From positions 1 to 64,000 of the forward strand of contig JAIEPJ010000036.1 of NCBI GenBank assembly GCA_019749835.1: a stretch of 64,000 nt of DNA, given 5' to 3'. Position 1 is the stretch's first letter. The number at the start of each line of letters is the position of its first letter. Source of the DNA: Phreatobacter sp. (GTDB lineage: Bacteria > Pseudomonadota > Alphaproteobacteria > Rhizobiales > Phreatobacteraceae). Below, piece by piece: positions 1 to 64,000 of this stretch. A program made the position numbers and the translations under genes. The notes beneath the pieces are model-generated. The model did no database searches and had not been told where the DNA came from. It saw only the letters and a program-made list of their open reading frames with translations.

Positions 1-361
1 TGTTGAAGTCGATGGCCGACATGATGCCGTCGCCGAACTCCTCCTCGATGATCGCCTTCCAGGCCGGGCCGTTGACCAGCACCAGCTCGTAGAAGCGATA
101 GATCAGCGGGTCGGTCGGCGGCATCGACGTGCCGGTGCCGCGATAGGGCACCTCGTTCAGCATCCGCTCCTCCATCGGCGTCAGGCCGAAAAGAGCGGCC
201 GCCTTGGCGGCGAGCGGCTTCACCAGTTTGTGCTGGCCCAGCAGCGCGCCGATGATCAGCACCGGCGACATGCCGCCGATCTCGTCGGTGATGTGCTTCC
301 AGGTCCATCCCTTCTCGCGCTTGATGTCGAGAATCTTTTCCGTGAGCTCTTCGCGGATCAT
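1..361 (-). CDS. cynS: Cyanase (cyanate hydratase), partial, C-terminus beyond window start
   Basis: Reverse-strand reading from ATG at 361: [46 protein letters not shown]...[53 protein letters not shown], matching the cyanase core ([30 protein letters not shown]). Not in the ORF track because it is truncated. Confidence 0.95.
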
Positions 362-395
362 GTCCGTCTCCTTGGGTACAACGGGGAAGGGGGTG

Positions 396-1292
396 TCAGA
401 CGGCCCGAACCAGCGGGGGTGGGGTGTCGGGCGTGCCGGGGGTGACGATTGGCGGGGCTCGGCGGTTCCAGACCTTGCCTGGCTGGGCGAGTTCCTCGGC
501 AAAGCTCCGGGAGCGCGCCACCAGGAAGTCGATGATGTGGTTGCGCAGGGGGTAATACGCCGGGTGCTTGTGCACCTCGTTGCGCGAACGGTCAGCCGGC
601 AAAGGATTGGTGACGATCTCGGCGATCCGCGCGTCCGGGCCATTGGTCATCAGCACGATCTTGTCGGCGAGATAGATGGCCTCGTCGACATCGTGGGTGA
701 TCATGAACACGGTCTGGCCGGTATTGCGGCAGATGCCGCGCACTTCGTCCTGCAGCGTGCCGCGCGTCAGGGCGTCGAGGGCCGAGAAGGGTTCGTCCAT
801 CAGCATGATCTTCGGCTCGATCGACAGCGCCCGTGCAATGCCGACGCGTTGCTTCATGCCGCCCGAAAGCTGAGCCGGCTTCTTCATCTCGGCGCCCGTC
901 AGGCCGACCGTCGCGATCGCCTTGCGCGCATGGTCCTCGACCTTGGCCTTCGGCCAGTCGCGCCACTTGGACGAGACCGCATAACTGACATTGCCGAGCA
1001 CGGTCCGCCAGGGCAGGAGGCCATGGCTCTGGAAGATGACGGCACGGTCGAGACTCGGTCCCTCGATGGCCTTGCCGTCGATGATGACTGCCCCCTCGCT
1101 CGGTTCGTCGAGCCCGGCGAGGATGTTGAGCACCGTCGTCTTGCCGCAGCCGGAATGGCCGATGACGCAGACGAACTCGCCGCGCTCCATGGCGAACCAG
1201 AGGTCCTCGAAAATCGTGGTGCGGCCACCCTCGGGGGCGGGAAAGCGGCGGGCGATGCCCTCTATCGAGATGTAGGAACGGGCCATCCGCAT
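396..1292 (-). CDS. ABC transporter ATP-binding protein, nitrate/cyanate/taurine family (CynD/NrtD-like)
   Basis: Walker [10 protein letters not shown], signature [15 protein letters not shown], Walker [13 protein letters not shown]; adjacent to cyanase. Confidence 0.9.
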
Positions 1293-1304
1293 CACTCCGG
1301 GTAG

Positions 1305-2137
1305 GTCACGAGACGGGTGAGGCGTGCGAGGATCTGGTCCAGAACCATGCCGACGAGGCCGATCAGCAGGATGGCCGTGATGATGTCGGTGAGCGACAGG
1401 TTGTTCCACTGGTTCCAGACGAAATAGCCGATGCCGGTACCGCCGACGAGCATCTCGGCCGCGACGATGACCAGCCAGGCGATGCCGACCGAGATGCGCA
1501 TGCCCGTGAGGATGGTGGGGGCCGCCGCCGGCAGGATGACCGTGAAGGCCTTCCGCACAGGCCCGACCTCCAGCGTGCGCGCGACGTTGAGCCAGTCCTT
1601 GCGGACGCTGGCGACGCCGAAGGCCGTATTGATCAGCATCGGCCAGAGCGAGCAGATGAAGATGACGAAGATCGAGGAGAGCGCGGAATCCTTGATCGTG
1701 TAGAGGGCGAGCGGCATCCAGGCGAGGGGCGAGATCGGCTTCATCACCTGAATGAAGGGGTCGAGGGCGCGATAGACGAGGGGTGACATGCCGATCAGGA
1801 AGCCCAGGGGTACGGCGACCGCCACGGCGATGCCGAAGCCGAGGAGCACTCGGGCGAGCGAGTAGGCGAGCTGGATGCCGATCCCCATGTCGTTGGTGCC
1901 GCGCACATAGAACGGGTCGGACATGTGTTTCCAGATCGCCTTGCCGACATCGATCGGCCCCGGCATCGGAGTCTGTCCGCCGGTTGCCGCGGCGGCGCCG
2001 ACCAGCCTCGCATATTCCGGGTCCACCGCCTGGCCGCCACCCCCGCCGCCGCTGACGGCAACGTGCCACGCGGCGAGGAAGATCGCGAGGATCACCAGCG
2101 AGAGGACGAGGGCGCGCACGCCGATGGAGCGGGTCAT
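1305..2137 (-). CDS. ABC transporter permease (CynB/NrtB-like); ORF runs to 1292, start taken at MTRSIGVRAL
   Basis: Multiple TM segments; EVGPVRKAFTVILPAAAPTILTGMRISVGIAWLVIVAAEM permease loop; typical NrtB C-terminus. The exact stop lies at the end of the 1292-2179 ORF. Confidence 0.85.
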
Positions 2138-2168
2138 GACCGGGCCTCGCGAGGGGAACGGGAAGGGA

Positions 2169-2633
2169 TCACAGGCCAAGCTCCGTTAGGCCGGGAAAGC
2201 CGGCCGGGCGGATGCCGAGCGGCCAGGTGAAGCGGCGGTCGGCCTCGGCGATCGGCACGTCGTTGATGCTCGCCTCGCGCCGCTCCATGTAGCCCTCGGC
2301 ATCGAACTGCCACTGTTCGTTGCCGTGCGAGCGGAACCAGGCCCCGCCAGCGTCATGCCATTCGTACTGGAAGCGCACGGCGATCCGGTTCTCGTGGAAG
2401 GCCCAGAGCTCCTTGATCAGCCGGTAGTCGCTTTCCTTGGCCCATTTGGCGGCGAGAAAGCTGCGGATCGCCGGGCGGCCCGCGAAGAATTCCGACCGGT
2501 TCCGCCAGGTGCTGCCCTCGGTATAGGCGAGCGCCACCCGCTCGGGATCGCGGGTGTTCCACGCGTCCTCGGCGGCGCGCACCTTCTGGCGCGCCGTCTC
2601 CAGCGTGAAGGGCGGAACGGGAGGCCGGGTCAT
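2169..2633 (-). CDS. DUF1348 / nuclear transport factor 2-like protein
   Basis: [111 protein letters not shown]: classic DUF1348 sequence. Confidence 0.85.
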
Positions 2634-2656
2634 CGGGATGGGTCCTGGCGTGCCCG

Positions 2657-4036
2657 TCACCGCCTGATGGCGAAGGAGGCGATGTACTCCTCGGGCTTCG
2701 CCGGATCGAATGGCTTGCCCATGACGGAAAAGGTCTTGGTCGATGTCGACGGTGGCGTGAGGCCGAGTTCCCTCATCATCGCCGCGGCATCGGTCGCCAG
2801 GAACACCTGACGGGTGATGCCGGCATAGTCGATGTCGCCCCGGATCTGGCCCCAGCGCTTCATCTGGGTGAGGATCCACACCGAGAAGCTTTCCCACGGG
2901 AAGGGGTCGAACTGGATGCGGTTCGGGTCGCGTTTCACCTGACCGAGCCCATCGGCATAGGTGCCGGTGAGGATCTGTTCCAGCACCGTGACGGGCTGGT
3001 TGAGGTAGTTCGGGGCAGCGATGGCCGTGGCGATCTCCCTGCGGTTCTCTGCCTTCTGCGCATGGGCGGTGGCGTCGATGATCGCCTTCAGCAGCGCCCG
3101 GTAGGTGTTGGGCATGGTGGTGACGAACTCGCGGCTCGCCGCAAAGGCGCAGCAGGGGTGGCCGTCCCACAATTCCTTCGACAGCAGATGGATGAAGCCG
3201 ACGCCGTCGAAGACCGCGCGCTGGTTGAACGGGTCGGGGCCGAGGAATCCGTCGATATTGTCGGCACGCAGGTTGGCGACCATTTCCGGCGGCGGTACCG
3301 AGCGGATCTGCACGTCGCGGTCGGGATCCAGGCCTGCCTCCGCGAGGTAGTAGCGCAAGAGGTAGTTGTGGATCGAGAAGTCGAAGGGCACGGCGAAGCG
3401 GAAGCCCTTCCAGTCCTTCGGGTCGCGCTTGTCCTTGTGCTTGTTGGCCAGCGTGATGGCCTGGCCATTGATGTTCTCGATGGCCGAGACCGAATAGGGG
3501 ATCGGGTTGGAGCCGACGCCCATGGTGATGGCCAGCGGCATCGGCGCCAGCATGTGGGCGGCGTCATATTCCTTGTTGATGGTCTTGTCGCGGATGACGG
3601 CCCAGCCGGCCGTGCGCACCACCTCCACATTGAGGCCGTGCTTGGAATAGAAACCGAGCGGGTGGGCCATGATGATGGGCGTCGCGCAGGTGATGGGGAT
3701 GAAGCCGACCTTGAGGTCCTTCTTTTCGATCGGGCCGGTCTGGGCGAGGGCCTCGGTCGCGGCGCCAATGGGGAAGAAGGTCGCGATGGCGGCAGCGGCC
3801 GTTGAGGCACCCACAGCCTTGATGAATGCGCGGCGCTGATGGTCCTGGGGAAACAGCGCCCGCATCACCGCCTGTTCGACGATGCGGCGATAGCGGCTTT
3901 CCTCGCCGGCGGCCTCGACGGCGACCGCCTCGGCCTTGATCGCGGCCTCGTGCTCGCCCTCGGAGGCGTGGCGGCCGCAAACGCAGCCCTTGAGGAACTT
4001 CTTGGCGGCATTGAAGGGATTGTCGAACAGAGCCAT
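2657..4036 (-). CDS. CmpA/NrtA-family ABC transporter substrate-binding protein (cyanate/nitrate type)
   Basis: Tat-like motif [48 protein letters not shown] NrtA-type fold; operon with cyanase and ABC genes. Confidence 0.88.
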
Positions 4037-4090
4037 GGGTCGTCCTCAGGGTTCCGGCGTTCGGCGCCTCGGCTTCACTCCCATTTGTTA

Positions 4091-4106
4091 AGCAAGGTTG
4101 GGGCCA
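4091..4106 (-). promoter_or_regulatory. Candidate sigma-54 (-24/-12) promoter for the cyn operon
   Basis: Minus strand reads TGGCCCC-AACC-TTGCT, 16 nt with correct GG/GC spacing against TGGCACG-N4-TTGCW; lies about 55 bp upstream of the substrate-binding protein start; sigma-54 activator is divergent. Confidence 0.7.
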
Positions 4107-4117
4107 GTGCGCGGGGC

Positions 4118-4161
4118 CGTGCGAAAGCGTGCAGAATGGCGGATTCCTGACGGTTCGCACG
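4118..4161. promoter_or_regulatory. Inverted repeat CGTGCGAA-N28-TTCGCACG, candidate enhancer (UAS) for the sigma-54 activator
   Basis: Perfect 8-bp arms at 4118-4125 and 4154-4161, just upstream of the -24 element. Confidence 0.45.
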
Positions 4162-4233
4162 CCAACGAAAAGTCGTGATTGACGAAAGATCGGGATATGG
4201 AGAACGAATAATCGTGAAACAGGAGCCCCGCGC

Positions 4234-6171
4234 ATGGCCAGTGCCTTAACGTCATCCGCCGCACCGCCCCTTGCCGCGGTGTCGTCCTTCGGACCGTGCT
4301 TTGACAGCCTTTCCGATGCGGCCGTCGTGGTCGACCCACGGTCGGGAGCGATCCGCGATGCCAATCCTGCCGCGCAGCATCTGCTCGGCTATCCGGTCGC
4401 CGTGCTGCGCAGCCTGAAGATCACCGATCTCCACCGTGGCCAGCGTCCCGCCCTCGTCGTCTTCACCGAGGAGGTCCTGCACCGCGGCCGGGCCTTCACC
4501 CGCAGCCTGACGCCGCTGAAGGCCGGCGGCGGCGAGTTGAAGCTGGAATATGCCGGCACCGTCCTGCCGGCCGCCGATGGCCCGCTGGTTCTTCTCACCA
4601 TGGCCGATCTTGCAGCGCGCCATCGTCGCGACGTCGATGCCGATGCTGACGGCACGCTCCGCCAGGGCATCGACGAGTGGAAGCGGGTCGAGCGGCTCTT
4701 CCACACGATCGAGAAGGAGAACCAGCTCATCCTCAAGGCGGCGGGCGAGGGCATCTATGGCGTCAACGCCGACGGCAAGACGACCTTCGTCAATCCGGCC
4801 GCCGAGGCCCTGCTCGGCTGGACGGCCGAGGAACTTGTCGGCAAGGACATGCACTCCCTCGTGCATCACCACCGCGCCGACGGCACCGCCTATCCCAACC
4901 ACGATTGTCCGATCTATGCGGCCTTTCGCAACGGCGCGGTCCAGACCGTGGCGGGCGAGGTGTTCTGGCGCAAGGACGGCACGCCGCTCTGGGTCGAATA
5001 TACCTCGACGCCGATCCGCGAGCGCGGCGCCATCATCGGCGCGGTCATCGTCTTTCGCGACGTGAGCCAGCGCCGCGAGGCCGAGGAGAAACTGCGCCAG
5101 GCCCTCGCCGAGGTCGATACGCTGCGCCAGCGGCTGGAGCGGGAGAATGCCTATCTGCAGGAGGAGATCCGCCTGGAGAGCAACCATCGCGGCATTATCG
5201 GCCGCTCGGCGGCGATCCAGAAAACCCTGCGCCAGATCGACCTCGTCGCCCCGACCGACGCGACGGTCCTGGTCACGGGCGAATCCGGCACCGGCAAGGA
5301 ACTGATAGGTCGCGCCATCCACGAGGCAAGCGCGCGCCGGGACCGGCCGCTGATCCGCGTCAACTGTGCCGCCATCCCGCGCGAACTCTTCGAGAGCGAA
5401 TTCTTCGGCCATGTCCGCGGCGCCTTTACCGGCGCCCTGCGCGACCGTCTCGGCCGTTTCGAACTCGCTGACGGCGGCACGCTGTTCCTCGACGAGGTCG
5501 GAGAGATCCCGCTGGAACTGCAGGGCAAGCTGCTGCGCATCCTGCAGGAGGGCCAGTTCGAACGCGTCGGCGAAGAGCGGACCCGCAGCGTCGATGTCCG
5601 CGTCATCGCCGCGACCAATCGCGATCTCAGGGCCGAGGTGAGGGCAGGGCGCTTCCGGGAGGATCTCTATTTCCGCCTCGACGTCTTTCCCATTCAGTCC
5701 GTGCCGCTGCGCGAGCGGGTCGACGACGTCGCGCCCCTGGCCCTGCATTTCCTCCGCCATGCCGAGCGCAAGCTGAAGACCTCCGGGCTCGGCCTGTCGG
5801 AGGCCGATGTCCGCCGCCTCGCCGGCTATGGCTGGCCTGGCAATGTGCGCGAATTGCAGAACGTCATCGAAAGGGCGGCCATCCTCGCCCGCAATGGCCG
5901 CCTGACGATCGACCTGCCGGGTTCGTCGATCCGCCTACCGGTGCCTGGGCCCCTCGCGCCGGCCGGCCCCGGCGTTCTGACCGAGGAGAATCGCCGGGCC
6001 CGCGACCGTCACAACCTCGTCGCCGCCCTGGAACTGGCGGGAGGCAAGGTATCCGGTCCAGGCGGCGCGGCGGAGCGTCTCGGCCTCCGACCAACCACCT
6101 TCGCCTCGCGGCTCAAGGTTCACGGCCTCGATGCACGCACCTATCGGGACGGGTCCCGTACGATCCGCTGA
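4234..6171 (+). CDS. PAS-domain sigma-54-interacting transcriptional activator (bEBP)
   Basis: GESGTGKE Walker A, GAFTGA sigma-54 loop ([35 protein letters not shown]), C-terminal Fis-like HTH ([19 protein letters not shown]), N-terminal PAS domains. Confidence 0.95.
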
Positions 6172-6539
6172 ATGACCGCCCTGCGCAAAACGTGGTGCGG
6201 CAGATTGCCGCGCGTATCGTTCAGGGGCCGCAGGATGTCGCGCCCGCTGCCCGTTCGATGGGCATGTGGTCTCCGTTGATCCCGGCAGGGAACCCAGATG
6301 CGGCGACCATCAGGCCGGCTGCTGACCGGCCTCTGCCACGCAATACGGCAAAAACGGGTCAGCCTGCGCAACCGATAAACACCCCTGATGCAAATTGTCA
6401 CAGATATTGATGGCCCCGTTGAAATGGCAATGGAACGATTTCAGAACTGACTGCTGCTGCCGGGCGTCCCGGGAGCGAGAGGTTTTCCCCTGCGCCCACC
6501 GCTCCGGTTGGCCCGCAGGTCTTCACAGGAGAGTAGCGA

Positions 6540-7574
6540 ATGATCAGGAACTTCGTCCTGGCGGGCCTCGCGGCCGCGGCCTTCGTGTTCGGCCCGACGG
6601 CCGCCGAAGCCGGCCGCGACCTCGACGCCATCAAGGCCCGCGGCACGATCCGCTGCGGCGTTCAGGGCCCGTCCAACCCCGGCTTCGGCGTGCCGAACGC
6701 CCAGGGCGTCTGGGGCGGCTTCAACGTCGAGGTCTGCCGTGCCATCGCCATCACCATCTTCAACGACCCCTCGAAGGTCGAGTTCGTGCCGGTGACGACG
6801 CAGTCGCGCTTCCCGGCCCTGACCAACGGCGAGGTCGACGTCCTGTCGAACAACACGACCTGGACCCTGACCCGCGACACCGGCGTCAACCGCTTCAACT
6901 TCCCGGCCATCATCTTCTATGACGGCCAGGCCATCATGGTTTCGCGTCGCCTCAACGTCACCTCGGCCCGCGGGCTGAATGGCGCCACCGTCTGCGTCCA
7001 GCCGGGCACCACGACCGAACTGAACCTCGCGGACTTCTTCCGCCAGAACAACATGACGTTCCGCCCCGTCGTCATCGAGGCGCTGGACGAGCTGCGCCGC
7101 GCCTATGACCAGGGCCGCTGCGACGTCTTCACCAACGACTTCGCCGCGCTCGCCGCGCAGCGCACGCTGCTCAGCAACCCGCGCGACCACGTGATCCTGC
7201 CGGAGCGCATCTCGAAGGAGCCCCTCGGCCCGACCATCCGTCAGGGCGACGAGGAACTCACCAACATCGTCGCCTGGACGGTCTTCGCCCTGATCGACGC
7301 CGAGGAATTCGGCATCACCCAGGCCAATGTCGACCAGATCGCCGGTTCCGCCACCGATCCGCGCATCCGTCGCCTGCTCGGCGTCGAGCCCGGCATGGGC
7401 ACCGCGATCGGCGCGGCCAACGACCAGTATGCCCGCACCATCATCAAGGCCTTCGGCAATTACGGCGAGATGTTCGAGCGCCACCTCGGCGTCAACACGC
7501 CGCTCGGCCTCGAGCGCGGCCAGAACAACATCTGGACCAAGGGCGGCCTGCTTTACGCCCCGCCGGCCCGTTGA
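6540..7574 (+). CDS. aapJ: Amino-acid ABC transporter substrate-binding protein (AapJ-like)
   Basis: Signal peptide; LDAIKARGTIRCGVQGPSNPGFGVPNAQGVWGGFNVEVCRAIAITIF; RNADVLSNNTTWTLTRDTG-type motif; followed by two AapQ/M-type permeases. Confidence 0.9.
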   Translation: MIRNFVLAGLAAAAFVFGPTAAEAGRDLDAIKARGTIRCGVQGPSNPGFGVPNAQGVWGGFNVEVCRAIAITIFNDPSKVEFVPVTTQSRFPALTNGEVDVLSNNTTWTLTRDTGVNRFNFPAIIFYDGQAIMVSRRLNVTSARGLNGATVCVQPGTTTELNLADFFRQNNMTFRPVVIEALDELRRAYDQGRCDVFTNDFAALAAQRTLLSNPRDHVILPERISKEPLGPTIRQGDEELTNIVAWTVFALIDAEEFGITQANVDQIAGSATDPRIRRLLGVEPGMGTAIGAANDQYARTIIKAFGNYGEMFERHLGVNTPLGLERGQNNIWTKGGLLYAPPAR

Positions 7575-7609
7575 TCGGCCTCTCCGCCGAGTTTCGGCAG
7601 CCATGACCC

Positions 7610-7633
7610 ACCGGGGCGCGTGAGCGCCCCGGT
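7610..7633 (+). other. Intercistronic stem-loop between aapJ-like and aapQ-like genes
   Basis: Perfect 10-bp stem ACCGGGGCGC-GTGA-GCGCCCCGGT followed by TCCTCTTT. Confidence 0.75.
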
Positions 7634-7696
7634 TCCTCTTTGCCGGGCACGCCTCTTGCCTGCCCTCTTCCGTGCCACGGCACCATGGAAGTCCTC

Positions 7697-8875
7697 ATGA
7701 GCACGATCGAGACCCCACCAGCGACCAAGACGGCGTTCTGGAACGACCCGGTCAAGCGCGGTCTGGCGCTGCAGACGGTCCTCATCGTCTTCGTCCTCCT
7801 CGTCGTCTGGGCGGCCTGGAGCAACATGTCCGCCAACATGGTGGCGCGCGGTCTGATCTTCGGCTGGGACTACCTCGGCCGTCCCGCCAATTTCGCCATT
7901 GGCGAGGGTCTCATCCCCTTCGCCCCGACGGACAGCTACGGCCGGGCCGTGATTGTCGGGCTTCTGAACACGCTGCGCATTGCCGTGGTGGGGATCATTC
8001 TCGCCACCCTGCTTGGCGTCGCTCTCGGCGTCATGCGCCTGTCCTCCAACCCGCTGCTGGCGCGCCTGGTTTCGGGCTATGTCGAGGTCGTGCGCAACAC
8101 GCCGCTGCTGCTGCAGCTCTTCCTCTGGTACGCCATCATCAACACCCTGCCGGGTCCGCGGCAGGCCCTGCCGCTGGGACCGGGCATGTTCCTGTCGAAC
8201 CGCGGCATGAAGGTGCCGTGGGTCGAATGGTCTGACGTGCTCTGGCCCGTCATCTGGGCGCTCGTCGCCGGCATCATCGGCGCCTTCATAGCCTCCCGTG
8301 CACTCCAGCGGCGCCGCGAGGCCACTGGCGATGCGCCGCCGACCCTGCCAATCGCCGCCGCGCTGATCATCGGGCTGCCTTTCCTGGCGCTGGCCGTCCA
8401 GGGCTTCCCCGCGACCCTGACCGTGCCCGTCCTGCAGGGCTTCAACTTCACCGGTGGCATCGAACTGTCGCCGGAATTCGTCGCCCTCCTGCTCGGCCTC
8501 GTCCTCTATACCGCGGCCTTCATCGCCGAGATCGTCCGCGGCGGCATCGTCTCTGTCTACAAGGGTCAGTGGGAGGCCGCCCGGGCCCTGGGTCTGCCGG
8601 CGCCGCGCATCATGCGCCTTGTCATCCTGCCGCAGGCGCTGCGGGTGATCATCCCGCCGCTCACCAGCCAGTATCTCAACCTCACCAAGAATTCGTCGCT
8701 GGCCGTGGCGATCGGCTATCCGGAGCTCGTCCACGTCTCCAACACGACGATGAACCAGACGGGCCGCGCCGTTGAGGTGATCCTCGTCTTCGCCCTGGTC
8801 TACCTGACGATCTCGCTGCTGACCTCGGCCTTCATGAACTGGTACAACGGCCGTGTCGCGATCCGGGAGCGCTGA
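7697..8875 (+). CDS. aapQ: Amino-acid ABC transporter permease (AapQ-like)
   Basis: His/Glu/Gln/Arg TM-domain permease: RNTPLLLQLFLWY, EAARALGLPAPRIMRLVILPQALRVIIPPLTSQYLNLTKNSSLAVAIGYPELV. Confidence 0.9.
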   Translation: MSTIETPPATKTAFWNDPVKRGLALQTVLIVFVLLVVWAAWSNMSANMVARGLIFGWDYLGRPANFAIGEGLIPFAPTDSYGRAVIVGLLNTLRIAVVGIILATLLGVALGVMRLSSNPLLARLVSGYVEVVRNTPLLLQLFLWYAIINTLPGPRQALPLGPGMFLSNRGMKVPWVEWSDVLWPVIWALVAGIIGAFIASRALQRRREATGDAPPTLPIAAALIIGLPFLALAVQGFPATLTVPVLQGFNFTGGIELSPEFVALLLGLVLYTAAFIAEIVRGGIVSVYKGQWEAARALGLPAPRIMRLVILPQALRVIIPPLTSQYLNLTKNSSLAVAIGYPELVHVSNTTMNQTGRAVEVILVFALVYLTISLLTSAFMNWYNGRVAIRER

Positions 8876-8879
8876 TGCC

Positions 8880-10025
8880 ATGAATCGCCCCGTCGCACCT
8901 GACGCCCTCGTCCACTATGTCGCCAGCGAAAAGCTGGCCGACCTGAAACCCCCGGCCAGTGTCCTGCCGCCATGGCCGGTGGCGCTGTTTCGAACCTATT
9001 TCGGCACGCCCGCCACCGCGGCGATCACCCTGGTGTGCCTCGCCATCCTCGCATGGACCCTGCCGCCCTTCCTGTCCTGGGCCTTCATCAATGCGACCTG
9101 GACCGGTACCGCCGCCCAGTGCCGCGAGGCCGGCGGCGCATGCTGGGCCTTCATCGGCGAGAAGTTCTGGTTCTCGGTCTTCGGCCTCTACCCCTACGAG
9201 CTGCGCTGGCGGCCGGCCACGGTCCTGGTGATCTTCGCCGTCATGGTGGCCCTGTCGACCCAGCGCCTCTTCTGGCGGCGCGAACTCGTCTATGCTTGGT
9301 TCGCTGTCCTCGCGGTCATGTGGGGACTGATGGGTGGCTCGGTCCTCGGCATTCCGATCCCCGGCCTCGAGCCGGTGGCGACGCGTCTGTGGGGCGGTTG
9401 GCTGGTGACCATCTTCCTGTCGGTCTTCGGCCTCGCCATGGCCTATCCGATCGGCATCATGCTGGCGCTGGGGCGTCGCTCGAAACGGCCCATCGTGCGG
9501 GCGCTGTCGGTCACCTGGATCGAGTTCATCCGCGGTGTGCCGCTGATCTCGCTCCTGTTCATCGCCACCTTCATCGTCCCGCTCTTCATGCCGCAAGGCG
9601 TCGAGATCGACCGATTGATCCGCGCCCAGATCGCCTTCATCGTCTTCGCGGCCGCCTATATGGCGGAGGTGTTCCGCGGTGGTCTGCAGGCGATCCCCAA
9701 GGGCCAGTTCGAGGGCGCCGACTCGCTGGGGCTGAACTATGCCCAGACGATGCGGTTCATCGTTCTCCCGCAGGCCCTGAAGATCACCATCCCGGCGCAG
9801 GTCAACACTTTCATCGGACTGTTCAAGGACACGACGCTGGTCCTCATCATCGGCATCTTCGACTTCTTCACGACGCTGCGCTCGGCTCTGGGCGATTCCA
9901 ACTGGCTCGGCTTCGCCACCGAGGCCTATCTCTACGCCGCCTTTGTCTATTTCATCGCCTGCTACACGATGAGCCGCTACTCGCAGCGCCTGGAGAAGGA
10001 CCTGAGCCCCGAAAGGGTGCGTTGA
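8880..10025 (+). CDS. aapM: Amino-acid ABC transporter permease (AapM-like)
   Basis: IEFIRGVPLISLLFIATFIVPLF, EGADSLGLNYAQTMRFIVLPQALKITIPAQVNTFIGLFKDTTLV; follows aapQ-like gene with a 4-bp gap. Confidence 0.9.
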   Translation: MNRPVAPDALVHYVASEKLADLKPPASVLPPWPVALFRTYFGTPATAAITLVCLAILAWTLPPFLSWAFINATWTGTAAQCREAGGACWAFIGEKFWFSVFGLYPYELRWRPATVLVIFAVMVALSTQRLFWRRELVYAWFAVLAVMWGLMGGSVLGIPIPGLEPVATRLWGGWLVTIFLSVFGLAMAYPIGIMLALGRRSKRPIVRALSVTWIEFIRGVPLISLLFIATFIVPLFMPQGVEIDRLIRAQIAFIVFAAAYMAEVFRGGLQAIPKGQFEGADSLGLNYAQTMRFIVLPQALKITIPAQVNTFIGLFKDTTLVLIIGIFDFFTTLRSALGDSNWLGFATEAYLYAAFVYFIACYTMSRYSQRLEKDLSPERVR

Positions 10026-10032
10026 ACCTGGG

Positions 10033-11508
10033 TCAGAGGATCAGCGCGCCCGAAGCCTCGGCGTCGATGGGCCATTTCGGCCGGGCGATCCGGGTGTAAC
10101 TGTGCTTCTCGTAGCGCTGGGTCGAGGGACCCTGCGTCTCCGAATAGAAGACCCTGGAGGCGAGCGGCCCATAGGCCGCCATGAAATGCTGGGCCGATTT
10201 CAGCACCAGCAGCCGATAGGAGGCCGGGTCGAGGCCGAGGGCCGTAAAGAGCTCGCGCCCCAGCGCCTGGGCGCGGTTGGTGTTCATGATCACCGTGACG
10301 CCGCCGATCCTGACCGCCGCGAGGTCGCCGAGCGGCCCCTTCGCCTCGCCGAAGCTCTGGTGGCAGTCCTTCGCCACCGCCAGCACCTCGCAATCGGCGT
10401 CGAAGGGATCACCGGAGAGTTCCGACGTCTTGCCGCCGATCCGCAGGCGCAGCCGCGCTCCAGCACCAACGGCATGGCAGAAGGCGACGGCTTGTGGATC
10501 CCAGAGTGGCGCAACCGCGGCATTCTCGACGCCGCGGGCGACGAGTTCGCGCAGCGACAGCGTGTTGTCGGAAGCCGAGCCGCCGCCCGCATTGTCGGCC
10601 GGCTCGGCGATGATGGCCGGGCCTTTTGCGGTATCGGTGGCCAGCGCCTGGTCGAGAGCATCGACGAAGTCGAGGTTGGGCGGTGCGGTCTTGCCGCGCA
10701 GCGCGATGATCTCGTCCCCGAGGCGCGTCGCCAGGGCATCGCCCTTCGCCTTGGCATTGTCGGTATAGACAAGCATGCGCGACCCCATCTCCGGCACGTC
10801 GGCATGGGGGAAGCCATGCACGAAGGAGACGGAGAGAACCCCGTCCTGGCCCTCGAAGCTCTTCTGTCGGGCGACGAAGGAGATGTTGGGTTCAGAGGTC
10901 GTCGGATAGAAGGCGATCATGCCGCAATCATAGAGCGAGGCCACGGGCCTGATCTCCTTGCGGATCGTCTTCAGCACCAGCGTCACCAGTTCCTCGGCGC
11001 GCGGCACGATGTCGACATGCGGATATTCCTTGAAGCAGATGATGATGTCGGCGAGGCCGACGCGCTTCCGTGTCATATGGTTGTGAGGGTCGAGCTCGAC
11101 GCCAATGACGCAATCCGGCCCGACAATCGCCCGCACGTGCTCCAGCACGTCGCCCTCGCAGTCATCATAGCCGTCGGCCACCATGGCGCCATGCATGCCG
11201 AGGAGCACGCCGTCCACCGGTAGCGCCGCCTGCAACTGGCCGAGGATCTCGTCGCGCATCGTCTCGTAGGCCAGCTTGGTTGTCGGACCGGCAGGCTGGG
11301 CGAAGAAGCACGAGCCCTCGACCAGCGTGAACCCTTCCTGCGTGGCGCGGCGCCGGGCGACGAACAGCGGTGCCGTGCACAGCGTGGGCTTGTCGGTCGG
11401 ATGTTCGCCGGGCCGAGCCGCGAGGCTCGTCAGGTAGCTCTCCATCGACGTCGGAATGGGAGAGAAGGTGTTCGTCTCCGTCGCGATGCTGGCCGTGAAG
11501 ATGCGCAT
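10033..11508 (-). CDS. M81 family metallopeptidase (MlrC/microcystinase-C-like)
   Basis: MRIFTASIATETNTFSPIPT start, LLGMHGAMVADGYDDCEGDVLEHVRAIVG, AEPADNAGGGSASDNT: characteristic M81 motifs. Confidence 0.9.
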   Translation of the reverse strand: MRIFTASIATETNTFSPIPTSMESYLTSLAARPGEHPTDKPTLCTAPLFVARRRATQEGFTLVEGSCFFAQPAGPTTKLAYETMRDEILGQLQAALPVDGVLLGMHGAMVADGYDDCEGDVLEHVRAIVGPDCVIGVELDPHNHMTRKRVGLADIIICFKEYPHVDIVPRAEELVTLVLKTIRKEIRPVASLYDCGMIAFYPTTSEPNISFVARQKSFEGQDGVLSVSFVHGFPHADVPEMGSRMLVYTDNAKAKGDALATRLGDEIIALRGKTAPPNLDFVDALDQALATDTAKGPAIIAEPADNAGGGSASDNTLSLRELVARGVENAAVAPLWDPQAVAFCHAVGAGARLRLRIGGKTSELSGDPFDADCEVLAVAKDCHQSFGEAKGPLGDLAAVRIGGVTVIMNTNRAQALGRELFTALGLDPASYRLLVLKSAQHFMAAYGPLASRVFYSETQGPSTQRYEKHSYTRIARPKWPIDAEASGALIL

Positions 11509-11614
11509 GGCTGCCGTGTTCCCCGGGGGTCTGCCCAACGTTTCGCCTTGACCCTTTCATGGGCGCGCGTGTTTTTCCACGGATGCAGCGGCGCGGAGGT
11601 CATCCGTTCCGCGC

Positions 11615-12520
11615 ATGCCTCGCAGACAGGGAAGGGGTTTCGCAGTGAGCGGATTGACCATTGGCGTTGTCGGCCTGGGCCGGATGGGCCTCGGCATGGC
11701 CGCGAGCAGCGCCGCCAAGGGCTTCCGCACGCTCGGCAGCGATCCCGCGCCGGAGCGCATGGCGCTGGCCTCGGCAAAGGGCATCGCCGAGGCGGCGAGC
11801 CTTGCTGCTCTCTTTGCCGCCAGCGACGTGGTCATCGCGTCGCTGCCGACCGCCGAGGTTGTCGCCGCCGTCGTCGAGGCCGCTGACGGCTTCCTTGCCA
11901 AGGCGCCGCCAGGGGCTGTCTTCGTTGATACGTCGACCTCCGAGGCAGCGGTCTCGCGCCGCCTCGCGGCCCTCGCAGCGGCGAAAGGGCTCGGTTTTGT
12001 CGATGCGCCGGTCTCCGGCGGCCCGGCGGGTGCAGAGGCCGGCACCCTCACCATGATGATCGGCGGCGAGGCCGACCATCTCTCGCGCGCCATGCCTGTG
12101 CTGGAGGCGATCAGCGCCAGGCGCCTGCATGTCGGCGCGCCCGGTGCCGGCAATGTCGCCAAGCTCGTCAACAACCTGCTGGTCGGCGCCCATCTCCTGA
12201 CCGTTTCCGAGGCCGTGCGCCTGTCGGAGGCGGCCGGCGTCCCGGCTGCGGATGTGCTCGCCGTGGTCAATGCCGCCTCCGGGCGCTCGGCCGTGTCCGA
12301 GGTCAACTATCCACGCTGGGTCCTGAACGGCGCCTTCGATTCCGGCTTCACCATGGGCCTCATGCGCAAGGATGTGCGGCTCGCCGCAGCCCTGGCGGCG
12401 GAGGTCGGCATCGACCTGCCGGTGAGCAGCCTCGTTGCCGGTCTATGGGCTGACAGCGCCGCCCGTCTCGCCGACGGCGAGGACTTCAACCGCATCGTTC
12501 AGGACCAACCGCAGACATGA
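11615..12520 (+). CDS. NAD(P)-dependent oxidoreductase, beta-hydroxyacid dehydrogenase family (3-hydroxyisobutyrate/tartronate semialdehyde reductase-like); a GTG at 11645 is an alternative start
   Basis: GVVGLGRMGLGMA Rossmann motif, FVDAPVSGGPAGAEAGTLTMMIGG, GAGNVAKLVNNLL. Confidence 0.9.
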   Translation: MPRRQGRGFAVSGLTIGVVGLGRMGLGMAASSAAKGFRTLGSDPAPERMALASAKGIAEAASLAALFAASDVVIASLPTAEVVAAVVEAADGFLAKAPPGAVFVDTSTSEAAVSRRLAALAAAKGLGFVDAPVSGGPAGAEAGTLTMMIGGEADHLSRAMPVLEAISARRLHVGAPGAGNVAKLVNNLLVGAHLLTVSEAVRLSEAAGVPAADVLAVVNAASGRSAVSEVNYPRWVLNGAFDSGFTMGLMRKDVRLAAALAAEVGIDLPVSSLVAGLWADSAARLADGEDFNRIVQDQPQT

Positions 12521-14046
12521 CCGCCCTTCAACGCCCGGATACCGCCAGCCGCGTGGCCGATCTCTACGCGGCGCTCGTCCCGGGAGGTCTGCTCGGCAGC
12601 CGCATCGCCGGTGCGACGCTGGAGGGGCGGGGGGAGACCATCACCCTGGTCGACCCTGTCACGGGCCTGGCCTTCGCCAGCTATCGCGATGGCGGGGAGG
12701 CGGCAGCGGGTCAGGCCTTGGCCGCGACAACCGATGCGCTGGCCGCCTGGTCCGCCATGCCGGCCGCGGCGCGCGGTCGCATCATCTGGGCGATCGGGCA
12801 GGGGGTCAGGGCCAAGGCCGCGGCGCTGGCCGAACTGGAGACTCTCGCCTCCGGCAAGCCCATCCGCGACACCCAGGTCGAGGTCGCCAAGGTCGCGGAA
12901 ATGTTCGAATACTACGCCGGGTGGGCCGACAAGCTGCATGGCGATGTCATTCCCGTGCCGACCTCGCACCTCAACTATGTGCGGCGCGAGCCCCTCGGTG
13001 CGGTCGTCCAGATCACGCCCTGGAATGCGCCGATCTTCACTGCCGGCTGGCAGATCGCGCCAGCCATCACCGCCGGCAATGCGGTGGTGCTGAAGCCCTC
13101 GGAACTGACGCCCTTCACCTCGCTCGCGCTGGCGGTGATCTGCGAGGAGGCCGGGGTTCCCGACGGCCTCGTCAACGTCCTCGCCGGCTATGGCGCTACC
13201 ACGGGCGCCGCCGCTGTCGCCCACCCGCTCACCCGGCTCGTCGTCTTTGTCGGCTCGCGGGACACCGGCGCGCTCATCGCCGCGACTGCGGCAAAGCGCG
13301 TTGTCCCGACCCTGCTCGAACTCGGCGGCAAGTCGGCCAACATCGTCTTCCCCGACGCGGACCTCGACCGCGCCCTGCTCGGCGCCCAGGCGGCGATCTT
13401 CTCCGGCGCCGGCCAGTCCTGTGTCGCCGGCTCGCGCCTGCTCGTCCACCGGTCGATCCATGCCGAATTCGTCGCGCGCCTTGCCAAGGCCGCACCGCGG
13501 ATTCCGGTCGGCGATCCGCTCGACGAGGCAACCCAGATCGGCCCCATCGTCCATGGGGGCCAGTGGGACAAGATCGACGCCATGGTCAAGGCCGGTGTCG
13601 ACCAGGGGGCTGTGGTGGCCGCCGGTGGCGGTCGACCCGCGAGCCGTGATGCCGGGTTCTTCTACGCTCCGACTGTGCTCGATCGCGTCAGCCCGGCCAT
13701 GGATATCGCCCGCGAGGAGGTTTTCGGACCGGTCGTGGCGGTCACGCCCTTCGACTGCGAAGAGGCGGCCGTCGCTATCGCCAATGCCACCGATTACGGG
13801 CTTGCCGGTGCAGTCTGGACGCGCGACGTCGGCCGCGCCCACCGTGTCGCCGCCAAGGTACGCGCGGGAACCTTCTGGGTGAACGCCTACAAGACCATCC
13901 ATGTCATGAGCCCGTTTGGCGGCTTCGGTCAGTCGGGTTACGGTCGCTCGTCAGGTATCGAGGCGCTCCACGCCTATACCACCACCAAGAGCGTCTGGGT
14001 CGAGACCGCCGAGGCCCCCGCCGTCGGATTCGGCTATGCCGGCTGA
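12517..14046 (+). CDS. Aldehyde dehydrogenase family protein
   Basis: ITPWNAPIFTAGWQIAPAITAGNAVVLKPSELTP, LELGGKSANIVFPDADLD, GAGQSCVAGSRLLV catalytic Cys, EEVFGPVVAVTPF; 4-bp overlap with previous gene. Confidence 0.95.
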   Translation: MTALQRPDTASRVADLYAALVPGGLLGSRIAGATLEGRGETITLVDPVTGLAFASYRDGGEAAAGQALAATTDALAAWSAMPAAARGRIIWAIGQGVRAKAAALAELETLASGKPIRDTQVEVAKVAEMFEYYAGWADKLHGDVIPVPTSHLNYVRREPLGAVVQITPWNAPIFTAGWQIAPAITAGNAVVLKPSELTPFTSLALAVICEEAGVPDGLVNVLAGYGATTGAAAVAHPLTRLVVFVGSRDTGALIAATAAKRVVPTLLELGGKSANIVFPDADLDRALLGAQAAIFSGAGQSCVAGSRLLVHRSIHAEFVARLAKAAPRIPVGDPLDEATQIGPIVHGGQWDKIDAMVKAGVDQGAVVAAGGGRPASRDAGFFYAPTVLDRVSPAMDIAREEVFGPVVAVTPFDCEEAAVAIANATDYGLAGAVWTRDVGRAHRVAAKVRAGTFWVNAYKTIHVMSPFGGFGQSGYGRSSGIEALHAYTTTKSVWVETAEAPAVGFGYAG

Positions 14047-14071
14047 ACCGCGCGAAGGATTGTCCACCCGC

Positions 14072-15223
14072 ATGTCCGACATCCTCACAGTCGCGGGTGA
14101 CAGCCGCCTCCTCGCCAATCCGGATCTCGACCGCGCGCGTCCCTATGGACCCGCAGAACGCGCCATCCTTTCGCTGGAAGGGGCTCGCGCCGCCCATGCC
14201 GCCATCGCCGCCTGGGATGGCTACCGGCCGACGCCGCTCCTCTCGCTCGCCGCCCTGGCGCGCGAGGCCGGGGTTGGCTCCATCCTCTACAAGCACGAGG
14301 CGCACCGCTTCGTCCTGAAGAGCTTCAAGGCGCTGGGAGGCGCCTATGCGGTGGAGCGTCTGGTGACGGCCCGCGGTTCGGCGGAGGGCCTGACGGTGAC
14401 CTGCGCCACCGACGGCAACCATGGCCGCGCCGTCGCCTGGGGCGCGCGCCGTCTCGACGTCCGCGCGGTCATCTATGTGCACGAGACCGTCAGCCAGGGC
14501 CGCGCCGACGCCATCGCCGCCTATGGCGCCGAGGTCCGCCGCGTTCCCGGGAATTACGACGACGCCGTGCGCGCCTCCGCCGAGGCGGCCGCGGCAAACG
14601 GCTGGACGATCGTCTCCGACACGTCCTGGCCTGGCTATGACCTCATCCCGCGTGACGTCATGCAGGGTTATGCCGTGCTCGGCATCGAGGCGGAGGAGCA
14701 GGGGGCCCGGCCGACCCATGTCTTCGTCCAGGGCGGCGTCGGCGGTATCGCCGCCGCCATCCTGTCCTGGACGTGGGAGAGCCTCGGTGCCGACCGGCCG
14801 ACCCTCGTCGTTGTCGAGCCGGACCAGGCAGCTTGTCTGCTGGAGAGCGCTGCGGCGCGGCGTTGGACCACGGTCGGCGGCGATCTCGACACGATCATGG
14901 CCGGGCTGGCCTGCGGCGAGCCCTCCGAGCTCGCCTGGGCCCTGCTGTCGCCAGGCGCCGACGCCTTCATGGCCATTCCGGATGAGCGCGCTGCAGACAT
15001 GATGCGGCGGCTTGCGGGCGAGGGCATTGCCGCCGGTGAATCCGGCGTCGCGGGCCTTGCCGGCCTCCTGGCCGCCGCCTCCGATCCACAGGCGCGCGCC
15101 TTGCTGGGGCTCGATGTAGCCTCGCGCATCCTGTGCATCGGCACCGAGGGCGCAACGGACCCCGCCATCTATCGTGAGATCGTCGGCAGGGATGCCGCAG
15201 AGGTCGAGAGGGAAGCCCCATGA
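14072..15223 (+). CDS. Diaminopropionate ammonia-lyase-like PLP enzyme
   Basis: YRPTPLLSLAALAREAGVGSILYKHEAHRFVLKSFKALGGAYA (PLP Lys region), TCATDGNHGRAVAWGAR, QGGVGGIAAAI; closest recalled family is DAP ammonia-lyase (DpaL/YgeX). Confidence 0.82.
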   Translation: MSDILTVAGDSRLLANPDLDRARPYGPAERAILSLEGARAAHAAIAAWDGYRPTPLLSLAALAREAGVGSILYKHEAHRFVLKSFKALGGAYAVERLVTARGSAEGLTVTCATDGNHGRAVAWGARRLDVRAVIYVHETVSQGRADAIAAYGAEVRRVPGNYDDAVRASAEAAAANGWTIVSDTSWPGYDLIPRDVMQGYAVLGIEAEEQGARPTHVFVQGGVGGIAAAILSWTWESLGADRPTLVVVEPDQAACLLESAAARRWTTVGGDLDTIMAGLACGEPSELAWALLSPGADAFMAIPDERAADMMRRLAGEGIAAGESGVAGLAGLLAAASDPQARALLGLDVASRILCIGTEGATDPAIYREIVGRDAAEVEREAP

Positions 15224-16149
15224 GCCGTATCGTCACTGTCGGCGCCGCCCAGATGGGCGCTATCCAGCGGGCCCATTCCCGCAGCGAGGTCGTGGTCCGG
15301 ATGCTCGAGCTGATGCGCCAGGCGGCATCCCACCGCTGCGATCTCGTCGTGTTTCCCGAACTGACCCTGACGACCTTCTTTCCCCGCTGGTGGATGGAGA
15401 GCCAGGACGAGATCGATGCCTTCTTCGAACGCGAGATGCCCTCGAACGAGACCGCACCCCTCTTCACCGAGGCGGCGCGGCTCGGCATCGGCTTCTCGAT
15501 GGGTTATGCCGAACTGACGCCCGAGGGGCGGCGTTTCAACACCGCCATCCTTGTGAACAAATCCGGCGACATTGTCGGAAAATATCGGAAAATCCATCTT
15601 CCGGGCCATGCGGGCCATGAACCGTGGCGCGCCTTCCAGCACCTGGAAAAGCGCTATTTTGAGGTCGGCGACCGTTCCTGGGGCGTCTGGAACGCCCTCG
15701 GCGGCAATATGGGCATGATGATCTGCAACGACCGCCGCTGGCCGGAGAGCTACCGGGTCATGGGGCTGCAATCCGTCGAGATGATCCTGCTCGGCTACAA
15801 CACGCCGCGCCACAATCCGCCGGCCCCCGACCACGACCGCCTCGGCGAGTTCCACAACCAGTTGGTCATGCAGGCCGGCGCCTATCAGAACGCCACCTGG
15901 GTGGTCGGCGTCGCCAAATGCGGCGTCGAGGAGGGCTGCGAAATGATCGGCGGTTCCTCCATCATCGCACCGACGGGCGAGGTGGTCGGCCAGGCGCTGA
16001 CGCAGGAGGATGAACTCGTCGTCGCCCGCTGCGACCTCGACCTGACCCGCAGCTACAAGGCCACGACCTTCAATTTCGACCTGCACCGCCAGCCGGACGA
16101 GTACCGGCGCATCGTCGAGCAGCGCGGGGCTGTGGGGCCGGGCAGGTAG
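15220..16149 (+). CDS. Nitrilase-superfamily amidohydrolase, N-carbamoyl-D-amino-acid hydrolase-like
   Basis: VVFPELTLTTFFPRWWM (Glu), KYRKIHLPG (Lys), GMMICNDRRWPESYRVMGL (Cys); ATGA overlap with previous gene. Confidence 0.88.
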   Translation: MSRIVTVGAAQMGAIQRAHSRSEVVVRMLELMRQAASHRCDLVVFPELTLTTFFPRWWMESQDEIDAFFEREMPSNETAPLFTEAARLGIGFSMGYAELTPEGRRFNTAILVNKSGDIVGKYRKIHLPGHAGHEPWRAFQHLEKRYFEVGDRSWGVWNALGGNMGMMICNDRRWPESYRVMGLQSVEMILLGYNTPRHNPPAPDHDRLGEFHNQLVMQAGAYQNATWVVGVAKCGVEEGCEMIGGSSIIAPTGEVVGQALTQEDELVVARCDLDLTRSYKATTFNFDLHRQPDEYRRIVEQRGAVGPGR

Positions 16150-16153
16150 CCTC

Positions 16154-17539
16154 CTACTCCGCCGCCTGCTGCGCCTCGGCCTCCCAGCCCAGCAGCTTGC
16201 CGGGGTTCATCAGGCCATGCGGGTCCGCGTGCCGCTTGAACTCCGGCTGCGGCGCGTCGATCCGCTTCCAGCCGGCATTGTTGAGCACGAAACTATGCGC
16301 ATTCGACGGCTGGACGCCGCCTTCCGCCGCCCTGGCCATGATCTCCGTCAGGCGCTCGGGCGTGGTGAACCTCACCAGCGGCAGCGACGAGGTGATGACC
16401 TTGCCCTCGCGGCGCTGGAACTCGAGGTGGAAATAGACGTCCTCGTCAAACTCCTTTGCCGCCCATTCGACCAGCGCGAGATTGTTCGGGGCAGGAAAGC
16501 GCAACTGCAGATAGGTGATGGACGGATCCATCTTGAGAGCGTGCAGCGTCGTGTGGTTCCAGGTGTATTCGTAAAGCGGGCCGGGGCCGCCGCGCTCCCG
16601 GTGCGTGCCGAAGGCGACCGCCTTGGCCTCGGCCGCGCCGCGCCGGAATGTGACCTCACCCTTGTGATCGCCGATCAGCAGGTCGAGCGTATCGGCCTGC
16701 GGCTCCGACACCATCAGGATAGTGAAGGCGCGGCCCTCCTGAAGATAGGGCGCCAGGCGCTTCAGATAGGGCACGATGCGCGGGTCGTGGACCGAGACCA
16801 GCTTCTTGGCGATGCCGTCGCATTCCATGAAGGCCTGGCCGAACCGGGCTGCCGCCATCAGGCTGTCGAAGGTGACGATCCGCTCGGCCCAGTCATGGGC
16901 CGGGGCGGTCGGCACCTCCACCTCGGTGATGATGCCGTTGACCCCATAGGCGTGCATGACCTTGAGGATTTCGCGGCCGCGCAACTCGATCAGGCGCGGC
17001 GTCTCCTCCACCGTCATCACCTCCAGCGCGGTGACCGCGCCGAGATTGTCGATCTGCCCCCAGGTGCAGGAGCCGGCACCCGCCGCGCCGCCGGCGACGA
17101 AGCCGCCGATGGTCGCTTGCGCCCGGGTGGAGGGATGGAACCGCAACTCCTGGCCATGCGGGTCCAGCAACTTGTCGATGTCCAGCATATTGGCGCCCGC
17201 CTCGAACCTTGCGCCGCCGGGCCGGGCGAAGATCATGCGGTTGAGCTGGCGCATGTCGACCACCAGCCCGCCGGCCAGCGGCACGGCCTGGCCGTAATTG
17301 CCCGTGCCCCCGCCGCGGATGACGAGGGGGACACGGTGGCGGGCGCAGGCCGCGGCGATCCGCCTGAGTTCGTCCTTGTCCGCCGGGATGGCGACGAGGT
17401 CGGCGACCTTGCCCTCCAGCTCCGGCTTCAGGATCGGCGAGAACCAGAAGAAATCGCGGCTCGCCATCCGCACGGACGCGGCATCCTCAACAAGAGAGAT
17501 GCCGGCAAGGTCGGCCCGAAGGCGGTCGAGAGCGCTCAT
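16154..17539 (-). CDS. FAD-binding (PCMH/VAO-type) oxidoreductase, paralogue A
   Basis: VPLVIRGGGTGNYGQAVPLAGGLVVDM and HPSTRAQATIGGFVAGGAAGAGSCTWG FAD-binding motifs. Confidence 0.88.
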   Translation of the reverse strand: MSALDRLRADLAGISLVEDAASVRMASRDFFWFSPILKPELEGKVADLVAIPADKDELRRIAAACARHRVPLVIRGGGTGNYGQAVPLAGGLVVDMRQLNRMIFARPGGARFEAGANMLDIDKLLDPHGQELRFHPSTRAQATIGGFVAGGAAGAGSCTWGQIDNLGAVTALEVMTVEETPRLIELRGREILKVMHAYGVNGIITEVEVPTAPAHDWAERIVTFDSLMAAARFGQAFMECDGIAKKLVSVHDPRIVPYLKRLAPYLQEGRAFTILMVSEPQADTLDLLIGDHKGEVTFRRGAAEAKAVAFGTHRERGGPGPLYEYTWNHTTLHALKMDPSITYLQLRFPAPNNLALVEWAAKEFDEDVYFHLEFQRREGKVITSSLPLVRFTTPERLTEIMARAAEGGVQPSNAHSFVLNNAGWKRIDAPQPEFKRHADPHGLMNPGKLLGWEAEAQQAAE

Positions 17540-17656
17540 GGTTTCTGTCCGTTCGATGAAGCGACACAGTGCCAAATTGCTGCGCCGGACGCCATGCCGT
17601 CATCTGCCCGGGAGGGCTGCCCGAACGGTGACAATTTGCGCCTGTGAAATGGGAAT

Positions 17657-17675
17657 GTGCACAAAGATTGTGCAC
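17657..17675. promoter_or_regulatory. Perfect palindrome GTGCACAA-AGA-TTGTGCAC, candidate operator in divergent promoter region
   Basis: 8-bp perfect arms, 3-nt spacer, between divergently transcribed FAD oxidoreductase and ABC transporter genes. Confidence 0.65.
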
Positions 17676-17785
17676 CCTGAACCGGAGGCCTTCACGATAT
17701 CGTAGGATAAACCGGCACGCCCGTTGCTCTGGCCGCCGTCATGGATTTCAAGGGTCTTGCGAGGCCCGCTTCAGGAGAGGTCGCC

Positions 17786-18820
17786 ATGTCCGTCACGTCC
17801 CCCGCCAACCGCATCACACGCCGCCGCGCCCTGGCGCTCGGTGCCGGTGTCTCCGCCGCTTATCTCATGCGGTCGGACCTCGTCACGGCCCAGGGCCTCG
17901 ACCGGGTGTCCTATCAGACCAACTGGCGCGCCCAGGCCGAGCATGGCGGCTTCTACCAGGCCGTCGCCGCCGGCATCTACCGGAAGTACGGCATCGAGGC
18001 CGACATCCGCATGGGTGGCCCGCAGCAGAACCCCTCGCAGCTTCTGCTCGGCGGCCGCGTCGACATGATCATGTCGAACTCCTTCGAGGCTGTCCGCTAC
18101 GTGCAGGAGAACCTGCCGTTCCTGTGCATCGGCTCGATCTTCCAGAAGGATCCGCAGGTCATCATCTGCCATCCTGGCGTCGGCAACGACAGCCTCGCCG
18201 CGCTCCGGGGCAAGACCATCCTGGTCGGCGCCGGCGGGCGGACGTCGTTCTGGCCCTATCTGAAGGCCCGCTTCGGCTTCACCGACGAGCAGGTGCGCCC
18301 CTACACCTTCAACATGGCGCCCTTCCTCGCCGACAAGAACATCTGCCAGCAGGGCTTCCTGTCCTCCGAGCCCTTCGCCATCGAGCAGCAGGGCGGCGTC
18401 AAACCGCTGGTCCATCTGATCGCCGATGCCGGCTTCGCCAACTACAACACCACCATCAACATCTCGAAAAAGATGGTCGACGAGCGCACCGACGTCGTGC
18501 AGCGCTTCGTCACCGCCTCGCTCGAGGGCTGGGCCGAATACATGAAGGGCGGGCCGGCGATCGCCGAGGCCAACAAGCTGATCATGCGCGACAATCCCGA
18601 CATGGATCAGAAGAAGATCGACTATGCGATCAAGGTCATGACCGAGAACGGCATCGTCATGTCCGGCGACGCCACGACGCTCGGCATCGGCGCCATGACG
18701 GACGTGCGCTGGCAGGCCTTCTACACGCAGATGCGCGATGCGGGGGTCTTCCCGGCCGGGCTCGACGTGAAGCGGGCCTATGACCTGCGCTTCGTCAACA
18801 AGGGCGTGGGCAGGGCCTGA
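17786..18820 (+). CDS. ABC transporter substrate-binding protein, NMT1/THI5-like, Tat signal
   Basis: TRRRALALGAGVSAAYL Tat motif; VSYQTNWRAQAEHGGFYQAVAAGIYRKYGIEADIRMGGPQQNPSQLLLGGRVDM. Confidence 0.88.
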   Translation: MSVTSPANRITRRRALALGAGVSAAYLMRSDLVTAQGLDRVSYQTNWRAQAEHGGFYQAVAAGIYRKYGIEADIRMGGPQQNPSQLLLGGRVDMIMSNSFEAVRYVQENLPFLCIGSIFQKDPQVIICHPGVGNDSLAALRGKTILVGAGGRTSFWPYLKARFGFTDEQVRPYTFNMAPFLADKNICQQGFLSSEPFAIEQQGGVKPLVHLIADAGFANYNTTINISKKMVDERTDVVQRFVTASLEGWAEYMKGGPAIAEANKLIMRDNPDMDQKKIDYAIKVMTENGIVMSGDATTLGIGAMTDVRWQAFYTQMRDAGVFPAGLDVKRAYDLRFVNKGVGRA

Positions 18821-18821
18821 C

Positions 18822-19628
18822 GTGAACCTTGCTGAAGCCGACGGTCCGGTGGCGAAGGGCGCGAAAACACTCGTCGCCGTCCGCCATGTGTCCAAACAGT
18901 TCGCGAACGGCACCATTGCCGTTCGCGACGTCAATCTCGATCTGGCACGCGGCGAATTCGTCAGCCTGCTCGGGCCCTCCGGCTGCGGAAAGTCGACCCT
19001 CCTGCGCATGATCGCCGGCCTCGGCGATCCCAGCGTCGGGACCATCGACTGGGCGACGATGAACCACGACGCCTGGGGCAGGCCGGCCCGCGAACTGGGT
19101 TTCGTCTTCCAGGATCCGACGCTGATGCCCTGGGCCACGGCCCTCGACAATGTCATCCTGCCCCTGAAACTGTCCGGCACGAACAAGGGCGAGGCCCAGG
19201 CCCGCGGCGCCGAGATGCTGGCCCTCGTCGGTCTCAAGGGCTTCGAGACGAGCTATCCGCGCGAGCTTTCCGGCGGCATGAAGATGCGCGTCTCCATCGC
19301 CCGCGCCCTGGTGACCCATCCGAAGATCCTACTGATGGACGAGCCCTTCGCCGCCCTGGACGAGATCACCCGCCACAAGCTCAACGACGATCTCCTGCGC
19401 CTGTGGGAGGCGAACCAGTTCACCGCCGTCTTCGTCACCCATTCGGTCTTCGAGAGCGTCTATCTCTCCCAGCGCATCGTCGTCATGGCGGCGCGCCCCG
19501 GACGGGTCATGGCGGATCTCAGGGTCGAGGCGCCCTATCCGCGGGACGACCTGTTCCGCACCTCCGCCGACTATGCACACTGGTGCCGGATCGCATCGGA
19601 GAAGCTGAAGGAGGCGATTTCCGCATGA
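18822..19628 (+). CDS. ABC transporter ATP-binding protein (GTG start)
   Basis: LLGPSGCGKSTLLRMIAG, ELSGGMKMRVSIARALVTHPKILLMDEPFAALDEITR; one nt after previous stop. Confidence 0.92.
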   Translation: MNLAEADGPVAKGAKTLVAVRHVSKQFANGTIAVRDVNLDLARGEFVSLLGPSGCGKSTLLRMIAGLGDPSVGTIDWATMNHDAWGRPARELGFVFQDPTLMPWATALDNVILPLKLSGTNKGEAQARGAEMLALVGLKGFETSYPRELSGGMKMRVSIARALVTHPKILLMDEPFAALDEITRHKLNDDLLRLWEANQFTAVFVTHSVFESVYLSQRIVVMAARPGRVMADLRVEAPYPRDDLFRTSADYAHWCRIASEKLKEAISA

Positions 19629-20509
19629 CCGACGCGACGCTGTCCCCCGCCGCCGTGCCCCATGACGGCACCGATGCCGAGGCCCGCCCGATCTTCCGCG
19701 AGGACCGCAAGGTGCTCGGCATCTCCACCGAGGCCTGGCCGGGCATCCTCGCGCCGCTCGGCATCGGCGTCTTCGCGCTCGCCGCCTGGGAGTTCATCGT
19801 CTGGTGGCGGGAGATCCCCCACTTTATCCTGCCGGGGCCGTGGCTCATCGCGAAAACCCTGGTGACGGACTGGACGACGCTCTCGGCCTCCCTCTGGGTG
19901 ACGCTCAGGATCACCGCCGCCGCTCTCATCGCCGCGGTCTCTCTCGGCGTCGGCCTCGCCGTGCTCTTCACCCAGTCGAAATGGCTGGAGAAGTCGCTCT
20001 TTCCCTATGCCGTGATCCTGCAGGTGACACCGGTCGTGTCCATCGCGCCGCTGATCATCATCTGGGTCGGCGACATCAACCTGTCGCTGCTGATCTGCGC
20101 CTGGATCGTCGCCTTCTTCCCGATCCTGTCGAACACCATCCTTGGGCTGAACTCCGCCGATCACAACCTGCGCAACCTGTTCGAGCTCTATGGCGCTTCG
20201 CGCTGGCAGACCCTGCGCTATCTCAGGCTGCCGGCGGCGCTACCCTACTTCCTCGGCGGCCTGAAGATCTCCGGTGGCCTTGCCCTGATCGGCGCTGTCG
20301 TGGCCGAATTCGTCGCCGGTTCCGGCGGCTCGGCCTCGGGCCTTGCCTATCGCATCCTTGAGGCCGGCTATCAGCTCAAGATCCCGCGCATGTTCGCCGC
20401 GCTGATCATGATCTCCATGTCCGGCATCGCCATCTTCCTGACCATCAGCTGGATATCGCATCTGCTCCTGCGCCGCTGGCACGAGAGCGCCCTGAAGCGG
20501 GAGAATTGA
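19625..20509 (+). CDS. ABC transporter permease
   Basis: SsuC/RibX-like membrane permease; LFELYGASRWQTLRYLRLPAALPYFLGGLKISGGLALIGAVVAEF; ATGA overlap with ATPase gene. Confidence 0.9.
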   Translation: MTDATLSPAAVPHDGTDAEARPIFREDRKVLGISTEAWPGILAPLGIGVFALAAWEFIVWWREIPHFILPGPWLIAKTLVTDWTTLSASLWVTLRITAAALIAAVSLGVGLAVLFTQSKWLEKSLFPYAVILQVTPVVSIAPLIIIWVGDINLSLLICAWIVAFFPILSNTILGLNSADHNLRNLFELYGASRWQTLRYLRLPAALPYFLGGLKISGGLALIGAVVAEFVAGSGGSASGLAYRILEAGYQLKIPRMFAALIMISMSGIAIFLTISWISHLLLRRWHESALKREN

Positions 20510-20530
20510 GGGGCGGGTTCCTCAACAGGC

Positions 20531-20553
20531 GTGCCCGGCCGCGTGCCGGGCAC
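20531..20553 (+). terminator. Stem-loop after ABC transporter operon (GTGCCCGGC-CGCGT-GCCGGGCAC)
   Basis: Perfect 9-bp stem downstream of permease stop; weak T content afterwards. Confidence 0.5.
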
Positions 20554-20634
20554 TGTCGCCTTCCCCTCGGTCGTCCGGAGTTCAATGCGTGGATGGCCGT
20601 CACCAGCCCGGCCAAGCTTTGACCGTCCGTCGGC

Positions 20635-21219
20635 TCACACCCCCGCCATCGCTGCCTTCACCCTGGCGATGAAGCCGGCCCGCTTGTCGGCACTGGCGAC
20701 GTTCAGGTGGTAGAGCGCGAGGTAGCGGCGGCGTGCCTTCCAGCCGGTGAACCACCACAGATAGCGCATGACGATCTTGCGCGGCGGGTCGCCCATATAG
20801 ACCGCATACCAGAACGGTCGCCCATAGGTGACGATGCCGGTGATCGAGCGCAGGTTGCCGAGCAGCGGCTTGACCGCCGCCGGATCGGAAATGTCGAAAC
20901 CGACCCCCGGCATGAACATCCGGTCGAAGAAGCCCTTCAGCATGGCCGGCGGGCCGAAGCTCCAGGTCGGAAACTGCACCACCAGGGCTTCGGCGTTGCG
21001 CAGCCGCGCGATGAGGGGTTCGAGGCCCTGCTGGTTGCGGCTCTCGTCATGGTAGCGGCGGCGGCCATCCTCGGAGAGCACGGGATCGAAGCCCTCGGCA
21101 TAGAGATCGAGCAGATCGACCGTGTGGCCCGCCGCCGCGAGCGCCGCCAGCGCCTCGGCGCGGATGGCGGCATGGAAGCTTTCAGGGAGGGGATGGCAGT
21201 AGAGGTAGAGCACGCGCAT
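20635..21219 (-). CDS. NAD(P)H-dependent oxidoreductase, flavodoxin-fold quinone reductase family, paralogue A
   Basis: MRVLYLYCHPLPESFHAAI; VVQFPTWSFGPPAMLKGFFDRMFMPG. Confidence 0.9.
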   Translation of the reverse strand: MRVLYLYCHPLPESFHAAIRAEALAALAAAGHTVDLLDLYAEGFDPVLSEDGRRRYHDESRNQQGLEPLIARLRNAEALVVQFPTWSFGPPAMLKGFFDRMFMPGVGFDISDPAAVKPLLGNLRSITGIVTYGRPFWYAVYMGDPPRKIVMRYLWWFTGWKARRRYLALYHLNVASADKRAGFIARVKAAMAGV

Positions 21220-21274
21220 GGGGCAACCGGATCAAGGGGCGAGGGTGCACAGACAGCAAGTCCCGTGCCCGTCC

Positions 21275-22702
21275 TCACCTGATCGGCACGTAGCTCTCCA
21301 TCTTGCCGGGATTGAGCAGGCCCATGGGATCGACCTCGGCCTTGAAGCCGAGCTGATCGGCCTCCGCCCGCTTGTGGCGGGAGCCGCCCTCAAGGCCGAA
21401 GACATGCGGGTTGGCGACCATGACACCGCCGTCCTCATGCTCGCGGATGATGGCGAAGAGCCGCTCAGGCGTCGAATAGCGCACGATCGGCAGGGCCGAG
21501 CAGGTGATGCGTCCGGCGAAGCGGATGAATTCGAGATGCGGCAGGACCTCGCCGTCGAAGCGCTCCATCATCTCCCGCACGCTGTCTTCCAGCCGGTCAT
21601 GCGGGTAGAGCAGTTGCAGATAGGTGATGGACCGGTCGGTCTTCAGCCACTGCAGCGTCGTGTGGTTCCAGGCATATTCGTAGAGCGGGGTTTCGGTCGG
21701 CTCCTCGCGTGACGGCGCTTCTCGCGTGATCGTTCCACGTCCACCGAGGATCGCCCGGAAGCTCTCCACGAAAGGCGCAGCGACCATGCAGACGAGGATC
21801 GCCTTGCCCTTCGGACAGGCGTCTTTCAGGGCGGTGAATTGCGCCGGGATCGGCCAGGCGATCGGCGTCACCAGCTTCTTCACCACCCCGTCGGCATGGG
21901 CGATGTCGCGCCCGGCTGCGAAGGCCTGCATGAACGTGTCGAAGGCGACGACCACGTCGATCCACGGCCAGGCCGGCGCCGTCGGCATTTCCAGTTCGGT
22001 GATGATGCCCGTCGTGCCATAGGCACGGTTGACCTTCTGTGCCGCGTCCTGCCGCAATTCGAGGATCCGCGGCTCCTCCTCGATGGTGACGATGCGGGCC
22101 GCGAGGATGTTGCCCGGCTCGCGCAGGCCGCCATAAGCGACCGACCCGACCCCGCCCGAGCCACCGGCGACGAAGCCGCCGATGGTGGCGGTGCGCTTCG
22201 TCGAAGGATGCATCCTCAGCTCGAAGCCGTTCGGCCGGATCTCCTGGTCGAGCGCCAGGATGTTCATGCCGGCGCGGACCCGAACCGAGCCCGGCTTCTG
22301 CCAGACGACGCCAGTCATGTCGGTCATGTCCAGGAGCACGCCGCCTGCCAGCGGCATGGCCTGGCCGTAATTGCCGGTGCCGCCGGCCCTGACGGTGAGC
22401 GGGACGCGCAGTCTCGCGCAGGCCGACGCGGTCCTGATCACATCGGCCTCGTCGCGTGGCCGGACGATGATGTCGGCTGCAACCTGCTTCAACGCCTCGG
22501 CCAGAATGGGGGAATACCAGAAGAAGTCGCGCGATTTCCGACGGACGATGGTCGGCTCCGTGATGGTCGGCACGTCGCCGAGAAGCGACAGCAACCGATC
22601 GATGTCCACATTTGCGCGCTTAGGGTGTGCTGCGGGTGTCATCGGGTCTCGCGCCTCGCCATCAACCAGCTCGGCTCTAGCGTTTTGCGAGGCCTCTGTC
22701 AT
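21275..22702 (-). CDS. FAD-binding (PCMH/VAO-type) oxidoreductase, paralogue B
   Basis: VPLTVRAGGTGNYGQAMPLAGGVLLDM, HPSTKRTATIGGFVAGGSGGVGSVAYGG. Confidence 0.88.
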   Translation of the reverse strand: MTEASQNARAELVDGEARDPMTPAAHPKRANVDIDRLLSLLGDVPTITEPTIVRRKSRDFFWYSPILAEALKQVAADIIVRPRDEADVIRTASACARLRVPLTVRAGGTGNYGQAMPLAGGVLLDMTDMTGVVWQKPGSVRVRAGMNILALDQEIRPNGFELRMHPSTKRTATIGGFVAGGSGGVGSVAYGGLREPGNILAARIVTIEEEPRILELRQDAAQKVNRAYGTTGIITELEMPTAPAWPWIDVVVAFDTFMQAFAAGRDIAHADGVVKKLVTPIAWPIPAQFTALKDACPKGKAILVCMVAAPFVESFRAILGGRGTITREAPSREEPTETPLYEYAWNHTTLQWLKTDRSITYLQLLYPHDRLEDSVREMMERFDGEVLPHLEFIRFAGRITCSALPIVRYSTPERLFAIIREHEDGGVMVANPHVFGLEGGSRHKRAEADQLGFKAEVDPMGLLNPGKMESYVPIR

Positions 22703-22799
22703 GCAGCGCAACCGAAAAAAGACCGGAAACGACATGCGTTAACGTGGCGGCAAGCAATAACGCGATACCTTTCTGGTAATATCTAGGGAGCCCCCGTTC

Positions 22800-24470
22800 A
22801 TGCAGATTAAAACCAAGCTGTTCGCCATCGTCGGCGGTCTGACGGTCGCCTCGCTGATCGTCGCAGGCGTCGCCGCATACGGCTTTCAGCGCTACCAGCA
22901 CGCGGTGACCGAAAACCAGCGCACGGCGCGGGTCACTCAGCTCGCCGAGCGCGCCAACGGCTTGATCTATGCGGTCGTCATGGAATCGCGCGGCATCTAC
23001 ATGTCGGCCCAGAAGGAAGCCCTCGAGCGTTTCGCTGCCAATCAGGATCGCGAACTGGCCAATCTGCGAACGGTCATCACCGAATGGGCAAGCTTGGCCC
23101 GTCCTGAGGACCAGGCCCTGAAAAACCGGCTTGTCGAGCAGGCCGAAGCCTTCATCCGGCTCCGCAACGAGCTCGCCCAGGCCGGCCGTGCGAGCGGCAA
23201 TAATGCGGCGCGGGCCATCGGCGACAATGACGCCAATCGTCAGACCCGCACGCGGCTTAACGCCGAAATGGCCGCCTTCGCGCAGTCGAATGCCCGGCAT
23301 GTCACGGCTCTCTCGCAGGAAGTGGACCAGACCCGTCAGACGCTGACCTGGCTCATCGCTCTGACGGTCGGCCTCGCTGTCCTCGCCGGCCTGGCCGCAT
23401 TCTGGACCATCCTCACCGGCGTCACCCGTCCGCTTGGCCGCCTGACCGGCGCGGTGGACGCGGTCGCCGATGGCCGAACCGATGCAGAAGTCAGCGATAC
23501 CGAGCGCAAGGACGAGATCGGCGGCCTCGCCCGGTCCGTGCTTGTCTTCCGCGACAATGTCCGCGAGGTCGAGCGTCTCAAGGCGACCGAAGCCGAGCGC
23601 GAGAACGACAACCGCGTCCAGCGGGCCCGCGAGATGGAGGCCCTGGCCAACGAGTTCTCTGGCACGGTCCAGTCGGTCGTCGCCACGGTGACCCGCTCCG
23701 CCGAGGAGATCGTCGGCAATGCCAGCCGCGTCGGTCTGGTCGCCCGCAACGTCTCCGATCTCGGCCAGACCGTTGCCACCACCTCGGCCGGCGCGACGCA
23801 GAGCGTCGAGAGCGCCGCCACCTCGGCCCAGGAACTCGCCTCGTCCATCGGCGAGATTTCGAGCCGGACCGCCCAGGCTCAGCAGATTGCTGCTTCTGCG
23901 GTTCAGCAGGCGACCCGCACGGGCGAAATCGTCGCCACCCTTGCCACCTCGACCCAGAAGATCGGCGATGTCGTCGCCCTCATCAATGCCATCGCCGCGC
24001 AGACCAACCTCCTGGCGCTGAACGCGACCATCGAGGCGGCGCGGGCCGGGGAGGCCGGCCGCGGCTTCGCCGTGGTGGCTACCGAGGTGAAGAGCCTCGC
24101 CGCCCAGACATCCAAGGCCACCGAGGAGATCGCCAGCCAGATCGGCGCCGTCCAGGCCGTGACCGGCGACGCAGTCTCCGCCATCGAGGCGATCAATCGC
24201 ACCATCGGCGAGATCAACTCGGTGTCGTTCTCGATCATGGCCGCCGTCGAGGAGCAGTCAGCCGTCACAAACGGCATTGCCGGCTCGGTCTCTGACGCCG
24301 CCTCGGGCACCCGCTCGGTGGAGACCGATATCGGCCGCGTCACCCGCGCCGCCGACGAGACCGGCGCGGCAGCCAACGCCATGAACGAGGCCGCGCGTCA
24401 CCTCAAGGACGGTTCCGTGCAACTGGACCATGCTGTCGCCGGCTTCCTCGGCCGTATCCGCGCCGCCTGA
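22800..24470 (+). CDS. Methyl-accepting chemotaxis protein (TM-HAMP-signalling domain)
   Basis: N-terminal TM, HAMP region ([45 protein letters not shown]), hairpin tip [40 protein letters not shown]. Confidence 0.95.
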
Positions 24471-24498
24471 TCAGCGCACCGCGGCAGACCACAAAAAA

Positions 24499-24522
24499 GC
24501 CCGGCGGAGACGCCGGGCTTTT
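24499..24522. terminator. Bidirectional rho-independent terminator between convergent genes
   Basis: A-run + GCCCGGCG-GAGA-CGCCGGGC + TTTT. Confidence 0.9.
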
Positions 24523-24542
24523 CGTATTCAGGCGGAGTTCTG

Positions 24543-25715
24543 TCATGCCGTGGCGAGCTTGCGGAACTTGTTCGACCGCTTCGGGTGCCACCATTTGCCG
24601 GCCACGACGGTGCCTTCCGAGACGATCTTCTTGTCACCGATCAGATGTTCGCCGACCACATCGACATAGTCGAACTTGCCGTCCTTGATCGACAGGATCG
24701 TCGCATCGCCTGCGGAACCTGGCTTCAGGCTGCCGAGTTCGGGACGCTTCAGCGCCATGGCGGCATTGACGGTCGAGGCCGCGATGACCCGGTCCAGCGG
24801 CATGCCCATGCACAGGAACTTGGAGAGCGTCGTGACCTGATCGAAGGCGGGACCTTCGATGCAGAGCGTATGAACATCGGAGGAAATGACGTCCGGCTCG
24901 AAGCCGCCGGCCAGCATGGCCCGCGTCGTCTTGAACGAGAACGATCCCTTGCCGTGGCCGATGTCGAAGATGACGCCCTTCTTGCGGGCGGCGATGACCT
25001 CGGGCTTGACCGCGCCCTGGGCGGTACAGGGGGCGTTGGGGAAGGGGCGGAAGGCATGGGTCAGGACATCGCCCGGGCGCAGGCGACCGATGACATGCTC
25101 ATAGGAGGGCGGGGGATGATCGATATGGGCCATCAACGGCATGCCCACCTCGTTCGCGACCTGCAGCGCCATGTCGAGCGCCGCCTCGCCGTTGGTGCCG
25201 GATGAGTTCCGGCCCACCCTCACCTTGATGCCGACGATGAGGTCGCGGTTCTCGTCGGCGACGCGGGCGCAGTCCGACGGGTTCAGCATGTCGATCTCGC
25301 GGCTCTCGCCGACCATGACCTTCTTGTCGAAACCGTAGATGCCGGCATGGCTGACATGAAGATAGGCGAGGATCCGCACCTGGCTCTTCTCGATGACATG
25401 CTTGCGGAAGCCCATCCAGTTGCCAGGTCCCGCCGATCCGGTGTCGATCGCCGTGGTGACCCCCGACGTCCGGCAGAACTCTTCGGCATCGATCCCGAGC
25501 GAAGTCCCGCCCCAATAGACATGGGTGTGGAGGTCGATCAGGCCCGGCGTGACGATATAGCCCGAAACGTCGCGAATCTCAGTGCCCGGGCCGGGCTTCA
25601 GATCCTTGCCCACCGCGGCAACCTTGCCGCCGGTGAAGGCCACGTCGCGCACCCCGTCGATCTTCTGCGAGGGGTCGATCACGCGGCCGCCGCGCAGGAT
25701 CAGGTCGAAAGTCAT
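24543..25715 (-). CDS. Amidohydrolase/deacetylase family metallohydrolase (dihydroorotase/hydantoinase-like)
   Basis: MTFDLILRGGRVIDPSQKIDGVRDVAFTGGKVAAVG, GLIDLHTHVYWGG metal motif, VTTAIDTGSAGPGNW, ISSDVHT. Confidence 0.88.
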   Translation of the reverse strand: MTFDLILRGGRVIDPSQKIDGVRDVAFTGGKVAAVGKDLKPGPGTEIRDVSGYIVTPGLIDLHTHVYWGGTSLGIDAEEFCRTSGVTTAIDTGSAGPGNWMGFRKHVIEKSQVRILAYLHVSHAGIYGFDKKVMVGESREIDMLNPSDCARVADENRDLIVGIKVRVGRNSSGTNGEAALDMALQVANEVGMPLMAHIDHPPPSYEHVIGRLRPGDVLTHAFRPFPNAPCTAQGAVKPEVIAARKKGVIFDIGHGKGSFSFKTTRAMLAGGFEPDVISSDVHTLCIEGPAFDQVTTLSKFLCMGMPLDRVIAASTVNAAMALKRPELGSLKPGSAGDATILSIKDGKFDYVDVVGEHLIGDKKIVSEGTVVAGKWWHPKRSNKFRKLATA

Positions 25716-25837
25716 CGAAGGCTCCGCTTGCTGGAAAGGCCGGGCCGGTGCATTGCGCGGCCCTTGTCCGGCGCGCACATTGCGCGCCGGAGCGCGGCTT
25801 GCCAACAGCCGTGACATGAGCCTTGCGGAGACCTCCC

Positions 25838-26635
25838 ATGCCGGCCCGTCACTGGGGTGACCTGAAGACCACCGATTTCGACCGCCTCGATCCGGCGACC
25901 ACCGTCGCCGTGTTGCCGCTGGCGGCGATCGAGCAGCACGGGCCGCACCTGCCGGTCTCCACCGACACATCCATCATGCAGGGCATGATCGAGACCGCCT
26001 TTCCACTTGTCGGGGCAGCGGTCACCGCATTGTTCCTGCCCATCGAGGCGGTCGCCAAGTCCAACGAGCATCTCCACTCCAAGGGCACCCTGACCCTGTC
26101 GGCAGAGACGGTGCTGAAGAGCTGGATCGAGATCGGCGAGAGCGTGAAACGCGCCGGGATCGACAAGATCGTGCTGCTTACCTCGCACGGCGGCAATCTC
26201 GATCCGATGCGCGTGGTGGCGCGCGAGCTGCGCATCCGCTTCCGGCAGCTTGCGGTGGTCACGAGCTGGACCGCGTTCGGCCGTCCGCCGGGCCTCTACG
26301 GCGACCTCGACGTCAAGCACGGCATCCACGCCGGTGATGTCGAGACCTCGCTCATGCTGCATTTCCGTCCAGACCTGGTCGACATGGGGGCCGCCAAGCT
26401 GTTCGAGCCGGTCATGGTGTCGATGGAAAAGGAATTCACCTATCTCCGGCCGACCCTGAATCACGCCTTCGGCTGGATGGCCCAGGACATCAACCCTGAT
26501 GGCGCGGCGGGTGACGCGACGCTCGCCAATGCCGGGAAGGGCAGGGCGACCGCGGCCTGGCAGGCGGCCGAATTCGTCAAGCTGCTCGACGACATGGCGC
26601 GCTTCGACATCGACCGGCTCTATACCCCGGCCTGA
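25838..26635 (+). CDS. Creatininase family protein
   Basis: VAVLPLAAIEQHGPHLPVSTDTSIMQGM (metal-binding E/H/D), LLTSHGGN, GDVETSLML. Confidence 0.93.
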   Translation: MPARHWGDLKTTDFDRLDPATTVAVLPLAAIEQHGPHLPVSTDTSIMQGMIETAFPLVGAAVTALFLPIEAVAKSNEHLHSKGTLTLSAETVLKSWIEIGESVKRAGIDKIVLLTSHGGNLDPMRVVARELRIRFRQLAVVTSWTAFGRPPGLYGDLDVKHGIHAGDVETSLMLHFRPDLVDMGAAKLFEPVMVSMEKEFTYLRPTLNHAFGWMAQDINPDGAAGDATLANAGKGRATAAWQAAEFVKLLDDMARFDIDRLYTPA

Positions 26636-26646
26636 CCGGCCGGGGT
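26624..26646. terminator. GC-rich stem-loop overlapping the creatininase stop codon, between convergent genes
   Basis: ACCCCGGCC-TGACC-GGCCGGGGT, perfect 9-bp stem; no T-tract. Confidence 0.5.
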
Positions 26647-26668
26647 CCGATTGGCGAGGAGCGGTCGA

Positions 26669-28144
26669 TCAGGAGAGCGAGCGCGAGGCGGTGCGCACCT
26701 TGGCGGTCGCCTCGTCGATTTCGCCGGACGACCTGGCGATCATGTTGATGCTGCTGGAGATGGCCTGGACGCCTTCGGCGGCCACGCGCATGTTAGACGA
26801 CATCTCCGCGGTCACCGCACTCTGCTCCTCGACCGCCGTGGCGATGGCCGTTGAGATTTCGCTGATCCGCATGATGGTCGTGGAGATGTCGCCGATGGCG
26901 CTGACCGCACCCTCCGTGGACGCCTGGACCGAGGCGATCTGAGCGCCGATCTCTTCGGTGGCGCGCGAGGTCTGGGTGGCGAGGCTCTTGACCTCGGAAG
27001 CGACCACCGCAAAGCCCTTGCCGGCTTCACCCGCCCGTGCCGCCTCGATCGTCGCGTTGAGGGCGAGGAGGTTGGTCTGGGCGGCAATATTGTTGATCAG
27101 CTGCACCACGTCTCCGATGCGCGCCGCGGCGGAGGACAGGCCCGACACGATCTCGCCGGTCCGCGACGCCTGTTCGACGGCACCGCCGGAAATCTCCCGG
27201 GCACTGGTCACCTGTCGGCTGATCTCGCCGACGGAAGCGGCGAGCTCTTCGGCGCCTGCGGCCACCGCCTGGACATTGCCCGATGTCTGGATCGAGGCAG
27301 CGGCGACCTGGGTCGCCTCGTGCTTGGCGCGGGATACGGCTTCACCGATGCTGCCCAGATCCCCGTCGATCTGACGCTGCACATTGCCGCGGCGTTCCTG
27401 CTCCTTGACGATCGCCGTGATGTCGGTGGCGAACTTGACCACCTTGAACGGCTTGCCGTTCATGTCGAAGATCGGGTTATAGGTCGCCTGGATCCAGATC
27501 TCCCGGCCGCCTTTGGCGATGCGCTTGTATTGCGCTGCCTGGAACTCCCCGCGGGCCAGGGAGGCCCAGAAGGCTTTGTATTCGTTGGAATGCGCTTCCG
27601 CCGGCGCGACGAACAGCGAATGGTGCCGCCCGCGGATCTCGTCGAGGCCATAGCCGACGGCGCCGAGGAAGTTCTCGTTCGCGGTGATGATCTTTCCGTC
27701 GAGCTCGAACTCGATGACCGCCTGCGCCTTGTGGATGGCGGCGAGCTGTCCCTCGATGTCGGCGCTGCGGAGCTTCTGCTCGGTGACATCGGTTGCATAT
27801 TTGGCGACCATGTAGACCCGGCCGCGGGAATCCATCACCGGATTGTAGGAGGCCTGGATCCAGACCTCCTTGCCGCCCTTGCCGATGCGCTTGTACTCGG
27901 CGACCTGGAACTTGCCGGCGCGCAGATTGTCCCAGAACTGACGATAGTCATGGCTGTCGCGCTCGTCGGCGGCAACGAACATCGAGTGGTGCTGTCCGCG
28001 GATCTCGTCGAGCCTATAGCCGACCGTCTTCAGGAAATTCTCATTGGCCGTGACGATCTTGCCGTTGGGTTCGAATTCGATCACCGCCTGCGAGCGGTCG
28101 ATGGCCGCAAGCTTGGCGGCAGCGTCGTTACGGAACAGCATCAT
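26669..28144 (-). CDS. Soluble methyl-accepting chemotaxis protein with tandem PAS domains
   Basis: Two homologous PAS repeats ([26 protein letters not shown] / [26 protein letters not shown]) then MCP signalling tip; no hydrophobic TM segment. Confidence 0.93.
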
Positions 28145-28326
28145 GACGTTTCCCGGTGGGTACTGGATTACTCAGACGCTATCCATCGACGGGGGCAATT
28201 AAACAAAATCTGAATCGATATGTCCGAATCGGGGTCTGCAATCTGACGTAACGGCAACCATCGGGTCGCGGACTGGGTATCGCGTTACCCTGTGGCGAAA
28301 TGTGTAATGACTTTGCAGTATGAAGC

Positions 28327-28343
28327 TGTACAGAGGCTGTACA
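28327..28343 (+). promoter_or_regulatory. Tandem TGTACA direct repeat with exact 11-bp period, candidate CarH-type operator
   Basis: TGTACA at 28327-28332 and 28338-28343 (TGTACAGAGGC TGTACA), overlapping a TACAAT -10-like hexamer at 28340-28345 upstream of the MerR-B12 gene. Confidence 0.6.
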
Positions 28344-28420
28344 ATGTGCGCAAAGATCGTGGCAGTCATGCAGAATAATGTGGCGCTTTTTTGCGGTTCC
28401 AAAGGCTGTCGGGGCACTCC

Positions 28421-29308
28421 ATGAACAGGGCCATAGACATTTCGCGGCTGTCCCAACTCACCGGTGTCAATGTCTCGACCCTGCGCAGCTGGGAAACGCG
28501 GCACGCGCTGATCACGCCGTCCCGTTCGGTCGGCGGTCATCGGCTCTATTCGGCCGAGGATGTCGAGCGGCTGATGGTGATCAAGGAACTCGTCGCTGCC
28601 GGGCATCGACTCTCAGAACTGCGCGGCCTGACCACCGACCAGTTGAAGCAATTGCAGCCCTCGGTCTCCAACATTGCCTCCCTCGACCGGGACATGGTCC
28701 TCCGACTCGAACGGGCAATCGACGAGTGCGACGTGGATGCCTTCGGCATGCTCCTGCGCTTCGTTTTCGCGGCATCCCCTCCAGCCCTGGCCGTCGATGT
28801 CTATGGCCATGCGATCCGCTATATCGGCCAGCGCTGGCAGGAAGGCCGACTGGGGGTCGGCGGCGAGCACCGCCTGTCGGCCAAGGCGCGCGACATCCTC
28901 ACCGCCGCCACCAGCGCCCTGGCGCCGGCGGCCCATCGCCGTCCGATCGCCTTCGCAACGCTCGGCGACGAGCGCCACGAGCTCGGCCTCCTGGCCGGCG
29001 CCTATCTCGCGGCATCGCTCGGCCATCGCATGATCTATTTCGGTGCGGGCATGCCGGCGCGAGCCCTTGCCGCTGACGTGGCCGAGGCCGAGGCTGCACT
29101 CCTCGTCATCAGTGCGGTGCACAGCGTCCCCGGCGGTTCCCTGCAGGAAGACCTGGTCTGGCTCGACCGCGGACTCTCCGAGGACATTCCCATCTGGATC
29201 GGCGCCCATGAGGCAACCATCGAGCATCTGGTCGTGCCGTCACGGATGGTCGTCGTGCGTGATTATGCGGAGTTTCGGCGGCGCCTGAGCATGACCTTCG
29301 AGTCCTGA
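28421..29308 (+). CDS. MerR-family regulator with cobalamin-binding domain, CarH/LitR-like
   Basis: N-terminal MerR HTH (DISRLSQLTGVNVSTLRSWETRHALITPSRSVGGHRLYSAEDVERL); W-x9-EH (WQEGRLGVGGEH); B12 ligand motif ExHxxG (ERHELG). Confidence 0.93.
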   Translation: MNRAIDISRLSQLTGVNVSTLRSWETRHALITPSRSVGGHRLYSAEDVERLMVIKELVAAGHRLSELRGLTTDQLKQLQPSVSNIASLDRDMVLRLERAIDECDVDAFGMLLRFVFAASPPALAVDVYGHAIRYIGQRWQEGRLGVGGEHRLSAKARDILTAATSALAPAAHRRPIAFATLGDERHELGLLAGAYLAASLGHRMIYFGAGMPARALAADVAEAEAALLVISAVHSVPGGSLQEDLVWLDRGLSEDIPIWIGAHEATIEHLVVPSRMVVVRDYAEFRRRLSMTFES

Positions 29309-29374
29309 GGCGGGCAGGCCGGCGTTCAGATCGACGTCGGCGGCTAGTGCGCCTTCGGGGTTCCCCTGGCGGGC

Positions 29375-30196
29375 CTAGTCGAGGAGGTCGTCGCCATCGA
29401 CGCGGCGCAGGTCGAAGGAAAAGACCCGCGTCGCCGCGTCTCCGCGCAAGAAGCCGATGCCGAAAGCCTTCCACCGGACGTTGCGCACCTGGCCCGCCGA
29501 GAATGTCATGACGGAATGGCCGGCGAGCGCCTCGCTGGAGAGCAGCGCACCGCGGATGATCGCCTCAAGCTTGTCTGACAGGCTTTCGACCAGCGCGAGG
29601 ACGTTCTGACGGATCACCATCCGCTTGTCCCGCACATTGATGCACTTCAGGAAGGCGGCGTTGCAGTTGAGGATCGTGCCGTCGCGGGCGAGGACGACCA
29701 TGCAACTGGTGGATTCGGCGATGAGCGTATCGAGACTGGTTCGCAATGCGCCGACCATCGCCGCCTGGCGTCTTTCCTTCTCGCATTTGCGATAGAGACC
29801 CACCACCACCGGGTGTCCGGCCAGCCATTTCAGCACGCAGACCGACTCGATCTCGCTGCCGGCATGGTCGAGGTCGTCGAAACGGAAATGATCGGGCCCG
29901 GCACTGCCGGCATCAATCGCCTGTTTCAGATGGGCGCGGAACTTGGCGGCATCCTCGTCATGGGCCTGCTTCAGCAGATCCGTGAGGGTCGCCTTGATGA
30001 CCACCGTCCGCTCGTTCGCATCGACGGTCTCCCAACGAACCCGCTCGGTCTTCAGGTCGATGGACCAGCTGTGAATGCCCAGACGGTTGAGCAGCTCGCT
30101 ATGGCGCGGCGCTTCGGCCGGTTCGTCGGGCAATGGCGGCGGTGAGGCGTTTCCGGGACGTCCTAGGATGGCGGTCGGCGACAGAAGCAGGGACAT
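29375..30196 (-). CDS. PAS-domain-containing protein of unknown function
   Basis: PAS-like segment LIAESTSCMVVLARDGTILNCNAAFLKCINV; no recognised output domain. Confidence 0.65.
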   Translation of the reverse strand: MSLLLSPTAILGRPGNASPPPLPDEPAEAPRHSELLNRLGIHSWSIDLKTERVRWETVDANERTVVIKATLTDLLKQAHDEDAAKFRAHLKQAIDAGSAGPDHFRFDDLDHAGSEIESVCVLKWLAGHPVVVGLYRKCEKERRQAAMVGALRTSLDTLIAESTSCMVVLARDGTILNCNAAFLKCINVRDKRMVIRQNVLALVESLSDKLEAIIRGALLSSEALAGHSVMTFSAGQVRNVRWKAFGIGFLRGDAATRVFSFDLRRVDGDDLLD

Positions 30197-30317
30197 GGCA
30201 AGACCCTCCCTTCGAACCGATCTTCGCAAAAATCCATAAAACAAACGAGAAAATAGAAGGAAAATGAGGGTGTAACGCGATGTCGACCAGCGGGTTAACG
30301 GCAACGCCGGATCCGGG

Positions 30318-31199
30318 TCAGGCACCCAGAGGTTTGACGTCCACCGCTACCGCGATGTCATGGTCACCGGCGGCGATGACCACGCCGCCATTTGGTGCGA
30401 CGTCGACGAAATCGCGACCGATGGCCAGGACGATATGGTCCTCGCCGACGATCAGTCCGTTGGTCGGGTCGAGCCCCCACCATCCCAGTTCAGGTCCGCA
30501 CCAGAGCGACACCCAGGCATGGGTCGCGTCCGCACCTTCGAGGCGCGGCTTGCCGGCGGGCGGAATGGTGCGCAGGAAGCCCGAGACATAGGCCGCAGGC
30601 AGGCCGAGCCCGCGCAGGCCCGAGATCATGATGTGGGTGAAGTCCTGGCAGACGCCGCGGCGCATGGCGAAGGCTTTGGCGGCCGGCGTCGAGGTGTCGG
30701 TGGCGCCCGGCGCATAGGTGAAGTCGTCGCGGATGCGTTTGGCCAGGTCGAAGGCGGCTTCGAGAACAGGACGGCCTGGTGGAAACGATGCACTGGCATA
30801 GGCGCGGATCATCGGGTCGCGCGGCACATAGGTCGAGGGGAACAGCGCGTGGACCGGCGACGACGGCGACATGTCGGCGCTGGCGAAAGCGGTCTCGCGC
30901 ACCCGCTCCCATGGCGGGTCCATTCCGGGCAGCGGCCGGCTCGTCCCCGCCACGGTGATGTCCGCCCGCATCTCGATCGTCAGGGCCCGGTGCGGGTGGT
31001 CGAAATCGAGGAAGATACGGCGGTTTCCAAAGAAGTCGGTGTCGTCGCGGCGCATGGCCGGGCTCGGCGTGATGGTGATGTCGCAATGCGAGACGGTCTG
31101 GCCCGGTCGGTCGACCGGCACGATGCGCAGCACGTGCTGGGCGAACACCACCGGGCGGGCATAGCTGTAATCGGTGACCTGGCGGACCTGGTAGCGCAT
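30318..31199 (-). CDS. Transglutaminase-like family protein
   Basis: RRGVCQDFTHIMISGLRGLGLPAAYVSGFL (Cys), ATHAWVSLWCGPELGWWGLDPTNGL (His/Asp). Confidence 0.93.
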   Translation of the reverse strand: MRYQVRQVTDYSYARPVVFAQHVLRIVPVDRPGQTVSHCDITITPSPAMRRDDTDFFGNRRIFLDFDHPHRALTIEMRADITVAGTSRPLPGMDPPWERVRETAFASADMSPSSPVHALFPSTYVPRDPMIRAYASASFPPGRPVLEAAFDLAKRIRDDFTYAPGATDTSTPAAKAFAMRRGVCQDFTHIMISGLRGLGLPAAYVSGFLRTIPPAGKPRLEGADATHAWVSLWCGPELGWWGLDPTNGLIVGEDHIVLAIGRDFVDVAPNGGVVIAAGDHDIAVAVDVKPLGA

Positions 31200-33700
31200 C
31201 AGAACAGATCACTGGCTGCGGCACCGACGGGATTCGCCCCGTCGCGATGCGTGAAATAGCGCTCGGAGACCTCGTCGGAGATCGCCATCAGCCGCTGCTC
31301 GATGGCGAGGATCTGGCGGCCGTCGAGCGTATGGGCATCGGCCGTCTGCAGGTCGACCCGCGTCCGGGCGATCAGCTTCTCCGGCACGTTCAGCCGACCG
31401 TCGGCGGCATGGTCGGGCAGGTGCGCCAGATGGTCGGCGATCCGCTCGACCTGGAAGGCGACGGAGCGGGGATTGTTGGGATCGAGCACGACGAGGTCCA
31501 GCACCGGCGCCCGCGCGGCGATCATCACGTAGCGGCGCCGGTAGGTGATCTGGCTGTCTGCCAGCGCCAGCAGCAGGTCGAGCCCTGCCGTCCCCGAACG
31601 CGCATCGCCGAAATTGCGTCCAAACCGGCAGATGGCCAGCGCCCGCTCGATCCGCTTGCCGATCTTCAGGAAGCGCCAGCCGATCAGCTGGTTCATGTTC
31701 TCCTGGGTGAGGCCTGAAAAGACCGCGGCGAGCCTGAGTCCGGTCTCGACCCGGTCGAGGGCGCCGGCTTCCATACGCTTGTCGCCTTCCGCCAGATGGA
31801 CCATGTCGTTGATGGTCTTCCAGGCGTCGGGCGAGAACCGGTCGCGGATGACGGAGGCGGCATTGTGCGCCGCCCGCGCCAGCGACAGCAGCCCGCCCGG
31901 CGCGCGTCCATGCAGCACGGCCGCCGCGACGGCCTGCGGCTCGGTGAGCACGGTGTCCTTCGGCAGGGCCTCCCAGGTCACCAGCAGATCGACCAGGCGC
32001 TTGAGCATGTCCGGCCCTGTCGTCTCGCCGCTGCCGACCTGGTCGCCGAGCGCGCGCAGGAGGCGCAGCGTCCCCTCGGCCCGCTCCATGTAGCGGGCGA
32101 GCCAGAACAGGTTGTCCGCGGCGCGGCTGGGGAGGGACGAGGTCGAGCGCCTGAGCTCGATCTTGTCGGGCGTCGGCAGCAGCGTCGTTTCCGCCACCGG
32201 CCCCTCCGCCAGGACGCAGACATCGGCGGAGCGGCCGTCGCGCTGCATCGTCACAGCCCGGGCATCGACGCGGTCGCCGATGCGGCAGAAGCCGCCGGGC
32301 ATCACCTCCCAGCCGTCACCGACCCGCGCCAGGAACAGGCGCAGGATGAACGGCCGCGGCTCCAGATAGCCGTCGTTCCAGACCGGCATGGTCGAGAGCT
32401 TGACGACCTCCTGGGCGACGAAGTCGGACCCGCGCAGGCGGATTTCCTCGGCCAGCCGCAGGCGGTGCTCCGGCGACAAGCTTGAGGCCAGGACCGCACC
32501 GTCGTCGAGGAGCCCGGGAATGGTCTGGGTGAAGGCCGGTGCGATCACGAAGGACTCAAGATCGGCGATGACGGCGCCGCGCTCCAGCGGCTGGCCGCAC
32601 CACCAAGTCGCCACATGCGGGATGGCGAGATCGCGGCCGAGGCGCGCGCGGGCGACCGAGGGCAGGAAGGCGAGCAGGGATCGCGCCTCCAGCACCCCCG
32701 ATCCCAGCGCATTGGCCAGGGTCACCTTGCCAGAGCGGATGGCGTGCACGAGGCCGGCGACGCCGAGCTGCGAGCGCGGATTGAGCTCCAGCGGATCGGC
32801 GAAATCGGCGTCGAGCCGGCGCCAGACCATTTCCAGCTTCTTCAGGCCCGAGACCGTGCGGACATAAAGCGTGTCGTCGCGCACGGTCAGATCGGCGCCT
32901 TCGGCCAGGAGGAAGCCGAGATAGCGGGCCAGGAAGGCATGTTCGAAATAGGTCTCGTTGAGCGGCCCTGGCGTCAGCACCGCGACGCGCGAATTCGTTG
33001 CGGCCGCATGCGAGGAGAATTCCGAACGCAGCGACTGGAAGAAGCCGGCGAGCCGCTCGACCGGCAGGTTGCGGTAGATTTCCGGGAGCGAGCGCGCCAT
33101 GGCGAGCCGGTTCTGCAACGCATAGCCGGCACCCGATGGGGCCTGCGCCCGATCGCCTAGAACCCACCAGCGGCCGTCCGGCCCGCGGCCGACATCGACG
33201 GCATAGTAGAGCAGGTGGGAGCCACCACGCGGCGGGGTGCCGACCAGAGGTCGCAGGAAGTCCGGGGATCCGGCGATGGTCGCGCCGGGGACCAGTCCGT
33301 CGCGCACCAGATCGGCGGGACCGAACAGGTCCTTCAGGACAATTTCGAGCAGCTCCGCCCTCTCGCGCAGGCCTTCCGAGAGGGCTTTCCACTCGTCGGG
33401 GGCGATGACCAGCGGCAGATGGGCGAGCGGCCAGGCCCGCTCGCCGCTCTTCGGATCGTCATAGACGCGGTAATAGACGCCGGAATCGCGCATGTAGCGG
33501 TCTGCGCCCGAGAAACGCTTCTCGAGTTCCCGCGGCCCGAGATCGGCGAGGGTGGCCAGCACCGGCTTCCAGTGCTCGCGCGGTTCGCCCTTCTCATCGA
33601 GGATCTCGTCATAGACGCCGGGCACCGGCTGATAGCGCGCCAGCATCGCCAGGATGCGCTCGGCGCGGTGATCGGTCGTGCGTTGGCTCCGGAAGGTCAT
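31199..33700 (-). CDS. Circularly permuted type-2 ATP-grasp protein fused to alpha-E domain
   Basis: GVYYRVYDD, VLGDRAQAPSGAGYALQNRLAMARSLPEIYR, VAVLTPGPLNETYFEHAFLARYLGFLLAEGADL, then alpha-E LPSRAADNLFWLARYMERAEGTLRLLRAL. Confidence 0.93.
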   Translation of the reverse strand: MTFRSQRTTDHRAERILAMLARYQPVPGVYDEILDEKGEPREHWKPVLATLADLGPRELEKRFSGADRYMRDSGVYYRVYDDPKSGERAWPLAHLPLVIAPDEWKALSEGLRERAELLEIVLKDLFGPADLVRDGLVPGATIAGSPDFLRPLVGTPPRGGSHLLYYAVDVGRGPDGRWWVLGDRAQAPSGAGYALQNRLAMARSLPEIYRNLPVERLAGFFQSLRSEFSSHAAATNSRVAVLTPGPLNETYFEHAFLARYLGFLLAEGADLTVRDDTLYVRTVSGLKKLEMVWRRLDADFADPLELNPRSQLGVAGLVHAIRSGKVTLANALGSGVLEARSLLAFLPSVARARLGRDLAIPHVATWWCGQPLERGAVIADLESFVIAPAFTQTIPGLLDDGAVLASSLSPEHRLRLAEEIRLRGSDFVAQEVVKLSTMPVWNDGYLEPRPFILRLFLARVGDGWEVMPGGFCRIGDRVDARAVTMQRDGRSADVCVLAEGPVAETTLLPTPDKIELRRSTSSLPSRAADNLFWLARYMERAEGTLRLLRALGDQVGSGETTGPDMLKRLVDLLVTWEALPKDTVLTEPQAVAAAVLHGRAPGGLLSLARAAHNAASVIRDRFSPDAWKTINDMVHLAEGDKRMEAGALDRVETGLRLAAVFSGLTQENMNQLIGWRFLKIGKRIERALAICRFGRNFGDARSGTAGLDLLLALADSQITYRRRYVMIAARAPVLDLVVLDPNNPRSVAFQVERIADHLAHLPDHAADGRLNVPEKLIARTRVDLQTADAHTLDGRQILAIEQRLMAISDEVSERYFTHRDGANPVGAAASDLF

Positions 33701-33706
33701 GGTGTC

Positions 33707-36700
33707 TCAATGCACCGGCGGACGGCGCAGGTCGAGGGTCGCGGGAAACTCTCCCGACCGCTCACCGCGCGGCGGATCGACCAGGCCCGGCGTATGGCCG
33801 TGATCCTGGAACCGGGCGCGACGGCGGGCCTCGGCCTCATAGGCATTGACCGGGAAGGTGTCGTAATTGCGCCCGCCGGGATGGGCGACGTGGTAGACGC
33901 AGCCTCCCATCGACCGGCGGCTCCAGACATCGACAATGTCGAAGGTCAGCGGCGCGTGGACCGGGATGGTCGGATGCAGTCCGGACGGCGGCTGCCAGGC
34001 CTTGTAGCGCACGCCGCCGACGAATTCGCCGCTGCGTCCCGTGGCTGTCAGCGGCACCGGTCGGCCGTTGCAGGTGACCGTGTGGCGTTCGGGCTGCAGG
34101 CCGACCAGCCGCACCTGCAGGCGCTCCACGGAGGAATCGACAAAGCGCACGGTGCCGCCGATCGCTCCTTCCTCGCCGAGCACGTGCCACGGCTCCAGCG
34201 CCTGCCGGATCTCCATGCGCACGCCCGCATGGTCGACCTGGCCAGCCAGCGGAAAGCGGAATTCGAACTGCGCCTCGAACCAGGCGGGGTCGAAAGCATA
34301 GCCGGCGCGGCCGAGATCGCCGAGCACGCCGAGAAAATCCTCCCAGACGAAATGCGGCAGCATGAACCGGTCGTGCAGCGCCGTGCCCCAGCGCACCAGC
34401 GGGCCGTCCTTCGGCTCCTTCCAGAACCAGGCGACGAGGGCGCGGATGAGCAACTGCTGGGCAAGGCTCATCCGCGGGTCGGGAGGCATTTCGAAGCCGC
34501 GGAACTCGACCAGGCCGAGGCGGCCCGACGGGCTGTCGGGCGAGAACAGCTTGTCGATACACAGCTCGGTCCGGTGGGTGTTGCCGGTGGAATCGACCAG
34601 GAGGTTGCGGAACAGCCGGTCGACCAGCCAGGGCGCGGGCGCATCGCCGGCGCCGGGCTTCGGCACCATGGCCATGGCGATCTCGAGCTCGTAGAGCCCG
34701 TCATGGCGCGCCTCGTCGACCCGCGGCGCCTGGCTCGTTGGTCCGATGAAAAGCCCGGAGAACAGGTAGGACAGCGAGGGGTGACGCTGCCAGTAGAGGA
34801 CCAGGCTCTTGAGGAGATCAGGTCGCCGCAGGAAGGGGGAATCGGCCGGCCGCGCTCCGCCGACGACCACGTGGTTGCCGCCGCCGGTGCCGGTATGGCG
34901 GCCGTCGAGCATGAACTTTTCGGTTCCGAGGCGCGCCAGCCGCGCCTCCTCGTAGAGGCCTTGCGTGATCGCGACGCAGTCGCGCCATGAGGCCGCCGGG
35001 TGGACATTCACCTCGATCACGCCGGGATCGGGCGTCACCTTGATGACGTTGAGACGGGGATCCGTCGGCGGCGGATAGCCCTCGACATGCACGGTAAGGC
35101 CGAGCTCCTTGGCGGTGGCCTCGGTGGCGGTGAGGAGTTCGAGATAGTCTTCCAGCCGCTCGGTCGGCGGCATGAAGACGCAGAGCCGTCCGTCACGCGG
35201 CTCGACCGCCAGCGCGGTGCGGACCGAATTGTCTTCGGTCAGAACCTGTTCGACCTGCTCTGTCCGGTCCGCCTCGCGCTCGCGCTCGCCGGAGACGCGC
35301 TGGGCGATCCGCCCCTCGATCTCGTGGGGATCCGGCAGGTCGGTCGGTACGGTCCAGGGGTCGGCAGCGACCACATAGGGATATGAGGCCGGCGGCACAT
35401 AGGGCAGGGAGGCGAGGGGAAGGCGGTAGCCGACCGGGCTGTCGCCGGGCACGAGGAACAGCTTCTCGCGCTTCAGCTTCCACTTCTCCGTCATCCAGTT
35501 GGATTTGGCCGGAGCGGCGTTCCAGCGCTGGATGGGCAGGACATAGCCCGATGGATGGGTCAGGCCGCGCGCGAAGACGCGCGCGATGCGGGCGCGGGCC
35601 TCCGCATCCTCGAGCTTGGAATCCAGCGCATCGACATTGACCGGAAGCTCGGCTTCCTTGATGACCCAGTGGGCCGGGTCTTCATAGGCGGGGAGCGCCG
35701 CCTCGCCGTCGAGGCCGAGTTTCTCGGCGATCCCTGCGGCGAGCGCCCCGGCGCCGTCGATCGTCGCCGGCGTTGCCGCCGCCTCGCGGGCGATCAGGCT
35801 TTCGTCGCGCCAGACCGGCTTGCCGTCGCGGCGCCAGTAGAGGGCAAAGGTCCAGCGCGGCAGACTTTCGCCGGGATACCACTTGCCCTGGCCGTAATGG
35901 AGGAAGCCGCCGGGGGCGAACGTGTCGCGCAGCCGCCGGATGAGGGCGTCGGCCCGTTCCCGCTTGGTCGGTCCGACGGCGGCGGTGTTCCACTCCTCAC
36001 CCTCGTAATCGTCGATGGAGATGAACGTGGGCTCGCCGCCCATGGTGAGACGGACGTCACCGGCCGCGAGGTCTGCATCGACGCGATCGCCGAGGGCGTC
36101 GAGGCGCTGCCAGGCCTCGTCGGAAAAGGGCGCGGTAACGCGCGGGCGCTCGTCGATGCGGTCGACGCGCATGTCGAAGGCGAAGGACACCTCCGCCGGT
36201 TCGACGGCTCCGGAGATCGGTGCAGCCGAGCGGTAGTGCGGGGTCGCTGCCAGGGGGATATGGCCCTCGCCGCAGAGCAGGCCCGATGTCGGATCGAGGC
36301 CGATCCAGCCGGCGCCCGGAATATAGATCTCGGTCCAGGCATGGAGGTCGGTGAAATCCTTGTCCGTGCCCGCCGGTCCATCCAGCGCCTTGAGGTCCGG
36401 CTTCAGCTGGATGAGGTAGCCCGAGACGAAGCGGGCGGCGAGGCCGAGGCGCCGTGCCAGCTGCACAAGCAGCCAGGCCGAATCGCGGCAGGACCCGGAG
36501 GCGTTCTCCAGGGTCTCGTCGGGCGTCTGCACGCCAGGTTCCATCCTCACGATGTAGCGGATGTCCTGCTGCAGCTTCTGGTTGAGGGCAACCAGGAAGT
36601 CGATCGTCTGTTTCGGCCCGCGCGGAATGCCGGCGAGGTAGCGCTCGAACGGTGCCTCGGTGGGCTCGATGGCGAGATAGGGGGCCAGCTCCTCGGCGAG

Positions 36701-37027
36701 CGCCGGCGCATAGGCGAAGGGGAAGGTGTCGGCGTAGCTCTCGATGAAGAAGTCGAAGGGATTGACCACCGCCATGTCAGCGACCAGGTCGACCGTCACC
36801 GAGAACTCGGTCGTCTTCTCCGGAAAGACGAAGCGCGCCAGCCAGTTGCCGTGCGGGTCCTGCTGCCAGTTCACGAAATGCGGCTCGGGGAGCACCTTGA
36901 GGGAGTAGCTCGGGATGGTGGTGCGGCTGTGCGGTGCGGGGCGCAGGCGGATCACTTGCGGGCCCAGCATGACCGGGCGGTCGTAGAGGTAACGCGTGAC
37001 GTGATGCAGCTTTGCGAGAATGGCCAT
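33707..37027 (-). CDS. Transglutaminase-DUF2126 (putative amidoligase) large protein
   Basis: N-terminal transglutaminase core ([63 protein letters not shown]) and C-terminal DUF2126 ([40 protein letters not shown]). Confidence 0.93.
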
Positions 37028-37177
37028 GGCAATGATGGGTAAAGGGTGACGACCGGCCGGTCAAAGGCAGAGATGGGGACGCCCGGTTCACGCAAGCAAG
37101 GATTGCGCCGCCGTCCTCCCTCCGGGGGTCTTTCCAGCCCCGGCGAAGCGACCCATAAACCCAGCCGCTGGAGAACC

Positions 37178-38350
37178 ATGATGCCGCTCACCATCCCGGA
37201 CGCTTCCGACCATGCCGACCTCAGGGACGCCGTGCGCGACCTGTGCGGCCGCTATGACGATGCCTATTGGCGCGGGATCGACGAGGAACGCGGCTATCCC
37301 GAGGCCTTTACCGAGGAACTGACGCGCGCCGGGTGGCTCGCCGCCCTCATCCCGACCGAATATGGCGGTTCGGGCCTCGGACTGACGGAAGCCTCCATCA
37401 TCATGGAGGAGATCAACCGGTCCGGTGGCAATTCCGGTGCCGTCCACGGTCAGATGTACAACATGGGCACGATCCTGCGCGGCGGTTCCGACGCGCAGAA
37501 GGCGCGCTATCTGCCCAGGATCGCCGCGGGCGAACTGCGCCTGCAGAGCATGGCCGTGACCGAGCCGACGACCGGCACGGACACGACGAAGCTGAAGACG
37601 ACTGCGGTGCGCAAGGGCGACCGCTATGTCGTCAACGGCCAGAAGGTCTGGACCAGCCGGGTCCAGCATTCCGATCTCATGGTGCTGCTCGCCCGCACGA
37701 CCCCGATCGATCAGGTTCGCAAGAAGTCGGACGGCCTCTCGGTCTTCCTCGTCGACCTGCGCGAGGCGATCGGGCGCGGCATGACGGTCCGCCCCATCCG
37801 CAACATGGTCAACCATGAGACCAACGAGGTCTTCTTCGACGATCTCGAGATCCCGGCCGAGAACCTCATCGGCGAGGAGGGCAGGGGCTTCAAGACGATC
37901 CTCTCCGGCCTCAATGCCGAGCGCACACTGATCGCCGCCGAATGTATCGGCGACGGCTACTGGTTCATCGACCGTGCCCGCAAATACGGCTCCGAGCGCA
38001 TCGTCTTCGACCGCCCGATCGCCCAGAACCAGGGCGTCCAGTTCCCGATCGCCCGTGCCTATGTGAACATCCGCGCCGCCGATCTCATGCGCTTCCAGGC
38101 CGCCGCGCTCTGCGATGCCGGCCAGGACTTCGGCGCCGAGGCGAACATGGCCAAGCTGCTGGCGGCCGACGCCTCCTTCGAGGCGGCCAATGCCTGTATC
38201 CAGACCCATGGCGGTTTCGGCTTCGCGGCGGACTACGACATCGAGCGCAAGTTCCGCGAGACTCGCCTCTATCAGGTGGCGCCGATCTCCACCAACCTGA
38301 TCCTCGCCTATGTCGGCGAGCATGTGCTCGGTATGCCACGGTCATACTAG
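37178..38350 (+). CDS. Acyl-CoA dehydrogenase
   Basis: MAVTEPTTGTDTTKLKTTA, YVVNGQKVWTSRVQHSD, FDRPIAQNQGVQFPIARAY, THGGFGFAADYDIERKFRETRLYQVAPISTNLI. Confidence 0.95.
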   Translation: MMPLTIPDASDHADLRDAVRDLCGRYDDAYWRGIDEERGYPEAFTEELTRAGWLAALIPTEYGGSGLGLTEASIIMEEINRSGGNSGAVHGQMYNMGTILRGGSDAQKARYLPRIAAGELRLQSMAVTEPTTGTDTTKLKTTAVRKGDRYVVNGQKVWTSRVQHSDLMVLLARTTPIDQVRKKSDGLSVFLVDLREAIGRGMTVRPIRNMVNHETNEVFFDDLEIPAENLIGEEGRGFKTILSGLNAERTLIAAECIGDGYWFIDRARKYGSERIVFDRPIAQNQGVQFPIARAYVNIRAADLMRFQAAALCDAGQDFGAEANMAKLLAADASFEAANACIQTHGGFGFAADYDIERKFRETRLYQVAPISTNLILAYVGEHVLGMPRSY

Positions 38351-38446
38351 CCCTGCGCCGAAATGCGCGCGCGGCCACCCGTGGGGCCTTGACGCGACAG
38401 CTGTTTTCCGGCCTTCGATGGGTGCACACCCTGGCCGGGGACAACC

Positions 38447-39379
38447 GTGCAGCTTTACCTTCCGATCGCCGAATTGCCCGTCAACATGCTCCTCATCCTG
38501 GGCATGGGGCTGGCGATCGGGTTCATCTCCGGCATGTTCGGCGTCGGCGGCGGTTTCCTGCTGACGCCGCTGCTCATCTTCATCGGCATTCCCCCGGCCA
38601 TCGCGGTCGCCAGCGTCTCCGGCCAGATCGCCGCCTCGTCCCTGTCGGGCACCCTGAGCTATTGGCGCAAGAATGCGGTGGATCCGAAACTGGTCGGGGT
38701 GCTGCTGATCGGCAGCGTCTTCGGCACGGCCGGCGGTGTCGCCGCCTTCTCGTTGCTGCGGCGCGAGGGGCAACTCGATCTCTTCATCGCCCTGTCCTAT
38801 GTCACGCTGCTCGGCGGCATCGGCATGCTGATGGTGGTCGAGAGCCTGCGGGCCATCGCCCGGTCGCGTTCGGGAGAGCCGCCGAAGCTGCCGCCGGCCC
38901 GTGACCGCAGGGTCGGCACCGGGCTACCCTTCGTCATGCATTTTCCGCGCTCGCGCATCACCGTCTCGGCGATCCCGGTCGTCGCCATCGGGCTCGGGAT
39001 CGGCTTCCTCGGCTCGATCATGGGGATCGGCGGCGGCTTCCTGCTCGTGCCCGCGCTGGTCTATCTCCTGCGCGTCTCGACGGCGGTGGTGATCGGCACG
39101 TCGAGCCTGCAGACGCTGGTGACCATGCTGATGGCGGTTGTCTTCCACGCCGCCACCAATGCCTCCGTCGATGTCGTCCTCGCCCTGCTGCTGATGATCG
39201 GCGGCGTCGTCGGCGCCCAGTTCGGCGCCCGCACCTCGCTGTCGATGAAGGGCGAGGAACTGCGCCTGCTGCTCGGCCTCGTCGTGCTCGCCGTCGGCAT
39301 GCGCTTCCTCATCGATCTCGTCGTGCGGCCCGACGACCCCTTCTCCAACACCGTCCTCGAATGGGTGGTGCGGGTATGA
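38447..39379 (+). CDS. Sulfite exporter TauE/SafE family protein
   Basis: Multi-TM; GMFGVGGGFLLTPLLIFIGIPPAIAVAS and GSIMGIGGGFLLVPALVYLLRVSTAVVIGTS repeats. Confidence 0.92.
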   Translation: MQLYLPIAELPVNMLLILGMGLAIGFISGMFGVGGGFLLTPLLIFIGIPPAIAVASVSGQIAASSLSGTLSYWRKNAVDPKLVGVLLIGSVFGTAGGVAAFSLLRREGQLDLFIALSYVTLLGGIGMLMVVESLRAIARSRSGEPPKLPPARDRRVGTGLPFVMHFPRSRITVSAIPVVAIGLGIGFLGSIMGIGGGFLLVPALVYLLRVSTAVVIGTSSLQTLVTMLMAVVFHAATNASVDVVLALLLMIGGVVGAQFGARTSLSMKGEELRLLLGLVVLAVGMRFLIDLVVRPDDPFSNTVLEWVVRV

Positions 39380-40137
39380 GCCGCGTCCTCATCGTCATCG
39401 CGGCCCTGCTCGCCGTCACGCCCGCCCGGGCCGAGACGATGGTGACTTCATTGTCCACCCACCGGCTGCAGATCACGTCCAATTTCGTCGGGTCGGAGAT
39501 CGTCCTGTTCGGCTCGATCGAGCGCGATGCGCAGACCATCTCCCGCCCCGGCGGCTATGACATGGCGGTGGTCGTCCGCGGTCCCCGCGCGCTGATGGTC
39601 ACGCGCCAGAAGACGCGCGTCTTCGGCATCTGGGTGAACACCGACTCCCGCCAGTTCGTCGAGATGCCGTCCTTCTATGCGCTGCTGTCGAACAAGCCGG
39701 CGGCGGACCTGGCCGACCTCGAATTGCGGGCGCGCCAGCAGATCGGTGTCGACTCGATCACCGCCATCACCCCGCGGCTCGGGCCCGATCCCGTCGCGAC
39801 ACCGGCCTTCCGCGATGCCCTGCTGCGGATCAACCGCGCCAAGGGTCTCTATCGCGAGAACCCGACCGGCGTGACCTTTCTCACCCCCAACCTGTTCCGT
39901 GCCAACATTCCCGTTGTGCCCAACACGCCGGTCGGATCTTTCGAGGTCGACATCTTTCTGATGTCGGGCGGGGTTATCCTCGCCCGCGAGAGTACGAATT
40001 TCGAGGTGACAAAGACCGGATTCGAGGCCTTCGTCGCCAATGCGGCCCGCGATCACGGGATTCTCTACGGCCTCGCCGCCGCCATGCTCGCCCTGTTCAC
40101 GGGCTGGGCGGCGAGCGTCGTGTTCCGGCGCGATTGA
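39376..40137 (+). CDS. TIGR02186-type membrane-anchored protein
   Basis: Signal peptide; VTSLSTHRLQITSNFVGSEIVLFGSIERD; C-terminal TM; ATGA overlap with TauE/SafE gene. Confidence 0.82.
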   Translation: MSRVLIVIAALLAVTPARAETMVTSLSTHRLQITSNFVGSEIVLFGSIERDAQTISRPGGYDMAVVVRGPRALMVTRQKTRVFGIWVNTDSRQFVEMPSFYALLSNKPAADLADLELRARQQIGVDSITAITPRLGPDPVATPAFRDALLRINRAKGLYRENPTGVTFLTPNLFRANIPVVPNTPVGSFEVDIFLMSGGVILARESTNFEVTKTGFEAFVANAARDHGILYGLAAAMLALFTGWAASVVFRRD

Positions 40138-40192
40138 GATGGCCCCCGCGATCGTGGTCTCGCCGTCGGCAGGGTCAAGGCAGGACTGACAC

Positions 40193-41515
40193 GTGGGTGA
40201 TGAAATCGACGCCGGGTGGAACGAGGGGTGGGTCGGCACCCTGTTCCTCTATGGGTCCGGAGCCCTTCTCGCGATGGTCCTCGGTGGCTGGGGAGACCTC
40301 GCCTGGCCCCTCGCCGCCGGCGGCGGGCTCGCTCTCGTAGGGGCAGGTACGCTCATGCGCCGCCGCCCGCGCGCGCGCGCGCCCCTGGAGGACGAGGTCA
40401 TGGCCCGCCGTGCCGCAAGGCTGACGGACCTGACGGTCGAGGGCCTCATGGCGGCGCTGCCCGTTCCGGCCATCCTTCTTGATCCGAAACTCGCTGTGCG
40501 CACCCACAATGCCCGCGCCGCCGCGCTGCTGCCTGGCCTCAGACGCGGCGAGCCTTTGACCCTGTCGCTCCGGGCACCCGAGGTGGTCGAGGTCGTGCGC
40601 CGGGCCCTCGCCAGCAACAGTGCCCAGGTCATCGATTACGCCGAACGGGTGCCCGTCGCGCGCTGGTTCAGCGTCGAGGCGACGCCGGTCGCCGTCACGC
40701 CGGAGGCACGGGATGGCGGCCGGCCCGACTTCATCCTCCTGTCGCTGCGCGATCTCACCGAGGAACGCCGGCTGGAACAGTTGCGCGCCGACTTCGTCGC
40801 CAATGCCAGCCACGAATTGCGCACGCCGCTCGCGTCCGTCGTCGGCTTCATCGAGACCATCCAGGGCCCCGCCCGCAACGATCCCGATGCCCGAGAGCGC
40901 TTTCTCGGCATCATGCTGGCCCAGGCGCGCCGCATGTCGCGGTTGATCGACGACCTGCTTTCGCTGTCGCGCATCGAGCTCAACGAACATGTGCAGCCCG
41001 TCACGGTGGTCGACCTCGTGCAACTCCTGCGCCATGTGCGCGATACGCTGGGGCCCTATGCGAAGGCCCAGGGCGTGGTGGTGGAGATCTTGGCCGGAGA
41101 GGCGACCCTGCCGGTCAAGGGCGATCAGGACGAACTCATCCGCCTCTTCGAGAACCTGGTGCAGAACGCCATCAAATATGGTGCCGACGGGGGACGCGTC
41201 GACATCACCCTCGGCCGCGAGAGCCGGGACGGCCGCGGCGCCGAGGCCGTGGTGAGTGTGCGCGACCACGGCCCGGGTATCCCAGCCGAGCACCTGCCGC
41301 GCCTGACCGAGCGATTCTATCGTGTCGATGTCGCCTCGAGCCGCGAGAAGGGCGGCACCGGCCTCGGCCTCGCCCTGGTCAAGCATATCCTCAACCGTCA
41401 CCGCGGCCGGCTCGCTGTCGAGAGCGTTCAGGGCGAAGGAGCGACCTTCACCGTGCGGATTGACGCCGCCGACCGTGGCGAGGATGCCGACACGTCCGTC
41501 CCGCACGCTTCGTGA
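40193..41515 (+). CDS. phoR: Phosphate-regulon-type sensor histidine kinase
   Basis: FVANASHELRTPLASVVGFIETIQG H-box, NLVQNAIKYG N-box, VRDHGPGIPAEHLPRLTERFYRVD, GTGLGLALVKHILNRH; directly upstream of phoU and phoB. Confidence 0.92.
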   Translation: MGDEIDAGWNEGWVGTLFLYGSGALLAMVLGGWGDLAWPLAAGGGLALVGAGTLMRRRPRARAPLEDEVMARRAARLTDLTVEGLMAALPVPAILLDPKLAVRTHNARAAALLPGLRRGEPLTLSLRAPEVVEVVRRALASNSAQVIDYAERVPVARWFSVEATPVAVTPEARDGGRPDFILLSLRDLTEERRLEQLRADFVANASHELRTPLASVVGFIETIQGPARNDPDARERFLGIMLAQARRMSRLIDDLLSLSRIELNEHVQPVTVVDLVQLLRHVRDTLGPYAKAQGVVVEILAGEATLPVKGDQDELIRLFENLVQNAIKYGADGGRVDITLGRESRDGRGAEAVVSVRDHGPGIPAEHLPRLTERFYRVDVASSREKGGTGLGLALVKHILNRHRGRLAVESVQGEGATFTVRIDAADRGEDADTSVPHAS

Positions 41516-41564
41516 CGACCCGGCGCCCCGGGGTTGCGGGCGGCGTTTGCCGCCATTCTGTCGC

Positions 41565-41592
41565 AACATCGACAACATGTTGAAACATCGAC
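41565..41592. repeat. AACATCGAC direct repeat flanking palindrome CAACATGTTG upstream of phoU
   Basis: AACATCGAC at 41565-41573 and 41584-41592; CAACATGTTG at 41573-41582. Confidence 0.6.
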
Positions 41593-41691
41593 GTAATCAA
41601 TGTCATTGATGCGTCACCTGACGGGCATAGAACCGTCGCGGCGCAGGGCTATTCAACAAGTTCCCCCTTCGCCCTCTCGCAGGAGCCTGCC

Positions 41692-42399
41692 ATGACCGAA
41701 CATACCGTGAGCGCTTACGAGAACGAGCTCAAGGGCTTGGCGCAGCGCGTGGCCGAGATGGGCGGGCTGACCGAGAAGCAGATTGTCGGCTGCATCGACG
41801 CCCTCATTCGCAGCGACCTCGAACTCGCCCGCCAGGTGCGCTCGGTCGATCCGCAGATCGATGCCCTGCAGCGCGAGATCGAGGAGGTCGGCATCCTCAT
41901 CATCGCCAAGCGACAGCCGATGGCCATCGACCTGCGCGAGATCGTCGGCGCCCTGCGCATCGCCTCCGACCTCGAGCGGATCGCTGACCTTGCCAAGAAC
42001 ATCGCCAAGCGCGTCACTGCCATGAACGGCTCGGTGCCGCTGGCAAAGGTGACCGGTGGTTTCGACGCCATGGCGCGCCTCGCCTTGGAACGCGTCAAGC
42101 AGGTGCTCGACGCCTATGCCCAGCGTGACGTGGCGGCGGCACTCGATGTCTGGAAGGCCGACGGCGACATCGACGCGCTCTACAACTCGCTGTTCCGCGA
42201 ACTCCTGACCTACATGCTCGAAGATCCGCGCAATATCGGCTCCTGTACCCACCTCCTGTTCTGCGCGAAGAACCTCGAGAGGATCGGCGATCACGCCACC
42301 AATATCGCCGAGACGATCCACTACATGGTCAAGGGTGTCACCCTGGCCGACGAGCGTCCGAAGCTCGACACCACGACGATGGCAACGGTCGGCCTCTGA
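41692..42399 (+). CDS. phoU: Phosphate signalling complex protein PhoU
   Basis: TVSAYENELKGLAQRVAEMGGLTEKQ, AKRQPMAIDLREIVGALRIASDLERIADLAKNIAKR, CAKNLERIGDHATNIAETIHYMV. Confidence 0.96.
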   Translation: MTEHTVSAYENELKGLAQRVAEMGGLTEKQIVGCIDALIRSDLELARQVRSVDPQIDALQREIEEVGILIIAKRQPMAIDLREIVGALRIASDLERIADLAKNIAKRVTAMNGSVPLAKVTGGFDAMARLALERVKQVLDAYAQRDVAAALDVWKADGDIDALYNSLFRELLTYMLEDPRNIGSCTHLLFCAKNLERIGDHATNIAETIHYMVKGVTLADERPKLDTTTMATVGL

Positions 42400-42430
42400 C
42401 CGCAGCACCGGGCACGACAGGGATATTTCC

Positions 42431-43135
42431 ATGACCGCACGCATTCTGGTGGTCGAGGACGAGGAACCGATCACGGTTCTTCTGCGCTACAATCTCGAGG
42501 CGGAGGGCTACCAGGTCGAGGTCGTCGGCCGCGGCGACGAGGCCGAGGTCCGGCTCCGCGAGGCGGTTCCCGACCTCGTTCTGCTCGACTGGATGCTGCC
42601 CGGCCTGTCCGGGATCGAATTGTGCCGCCGCATCCGGCTGCGCCCCGAGACCGAGCGCCTGCCGGTCATCATGCTCACCGCCCGCGGCGAAGAGGGTGAG
42701 CGGGTGAGGGGGCTCGCCATCGGCGCCGACGACTATGTGGTGAAACCCTTCTCCGTGCCGGAACTGCTGGCGCGGGTCCGGGCCCTTTTGCGCCGGGCCA
42801 AGCCCGAACATCTCTCGAGCCTGCTGAAGTCCGGCGATATCGAACTGGACCGCGAGACCCGACGGGTCCACCGCGCCGGCCGCGAGATCAATTTAGGGCC
42901 GACCGAGTTCCGGCTGCTCGAATTCCTCATGCAGTCGCCGGGCCGCGTCTACACCCGCGAACAGCTGCTGGATGGCGTCTGGGGCCGGGACGTCTATATC
43001 GACGAGCGCACGGTGGACGTCCATATCGGGCGGCTGCGCAAGGCGGTGAAGCGCGGCCGGGAGGTCGATCCGATCCGCACCGTGCGCGGTTCCGGCTATT
43101 CCTTCAACGAGCGGTTCGGCGGCGCCGCGGCCTGA
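42431..43135 (+). CDS. phoB: Phosphate regulon response regulator PhoB
   Basis: Receiver DLVLLDWMLPGLSGIELCRRIR; winged-helix LGPTEFRLLEFLMQSPGRVYTREQLLDGVWGRDVYIDERTVDVHIGRLRKAV. Confidence 0.95.
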   Translation: MTARILVVEDEEPITVLLRYNLEAEGYQVEVVGRGDEAEVRLREAVPDLVLLDWMLPGLSGIELCRRIRLRPETERLPVIMLTARGEEGERVRGLAIGADDYVVKPFSVPELLARVRALLRRAKPEHLSSLLKSGDIELDRETRRVHRAGREINLGPTEFRLLEFLMQSPGRVYTREQLLDGVWGRDVYIDERTVDVHIGRLRKAVKRGREVDPIRTVRGSGYSFNERFGGAAA

Positions 43136-43141
43136 TCCGCG

Positions 43142-44959
43142 TCACGCCTCGAGGCTTTCCTTCAGCATTTCAAGTTCCAGCCAGCGGTCCTCGGCGGCGG
43201 AGAGGTCGCCCTGCGCCTTGGTCATTGCGGCACTCGCCTTGTCGAAGGCCGAGCGGTCGCGGGCATAGAGGGCGGGATCGGCGAGGATCGCCTGCAGCTT
43301 GGCGATGTCGCGCTGCAGCGCCTCCATCCGCGCGGGCAGCGTGTCGAGGTCATGCTTGTCCTTGAACGACATTTTCCGGCGCGCGGGCTCGGCCTGCGGT
43401 TCCGGCCTGGCGGCTGCCGGTGACGTCGCCTCGCCCTTCGCGGCCTTCTGGACGACGCGCGCCGCGATACCCGCACCGCGCTGGTTCAGCATGTCGGAAT
43501 AGCCGCCGGCATATTCCACCCAGCGCCCGTCGCCCTCGCTGACCAGCACCGATGTGCAGACGCGGTCGAGGAAGTCGCGGTCATGCGAGACCAGAATGAC
43601 CGTTCCGGGAAAATCCGTGAGCATTTCCTGCAGCAGGTCGAGCGTCTCCAGGTCGAGATCGTTGGTTGGCTCGTCCAGCACCAGGACATTGGCGGGCGAG
43701 GCGAGGGCGCGCGCCAGCAGGAGACGGCCCCGTTCGCCGCCCGACAGCACGCCGACCGGCGTCCCCTTCTGCTCGGGCGAGAAAAGGAAATCCTTCATGT
43801 AGCCAATGACATGGCGGTTCTCACCGTTGATGGTGACATAGTCGCCGCGCCCGCGCGTCAGGGCCTCCGTCAGCGGCATGGCTGGATCGAGGTCCTCGCG
43901 CTTCTGGTCCAGCGTCGCCATGGCGAGGTTGGTGCCGAGGGCGATCGTGCCGGAATCAGGCGCCAGCGTCCCCGTCAGCAATTGCACCAGCGTCGTCTTT
44001 CCCGCCCCGTTAGGGCCGACGATGCCCAGCCGGTCGCCGCGCAGGATCCGGATCGTCAGATCGTCGACGATCGTCCGGTCGCCGTAATGCTTGGAGATGC
44101 CCCGGGCCTCGACGACGCGCTTGCCCGAGACTTCCGCCTCGCTCACGGTCATCGACACGGTGCCGACGGCCTTGCGGTGCTCGCGGAAATCCTTGCGCAG
44201 GGCTTGCAGGTTGCCGAGGCGGCGGACATTGCGCTTGCGCCGCGCCGAGACGCCGTAGCGCAGCCAATGTTCCTCGCGGGCAATCTGGCGGTCGAGCTTG
44301 TGCTGGTCCTTCTCCTCCTGCTCCAGCACCTCGTCACGCCAGGCCTCGAAATGCGCGAAGCCCTTGTCGAGCCGCCGCGTTGTGCCGCGGTCGAGCCAGA
44401 TCGTCGCGCGCGACAGCGTCTCAAGGAAGCGGCGGTCGTGGCTGATCATGACGATGGCGCAGGTCAGGCGCTTCAGCGTCTTCTCCAGCCATTCGATGGC
44501 GGGCAGGTCGAGGTGGTTGGTCGGCTCGTCGAGAATCAGGATGTCGGGTTCGGGTGCGATGGCATGGGCCAGGGCCGCGCGCTTGGCCTCGCCGCCGGAC
44601 AGCGCCGTCGTGCCCTCCTCGCCGGTCAGGCCGAGGTCCTCCAGCAGCATGCGCGCGCGATAGGGGTCGTCGCTCGGCCCGAGCCCGCTCTCCACATAGG
44701 CGAGCGTCGTCGGAAAGGCGGAGAGATCGGGTTCCTGCAGCAGGTAGCGGATGGTGGCGCCTGGCTGGGCGAACCGGCTGCCGCCATCCGCCTCGATCAG
44801 GCCGGCGGCGATCTTCAGAAGCGTCGACTTGCCCGAGCCGTTGCGGCCGACCAGGGCGAGCCGGTCGCCAGCCTCGACGGAAAGGTTGGCCGCTGTCAGG
44901 AGCGGCGTGCCGCCGAAGGTGAGGGCGATGTCTTGAAGTTGCAGGAGCGGAGGAGCCAT
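43142..44959 (-). CDS. ABC-F family ATP-binding protein (Uup-like)
   Basis: Two ABC domains (VGRNGSGKSTLLKI; VGPNGAGKTTLVQLL), ABC-F linker, C-terminal coiled coil. Confidence 0.93.
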   Translation of the reverse strand: MAPPLLQLQDIALTFGGTPLLTAANLSVEAGDRLALVGRNGSGKSTLLKIAAGLIEADGGSRFAQPGATIRYLLQEPDLSAFPTTLAYVESGLGPSDDPYRARMLLEDLGLTGEEGTTALSGGEAKRAALAHAIAPEPDILILDEPTNHLDLPAIEWLEKTLKRLTCAIVMISHDRRFLETLSRATIWLDRGTTRRLDKGFAHFEAWRDEVLEQEEKDQHKLDRQIAREEHWLRYGVSARRKRNVRRLGNLQALRKDFREHRKAVGTVSMTVSEAEVSGKRVVEARGISKHYGDRTIVDDLTIRILRGDRLGIVGPNGAGKTTLVQLLTGTLAPDSGTIALGTNLAMATLDQKREDLDPAMPLTEALTRGRGDYVTINGENRHVIGYMKDFLFSPEQKGTPVGVLSGGERGRLLLARALASPANVLVLDEPTNDLDLETLDLLQEMLTDFPGTVILVSHDRDFLDRVCTSVLVSEGDGRWVEYAGGYSDMLNQRGAGIAARVVQKAAKGEATSPAAARPEPQAEPARRKMSFKDKHDLDTLPARMEALQRDIAKLQAILADPALYARDRSAFDKASAAMTKAQGDLSAAEDRWLELEMLKESLEA

Positions 44960-45030
44960 GGCCCGCCGTCTAGCATCCTTGGACGACCTGTGCACGCTGG
45001 GACCTGACGATTCTGCCGCCGGGGCCCCTC

Positions 45031-45624
45031 ATGCGCATGCTGGTGATCTACTGCCATCCCTGTCCCGAGAGCTTCACCGCCGCCCTGCGCGACCGTGCGC
45101 TGGCCGCCCTCGCGGCCGCAGGTCACGAGACCCGGCTGATCGATCTCTATGCCGACGGTTTCGATCCTGTCATGGGCCCTGATGAAAGGCGCGCCTATCA
45201 CACTGCCGGCGCCAACGAGGCGCCCGTCGCCGCCCATCTCGAGGCCCTGCGCTGGGCCGAGGGGCTGCTCTTCGTCTATCCGACCTGGTGGTATGGCCTG
45301 CCGGCCATGCTCAAGGGCTGGCTCGACCGTGTCTGGATTCCGCATGCGACCTTCACCATGCCCGAAGCCGGCAAGCCGATCGGCCGCGTTCTCACGCAGA
45401 TCCGCTTCATCGGTGCCGTCTCGACCCTCGGATCGCCCTGGTGGTGGTGGCGCCTGGTCATGTCCGAGCCCGGCCGCCGGACGCTTCTCCGCGGTCTGCG
45501 GCCTCTCGTCGCCCCGCGCTGCGGGACGCTCTGGCTGGCGCTGCACGGCATCGACGGGGCCACCGCCGATCAGCGGATGGCCTTCATGGAGAAGGTCGAG
45601 AAACGGCTCGCGGTGCTCCGCTGA
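45031..45624 (+). CDS. NAD(P)H-dependent oxidoreductase, flavodoxin-fold quinone reductase family, paralogue B
   Basis: MRMLVIYCHPCPESFTAAL; FVYPTWWYGLPAMLKGWLDRVWIPH. Confidence 0.92.
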   Translation: MRMLVIYCHPCPESFTAALRDRALAALAAAGHETRLIDLYADGFDPVMGPDERRAYHTAGANEAPVAAHLEALRWAEGLLFVYPTWWYGLPAMLKGWLDRVWIPHATFTMPEAGKPIGRVLTQIRFIGAVSTLGSPWWWWRLVMSEPGRRTLLRGLRPLVAPRCGTLWLALHGIDGATADQRMAFMEKVEKRLAVLR

Positions 45625-45627
45625 GCC

Positions 45628-46578
45628 TCAGTCGAACAGGCTCGACACGCTTTCCTCGCTCGCCGTGCGGGCGATGGCCTCGCCGATCAGGCTGGCGATG
45701 GAGAGGGTGCGGATGTTGCGCGCGACCCGGACCGCTTCCGTCGGCTGGATGGAATCGGTGATCACCAGTTCCTTCAGCTTCGAGGCGGTGATGCGGGCGA
45801 CCGCCCCGCCCGACAGCACACCGTGGGTGATATAGGCCGAGACGTCCTTGGCGCCGCGCGCCAGCAGCGCCTCGGCGGCATTCACCAGCGTGCCGCCGGA
45901 ATCGACAATGTCGTCGACGAGGATGCAGCTCTTGCCCTCGACGTCACCGATGACATTCATCACCTCGCTCTCGCCCGGCCGCTCGCGGCGCTTGTCAACG
46001 ATGGCGAGGAGGGCGTCGATGCGCTTGGCGAGCGCGCGCGCACGCACGACGCCGCCGACATCCGGCGAAACGACCATCACGTCCTGGATGCTGCGGGTGT
46101 CGCGGATGTCCTTGGCCAGCAGCGGCGCGGCGAAGAGATTGTCGGTCGGGATGTCGAAGAAGCCCTGGATCTGCCCGGCATGCAGGTCGAGCGTCATGAC
46201 CCGGTCGGCGCCCGAGCGGGTGATCAGGTTGGCGACAAGCTTGGCGGAGATCGGCGTGCGCGAGCCGGACCGGCGGTCCTGCCGCGCATAGCCGAAATAG
46301 GGGATCACTGCCGTGATGCGCTTGGCCGAGGAGCGGCGCAGCGCGTCGCAGATGATCAGCAGCTCCATAAGGTGGTCGTTGGTCGGATAGGACGTCGACT
46401 GGACGACATAGACGTCCTCGCCGCGCACGTTCTCCTGGATCTCGACGAAGATCTCCATATCCGCGAAGCGGCGGACCGAGGCCTTGGCCGGGGGCGTGTT
46501 GAGATAGGCCCCGATCGCATCTGCGAGCGGCCGATTGGAATTGCCGGAAACGATCTTGATCCCGGGTTTTCGCGACAT
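45628..46578 (-). CDS. prs: Ribose-phosphate pyrophosphokinase
   Basis: [92 protein letters not shown]. Confidence 0.97.
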
Positions 46579-46735
46579 GAGGCAGCTCTCGGGGCAGCGA
46601 CGAAGGCGCCCTCATAGCAACCGATCTACCGCGCCACAATGCCGCGTGACCCTCGCGCACGTGGCCATCAACAGGGTGTGACGCCGGGGTGACGCGAAAA
46701 AGGCCAATCCGTGCCGCCTTGCGATACGGTGGCCG

Positions 46736-47503
46736 TCAGGACGCCAGCGCGATCCCGGCGATATGCCGCCCGTAATCCGGCTCCTTGCGATGCGTCGTCC
46801 GCCGGTAGGAGTAGAAGCGCGCTTCGTCCGCATAGGTGTCGAGGCCAAGATCGTCGACGGCGCTGATCCCGGCCGCCGTCAACCTGGCGGCGATGAAACC
46901 CGGCAGGTCGAACTGGGCATGGCCCGGCCGGCCCAGGGTGAAAAACCGGGCATAGGTCTCGTCCGCGCCGCGGAACTGGTCGACGAAGCCCTGGGACACC
47001 TCGTAGCTCGGCTGACGGATCAGAGGGCCGATGGCCACGCTGATGCGGGAGCGGTGGGCGCCGAGCCCTTCCATCGCCGCGATGGTAGCCTCAAGGACCC
47101 CGCCGATGGCCCCCTTCCAGCCGGCATGGGCGGCGCCGACCACGCCCGCGGCGGCATCGGCGAAGAGCACTGGTCCGCAATCGGCGGCAGCGACGCCGCA
47201 GGCGATGCCGGGCACCCGCGTCACCACCGCATCGGCTTTGGGCCGGTCGCCGCCGTCATGGGGCCTGTCCGCAATGATGACGTCGGGCGAATGGATCTGG
47301 AAACAGGAGATCAGGGCATTGTCGGCGACGCCCAGCGCTGCGGCCATGCGGCGGCGGTTCTCGCGCACCCGATCCCCGTCGTCGCCCGAGCCGAGCCCGG
47401 CATTGAGCGAGGCGTAGAGCCCCTCCGACACGCCACCCTCGCGGGTGAAGAAGGCATGGCGGATGCCGGGCAGGGCGGCGAGGGCGGGCGAGGTCACGAA
47501 CAT
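46736..47503 (-). CDS. pgeF: Peptidoglycan editing factor PgeF / laccase-domain purine nucleoside phosphorylase
   Basis: RHAFFTREGGVSEGLYASLN, DADAVVT-type and PVLFADAAAGVVGAAHAGWKGAIGGVLEATIAAM. Confidence 0.94.
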   Translation of the reverse strand: MFVTSPALAALPGIRHAFFTREGGVSEGLYASLNAGLGSGDDGDRVRENRRRMAAALGVADNALISCFQIHSPDVIIADRPHDGGDRPKADAVVTRVPGIACGVAAADCGPVLFADAAAGVVGAAHAGWKGAIGGVLEATIAAMEGLGAHRSRISVAIGPLIRQPSYEVSQGFVDQFRGADETYARFFTLGRPGHAQFDLPGFIAARLTAAGISAVDDLGLDTYADEARFYSYRRTTHRKEPDYGRHIAGIALAS

Positions 47504-47549
47504 CGCCGAAGCGAAATCTGCTTCGCGTCCCGCTGTCAATCGGCGGGAC

Positions 47550-48629
47550 TCAGCCGGCCTCGTCCATCGTCAGTGCATGTTTCCAGTAGCCGACCGCCAG
47601 GCACCGCGCCCTATCCAGGCCCTTCTCCTCGCGCCAGTAGCTGCGGATGCGGCGCGCGACGGCCTCTTCGGCTCCGAGCCAGCAGAACACGTCGCCATGT
47701 TGCGGCAGCGACACCGCCATGACCGCATCGGCCAGGATGTCATTGCGTCCCGGCTCCCGACCACGGCGGAACAGCCAGAGCAGCGTGATGCCGGCGGGAT
47801 GGACGAGGTTCTGCACCTCGCGCTCGTCCTCCACCTCGATGAGCACCTGTCCGGCCGTGTCCTGCGGCAGGCGGGCCAGGATTCGTGCCATGGCGGGAAT
47901 GGCGGTCTCGTCGCCGGCAAGCAGCATATGGGTCGCCGGGCGGACCTCGCGGCCGCCGGGCCCCATGAGACCGATCACCGCCCCCGGTCGCGCCCCGGCC
48001 GCCCAGCCCGAGGCAACGCCCGGCGCGGCATGCAACACGAAGTCGATGTCCATCTCGCCCGCCGCCACGTCGATGCGACGGATGGTGTAGACGCGCTGTA
48101 CCGGCCGACGCTCCTCAGCCGGCCAGAGCGGCCGGCCGTTCTTCCCCGGCTTCGGCCATTCTGGCGGATGCACGCCATCCGGTGGAAAGAGCAGGCGGAC
48201 ATGCAGGCTGTCGCCTTCGAAGCGCGACAGGTCCGGACCGGTCAGGGTGATCCGACGCACATGCGGGGTCACCTCCGCGACGCGCCGTACGGTCATCTCG
48301 CGAAGGCTTGGCAACTCCGTGAGGTCGCAACCGTCGCCGCTCCAGACGACCTCTGGCTTTTCCGCGGCGGCCGCCTCCTCGATCTGCGCGCTGAGCAGGA
48401 ACTTCAGCACTGACAGACCCTGCTCGGTCGGTGATTCCAGGCGGATATGGAGCCGATCGGCCGCGGCCTCCAGCGTCCCCGTGCCGAGGCCGTCGACCAG
48501 GGCAACACGTCCGCGACCCGCCTCGGCATGGGCGTCGAGGTCCGACTTCGCCAGCTTGGCGCAGACCGCTGCGACATAGGCGAGGCCTGCTGTCGTGGGA
48601 ATGGTGGCTTCAGCCTTCAACATCGTCAT
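47550..48629 (-). CDS. Siderophore-interacting protein (FAD-dependent ferric reductase type) with N-terminal DUF2218
   Basis: DUF2218 region MTMLKAEATIPTTAGLAYVAAVCAKLAKSDLD; SIP motifs RVYTIRRIDVAAGEMDIDFVLH, HMLLAGDETAIPAMARIL, VFCWLGAEEAVARRIRSYWREEKGLDRARCLAVGYWKHA. Confidence 0.93.
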   Translation of the reverse strand: MTMLKAEATIPTTAGLAYVAAVCAKLAKSDLDAHAEAGRGRVALVDGLGTGTLEAAADRLHIRLESPTEQGLSVLKFLLSAQIEEAAAAEKPEVVWSGDGCDLTELPSLREMTVRRVAEVTPHVRRITLTGPDLSRFEGDSLHVRLLFPPDGVHPPEWPKPGKNGRPLWPAEERRPVQRVYTIRRIDVAAGEMDIDFVLHAAPGVASGWAAGARPGAVIGLMGPGGREVRPATHMLLAGDETAIPAMARILARLPQDTAGQVLIEVEDEREVQNLVHPAGITLLWLFRRGREPGRNDILADAVMAVSLPQHGDVFCWLGAEEAVARRIRSYWREEKGLDRARCLAVGYWKHALTMDEAG

Positions 48630-48728
48630 CGTCCAACCTGTGAGCGCGATCAGGGCGGCTGGCTGGCGGAGCAGGATGCTGGCGGGCTGGCGCGAGCCTC
48701 GAGACGAGGCAAGCACCTTGTAGATAAG

Positions 48729-48745
48729 TTGATTATTCCAGTCAA
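48729..48745 (-). promoter_or_regulatory. Candidate iron-responsive operator, TTGA-N9-TCAA (TGA-N9-TCA type)
   Basis: TTGATTATTCCAGTCAA in an AT-rich island directly upstream of the siderophore-interacting protein gene. Confidence 0.5.
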
Positions 48746-48748
48746 CAA

Positions 48749-49831
48749 TCAAGCGGGTGACGGAAGGGCCCTCAAAAGCCCGTCGGACGAAGCGAGGGTC
48801 GCCGCCTTGAACAGCGACCCCATGCCGGCAGGGGCGGGATCGACCAGCCGCTCGACGCCTGCCCGCAGGGTCTCGAATGCGTCCGGGCGGCTTTGCGCCA
48901 GCCGCTCGGCTCTCTCTCGCAGCCCGAGCCCGAAGAGCAGGGCGCGCTGGCTCTTCGGCGCGCCGGCGCACAGGCCCGAGGCAACGGCGGCTGCCGCGAA
49001 AGCCTCGAAATCGACGTGGGCGGTGATGTCCGCCTCTCCCGGCGCGGCCAGGGGATCGGTGAAGCGATGGGCCTGCACCGCCTGCAGCGTCTCGCCATGG
49101 GCCGATGCGACATGGCCGTAATCGATGAAGAGGCCCGCGAGAGGGGCACGCCTGGCGGCGAGGCTCGCCGCGAGGTGATGGAAGGCCGGACAGATCTCGA
49201 CGACCGCTCCTGGCTCTCCCTGGCGGAGCGCGGCGGGGATGAGCGCTTGCGGCACGGGATCGCGGGCAAGACCGAAGGCGAGCGCTCCGTCGACGAGCCC
49301 GACCACACGCTCGCGCCATCCCGTTGCCGTCATGACGAACTGCCGGATCGGCAAGGCGTCGAGGAACTCGTTGGCGACGAGAATGCCGGGCCCGGGCGGG
49401 ACGGTCGAGAGGTCCCGATGCCAGGTCATGGGCACATTGGCGGCCGCCAGCACGTCCCGCTGCCGCGCCGCGAGCCGATCCGAGGTCTCGACCATATGAA
49501 CCGCCAGCGCGGTACGAAAGGTCGGCAGCGCCTCGGCCGCCCGCAGCAGGTCTGCCATCAGCGTGCCGCGCCCCGGTCCGAATTCGACCAGGGCGACAGC
49601 CTGCGGCCGGCCCATGGCCTCCCAGGCGCTGGCCGCCCAGATACCCATCAACTCGCCGAAGATCTGGGACATCTCCGGCGCCGTGACGAAATCGCCCGCC
49701 GGACCGAACGGGTCGCGCGTCATGTAATAGCCGTGGCGCGGGTGACCGAGCGCCAGCGCCATGAAACGGTCGACGGGCAGGGGCCCTTCACTGGCGATGA
49801 GCGCCTTCAGCTCCGCCGCCAGCGGCGTCAT
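48749..49831 (-). CDS. Class I SAM-dependent methyltransferase, MidA/NDUFAF7-like
   Basis: MTPLAAELKALIASEGPLPVDRFMALALGHPRHGYYMTRDPFGPAGDFVTAPEMSQIFGELMGIW; VEFGPGRGTLMADLLRA; FIDYGH. Confidence 0.93.
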   Translation of the reverse strand: MTPLAAELKALIASEGPLPVDRFMALALGHPRHGYYMTRDPFGPAGDFVTAPEMSQIFGELMGIWAASAWEAMGRPQAVALVEFGPGRGTLMADLLRAAEALPTFRTALAVHMVETSDRLAARQRDVLAAANVPMTWHRDLSTVPPGPGILVANEFLDALPIRQFVMTATGWRERVVGLVDGALAFGLARDPVPQALIPAALRQGEPGAVVEICPAFHHLAASLAARRAPLAGLFIDYGHVASAHGETLQAVQAHRFTDPLAAPGEADITAHVDFEAFAAAAVASGLCAGAPKSQRALLFGLGLRERAERLAQSRPDAFETLRAGVERLVDPAPAGMGSLFKAATLASSDGLLRALPSPA

Positions 49832-50643
49832 GCCGGCTGGCGCCGCGATCTGAGCACCAGCCAGAGGCCAACGGCGATCAGCGGCACCGACAGCAGCTGG
49901 CCCATGGTGGCGCCGGCGAAGAGGAAGCCGAGTTGCGGATCGGGCTGGCGGAACAGCTCGCCGAAGGACCGCGCGAGGCCGTAGCCGATGCCGAAACAGC
50001 CGGCGAGCAGGCCCGGCCGCTTCAGGCCGCCGGAGCGCGCGATGAGGAGCAGCACCGCGAAGAGCAGCAGGCCCTCGGTCAGCGCCTGGTAGATCTGGCT
50101 GGGATGGCGCGGCTCCGGTCCGGCGCCGGGAAAGATGATGCCCCAGGGAACGTCGGTGACGCGGCCCCAGAGCTCCGGCTTGATGAAATTGGCGAGCCGG
50201 CCGAGCGCGATGCCGATCGGCGCGACGATGGCGGCGAGGTCGATCAGCGGCAGGAGGGGCAGGGAATTGCGCCGCGCGAAGATGAGGAGGCCGACGACAG
50301 CCCCGACGATGCCGCCATGGAAGGCCATGCCGCCCTCCCAGACCGCCAGGATCGCCGCCGGGTTGGCGAGGTAATAATCGAGATTGTAGACGAAGACGAA
50401 GGCGAGGCGGCCACCGAGAATGCCGGCGAGGGCCGCCCAGACGATGGCGTCGTCGATGACGGCGGGGGCAAAGGGTGCCCTGCCTGCGGGCCAGAGGCGA
50501 TCTGTCGCGACGAGCCTCTTGGCCAGCCACCAGCCGAACAGGAAGCCGCCGATATAGGCCAGCGCGTACCAGCGGATTGCCAGTGGTCCGACGGCGATCA
50601 GAACCGGGTCGATGACGGGAAAGGGCAGGGCGAGGAGAGCCAT
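49828..50643 (-). CDS. lgt: Prolipoprotein diacylglyceryl transferase
   Basis: GPLAIRWYALAYIGGFLFGWWLAKRL, GGMAFHGGIVGAVVGL, IALGRLANFIKPELWGRVTDVPWGIIFPGAGPEPRHPSQIYQALTEGL; 4-bp overlap with methyltransferase gene. Confidence 0.96.
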   Translation of the reverse strand: MALLALPFPVIDPVLIAVGPLAIRWYALAYIGGFLFGWWLAKRLVATDRLWPAGRAPFAPAVIDDAIVWAALAGILGGRLAFVFVYNLDYYLANPAAILAVWEGGMAFHGGIVGAVVGLLIFARRNSLPLLPLIDLAAIVAPIGIALGRLANFIKPELWGRVTDVPWGIIFPGAGPEPRHPSQIYQALTEGLLLFAVLLLIARSGGLKRPGLLAGCFGIGYGLARSFGELFRQPDPQLGFLFAGATMGQLLSVPLIAVGLWLVLRSRRQPA

Positions 50644-50747
50644 GGCCGGGGTTTGCCCGCGCCGGCCGGGAAGGTCAAGCAGCCCCCGCCGGCTCTTGCG
50701 CTGCGGCCGCGCCGACCCCATACCCTCAGCAACAGCGGAGAGATCCC

Positions 50748-51002
50748 ATGACCCAGACCAGCGACCGCATCGCCGACGAGTTCGCCAAGTTCATGACCGA
50801 CGCCGCGGGCTTCGCCCAGGGCATGAAGCGTGAGGCCGACACTTTCGTGAAGACCCAGGCCGAGCGGCTGCTGCGCGACATGGACCTGCCCAGCCGCGAA
50901 GAATTCGAGGCCGTGCGCGACATGGCGGTCAAGGCCCGCGAGGAGAACGAGGCGCTGAAGGCCCGCATTGAAGCACTGGAAGCCCGGCTGTCCGCTGGGT
51001 GA
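50748..51002 (+). CDS. ubiK: UbiK-type accessory factor (BMFP family)
   Basis: 84-aa protein with LPSREEFEAVRDMAVKAREENEALKARIEALEARL coiled-coil C-terminus typical of the family. Confidence 0.8.
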   Translation: MTQTSDRIADEFAKFMTDAAGFAQGMKREADTFVKTQAERLLRDMDLPSREEFEAVRDMAVKAREENEALKARIEALEARLSAG

Positions 51003-51110
51003 TCCCCAGCGGAACGCCCTGCAGCCAGCAACCGCGTCAGGTGGCGGGTCCCGAAGAACCTAGGTCGGGATCGTGGAGAGCCGGACTCCGGAAGCGGCGG
51101 CGACAGTGCA

Positions 51111-52001
51111 TCAGCCCGGCCAGCGCTGCGCCTTGGAGACGAGGAAGTCGCGGAACACCTGCACGCGGGCGACCGACTTCAGCTCCTCGGGATAGACGAA
51201 CCAGGCGTCGAGAACCGGCATTTCCTCGTCGTCGAGGATCTGCACCAGGCCCGAGCCGTCGCGGATGAGATAATCGGGCAGCACCGCGATGCCGATGCCG
51301 TTCTCCACCGCCGCCACCAGCCCCGAAATATTGTTGATCGTCATGGCGAAGGAGCGCGGGACCATGCCGTTGCGGCCCGCCGTCGACAGCCAGGTAACGT
51401 TCTGCATGTAATTGGGCGCGCGCCCGCCGAAGGCGAGGAGGCGGTGGCCGTCGAGTTCGTTGGCGTTCTTCGGCGATCCGTGGCGCTTCAGATAGTCGGA
51501 CGAGGCGAAGGCGTGGAACTTGATCTGGAACAGCTTGCGCTGGATCAGGTCCGGCTGAACCGGTTGGCGCACGCGGATGCCGACATCGGCCTCGCGCATC
51601 GACAGGTCGAGCTCCTCGTCGGTGAGGATCATCTTGATCTGGATGTCGGGATAGAGGTCGAGGAACTCGCCGAGGCGCGGCGCCAGCCAGGCGGTGCCGA
51701 GGCCTACGGTGGTCGTCACCTTCAGCTCGCCGTTGGGACGCTCCTTCGAATCCGTCAGCTTGATCTTGGCGCTCTCGAGCTTCATCAGCACGTCTTGAGC
51801 CGTGTGGTAGAGCAATTCGCCCTGTTCGGTCAGCACAAGGCCGCGGGCATGGCGGTGGAACAGCGGAACCTTGAGGTCCTGCTCCAGCGACGATACCTGG
51901 CGGGATACGGCCGACTGCGACAGCCCCAGCGTATCGGCCGCATGGGTAAAGCTGCCCGCTGCCGCAGCGGCGTGGAAAATCCTCAGCTTGTCCCAGTCCA
52001 T
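51111..52001 (-). CDS. LysR-family transcriptional regulator
   Basis: MDWDKLRIFHAAAAAGSFTHAADTLGLSQSAVSRQVSSLEQDLKVPLFHRHARGLVLTEQGE. Confidence 0.95.
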   Translation of the reverse strand: MDWDKLRIFHAAAAAGSFTHAADTLGLSQSAVSRQVSSLEQDLKVPLFHRHARGLVLTEQGELLYHTAQDVLMKLESAKIKLTDSKERPNGELKVTTTVGLGTAWLAPRLGEFLDLYPDIQIKMILTDEELDLSMREADVGIRVRQPVQPDLIQRKLFQIKFHAFASSDYLKRHGSPKNANELDGHRLLAFGGRAPNYMQNVTWLSTAGRNGMVPRSFAMTINNISGLVAAVENGIGIAVLPDYLIRDGSGLVQILDDEEMPVLDAWFVYPEELKSVARVQVFRDFLVSKAQRWPG

Positions 52002-52034
52002 CGAAGTCTCCCGGAGGCGGCTGCTGTGTCCGTC

Positions 52035-52997
<963 letters not shown>

Positions 52998-53368
52998 GAT
53001 GTCCGGCCGGGAAGCTCGAAGACGGCGCTGAAAACGCCCAACAGGCCGATAATCTGGAACAGCTATGCGCTTGGCGCAAGGCTCATTCCACTGACTTCAT
53101 CATCTTGTCAACGAAATGGATTGATGGGACGGCTCACAAATCTGAATGAGATGCATCGCATGGCGATACTGCCGGGGCGTCTTGCGATGCAGCCTTGAGG
53201 GCCTGGTTGGGTGCCGAGGTGGGGACCCGTCCCTGGGGGGATGGGGCAGGCGACCGCCGCCGCCGCACACTCCGACAGCCAGTTTGCCGTTGCGTGGCAG
53301 CCCTTGTCCATGCGCGGCAGTGACGCTGGTCCCCGCCTCATGCTCCCGAATGCGGCGGCGCACGCGAA

Positions 53369-53385
53369 ATTTTGTTGCGCAAAAT
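53369..53385. promoter_or_regulatory. Inverted repeat ATTTTG-TTGCG-CAAAAT upstream of Lrp-family gene, candidate autoregulatory site
   Basis: 6-bp arms with 5-nt spacer; nested TTGCGCAA palindrome; AT-rich. Confidence 0.4.
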
Positions 53386-53436
53386 GGGGGTCTGGGCTAT
53401 CCGGCTGAAACACTCGCGACCGTGGAGACCTGCCCC

Positions 53437-53916
53437 GTGAAGGCCCGCCTGGACGCCATCGACTGGAAGATTCTGCGAGAACTCCAGTCCGACGGACGGA
53501 TGACCAATGTGGAATTGGCGAGCCGTGTCGGGATATCCGCGCCGCCCTGCCTGAGGCGCGTGCGCGCGCTGGAGGAGATGGGCGTCATCCGCGGCTATCG
53601 CGCGCTGCTGGCAAGCGAGAAGCTCGGCTACGGCGTCACCGTCTTCGCCATGGTGCATCTGGCGAGCCAGGCCGAGGCCGACCTCAACGCCTTCGCCGAG
53701 CGAGTCCGCCACTGGCCGGTCATCCGCGAATGCCACACGGTCTCGGGCGATTTCGACTTCGTGATGAAATGCGTGGCGCCGGACCTGGCGAGCTTCCAGC
53801 ATTTCGTCTCCGATCTCACCGCGACGCCCAATGTGCGCAACGTGCGCACCGTCCTGACGCTCGGCCAGGTGAAGGACGAGGCGGCGGTGCCTTTGGAGAT
53901 CGCGCCTGCCGCATGA
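53437..53916 (+). CDS. Lrp/AsnC family transcriptional regulator (GTG start; alternative GTG at 53422)
   Basis: LDAIDWKILRELQSDGRMTNVELASRVGISAPPCLRRVRALEEMGVIRGYRALL; RAM domain. Confidence 0.93.
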   Translation: MKARLDAIDWKILRELQSDGRMTNVELASRVGISAPPCLRRVRALEEMGVIRGYRALLASEKLGYGVTVFAMVHLASQAEADLNAFAERVRHWPVIRECHTVSGDFDFVMKCVAPDLASFQHFVSDLTATPNVRNVRTVLTLGQVKDEAAVPLEIAPAA

Positions 53917-53959
53917 GGGCGCGCGCGAGGGCCGGGGACCGAACAGCACGGATGCCACG

Positions 53960-54859
53960 ATGACGACGACCCTCGCCGACCCGGGTGACCGCCTGTCGAT
54001 CGCCCTGCCGGACGGCGCCATGTCCGGCCTGCGCTGGGGTCCGGCGCGGATGCTGCCCGATCTCGTCTTTCTCCATGCCAACGGCTTCAATGCCGCGACC
54101 TATGCGCCGCTGCTGGCGCCCCTCGCGACCGGCCATGCCGTCGTCGCGCTCGACATGCGCGGGCACGGATGGTCGACCCTGCCGGCAGAACCGGCGCGGA
54201 TGACCAACTGGAACGCCTATGCGGACGATCTCGTCGCGGTTCTCGACCGGATCGTGCCCGCGGGCGGGCGTCCGCCCCTCCTTGCCGGCCATTCGATGGG
54301 AGCGGTGGCAGCGCTGCTGGCGGCGGTGCGCCGGCCGGGCCGCGTGCGCGGCCTCGTCCTCCTCGACCCGGTGATGATGCATCCCTGGCTCTGGCTCTTC
54401 GCACGCACGCCCTGGGGCGCGGCCCGCCTGCGCGGTTCCGATCTCGCCGTCGGTGCGGCCAAGCGCCGCGCCGTCTTTCCCGCCCGGGAGGATGCAATCG
54501 CCACCTACCGCACCCGCAAGACCTTCGCCTCTTGGCAGCCCGGTTTCCTCGAGGGCTATGTCGCCGGCGGCTTCGTCGATGATCCCGAGGGCGTCCGGCT
54601 CGCCTGTGCCCCGGCCTGGGAGGCCGCCAATTTCGCCTCGCAGACCCAAAATCCCTGGGGGGCGCTGAAGCGGGTGCGGGTGCCGGTCAAAATCCTCGCC
54701 GGCAGCATCCGCTCCACTGTCTATGGCGGCGCAGACCGCATCGCCCGGGTCGCACCCCACATCCCCGTCGAGACGCTGGCGGACGGTTCGCACTTCTTCC
54801 CGATGGAGCGCCCCGACCGCGTTCGTGACGTGCTCCGCGAGACGCTCGCGCAGTCGTGA
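53960..54859 (+). CDS. Alpha/beta-fold hydrolase
   Basis: FLHANGFNAATYAPLLAPL, LLAGHSMGAVAALLA nucleophile elbow, DGSHFFPMERPDRV catalytic His. Confidence 0.9.
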   Translation: MTTTLADPGDRLSIALPDGAMSGLRWGPARMLPDLVFLHANGFNAATYAPLLAPLATGHAVVALDMRGHGWSTLPAEPARMTNWNAYADDLVAVLDRIVPAGGRPPLLAGHSMGAVAALLAAVRRPGRVRGLVLLDPVMMHPWLWLFARTPWGAARLRGSDLAVGAAKRRAVFPAREDAIATYRTRKTFASWQPGFLEGYVAGGFVDDPEGVRLACAPAWEAANFASQTQNPWGALKRVRVPVKILAGSIRSTVYGGADRIARVAPHIPVETLADGSHFFPMERPDRVRDVLRETLAQS

Positions 54860-54976
54860 TCGGCCGTTTGTTTTCGTGATCGCGTCATCAAAACTTTAGC
54901 CATGTTTTTCGCCTAGGGATGCTGCAGTGCAAAAGCGCCGACGCATACGGCCCCCGTCCCTCAAGCTCTGGTCTCC

Positions 54977-56176
54977 ATGTCCGCCCATTTGTCCTTCGGC
55001 TCCTGGTTCTGGCTCGGCGCGTCACCGAAAGCCCCGGTGCGTGTGGAGAGGGACGTTCGCGTCGATGTGTTCCGCGGCCTCGCTCTCCTGATCATCTTCA
55101 TCGACCATGTCGCAGGCAATGTGCTGATCCGCGTCACCCCGACCTCTCTCGGTTTTTCCGACGCAGCGGAATATTTCGTGCTGCTCGCCGGCTTCTCGGC
55201 GGCGCTCGCCTACGGCACGGTGATGGACCGGCGCAGCCTGGTGACCGGCACCGCCCAGATCGTCGCCCGCATCTGGAAGCTCTACCTCGCCCATCTCGGG
55301 CTCTTCGTTTTCACCGCCGTGGCCGTGGCCTTCATGGCCGTGCGCTTCGGCAACCCGCTCTACTACGAGCATGTCGCGATCCTGCCCTTCTTCCAGGACC
55401 CGGCCACGACGCTGCTGCAGACCGTCGCACTCGTCTTCCTGCCGAATTATCTCGACATCCTGCCGCTCTACATCGTGTTGCTGGCCATGCTGCCGCTGCT
55501 CTGGCTGCTGGCGCGCGTCGCGCCGGCCCTGGCGCTCGCCGCCTCGGCGGGTCTCTACGGCGCCGCCTGGATGCTGGAACTCGCCATCCCCAACATGTCC
55601 ACCGGCGGCGTCTGGTTCTTCAATCCCTTCGCCTGGCAGTTGATCTTCACCGTCGGACTGGTCGCAGGCCAGGCCGTTCTGCGCGGCGTGGCGCTGCCGC
55701 GCTCGCCGTTCATTACGGCCGCCGCCAGCGCCGTCGTGCTCTTCGGTCTCGTCAGCGCCGCGCCCTGGGCCGTCATCGCCGGTATGGAAGGCCTGATCCT
55801 GCCCGACGACTGGCGGCTCGACCTCGACAAGACCAATCTGTCGCTGTGGCGCTTCGCCCACGCCCTGTCGCTGGCCTATCTGATCGCCGCCCATGTGCCG
55901 CGCACGGCGGCCTGGCTCGGTTCGGCGGTGGCGCGCCAGCTTGAGCAGGCCGGCCGCCATTCGCTTCCGCTCTTCTGCTTCGGCATCATCCTGTCGCTGC
56001 TCGGAACCTTTGCCCTCACCGAGATTGGCCGAGGCCCCGTCATGCAGGTCGCCGTCAATGTCGTGGGCATTACCCTCTTGCTCGCCACGGCGACTGTGCT
56101 TGAATGGTATCGTGGTGCAACAGCAAAGGCGCCGGCCAAGGCTCTGCCAGGCGTCGGCGAGGTAAAGGCGGCGTGA
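54977..56176 (+). CDS. OpgC-domain membrane acyltransferase-like protein
   Basis: DVRVDVFRGLALLIIFIDHVAGNVLIRVTPTSLGFSDAAEYFVLLAGFSAALAYG; multiple TM segments. Confidence 0.9.
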   Translation: MSAHLSFGSWFWLGASPKAPVRVERDVRVDVFRGLALLIIFIDHVAGNVLIRVTPTSLGFSDAAEYFVLLAGFSAALAYGTVMDRRSLVTGTAQIVARIWKLYLAHLGLFVFTAVAVAFMAVRFGNPLYYEHVAILPFFQDPATTLLQTVALVFLPNYLDILPLYIVLLAMLPLLWLLARVAPALALAASAGLYGAAWMLELAIPNMSTGGVWFFNPFAWQLIFTVGLVAGQAVLRGVALPRSPFITAAASAVVLFGLVSAAPWAVIAGMEGLILPDDWRLDLDKTNLSLWRFAHALSLAYLIAAHVPRTAAWLGSAVARQLEQAGRHSLPLFCFGIILSLLGTFALTEIGRGPVMQVAVNVVGITLLLATATVLEWYRGATAKAPAKALPGVGEVKAA

Positions 56177-56961
56177 CACACACCCGGTCCATCCGGTTTC
56201 TCGGAGCCTGCCTGGCTCTGGTGGCTCTCGCGGGCCAGCCGGCCCTGGGCACCGGTGGCCGTCTGCCGGTGGATGCGACCTGCACCGTGCCGGAACCGCT
56301 GCGCGGCTTCGCTGCCGATCTGCCCCTTGCCCGTGCCGCCATCGCTGATGGCCAGAAGCTCACCATCGTCGCACTGGGCTCGTCCTCGACGCTGGGCTCG
56401 GGAGCCTCTTCGGAGGAGCGCTCCTATCCGACCGTGCTGCGCAAGGAATTGGCGCATCTGCTACCCGGCCATGAGATCGAGGTCGTCAATGCCGGCGTTG
56501 GCGGCAATTCCGCCCAGCAGATGTATCAGCGCATCGATGCCGACGTGCTGTCCGAGCAGCCGCGCCTTGTCATCTGGCAGACCGGTGTCTTCGATGCGAT
56601 CAACGATATCGGCATCGAGAAGTTCAAGCGGATCCTGCGAAAGGGCATTGCCAAGATCCGTGACGGCGGTGCGGATGTCATGCTCGTGGACCAGTTGCCG
56701 CTGCCGCGAGCCGATCGTTTTCCGGCCTATGCCAGCTATGTCGCCGCGCTGCACGAGGTCGCCGCGGAAACCGAGACGCCGGTCTTTCGCCGCAGCGAGA
56801 TGTTTGGATTCCTGATGGTGTCGGGGCGTCTGCGCATCGATCAGATGCTGCCCACCGCCGGCGATCACCTCGTCGATGGCAGCTATCACTGCCTCGGCGT
56901 CAATATCGGCCGCACCCTCGCCGAGAAACTGTCGCCGCGGGCGATCGCCACCCGTCCCTGA
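56173..56961 (+). CDS. SGNH/GDSL hydrolase family protein, secreted (GTG start)
   Basis: Signal peptide; [53 protein letters not shown]; ends with DGSYHCLG. Start overlaps OpgC stop. Confidence 0.87.
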
Positions 56962-56979
56962 CGGATCGCAGGCGGTGGC

Positions 56980-57000
56980 GGGATGCTCCTGGAGCATCCC
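56980..57000 (+). other. Perfect 10-bp stem-loop GGGATGCTCC-T-GGAGCATCCC in the spacer before carB
   Basis: Self-complementary arms; no T-tract follows. Confidence 0.6.
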
Positions 57001-57322
57001 GATAGCAGAGGGTAACCGTCATCGCCGACGATTCGGCTTGAAGGGGCAGGGCGCTGCCGACTCCCGAACCCCTGGGCCATGCCGCTACGCGACCTTCCCG
57101 CGAGCGCGGCGCTCTTTTCCCCTGTCATTGCCGCGTGACCGCCTTGCCGGGCGCCATCGCGGCTTCCCATCGGCGGGAAAGACGTCTATAGGGCCGCCTA
57201 ATCACGCGAACCGATGTTCAGGGGATGCGGTTGCGGGAGGCTGGCTCGATACGGGTCCGGCCTCTTTTTTTGCGCCGCGCGGCCCCGAAGATCCAGACGA
57301 GCCTTCAAAGGGCCGGAGCCTC

Positions 57323-60300
57323 ATGCCGAAACGCACCGACATTTCCTCCATCCTGATCATCGGCGCCGGCCCGATCGTTATCGGCCAGGCCTGCGAGTTC
57401 GACTATTCGGGCACCCAGGCTGTGAAGGCGCTGAAGGAGGAGGGCTATCGGATCGTGCTGGTCAACTCCAACCCGGCGACGATCATGACCGACCCGGACA
57501 TGGCGGACGCGACCTATATCGAGCCGATCACCCCGGAGATTGTCGCCAAGATCATCGAGAAGGAGCGGAACGTCCTTCCCGGTGGCTTCGCCCTGCTGCC
57601 GACCATGGGCGGCCAGACCGCCTTGAACACCGCCCTGAAACTGGAAGAGATGGGCGTTCTCGCCAAGTTCGACGTCGAGATGATCGGCGCCAAGGCCGAC
57701 GCCATCGACAAGGCGGAGAACCGCGAGAGGTTCCGTCAGGCCATGGCCAAGATCGGCCTGCAGACGCCGAAGAGCCATGTCGTCCAGTCGCTCGGCGCGG
57801 CCATCGACGTGCTCGATGATATTGGCCTGCCGGCGATCATCCGCCCGTCCTTCACCATGGGCGGCACGGGCGGCGGCATCGCCTACAACAAGGCCGAGTT
57901 CATCGAGATCTGCGAGCGTGGCCTCGATGCCTCGCCGACCACCGAGGTTCTGGTCGAGGAGAGCGTGCTCGGCTGGAAGGAATTCGAGATGGAGGTCGTC
58001 CGCGACCACGCGGACAATGCCATCATCGTCTGTTCCATCGAGAACCTCGATCCGATGGGCGTCCACACCGGAGATTCCATCACCATCGCGCCGGCGCTGA
58101 CGCTGACCGACAAGGAATACCAGATGATGCGCGACGCCTCGATCCGCGTCCTGCGCGAGATCGGGGTGGAGACCGGCGGCTCGAACGTGCAGTTCGCCGT
58201 CAATCCGGCCGACGGCCGCCTCGTCGTCATCGAGATGAACCCGCGCGTGTCGCGCTCCTCGGCGCTCGCCTCGAAGGCGACGGGTTTTCCGATCGCCAAG
58301 GTCGCGGCGAAGCTCGCCGTCGGCTACACGCTCGACGAGGTGAAGAACGACATCACCGGTGGCGCCACCCCGGCCTCCTTCGAGCCGACCATCGACTATA
58401 TCGTCACCAAGGTGCCGCGCTTCGCCTTCGAGAAATTTCCCGGCGCCGACCCGGTGCTGACCACGTCCATGAAGTCGGTCGGCGAGGTCATGGCGATCGG
58501 CCGCACCTTCCAGGAATCGCTGCAGAAGGCCATGCGCGGGCTGGAAACGGGCCTCACCGGGCTCGACGAGATCGAGATCGAGGGTCTCGGCAAGGGCGAC
58601 GACAAGAACGCCATCCGCGCCGCGCTCGGAACCCCGACCCCCGACCGCCTGCTCAAGGTGGTGCAGGCCATGCGCCTTGGCATCTCCAACGAGGAGATCC
58701 ATTCCTATTGCCGCATCGATCCCTGGTTCCTCGAGCAGATCCGCGGCATCGTCGATGTCGAGACCGAGGTCCGTGCCAAGGGCGTGCCGAAGACCGCGGG
58801 CGCGCTGCGTCGCCTCACGGCCATGGGTTTCTCCGATGCGCGCCTCGCCGTGCTGACCCAGAAGACCGAGGCCGAGGTCGCCAAGGCCCGCCGCGCCCTG
58901 AACGTGCGTCCCGCCTACAAGCGCATCGACACCTGCGCGGCGGAATTCGCGTCCCCGACCGCCTACATGTATTCGACCTACGAGGCTCCCTTCGGCGGCG
59001 CTCTCGCCGATGAATCGCGTCCGACCGACCGCGAGAAGATCGTCATCCTCGGCGGCGGCCCGAACCGGATCGGCCAGGGCATCGAGTTCGACTATTGCTG
59101 CTGCCATGCCTGTTTCGCGCTCTCGGACGCCGGGTTCGAGACGATCATGATCAACTGCAATCCGGAGACGGTCTCCACCGACTACGACACCTCCGACCGG
59201 CTCTATTTCGAGAGCCTGACGGCCGAGGACGTCATCGAGATCCTCGAGCGGGAGAAGCAGAACGGCACGCTCAAGGGCGTCATCGTCCAGTTCGGCGGCC
59301 AGACGCCGCTGAAGCTCGCCCGCGCGCTGGAAGATGCCGGCATCCCCATCCTCGGCACCTCGCCGGATGCCATCGACCTCGCCGAGGACCGCGACCGCTT
59401 CAAGCGTCTCCTCGACAAGCTCGGCCTCAAGCAGCCGAAGAACGGCATTGCCTATTCGGTCGAACAGGCTCGCCTGATCGCCGGCGAGCTCGGCTATCCC
59501 CTGGTCGTGCGGCCCTCCTACGTGCTCGGCGGCCGCGCCATGCAGATCATCCGCGAAGAGGGCCAGCTCGGCGACTATCTCCTCGGCACGCTGCCCGAAC
59601 TGGTGCCGGCCGACGTCAAGGCCCGCTATCCCAACGACAAGACCGGCCAGATCAACACCGTCCTCGGCAAGAATCCGCTGCTCTTTGACCGCTACCTGTC
59701 CGATGCCATCGAGGTGGACGTCGACTGCCTTGCCGACGGCAAGACCAGCTATGTCGCGGGCATCATGGAACATATCGAGGAGGCGGGCATCCATTCCGGC
59801 GACAGCGCCTGCTCGCTGCCACCCTATTCGCTGCCCGATTCCATGCTCGCCGAACTGGAGCGCCAGACCAAGGCGCTGGCCCTCGCACTCGATGTCGGCG
59901 GCCTGATGAACGTCCAGTACGCCATCAAGGACGGCGACATCTACGTGCTTGAGGTCAATCCGCGCGCCTCCCGCACGGTGCCCTTCGTCGCCAAGGTGGT
60001 GGGTGAGCCGATCGCCAAGATTGCCTCGCGCATCATGGCGGGCGAGAGCCTGGCCTCCTTTGGTCTGAAGCCGAAGGTCCTCGACCATGTCGGTGTCAAG
60101 GAGGCCGTGTTCCCCTTCGCCCGCTTCCCCGGTGTCGACGTGCTGCTCGGACCCGAAATGCGCTCGACCGGCGAGGTCATGGGCCTCGACAGGACCTTCG
60201 CCACCGCCTTCGCCAAGAGCCAGCTCGGGGCAGGGACCATCGTTCCGGTCTCCGGAACGGTCTTCGTCTCGGTGCGCGACGACGACAAGCCGCGCATCCT

Positions 60301-60652
60301 CGAAGCCATCCGCATGCTGCACACGCTCGGCTTCAAGATCATCGCCACCTCCGGCAACCAGCGCTATCTCGTCGAGCAGGGAATTCCCTGCGGCAAGATC
60401 AACAAGGTGCTGGAAGGCCGGCCCCATATCGTCGATGCGCTGAAGAACCGCGAGGTCCAGCTCGTCTTCAACACGACCGAGGGGGCCCAGGCCCTCTCTG
60501 ACTCGCGATCGCTCCGCCGTGCGGCCCTCTTGCAGAAGGTCCCCTATTACACCACTCTTGCTGGTGCTGTGGCCGCCGCACAGGGCATCAAGGCCTATCT
60601 TGAGGGGGACCTCGAGGTGCGCGCGCTGCAGAGCTATTTCGGCAAGGCCTGA
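57323..60652 (+). CDS. carB: Carbamoyl-phosphate synthase large subunit
   Basis: [58 protein letters not shown]; two ATP-grasp halves; C-terminal MGS domain. Confidence 0.98.
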
Positions 60653-60692
60653 TCTGCGGCCGCTGCCGGGACACGCAAGGTTTCACCATGAA

Positions 60693-60732
60693 GGTTCGCG
60701 GGGCCGGCGTCCTCGGCCCGCGGACCTTTATT
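60693..60732 (+). terminator. Terminator-like hairpin between carB and greA
   Basis: GGTTCGCGGGGCCG...CGGCCCGCGGACC + TTTATT, one mismatch/bulge. Confidence 0.65.
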
Positions 60733-60759
60733 CGTCATTGAAAGGCAAGGGCGAGCATC

Positions 60760-61233
60760 ATGGAAAAGGTTCCGATGACCGTCGGCGGTTTCGCCAAGCT
60801 CGAAGCCGAACTGAAGGAGCGCCAGCGAGTTGAGCGCCCGCGCATCATTGCGGCGATCTCCGAGGCACGCTCCCATGGCGACCTGTCGGAGAATGCCGAA
60901 TATCACTCGGCCAAGGAGCAGCAGTCGCTCAACGAGGGGCGGATTGCCGAGCTCGAGAGCCTGATCGCCCGGGCCGAGGTGATCGACGTCACCAAGCTCT
61001 CCGGCGACACCGTCAAGTTCGGCGCCACGGTGAAGCTCGTCAACGAGGATACCGAGGAAGAGCGCGTCTGGCAGATCGTCGGCGACAGCGAGGCGGACGC
61101 CAAGGCCGGCCGCATCTCGATCTCCTCGCCGCTGGCCCGCGCCCTGATCGGCAAGTCGGCCGGCACGGTCGTCGAGGTCAACACGCCCAAGGGCGCCCAG
61201 AGCTACGAGGTCCTCGAGATCCGCTGGGGCTGA
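60760..61233 (+). CDS. greA: Transcription elongation factor GreA
   Basis: [59 protein letters not shown]. Confidence 0.98.
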
Positions 61234-61260
61234 ACGGCCTGAACCGTTCGGCATGGTGGA

Positions 61261-61291
61261 GGCGTCGCCCGGCCCGGCGGCGCCTTTGCTT
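61261..61291 (+). terminator. Terminator downstream of greA
   Basis: GGCGTCGCC-CGGCCC-GGCGGCGCC followed by TTTGCTTT. Confidence 0.65.
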
Positions 61292-61392
61292 TGCCTCGCC
61301 GCACCGGCGCCCTGAAACGATACGGACGGTCTCTCGCCGATGGATTGAAATGCCGCCGGGGGAATCTGCCGGTCATGGAAGGAGGATCCGCC

Positions 61393-62349
61393 ATGACCCG
61401 CCCATGCCACTCCCCTCGTCCCGACCGCCGGGGGCTGCTGTTCGGCTTCGCCGCTGCCGCCCTCGCCCCCGCCACCCCATTGCTGGCTCAGGCCCCGGCG
61501 CGTCCGGCCCCGGATGCGGCGCTGCAGGCGGCGATCGCCAAGTCCAACGCCTATACGGAACTGCTGAACCGCACCCTTCGGGCGGTGGAATCCTGGGACC
61601 GCTACCGCAGCTGGGTCAATCTCCAGCGCGGCCCGACAGGCCGCGAGCGCTACATCACCTATGGGCTCTACAGCCTCTATGACGTGCGCAGCGAGATCCA
61701 GAAGGCGGAGCAGGCCGTCGTCCAGGAGCCGGCCCTGCCGGACCTCGATGACGCCATGCGCCGCTATATCCAGTCCTATGCGGTGCTGGCGCCGCTGATC
61801 ACCCGCGCCAATGTCTATTACGAGCGCAAGGACTACCAGGACGACGGTGCGGCGCTCGGCCGCGAACTGCACCGCGACCTGGTCCCCGCGGCACAGGCCT
61901 TCCTCAAGGACCGCGCCGATGTCGAACTGCACATGCGGGCCTTCCGGGCCGACCTCAACCAGCGTGAACTCGCCGACATCGAACGCCGCGAGGGCCGCTC
62001 GGCGCGCTGGAATGTCCGCAACGTCATGATCGCCGCGCGCGGCGTCATGGACCTCATGCCCTCCGACGCGCGTCCGGTGGTTGATCTCGCCGCCTTCGAC
62101 GCGGCCATTGCCGGCTATTCGGCAGCACTGCGCGATCTCGACAAGCTGAAGGAGACCGATCCGAGCGGCGCCTCGATTCTCGACGGCCAGGCCGGCTCCT
62201 GGCTCGGCAGTCTGCGCGAGTACCGCCAGAAGCTCGGCCGCGTGCGGGGCGATGCGCGCCGTGCCGGCGGCCATGAGCGCATGTGGATCGTCAACAACTA
62301 CAACACGATGGTGAGCATCGCCCAGACGCGCCTGCGGATCGGCCGCTGA
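61393..62349 (+). CDS. Hypothetical protein with Tat-type signal peptide
   Basis: MTRPCHSPRPDRRGLLFGFAAAALAPATPLLAQ; alpha-helical mature region; no recognised family. Confidence 0.75.
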   Translation: MTRPCHSPRPDRRGLLFGFAAAALAPATPLLAQAPARPAPDAALQAAIAKSNAYTELLNRTLRAVESWDRYRSWVNLQRGPTGRERYITYGLYSLYDVRSEIQKAEQAVVQEPALPDLDDAMRRYIQSYAVLAPLITRANVYYERKDYQDDGAALGRELHRDLVPAAQAFLKDRADVELHMRAFRADLNQRELADIERREGRSARWNVRNVMIAARGVMDLMPSDARPVVDLAAFDAAIAGYSAALRDLDKLKETDPSGASILDGQAGSWLGSLREYRQKLGRVRGDARRAGGHERMWIVNNYNTMVSIAQTRLRIGR

Positions 62350-62443
62350 ACGGCGCGCTCACGCAGGCGTGAGCAAGCCGGGTGATCCCGCCGCCCGGCG
62401 CGCAGGCTAGACTGGCGGCAGACTTCTAAGCGGGAGACTGACC

Positions 62444-62806
62444 ATGCTGAACCGCCGCACGATCCTCGGCGCCGCTGCCACCGCCGGAACCGTCATCCTG
62501 TCGCGGGCCGCCGCCGCCCATCACGGCTGGGGTGGCTTCGACCGCGACAAGGTTCTCGACCATTCCGGCCCGGTGGCGCGCTCGACCTATGCCAATCCGC
62601 ATGGAACGCTTTTCATGCAGAAGGACGGCCGGGAGCTGGTCATCGAACTGGCGCCGACCTCGCGCATGCAGGCCCGCGGCCTGACCGCCGAGGACATCGC
62701 CCCGGGCAAGACCCTGCGGGTCTATGCCTATCAGAACCGGGGCAATCCCGATGTCTACCGGGCCGAATGGGTCGAGGTCGCCGGGCGGCGCGTCGAACTC
62801 AGGTGA
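62444..62806 (+). CDS. DUF6152-like small exported protein
   Basis: MLNRRTILGAAATAGTVILSRAAAAHHGWGGFDRDKVLDHSGPVARSTYANPHGTLFM. Confidence 0.7.
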   Translation: MLNRRTILGAAATAGTVILSRAAAAHHGWGGFDRDKVLDHSGPVARSTYANPHGTLFMQKDGRELVIELAPTSRMQARGLTAEDIAPGKTLRVYAYQNRGNPDVYRAEWVEVAGRRVELR

Positions 62807-63269
62807 AGGCGATCCAGCGCCCGAGCCCGATGGCGGCGAGCCAGAGGGCGAGCGAGCCGATGCCGATGGCCCGGGCCGCGGAATGGCCCAGCAGGGCCGG
62901 GAGCCCGACCCGCCGCACCGCGACCTCGAAGACCAGCGCCTGGGCGAGGGCGAGCGCCACCACCGCCAGCTTCGCGACAAAGGTCGGATTGGCGAAATAC
63001 TCGTCCGGCCGCGCCGAGGCGAGGAGAAGGCCCGTCAGGACGGCCAGCCCCGTGCCGATCTTCGCTGTGGTGCGCAGCAGCGTCACGGCCGCGACATCCA
63101 GCGACCGCAAGGCTCCCGCGAGCCGCAGGTCGACCAGGGCGATGGGGCCGAAGAGCAGGGCGATGCCGACGACGTGCAGGGCCGAGACGGTGGCATAGAC
63201 GGGCGTCGAGAGGGTGACGCCGCTGACCTGGCCGAGAGCGGCCAGCAGCCCGACCAGCGCCTCCACCAT
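62799..63269 (-). CDS. Small integral membrane protein (DUF6644/DUF2214-like)
   Basis: Four or more predicted TM segments; STPVYATVSALHVVGIALLFGPIALVDLRLAG. Confidence 0.7.
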   Translation of the reverse strand: MVEALVGLLAALGQVSGVTLSTPVYATVSALHVVGIALLFGPIALVDLRLAGALRSLDVAAVTLLRTTAKIGTGLAVLTGLLLASARPDEYFANPTFVAKLAVVALALAQALVFEVAVRRVGLPALLGHSAARAIGIGSLALWLAAIGLGRWIAFT

Positions 63270-63272
63270 GCG

Positions 63273-63725
63273 TCAGCCGAGCAGTTGCTTGACGAGCGGG
63301 CTGGCCTTGCCGAAATCCATCTGCCCGGCATAGCGGGCCTTCAACTCGCCCATCACCTTGCCCATGTCCTTGACCCCGGCCGCGCCGGTCTCGGCAATGA
63401 CGGCGGCGATGGCGGTGCGGGCCTCGGCCTCGTCCATCTGTTTCGGCAGATAGACGGAAATGATCGCGATCTCGGCGTTCTCCTGGTCAGCCAGCTCCGG
63501 ACGGCCGCCATCGCCATACATCTTGGCGCTTTCCTGGCGCTGCTTCACCATCTTCTGCAGCAATTGCAGGATCTCATCGTCCGAGATCGGACCCTTGCCG
63601 GCGCCGCGGGCCTCGATGTCCTTGTCCTTCAGGGCCGCCTGGATCAGGCGGATCGTGCCGAGGCGCGGCTTCTCGCCGGCCTTCATGGCTTCCTTCAGAT
63701 CGCTCATGAAACGGTCGCGCAGCAT
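63273..63725 (-). CDS. yqeY: GatB/YqeY domain-containing protein
   Basis: MLRDRFMSDLKEAMKAGEKPRLGTIRLIQAALKDKDIEARG; ISDDEILQLLQKMVKQRQESAKMY; GKVMGELKARYAGQMDFGKASPLVKQLL. Confidence 0.93.
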   Translation of the reverse strand: MLRDRFMSDLKEAMKAGEKPRLGTIRLIQAALKDKDIEARGAGKGPISDDEILQLLQKMVKQRQESAKMYGDGGRPELADQENAEIAIISVYLPKQMDEAEARTAIAAVIAETGAAGVKDMGKVMGELKARYAGQMDFGKASPLVKQLLG

Positions 63726-63885
63726 GGCAGGAAAGTCCTCGCTAGGGCAGGCAGGGGTCGGCCGGGCTCGCAGCAGAGGCGGGCAGGGGCCGATGGCGTC
63801 GGAAAGCGGTTGGCAGTGGATTTCGAGGAGCGACAGCCCGCATTCCTTTTGACCGCCGCCCAAGTCGTCGCTATGTAGGCGCCTC

Positions 63886-64000
63886 ATGACAGACAGACAA
63901 GACGAATCCGGCTGGACGGATCCCAAGCCGACGGCCCTGCTCGTGCTCGCAGACGGCACGGTAATCGAAGGTTTCGGCCTTGGAGCGGACGGCATCGCCG
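63886..64000 (+). CDS. carA: Carbamoyl-phosphate synthase small subunit, partial (N-terminus only)
   Basis: MTDRQDESGWTDPKPTALLVLADGTVIEGFGLGADGIA: CarA N-terminus; divergent from yqeY. Confidence 0.85.
   Translation, partial: MTDRQDESGWTDPKPTALLVLADGTVIEGFGLGADGIA

Follow-up and report, generated by a model that had tools for sequence, protein, structure and literature searches.

What does a CarH-type photoreceptor regulate when no carotenoid gene lies beside it? In published work, CarH photoreceptors control carotenoid synthesis (e.g. crt genes, PMC9304148). The 64,000-nucleotide stretch analysed here (the window; Phreatobacter sp., contig JAIEPJ010000036.1, positions 1 to 64,000) encodes a MerR-type regulator for which the original prediction proposed a CarH photoreceptor with atypical targets, since neither carotenoid nor photolyase genes were seen in the window. 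Their absence from the window was confirmed; such genes sit elsewhere in the genome.

A CarH-family protein with an AdoCbl-pocket signature

The carH-like gene (28421..29308, + strand) encodes a protein of 295 aa in which a MerR HTH is followed by a four-helix bundle and a B12-type Rossmann domain. Translation probably begins at the ATG at 28421, since orthologue N-termini read MNRAIDISR or similar. Pfam MerR_1 matched residues 7–71 (28439..28633, + strand) at E 3.7e-16, well above the cut-off, and the Pfam B12-binding matches were sub-threshold (17.7 bits vs. a cut-off of 32.1). The best NCBIfam match was TransRegCarH (NF052513; 83.8 bits, E 1.2e-23), which did not reach the curated equivalog cut-off of 400 bits; by this sequence model, the protein is homologous to CarH and not an equivalog of it. 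Among solved structures, Thermus thermophilus CarH/LitR (TtCarH) was the top sequence match (E 4e-19). An AlphaFold model, computed from an alignment of 59 homologues, reached a pLDDT of 91.6 and comprised the HTH, the four-helix bundle and a five-stranded Rossmann domain. When this model was searched with Foldseek, CarH structures were the top matches (5c8d/5c8f/5c8e, E 6e-15), and CtMerR (8jbs, 8jbt) was among the matches too. By sequence and predicted fold, the protein is a CarH-family member, from which AdoCbl binding, light response and repression would be expected.

Both motifs named in the original prediction, W-x9-EH and ExHxxG after a MerR HTH, were found exactly as quoted, namely as W139-x9-E149-H150 (28835..28870, + strand), the putative adenosyl cap, and as E184-R-H186-E-L-G189 (28970..28987, + strand), identified by alignment and motif search as the predicted lower cobalt ligand motif. 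On TtCarH, W139 aligned with W131, E149-H150 with E141-H142, E184 with E175, H186 with H177 and G189 with G180. When the 295-aa protein was shuffled, both motifs appeared in order in 19 of 200,000 sequences, and among the 554 six-frame ORFs of the window only the carH-like ORF carried both, so that the motif pair is not due to chance. G136, W139, E149, H186 and G189 were invariant across the 59 homologues, which had been collected with a search pattern that contained the ExHExGLL stretch, but not the Trp or Glu. Regarding the SignatureFinder elements of light-responsive CBDs, GxxW, EH and GxxxP were present and GxxH reads DxxH, with a Gly one residue earlier; at this element, 36/59 homologues have Gly and 14/59 have DxxH. 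The protein appears to share a signature with proteins reported to be light-responsive (PMC11796333).

The residue following W139, Gln140, occupies the position of His132, which is the second ligand in TtCarH. All clade-A Phreatobacter orthologues have Gln, Glu or Ser there, and His was found in only 9 of the 59 homologues. Because the His132 equivalent is Gln, the bis-His light state of TtCarH is not available to the Phreatobacter protein. The CarH-photoreceptor assignment therefore stands with respect to the CarH-type fold and the AdoCbl-pocket signature, and the predicted light-dependent disassembly would have to follow a route other than the bis-His one of TtCarH. The H132A variant of TtCarH is still mostly tetrameric after light (PMC10442372), and CtMerR and SasPcob, with Arg and Gln at position 132, respectively, are reported to be light-responsive (PMC11796333). 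By analogy, a light response of Phreatobacter CarH without the bis-His state is plausible, a CtMerR- or SasPcob-like light-release route being the more likely one.

Operator-type repeats in the carH-chemoreceptor gap

A gap of 276 bp separates the carH-like gene from a divergent chemoreceptor (MCP) gene (26669..28144, − strand), the proposed target, whose 491-aa product has the architecture PAS-PAS-MCPsignal; HAMP or extracellular sensor domains were not found in it by Pfam. The gap contains a tandem 11-bp direct repeat, aagcTGTACAg/aggcTGTACAa (28323..28344, + strand), both copies of which fit the CarH operator consensus nnnnTnnACAn perfectly. CarH operators described in the literature consist of 11-bp repeats of this form in tandem, and searches for them accept a relaxed TnnRCR (PMC9304148); positions 28323–28344 are a predicted CarH-type operator. 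The perfect TGTACA-N5-TGTACA occurred once in the window, with 0.04 matches expected even if two mismatches were allowed. Read on the chemoreceptor sense strand (−), four half-sites with a spacing of 11-15-11 were recognised (28343-28338, 28332-28327, 28317-28312 and 28306-28301; span 28301..28343), the last two being imperfect, or present only in relatives, as TnnNMA/TnnRCA. Other CarH proteins are described with contiguous repeats, from which this spacing departs.

An 11-bp-spaced TnnRCA pair was located upstream of carH in 7/7 clade-A Phreatobacter genomes (0.35 in shuffles, 0 with the mirror pattern), and in two of them (G008 and G010) it is the second pair of the four-half-site operator that has the strict form. 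The 11-15-11 layout on the chemoreceptor sense strand was common to six of the seven Phreatobacter loci, using a relaxed pattern composed after sight of the sequences. Half-sites exceeded spacers in conservation (mean 5.2 vs. 4.1 of 6 identical); when the mask was shifted, an equally good result was obtained in just 1 of 228 cases. Family-wide, the TnnRCA pair was likewise enriched before carH (17/74; shuffles 2.5, mirror 3), which supports it independently as the family operator. The Lysobacter xinjiangensis carH is preceded by the identical 17-mer TGTACAGAGGCTGTACA. A scan of the 276-bp gap for sigma-70 promoters and terminators gave no hit. Two more conserved blocks, around AAACAAAATCTGAATCGAT and CTGACGTAACGGCAACCA, were observed between operator and chemoreceptor start (28195-28262) and may represent a promoter or leader for the MCP gene.

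Conservation of the divergent pair in Phreatobacter

The divergent carH/PAS-PAS-MCP pair, together with the repeat, was kept in 7/7 Phreatobacter loci, the chemoreceptor being 79–98% identical in the six relatives. In one genome (G001), the pair is kept though the other window neighbours are gone. All five carH-less Phreatobacter genomes possess an MCP homologue (56–75% identity), the upstream region of which lacks the repeat, and across 13 other MCP upstream regions, taken from carH-less genomes and unlinked paralogues, the repeat was absent except for two off-register chance matches. The atypical targets suggested originally can accordingly be narrowed down: the chemoreceptor is singled out by the CarH-type operator and the conserved divergent pairing, and the amidoligase and nitrogen-catabolism genes drop out. 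The latter (amidoligase/transglutaminase, creatininase and amidohydrolase genes) are not found around the carH-MCP pair of G001 and therefore look like accidental neighbours of carH.

A conserved protein without Pfam or NCBIfam match is encoded convergently with carH (29378-30196, − strand); in G003 and G009, its homologue is located beyond the MCP gene, on the opposite side. A second CarH-like clade, 35% identical and with the same signature, was present in G010 and G008 (L044 4249-5124 and L045 9498-10355); its loci also contain an AraC-type gene and, upstream, an ORF of 80 aa, and in G010 a PAS-PAS-MCP gene adjoins. These clade-B paralogues were not taken as added support, only one of them adjoining an MCP gene and neither having the repeat.

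Other candidate targets in the host genome

Named relatives of the host are Phreatobacter spp. and one Rhizobiales MAG. Outside the window, the host genome contains a photolyase gene and, on contig C196 (G000:C196, L214), bchC, bchX, crtD, crtI and a crtB-type gene, i.e. a photosynthesis gene cluster, which makes it probable that the host grows as an anoxygenic phototroph. The AdoCbl enzyme methylmalonyl-CoA mutase is encoded as well, so AdoCbl is probably available. The second, crtB-type SQS_PSY gene was present in 5/7 carH-positive and 0/5 carH-negative Phreatobacter genomes, counts that are uncorrected for relatedness. As targets, the crt/bch and photolyase loci were rejected, the crt and photolyase stretches scanned containing no operator-grade site.

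The strict operator pattern was found at two places only in the host genome, both before MCP genes. The second (G000:C205, L135; 1501-1518) precedes an MCP gene at 1626-2681 (MCPsignal and a weak dCache). Upstream of the C205-type MCP gene, conservation across 8 genomes is highest in the block TGCwCAAATTgTaTGCA, and one of these genomes is G002, which is without CarH. Being near-palindromic and conserved in the CarH-less G002, this site was not counted for CarH as regulon proof. Elsewhere in the genus, the strict pattern was seldom matched, and the mirror control was exceeded only modestly.

Recurrence of the pairing beyond the genus

Few members of the class have CarH: at a strict cut-off of 1e-30, 2 of 385 sampled genomes were positive, the window's own genome included. 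Eight further alphaproteobacterial homologues were obtained from searches blind to neighbours, and in 5/8 carH is divergent from an MCP gene, four belonging to the same order (G043, G197, G054 and G122) and one to the class (G506). In G253, an MCP gene lies 1.7 kb from a carH homologue with partly lost pocket residues, and in G048, which has two carH copies, MCP genes were not in reach. The MCP types at these loci differ (four-helix-bundle/HAMP/PilZ, HAMP only, dCache-HAMP). The gaps contain perfect TnnACA pairs in G043 and G197 and a TnnRCA pair in G122; clear repeat pairs were not found in the carH-MCP gaps of G054 and G506. At a Neorhizobium lilium locus (L098 10001-14631), a carH homologue and the two genes after it, which encode a soluble MCP and a protein with three CheW domains, share one strand.

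In a tree of 78 sequences, MCP-linked members occurred in more than one place, and most members linked to crtI or photolyase genes were Bacteroidota; that the latter were recovered beside these genes indicates that the neighbour survey works. Since genomes hold only 8–35 MCP genes each, repeated carH-MCP adjacency by chance is, by approximate reasoning, unlikely; G043 and G197 are close relatives. The CarH-chemoreceptor module is apparently undescribed: no such link was found among open PMC papers, and subscription journals may hold one. Tentatively, and with somewhat less than even confidence, we propose a recurrent alphaproteobacterial module in which a B12 photoreceptor repressor would place a neighbouring chemoreceptor of varying sensor type under light control, and chemotaxis or aerotaxis would in this way be reprogrammed by light via receptor supply; its Phreatobacter version would use the 11-15-11 four-half-site operator and no bis-His light state.

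Proposed mechanism and alternative explanations

We consider it probable that the protein is a CarH/LitR-type AdoCbl-binding repressor of the divergent chemoreceptor gene in the dark, with release in the light. In the dark and with AdoCbl, a CarH oligomer would occupy the 11-bp direct repeats of the 276-bp gap and hold down the PAS-PAS chemoreceptor gene, and probably carH too; for this direction of control (dark repression), known CarH proteins serve as the model. Cleavage of the Co-C bond by green or blue light would make the oligomer less stable or its DNA binding less tight, leading to derepression. Light, together with oxygen and AdoCbl supply, would in this way set the chemoreceptor complement and thereby swimming behaviour. 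Light may thus determine which chemoreceptors these Phreatobacter make, rather than carotenoids. If the conserved CarH-chemoreceptor pair acts as proposed, B12 light sensing gains a behavioural output, and light-guided movement becomes possible without a dedicated phototaxis receptor. As a natural CarH without His132, the protein also offers a system for the study of the light-release mechanism.

The same chemoreceptor could instead be regulated by an AdoCbl-binding protein for which cobalamin supply or redox/oxygen, and not light, is the relevant signal. In agreement with this, the whole clade has lost the His132 ligand, the partner carries PAS domains of types often seen in sensors of oxygen and redox state, and published work links the CarH response to oxygen in addition to light (PMC10442372). 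Trp and Glu of the adenosyl cap are nevertheless invariant, every genome with a photosynthesis-type crtB also has carH, and SasPcob is reported light-responsive in spite of its Gln at position 132 (PMC11796333), and we regard a purely cobalamin- or redox-dependent regulator as unlikely.

Doubtful to a higher degree is a light-sensing CarH that uses the repeats for autoregulation and has its main regulon, i.e. photosynthesis, carotenoid or photolyase genes, elsewhere. The host does have bchC, bchX, crtD, crtI, a crtB-type gene and a photolyase gene at other places, crt genes are the targets of known CarH proteins, and the repeats are upstream of carH itself as well; yet the scan of the crt and photolyase stretches gave no operator-grade site, the only other genomic place with the strict pattern is also before an MCP gene, and chemoreceptor pairing recurs in other lineages. 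Very improbable, finally, is that the repeat is a promoter element or the site of another factor, with carH-MCP pairing by hitch-hiking or with cobalamin binding lost. TGTACA is self-complementary, so that direct and inverted readings are indistinguishable from the window alone, and the similar motif before the C205 MCP gene also occurs in the CarH-less G002. Against this, the tandem repeat is missing from the 13 other MCP upstream regions, the two off-register matches aside, it is enriched before carH family-wide, and the pocket residues are intact.

Relation to known systems

AerR of purple bacteria is not known to have a MerR HTH. This B12-dependent antirepressor of CrtJ (PMC5362033) resembles the proposed system in its B12-dependent light control in phototrophic proteobacteria and acts through CrtJ on photosystem promoters. 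TtCarH (5c8d, 5c8e, 5c8f, 3whp) shares the domain order, the predicted fold, the Trp/Glu-His cap, the lower-ligand His motif and the 11-bp direct-repeat operator with the Phreatobacter protein, but identity is about 25%, His132 is replaced by Gln, the operator has three contiguous repeats instead of the 11-15-11 layout, and its neighbours are carotenoid genes, whereas a chemoreceptor gene is the neighbour in Phreatobacter. The same light signature is found in CtMerR of Chloracidobacterium thermophilum and in the photocobilin SasPcob (PMC11796333), where position 132 is likewise not His (Arg and Gln, respectively). SasPcob differs from the Phreatobacter protein in its biliverdin domain, and a MerR HTH is not reported for it in the text consulted, which also gives no chemoreceptor link for either protein. 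The myxobacterial CarH/CarA operators (PMC9304148) are similar in their tandem 11-bp TnnACA repeats, their tolerance of imperfect copies and the occurrence of divergent arrangements; they target crt genes, while the Phreatobacter neighbour is a PAS-PAS chemoreceptor. In a gammaproteobacterial group of the CarH family (L060-L065, L073, L075 and L112), Trp and Glu of the cap are kept and ER replaces EH, corresponding to a change of His142 to Arg.
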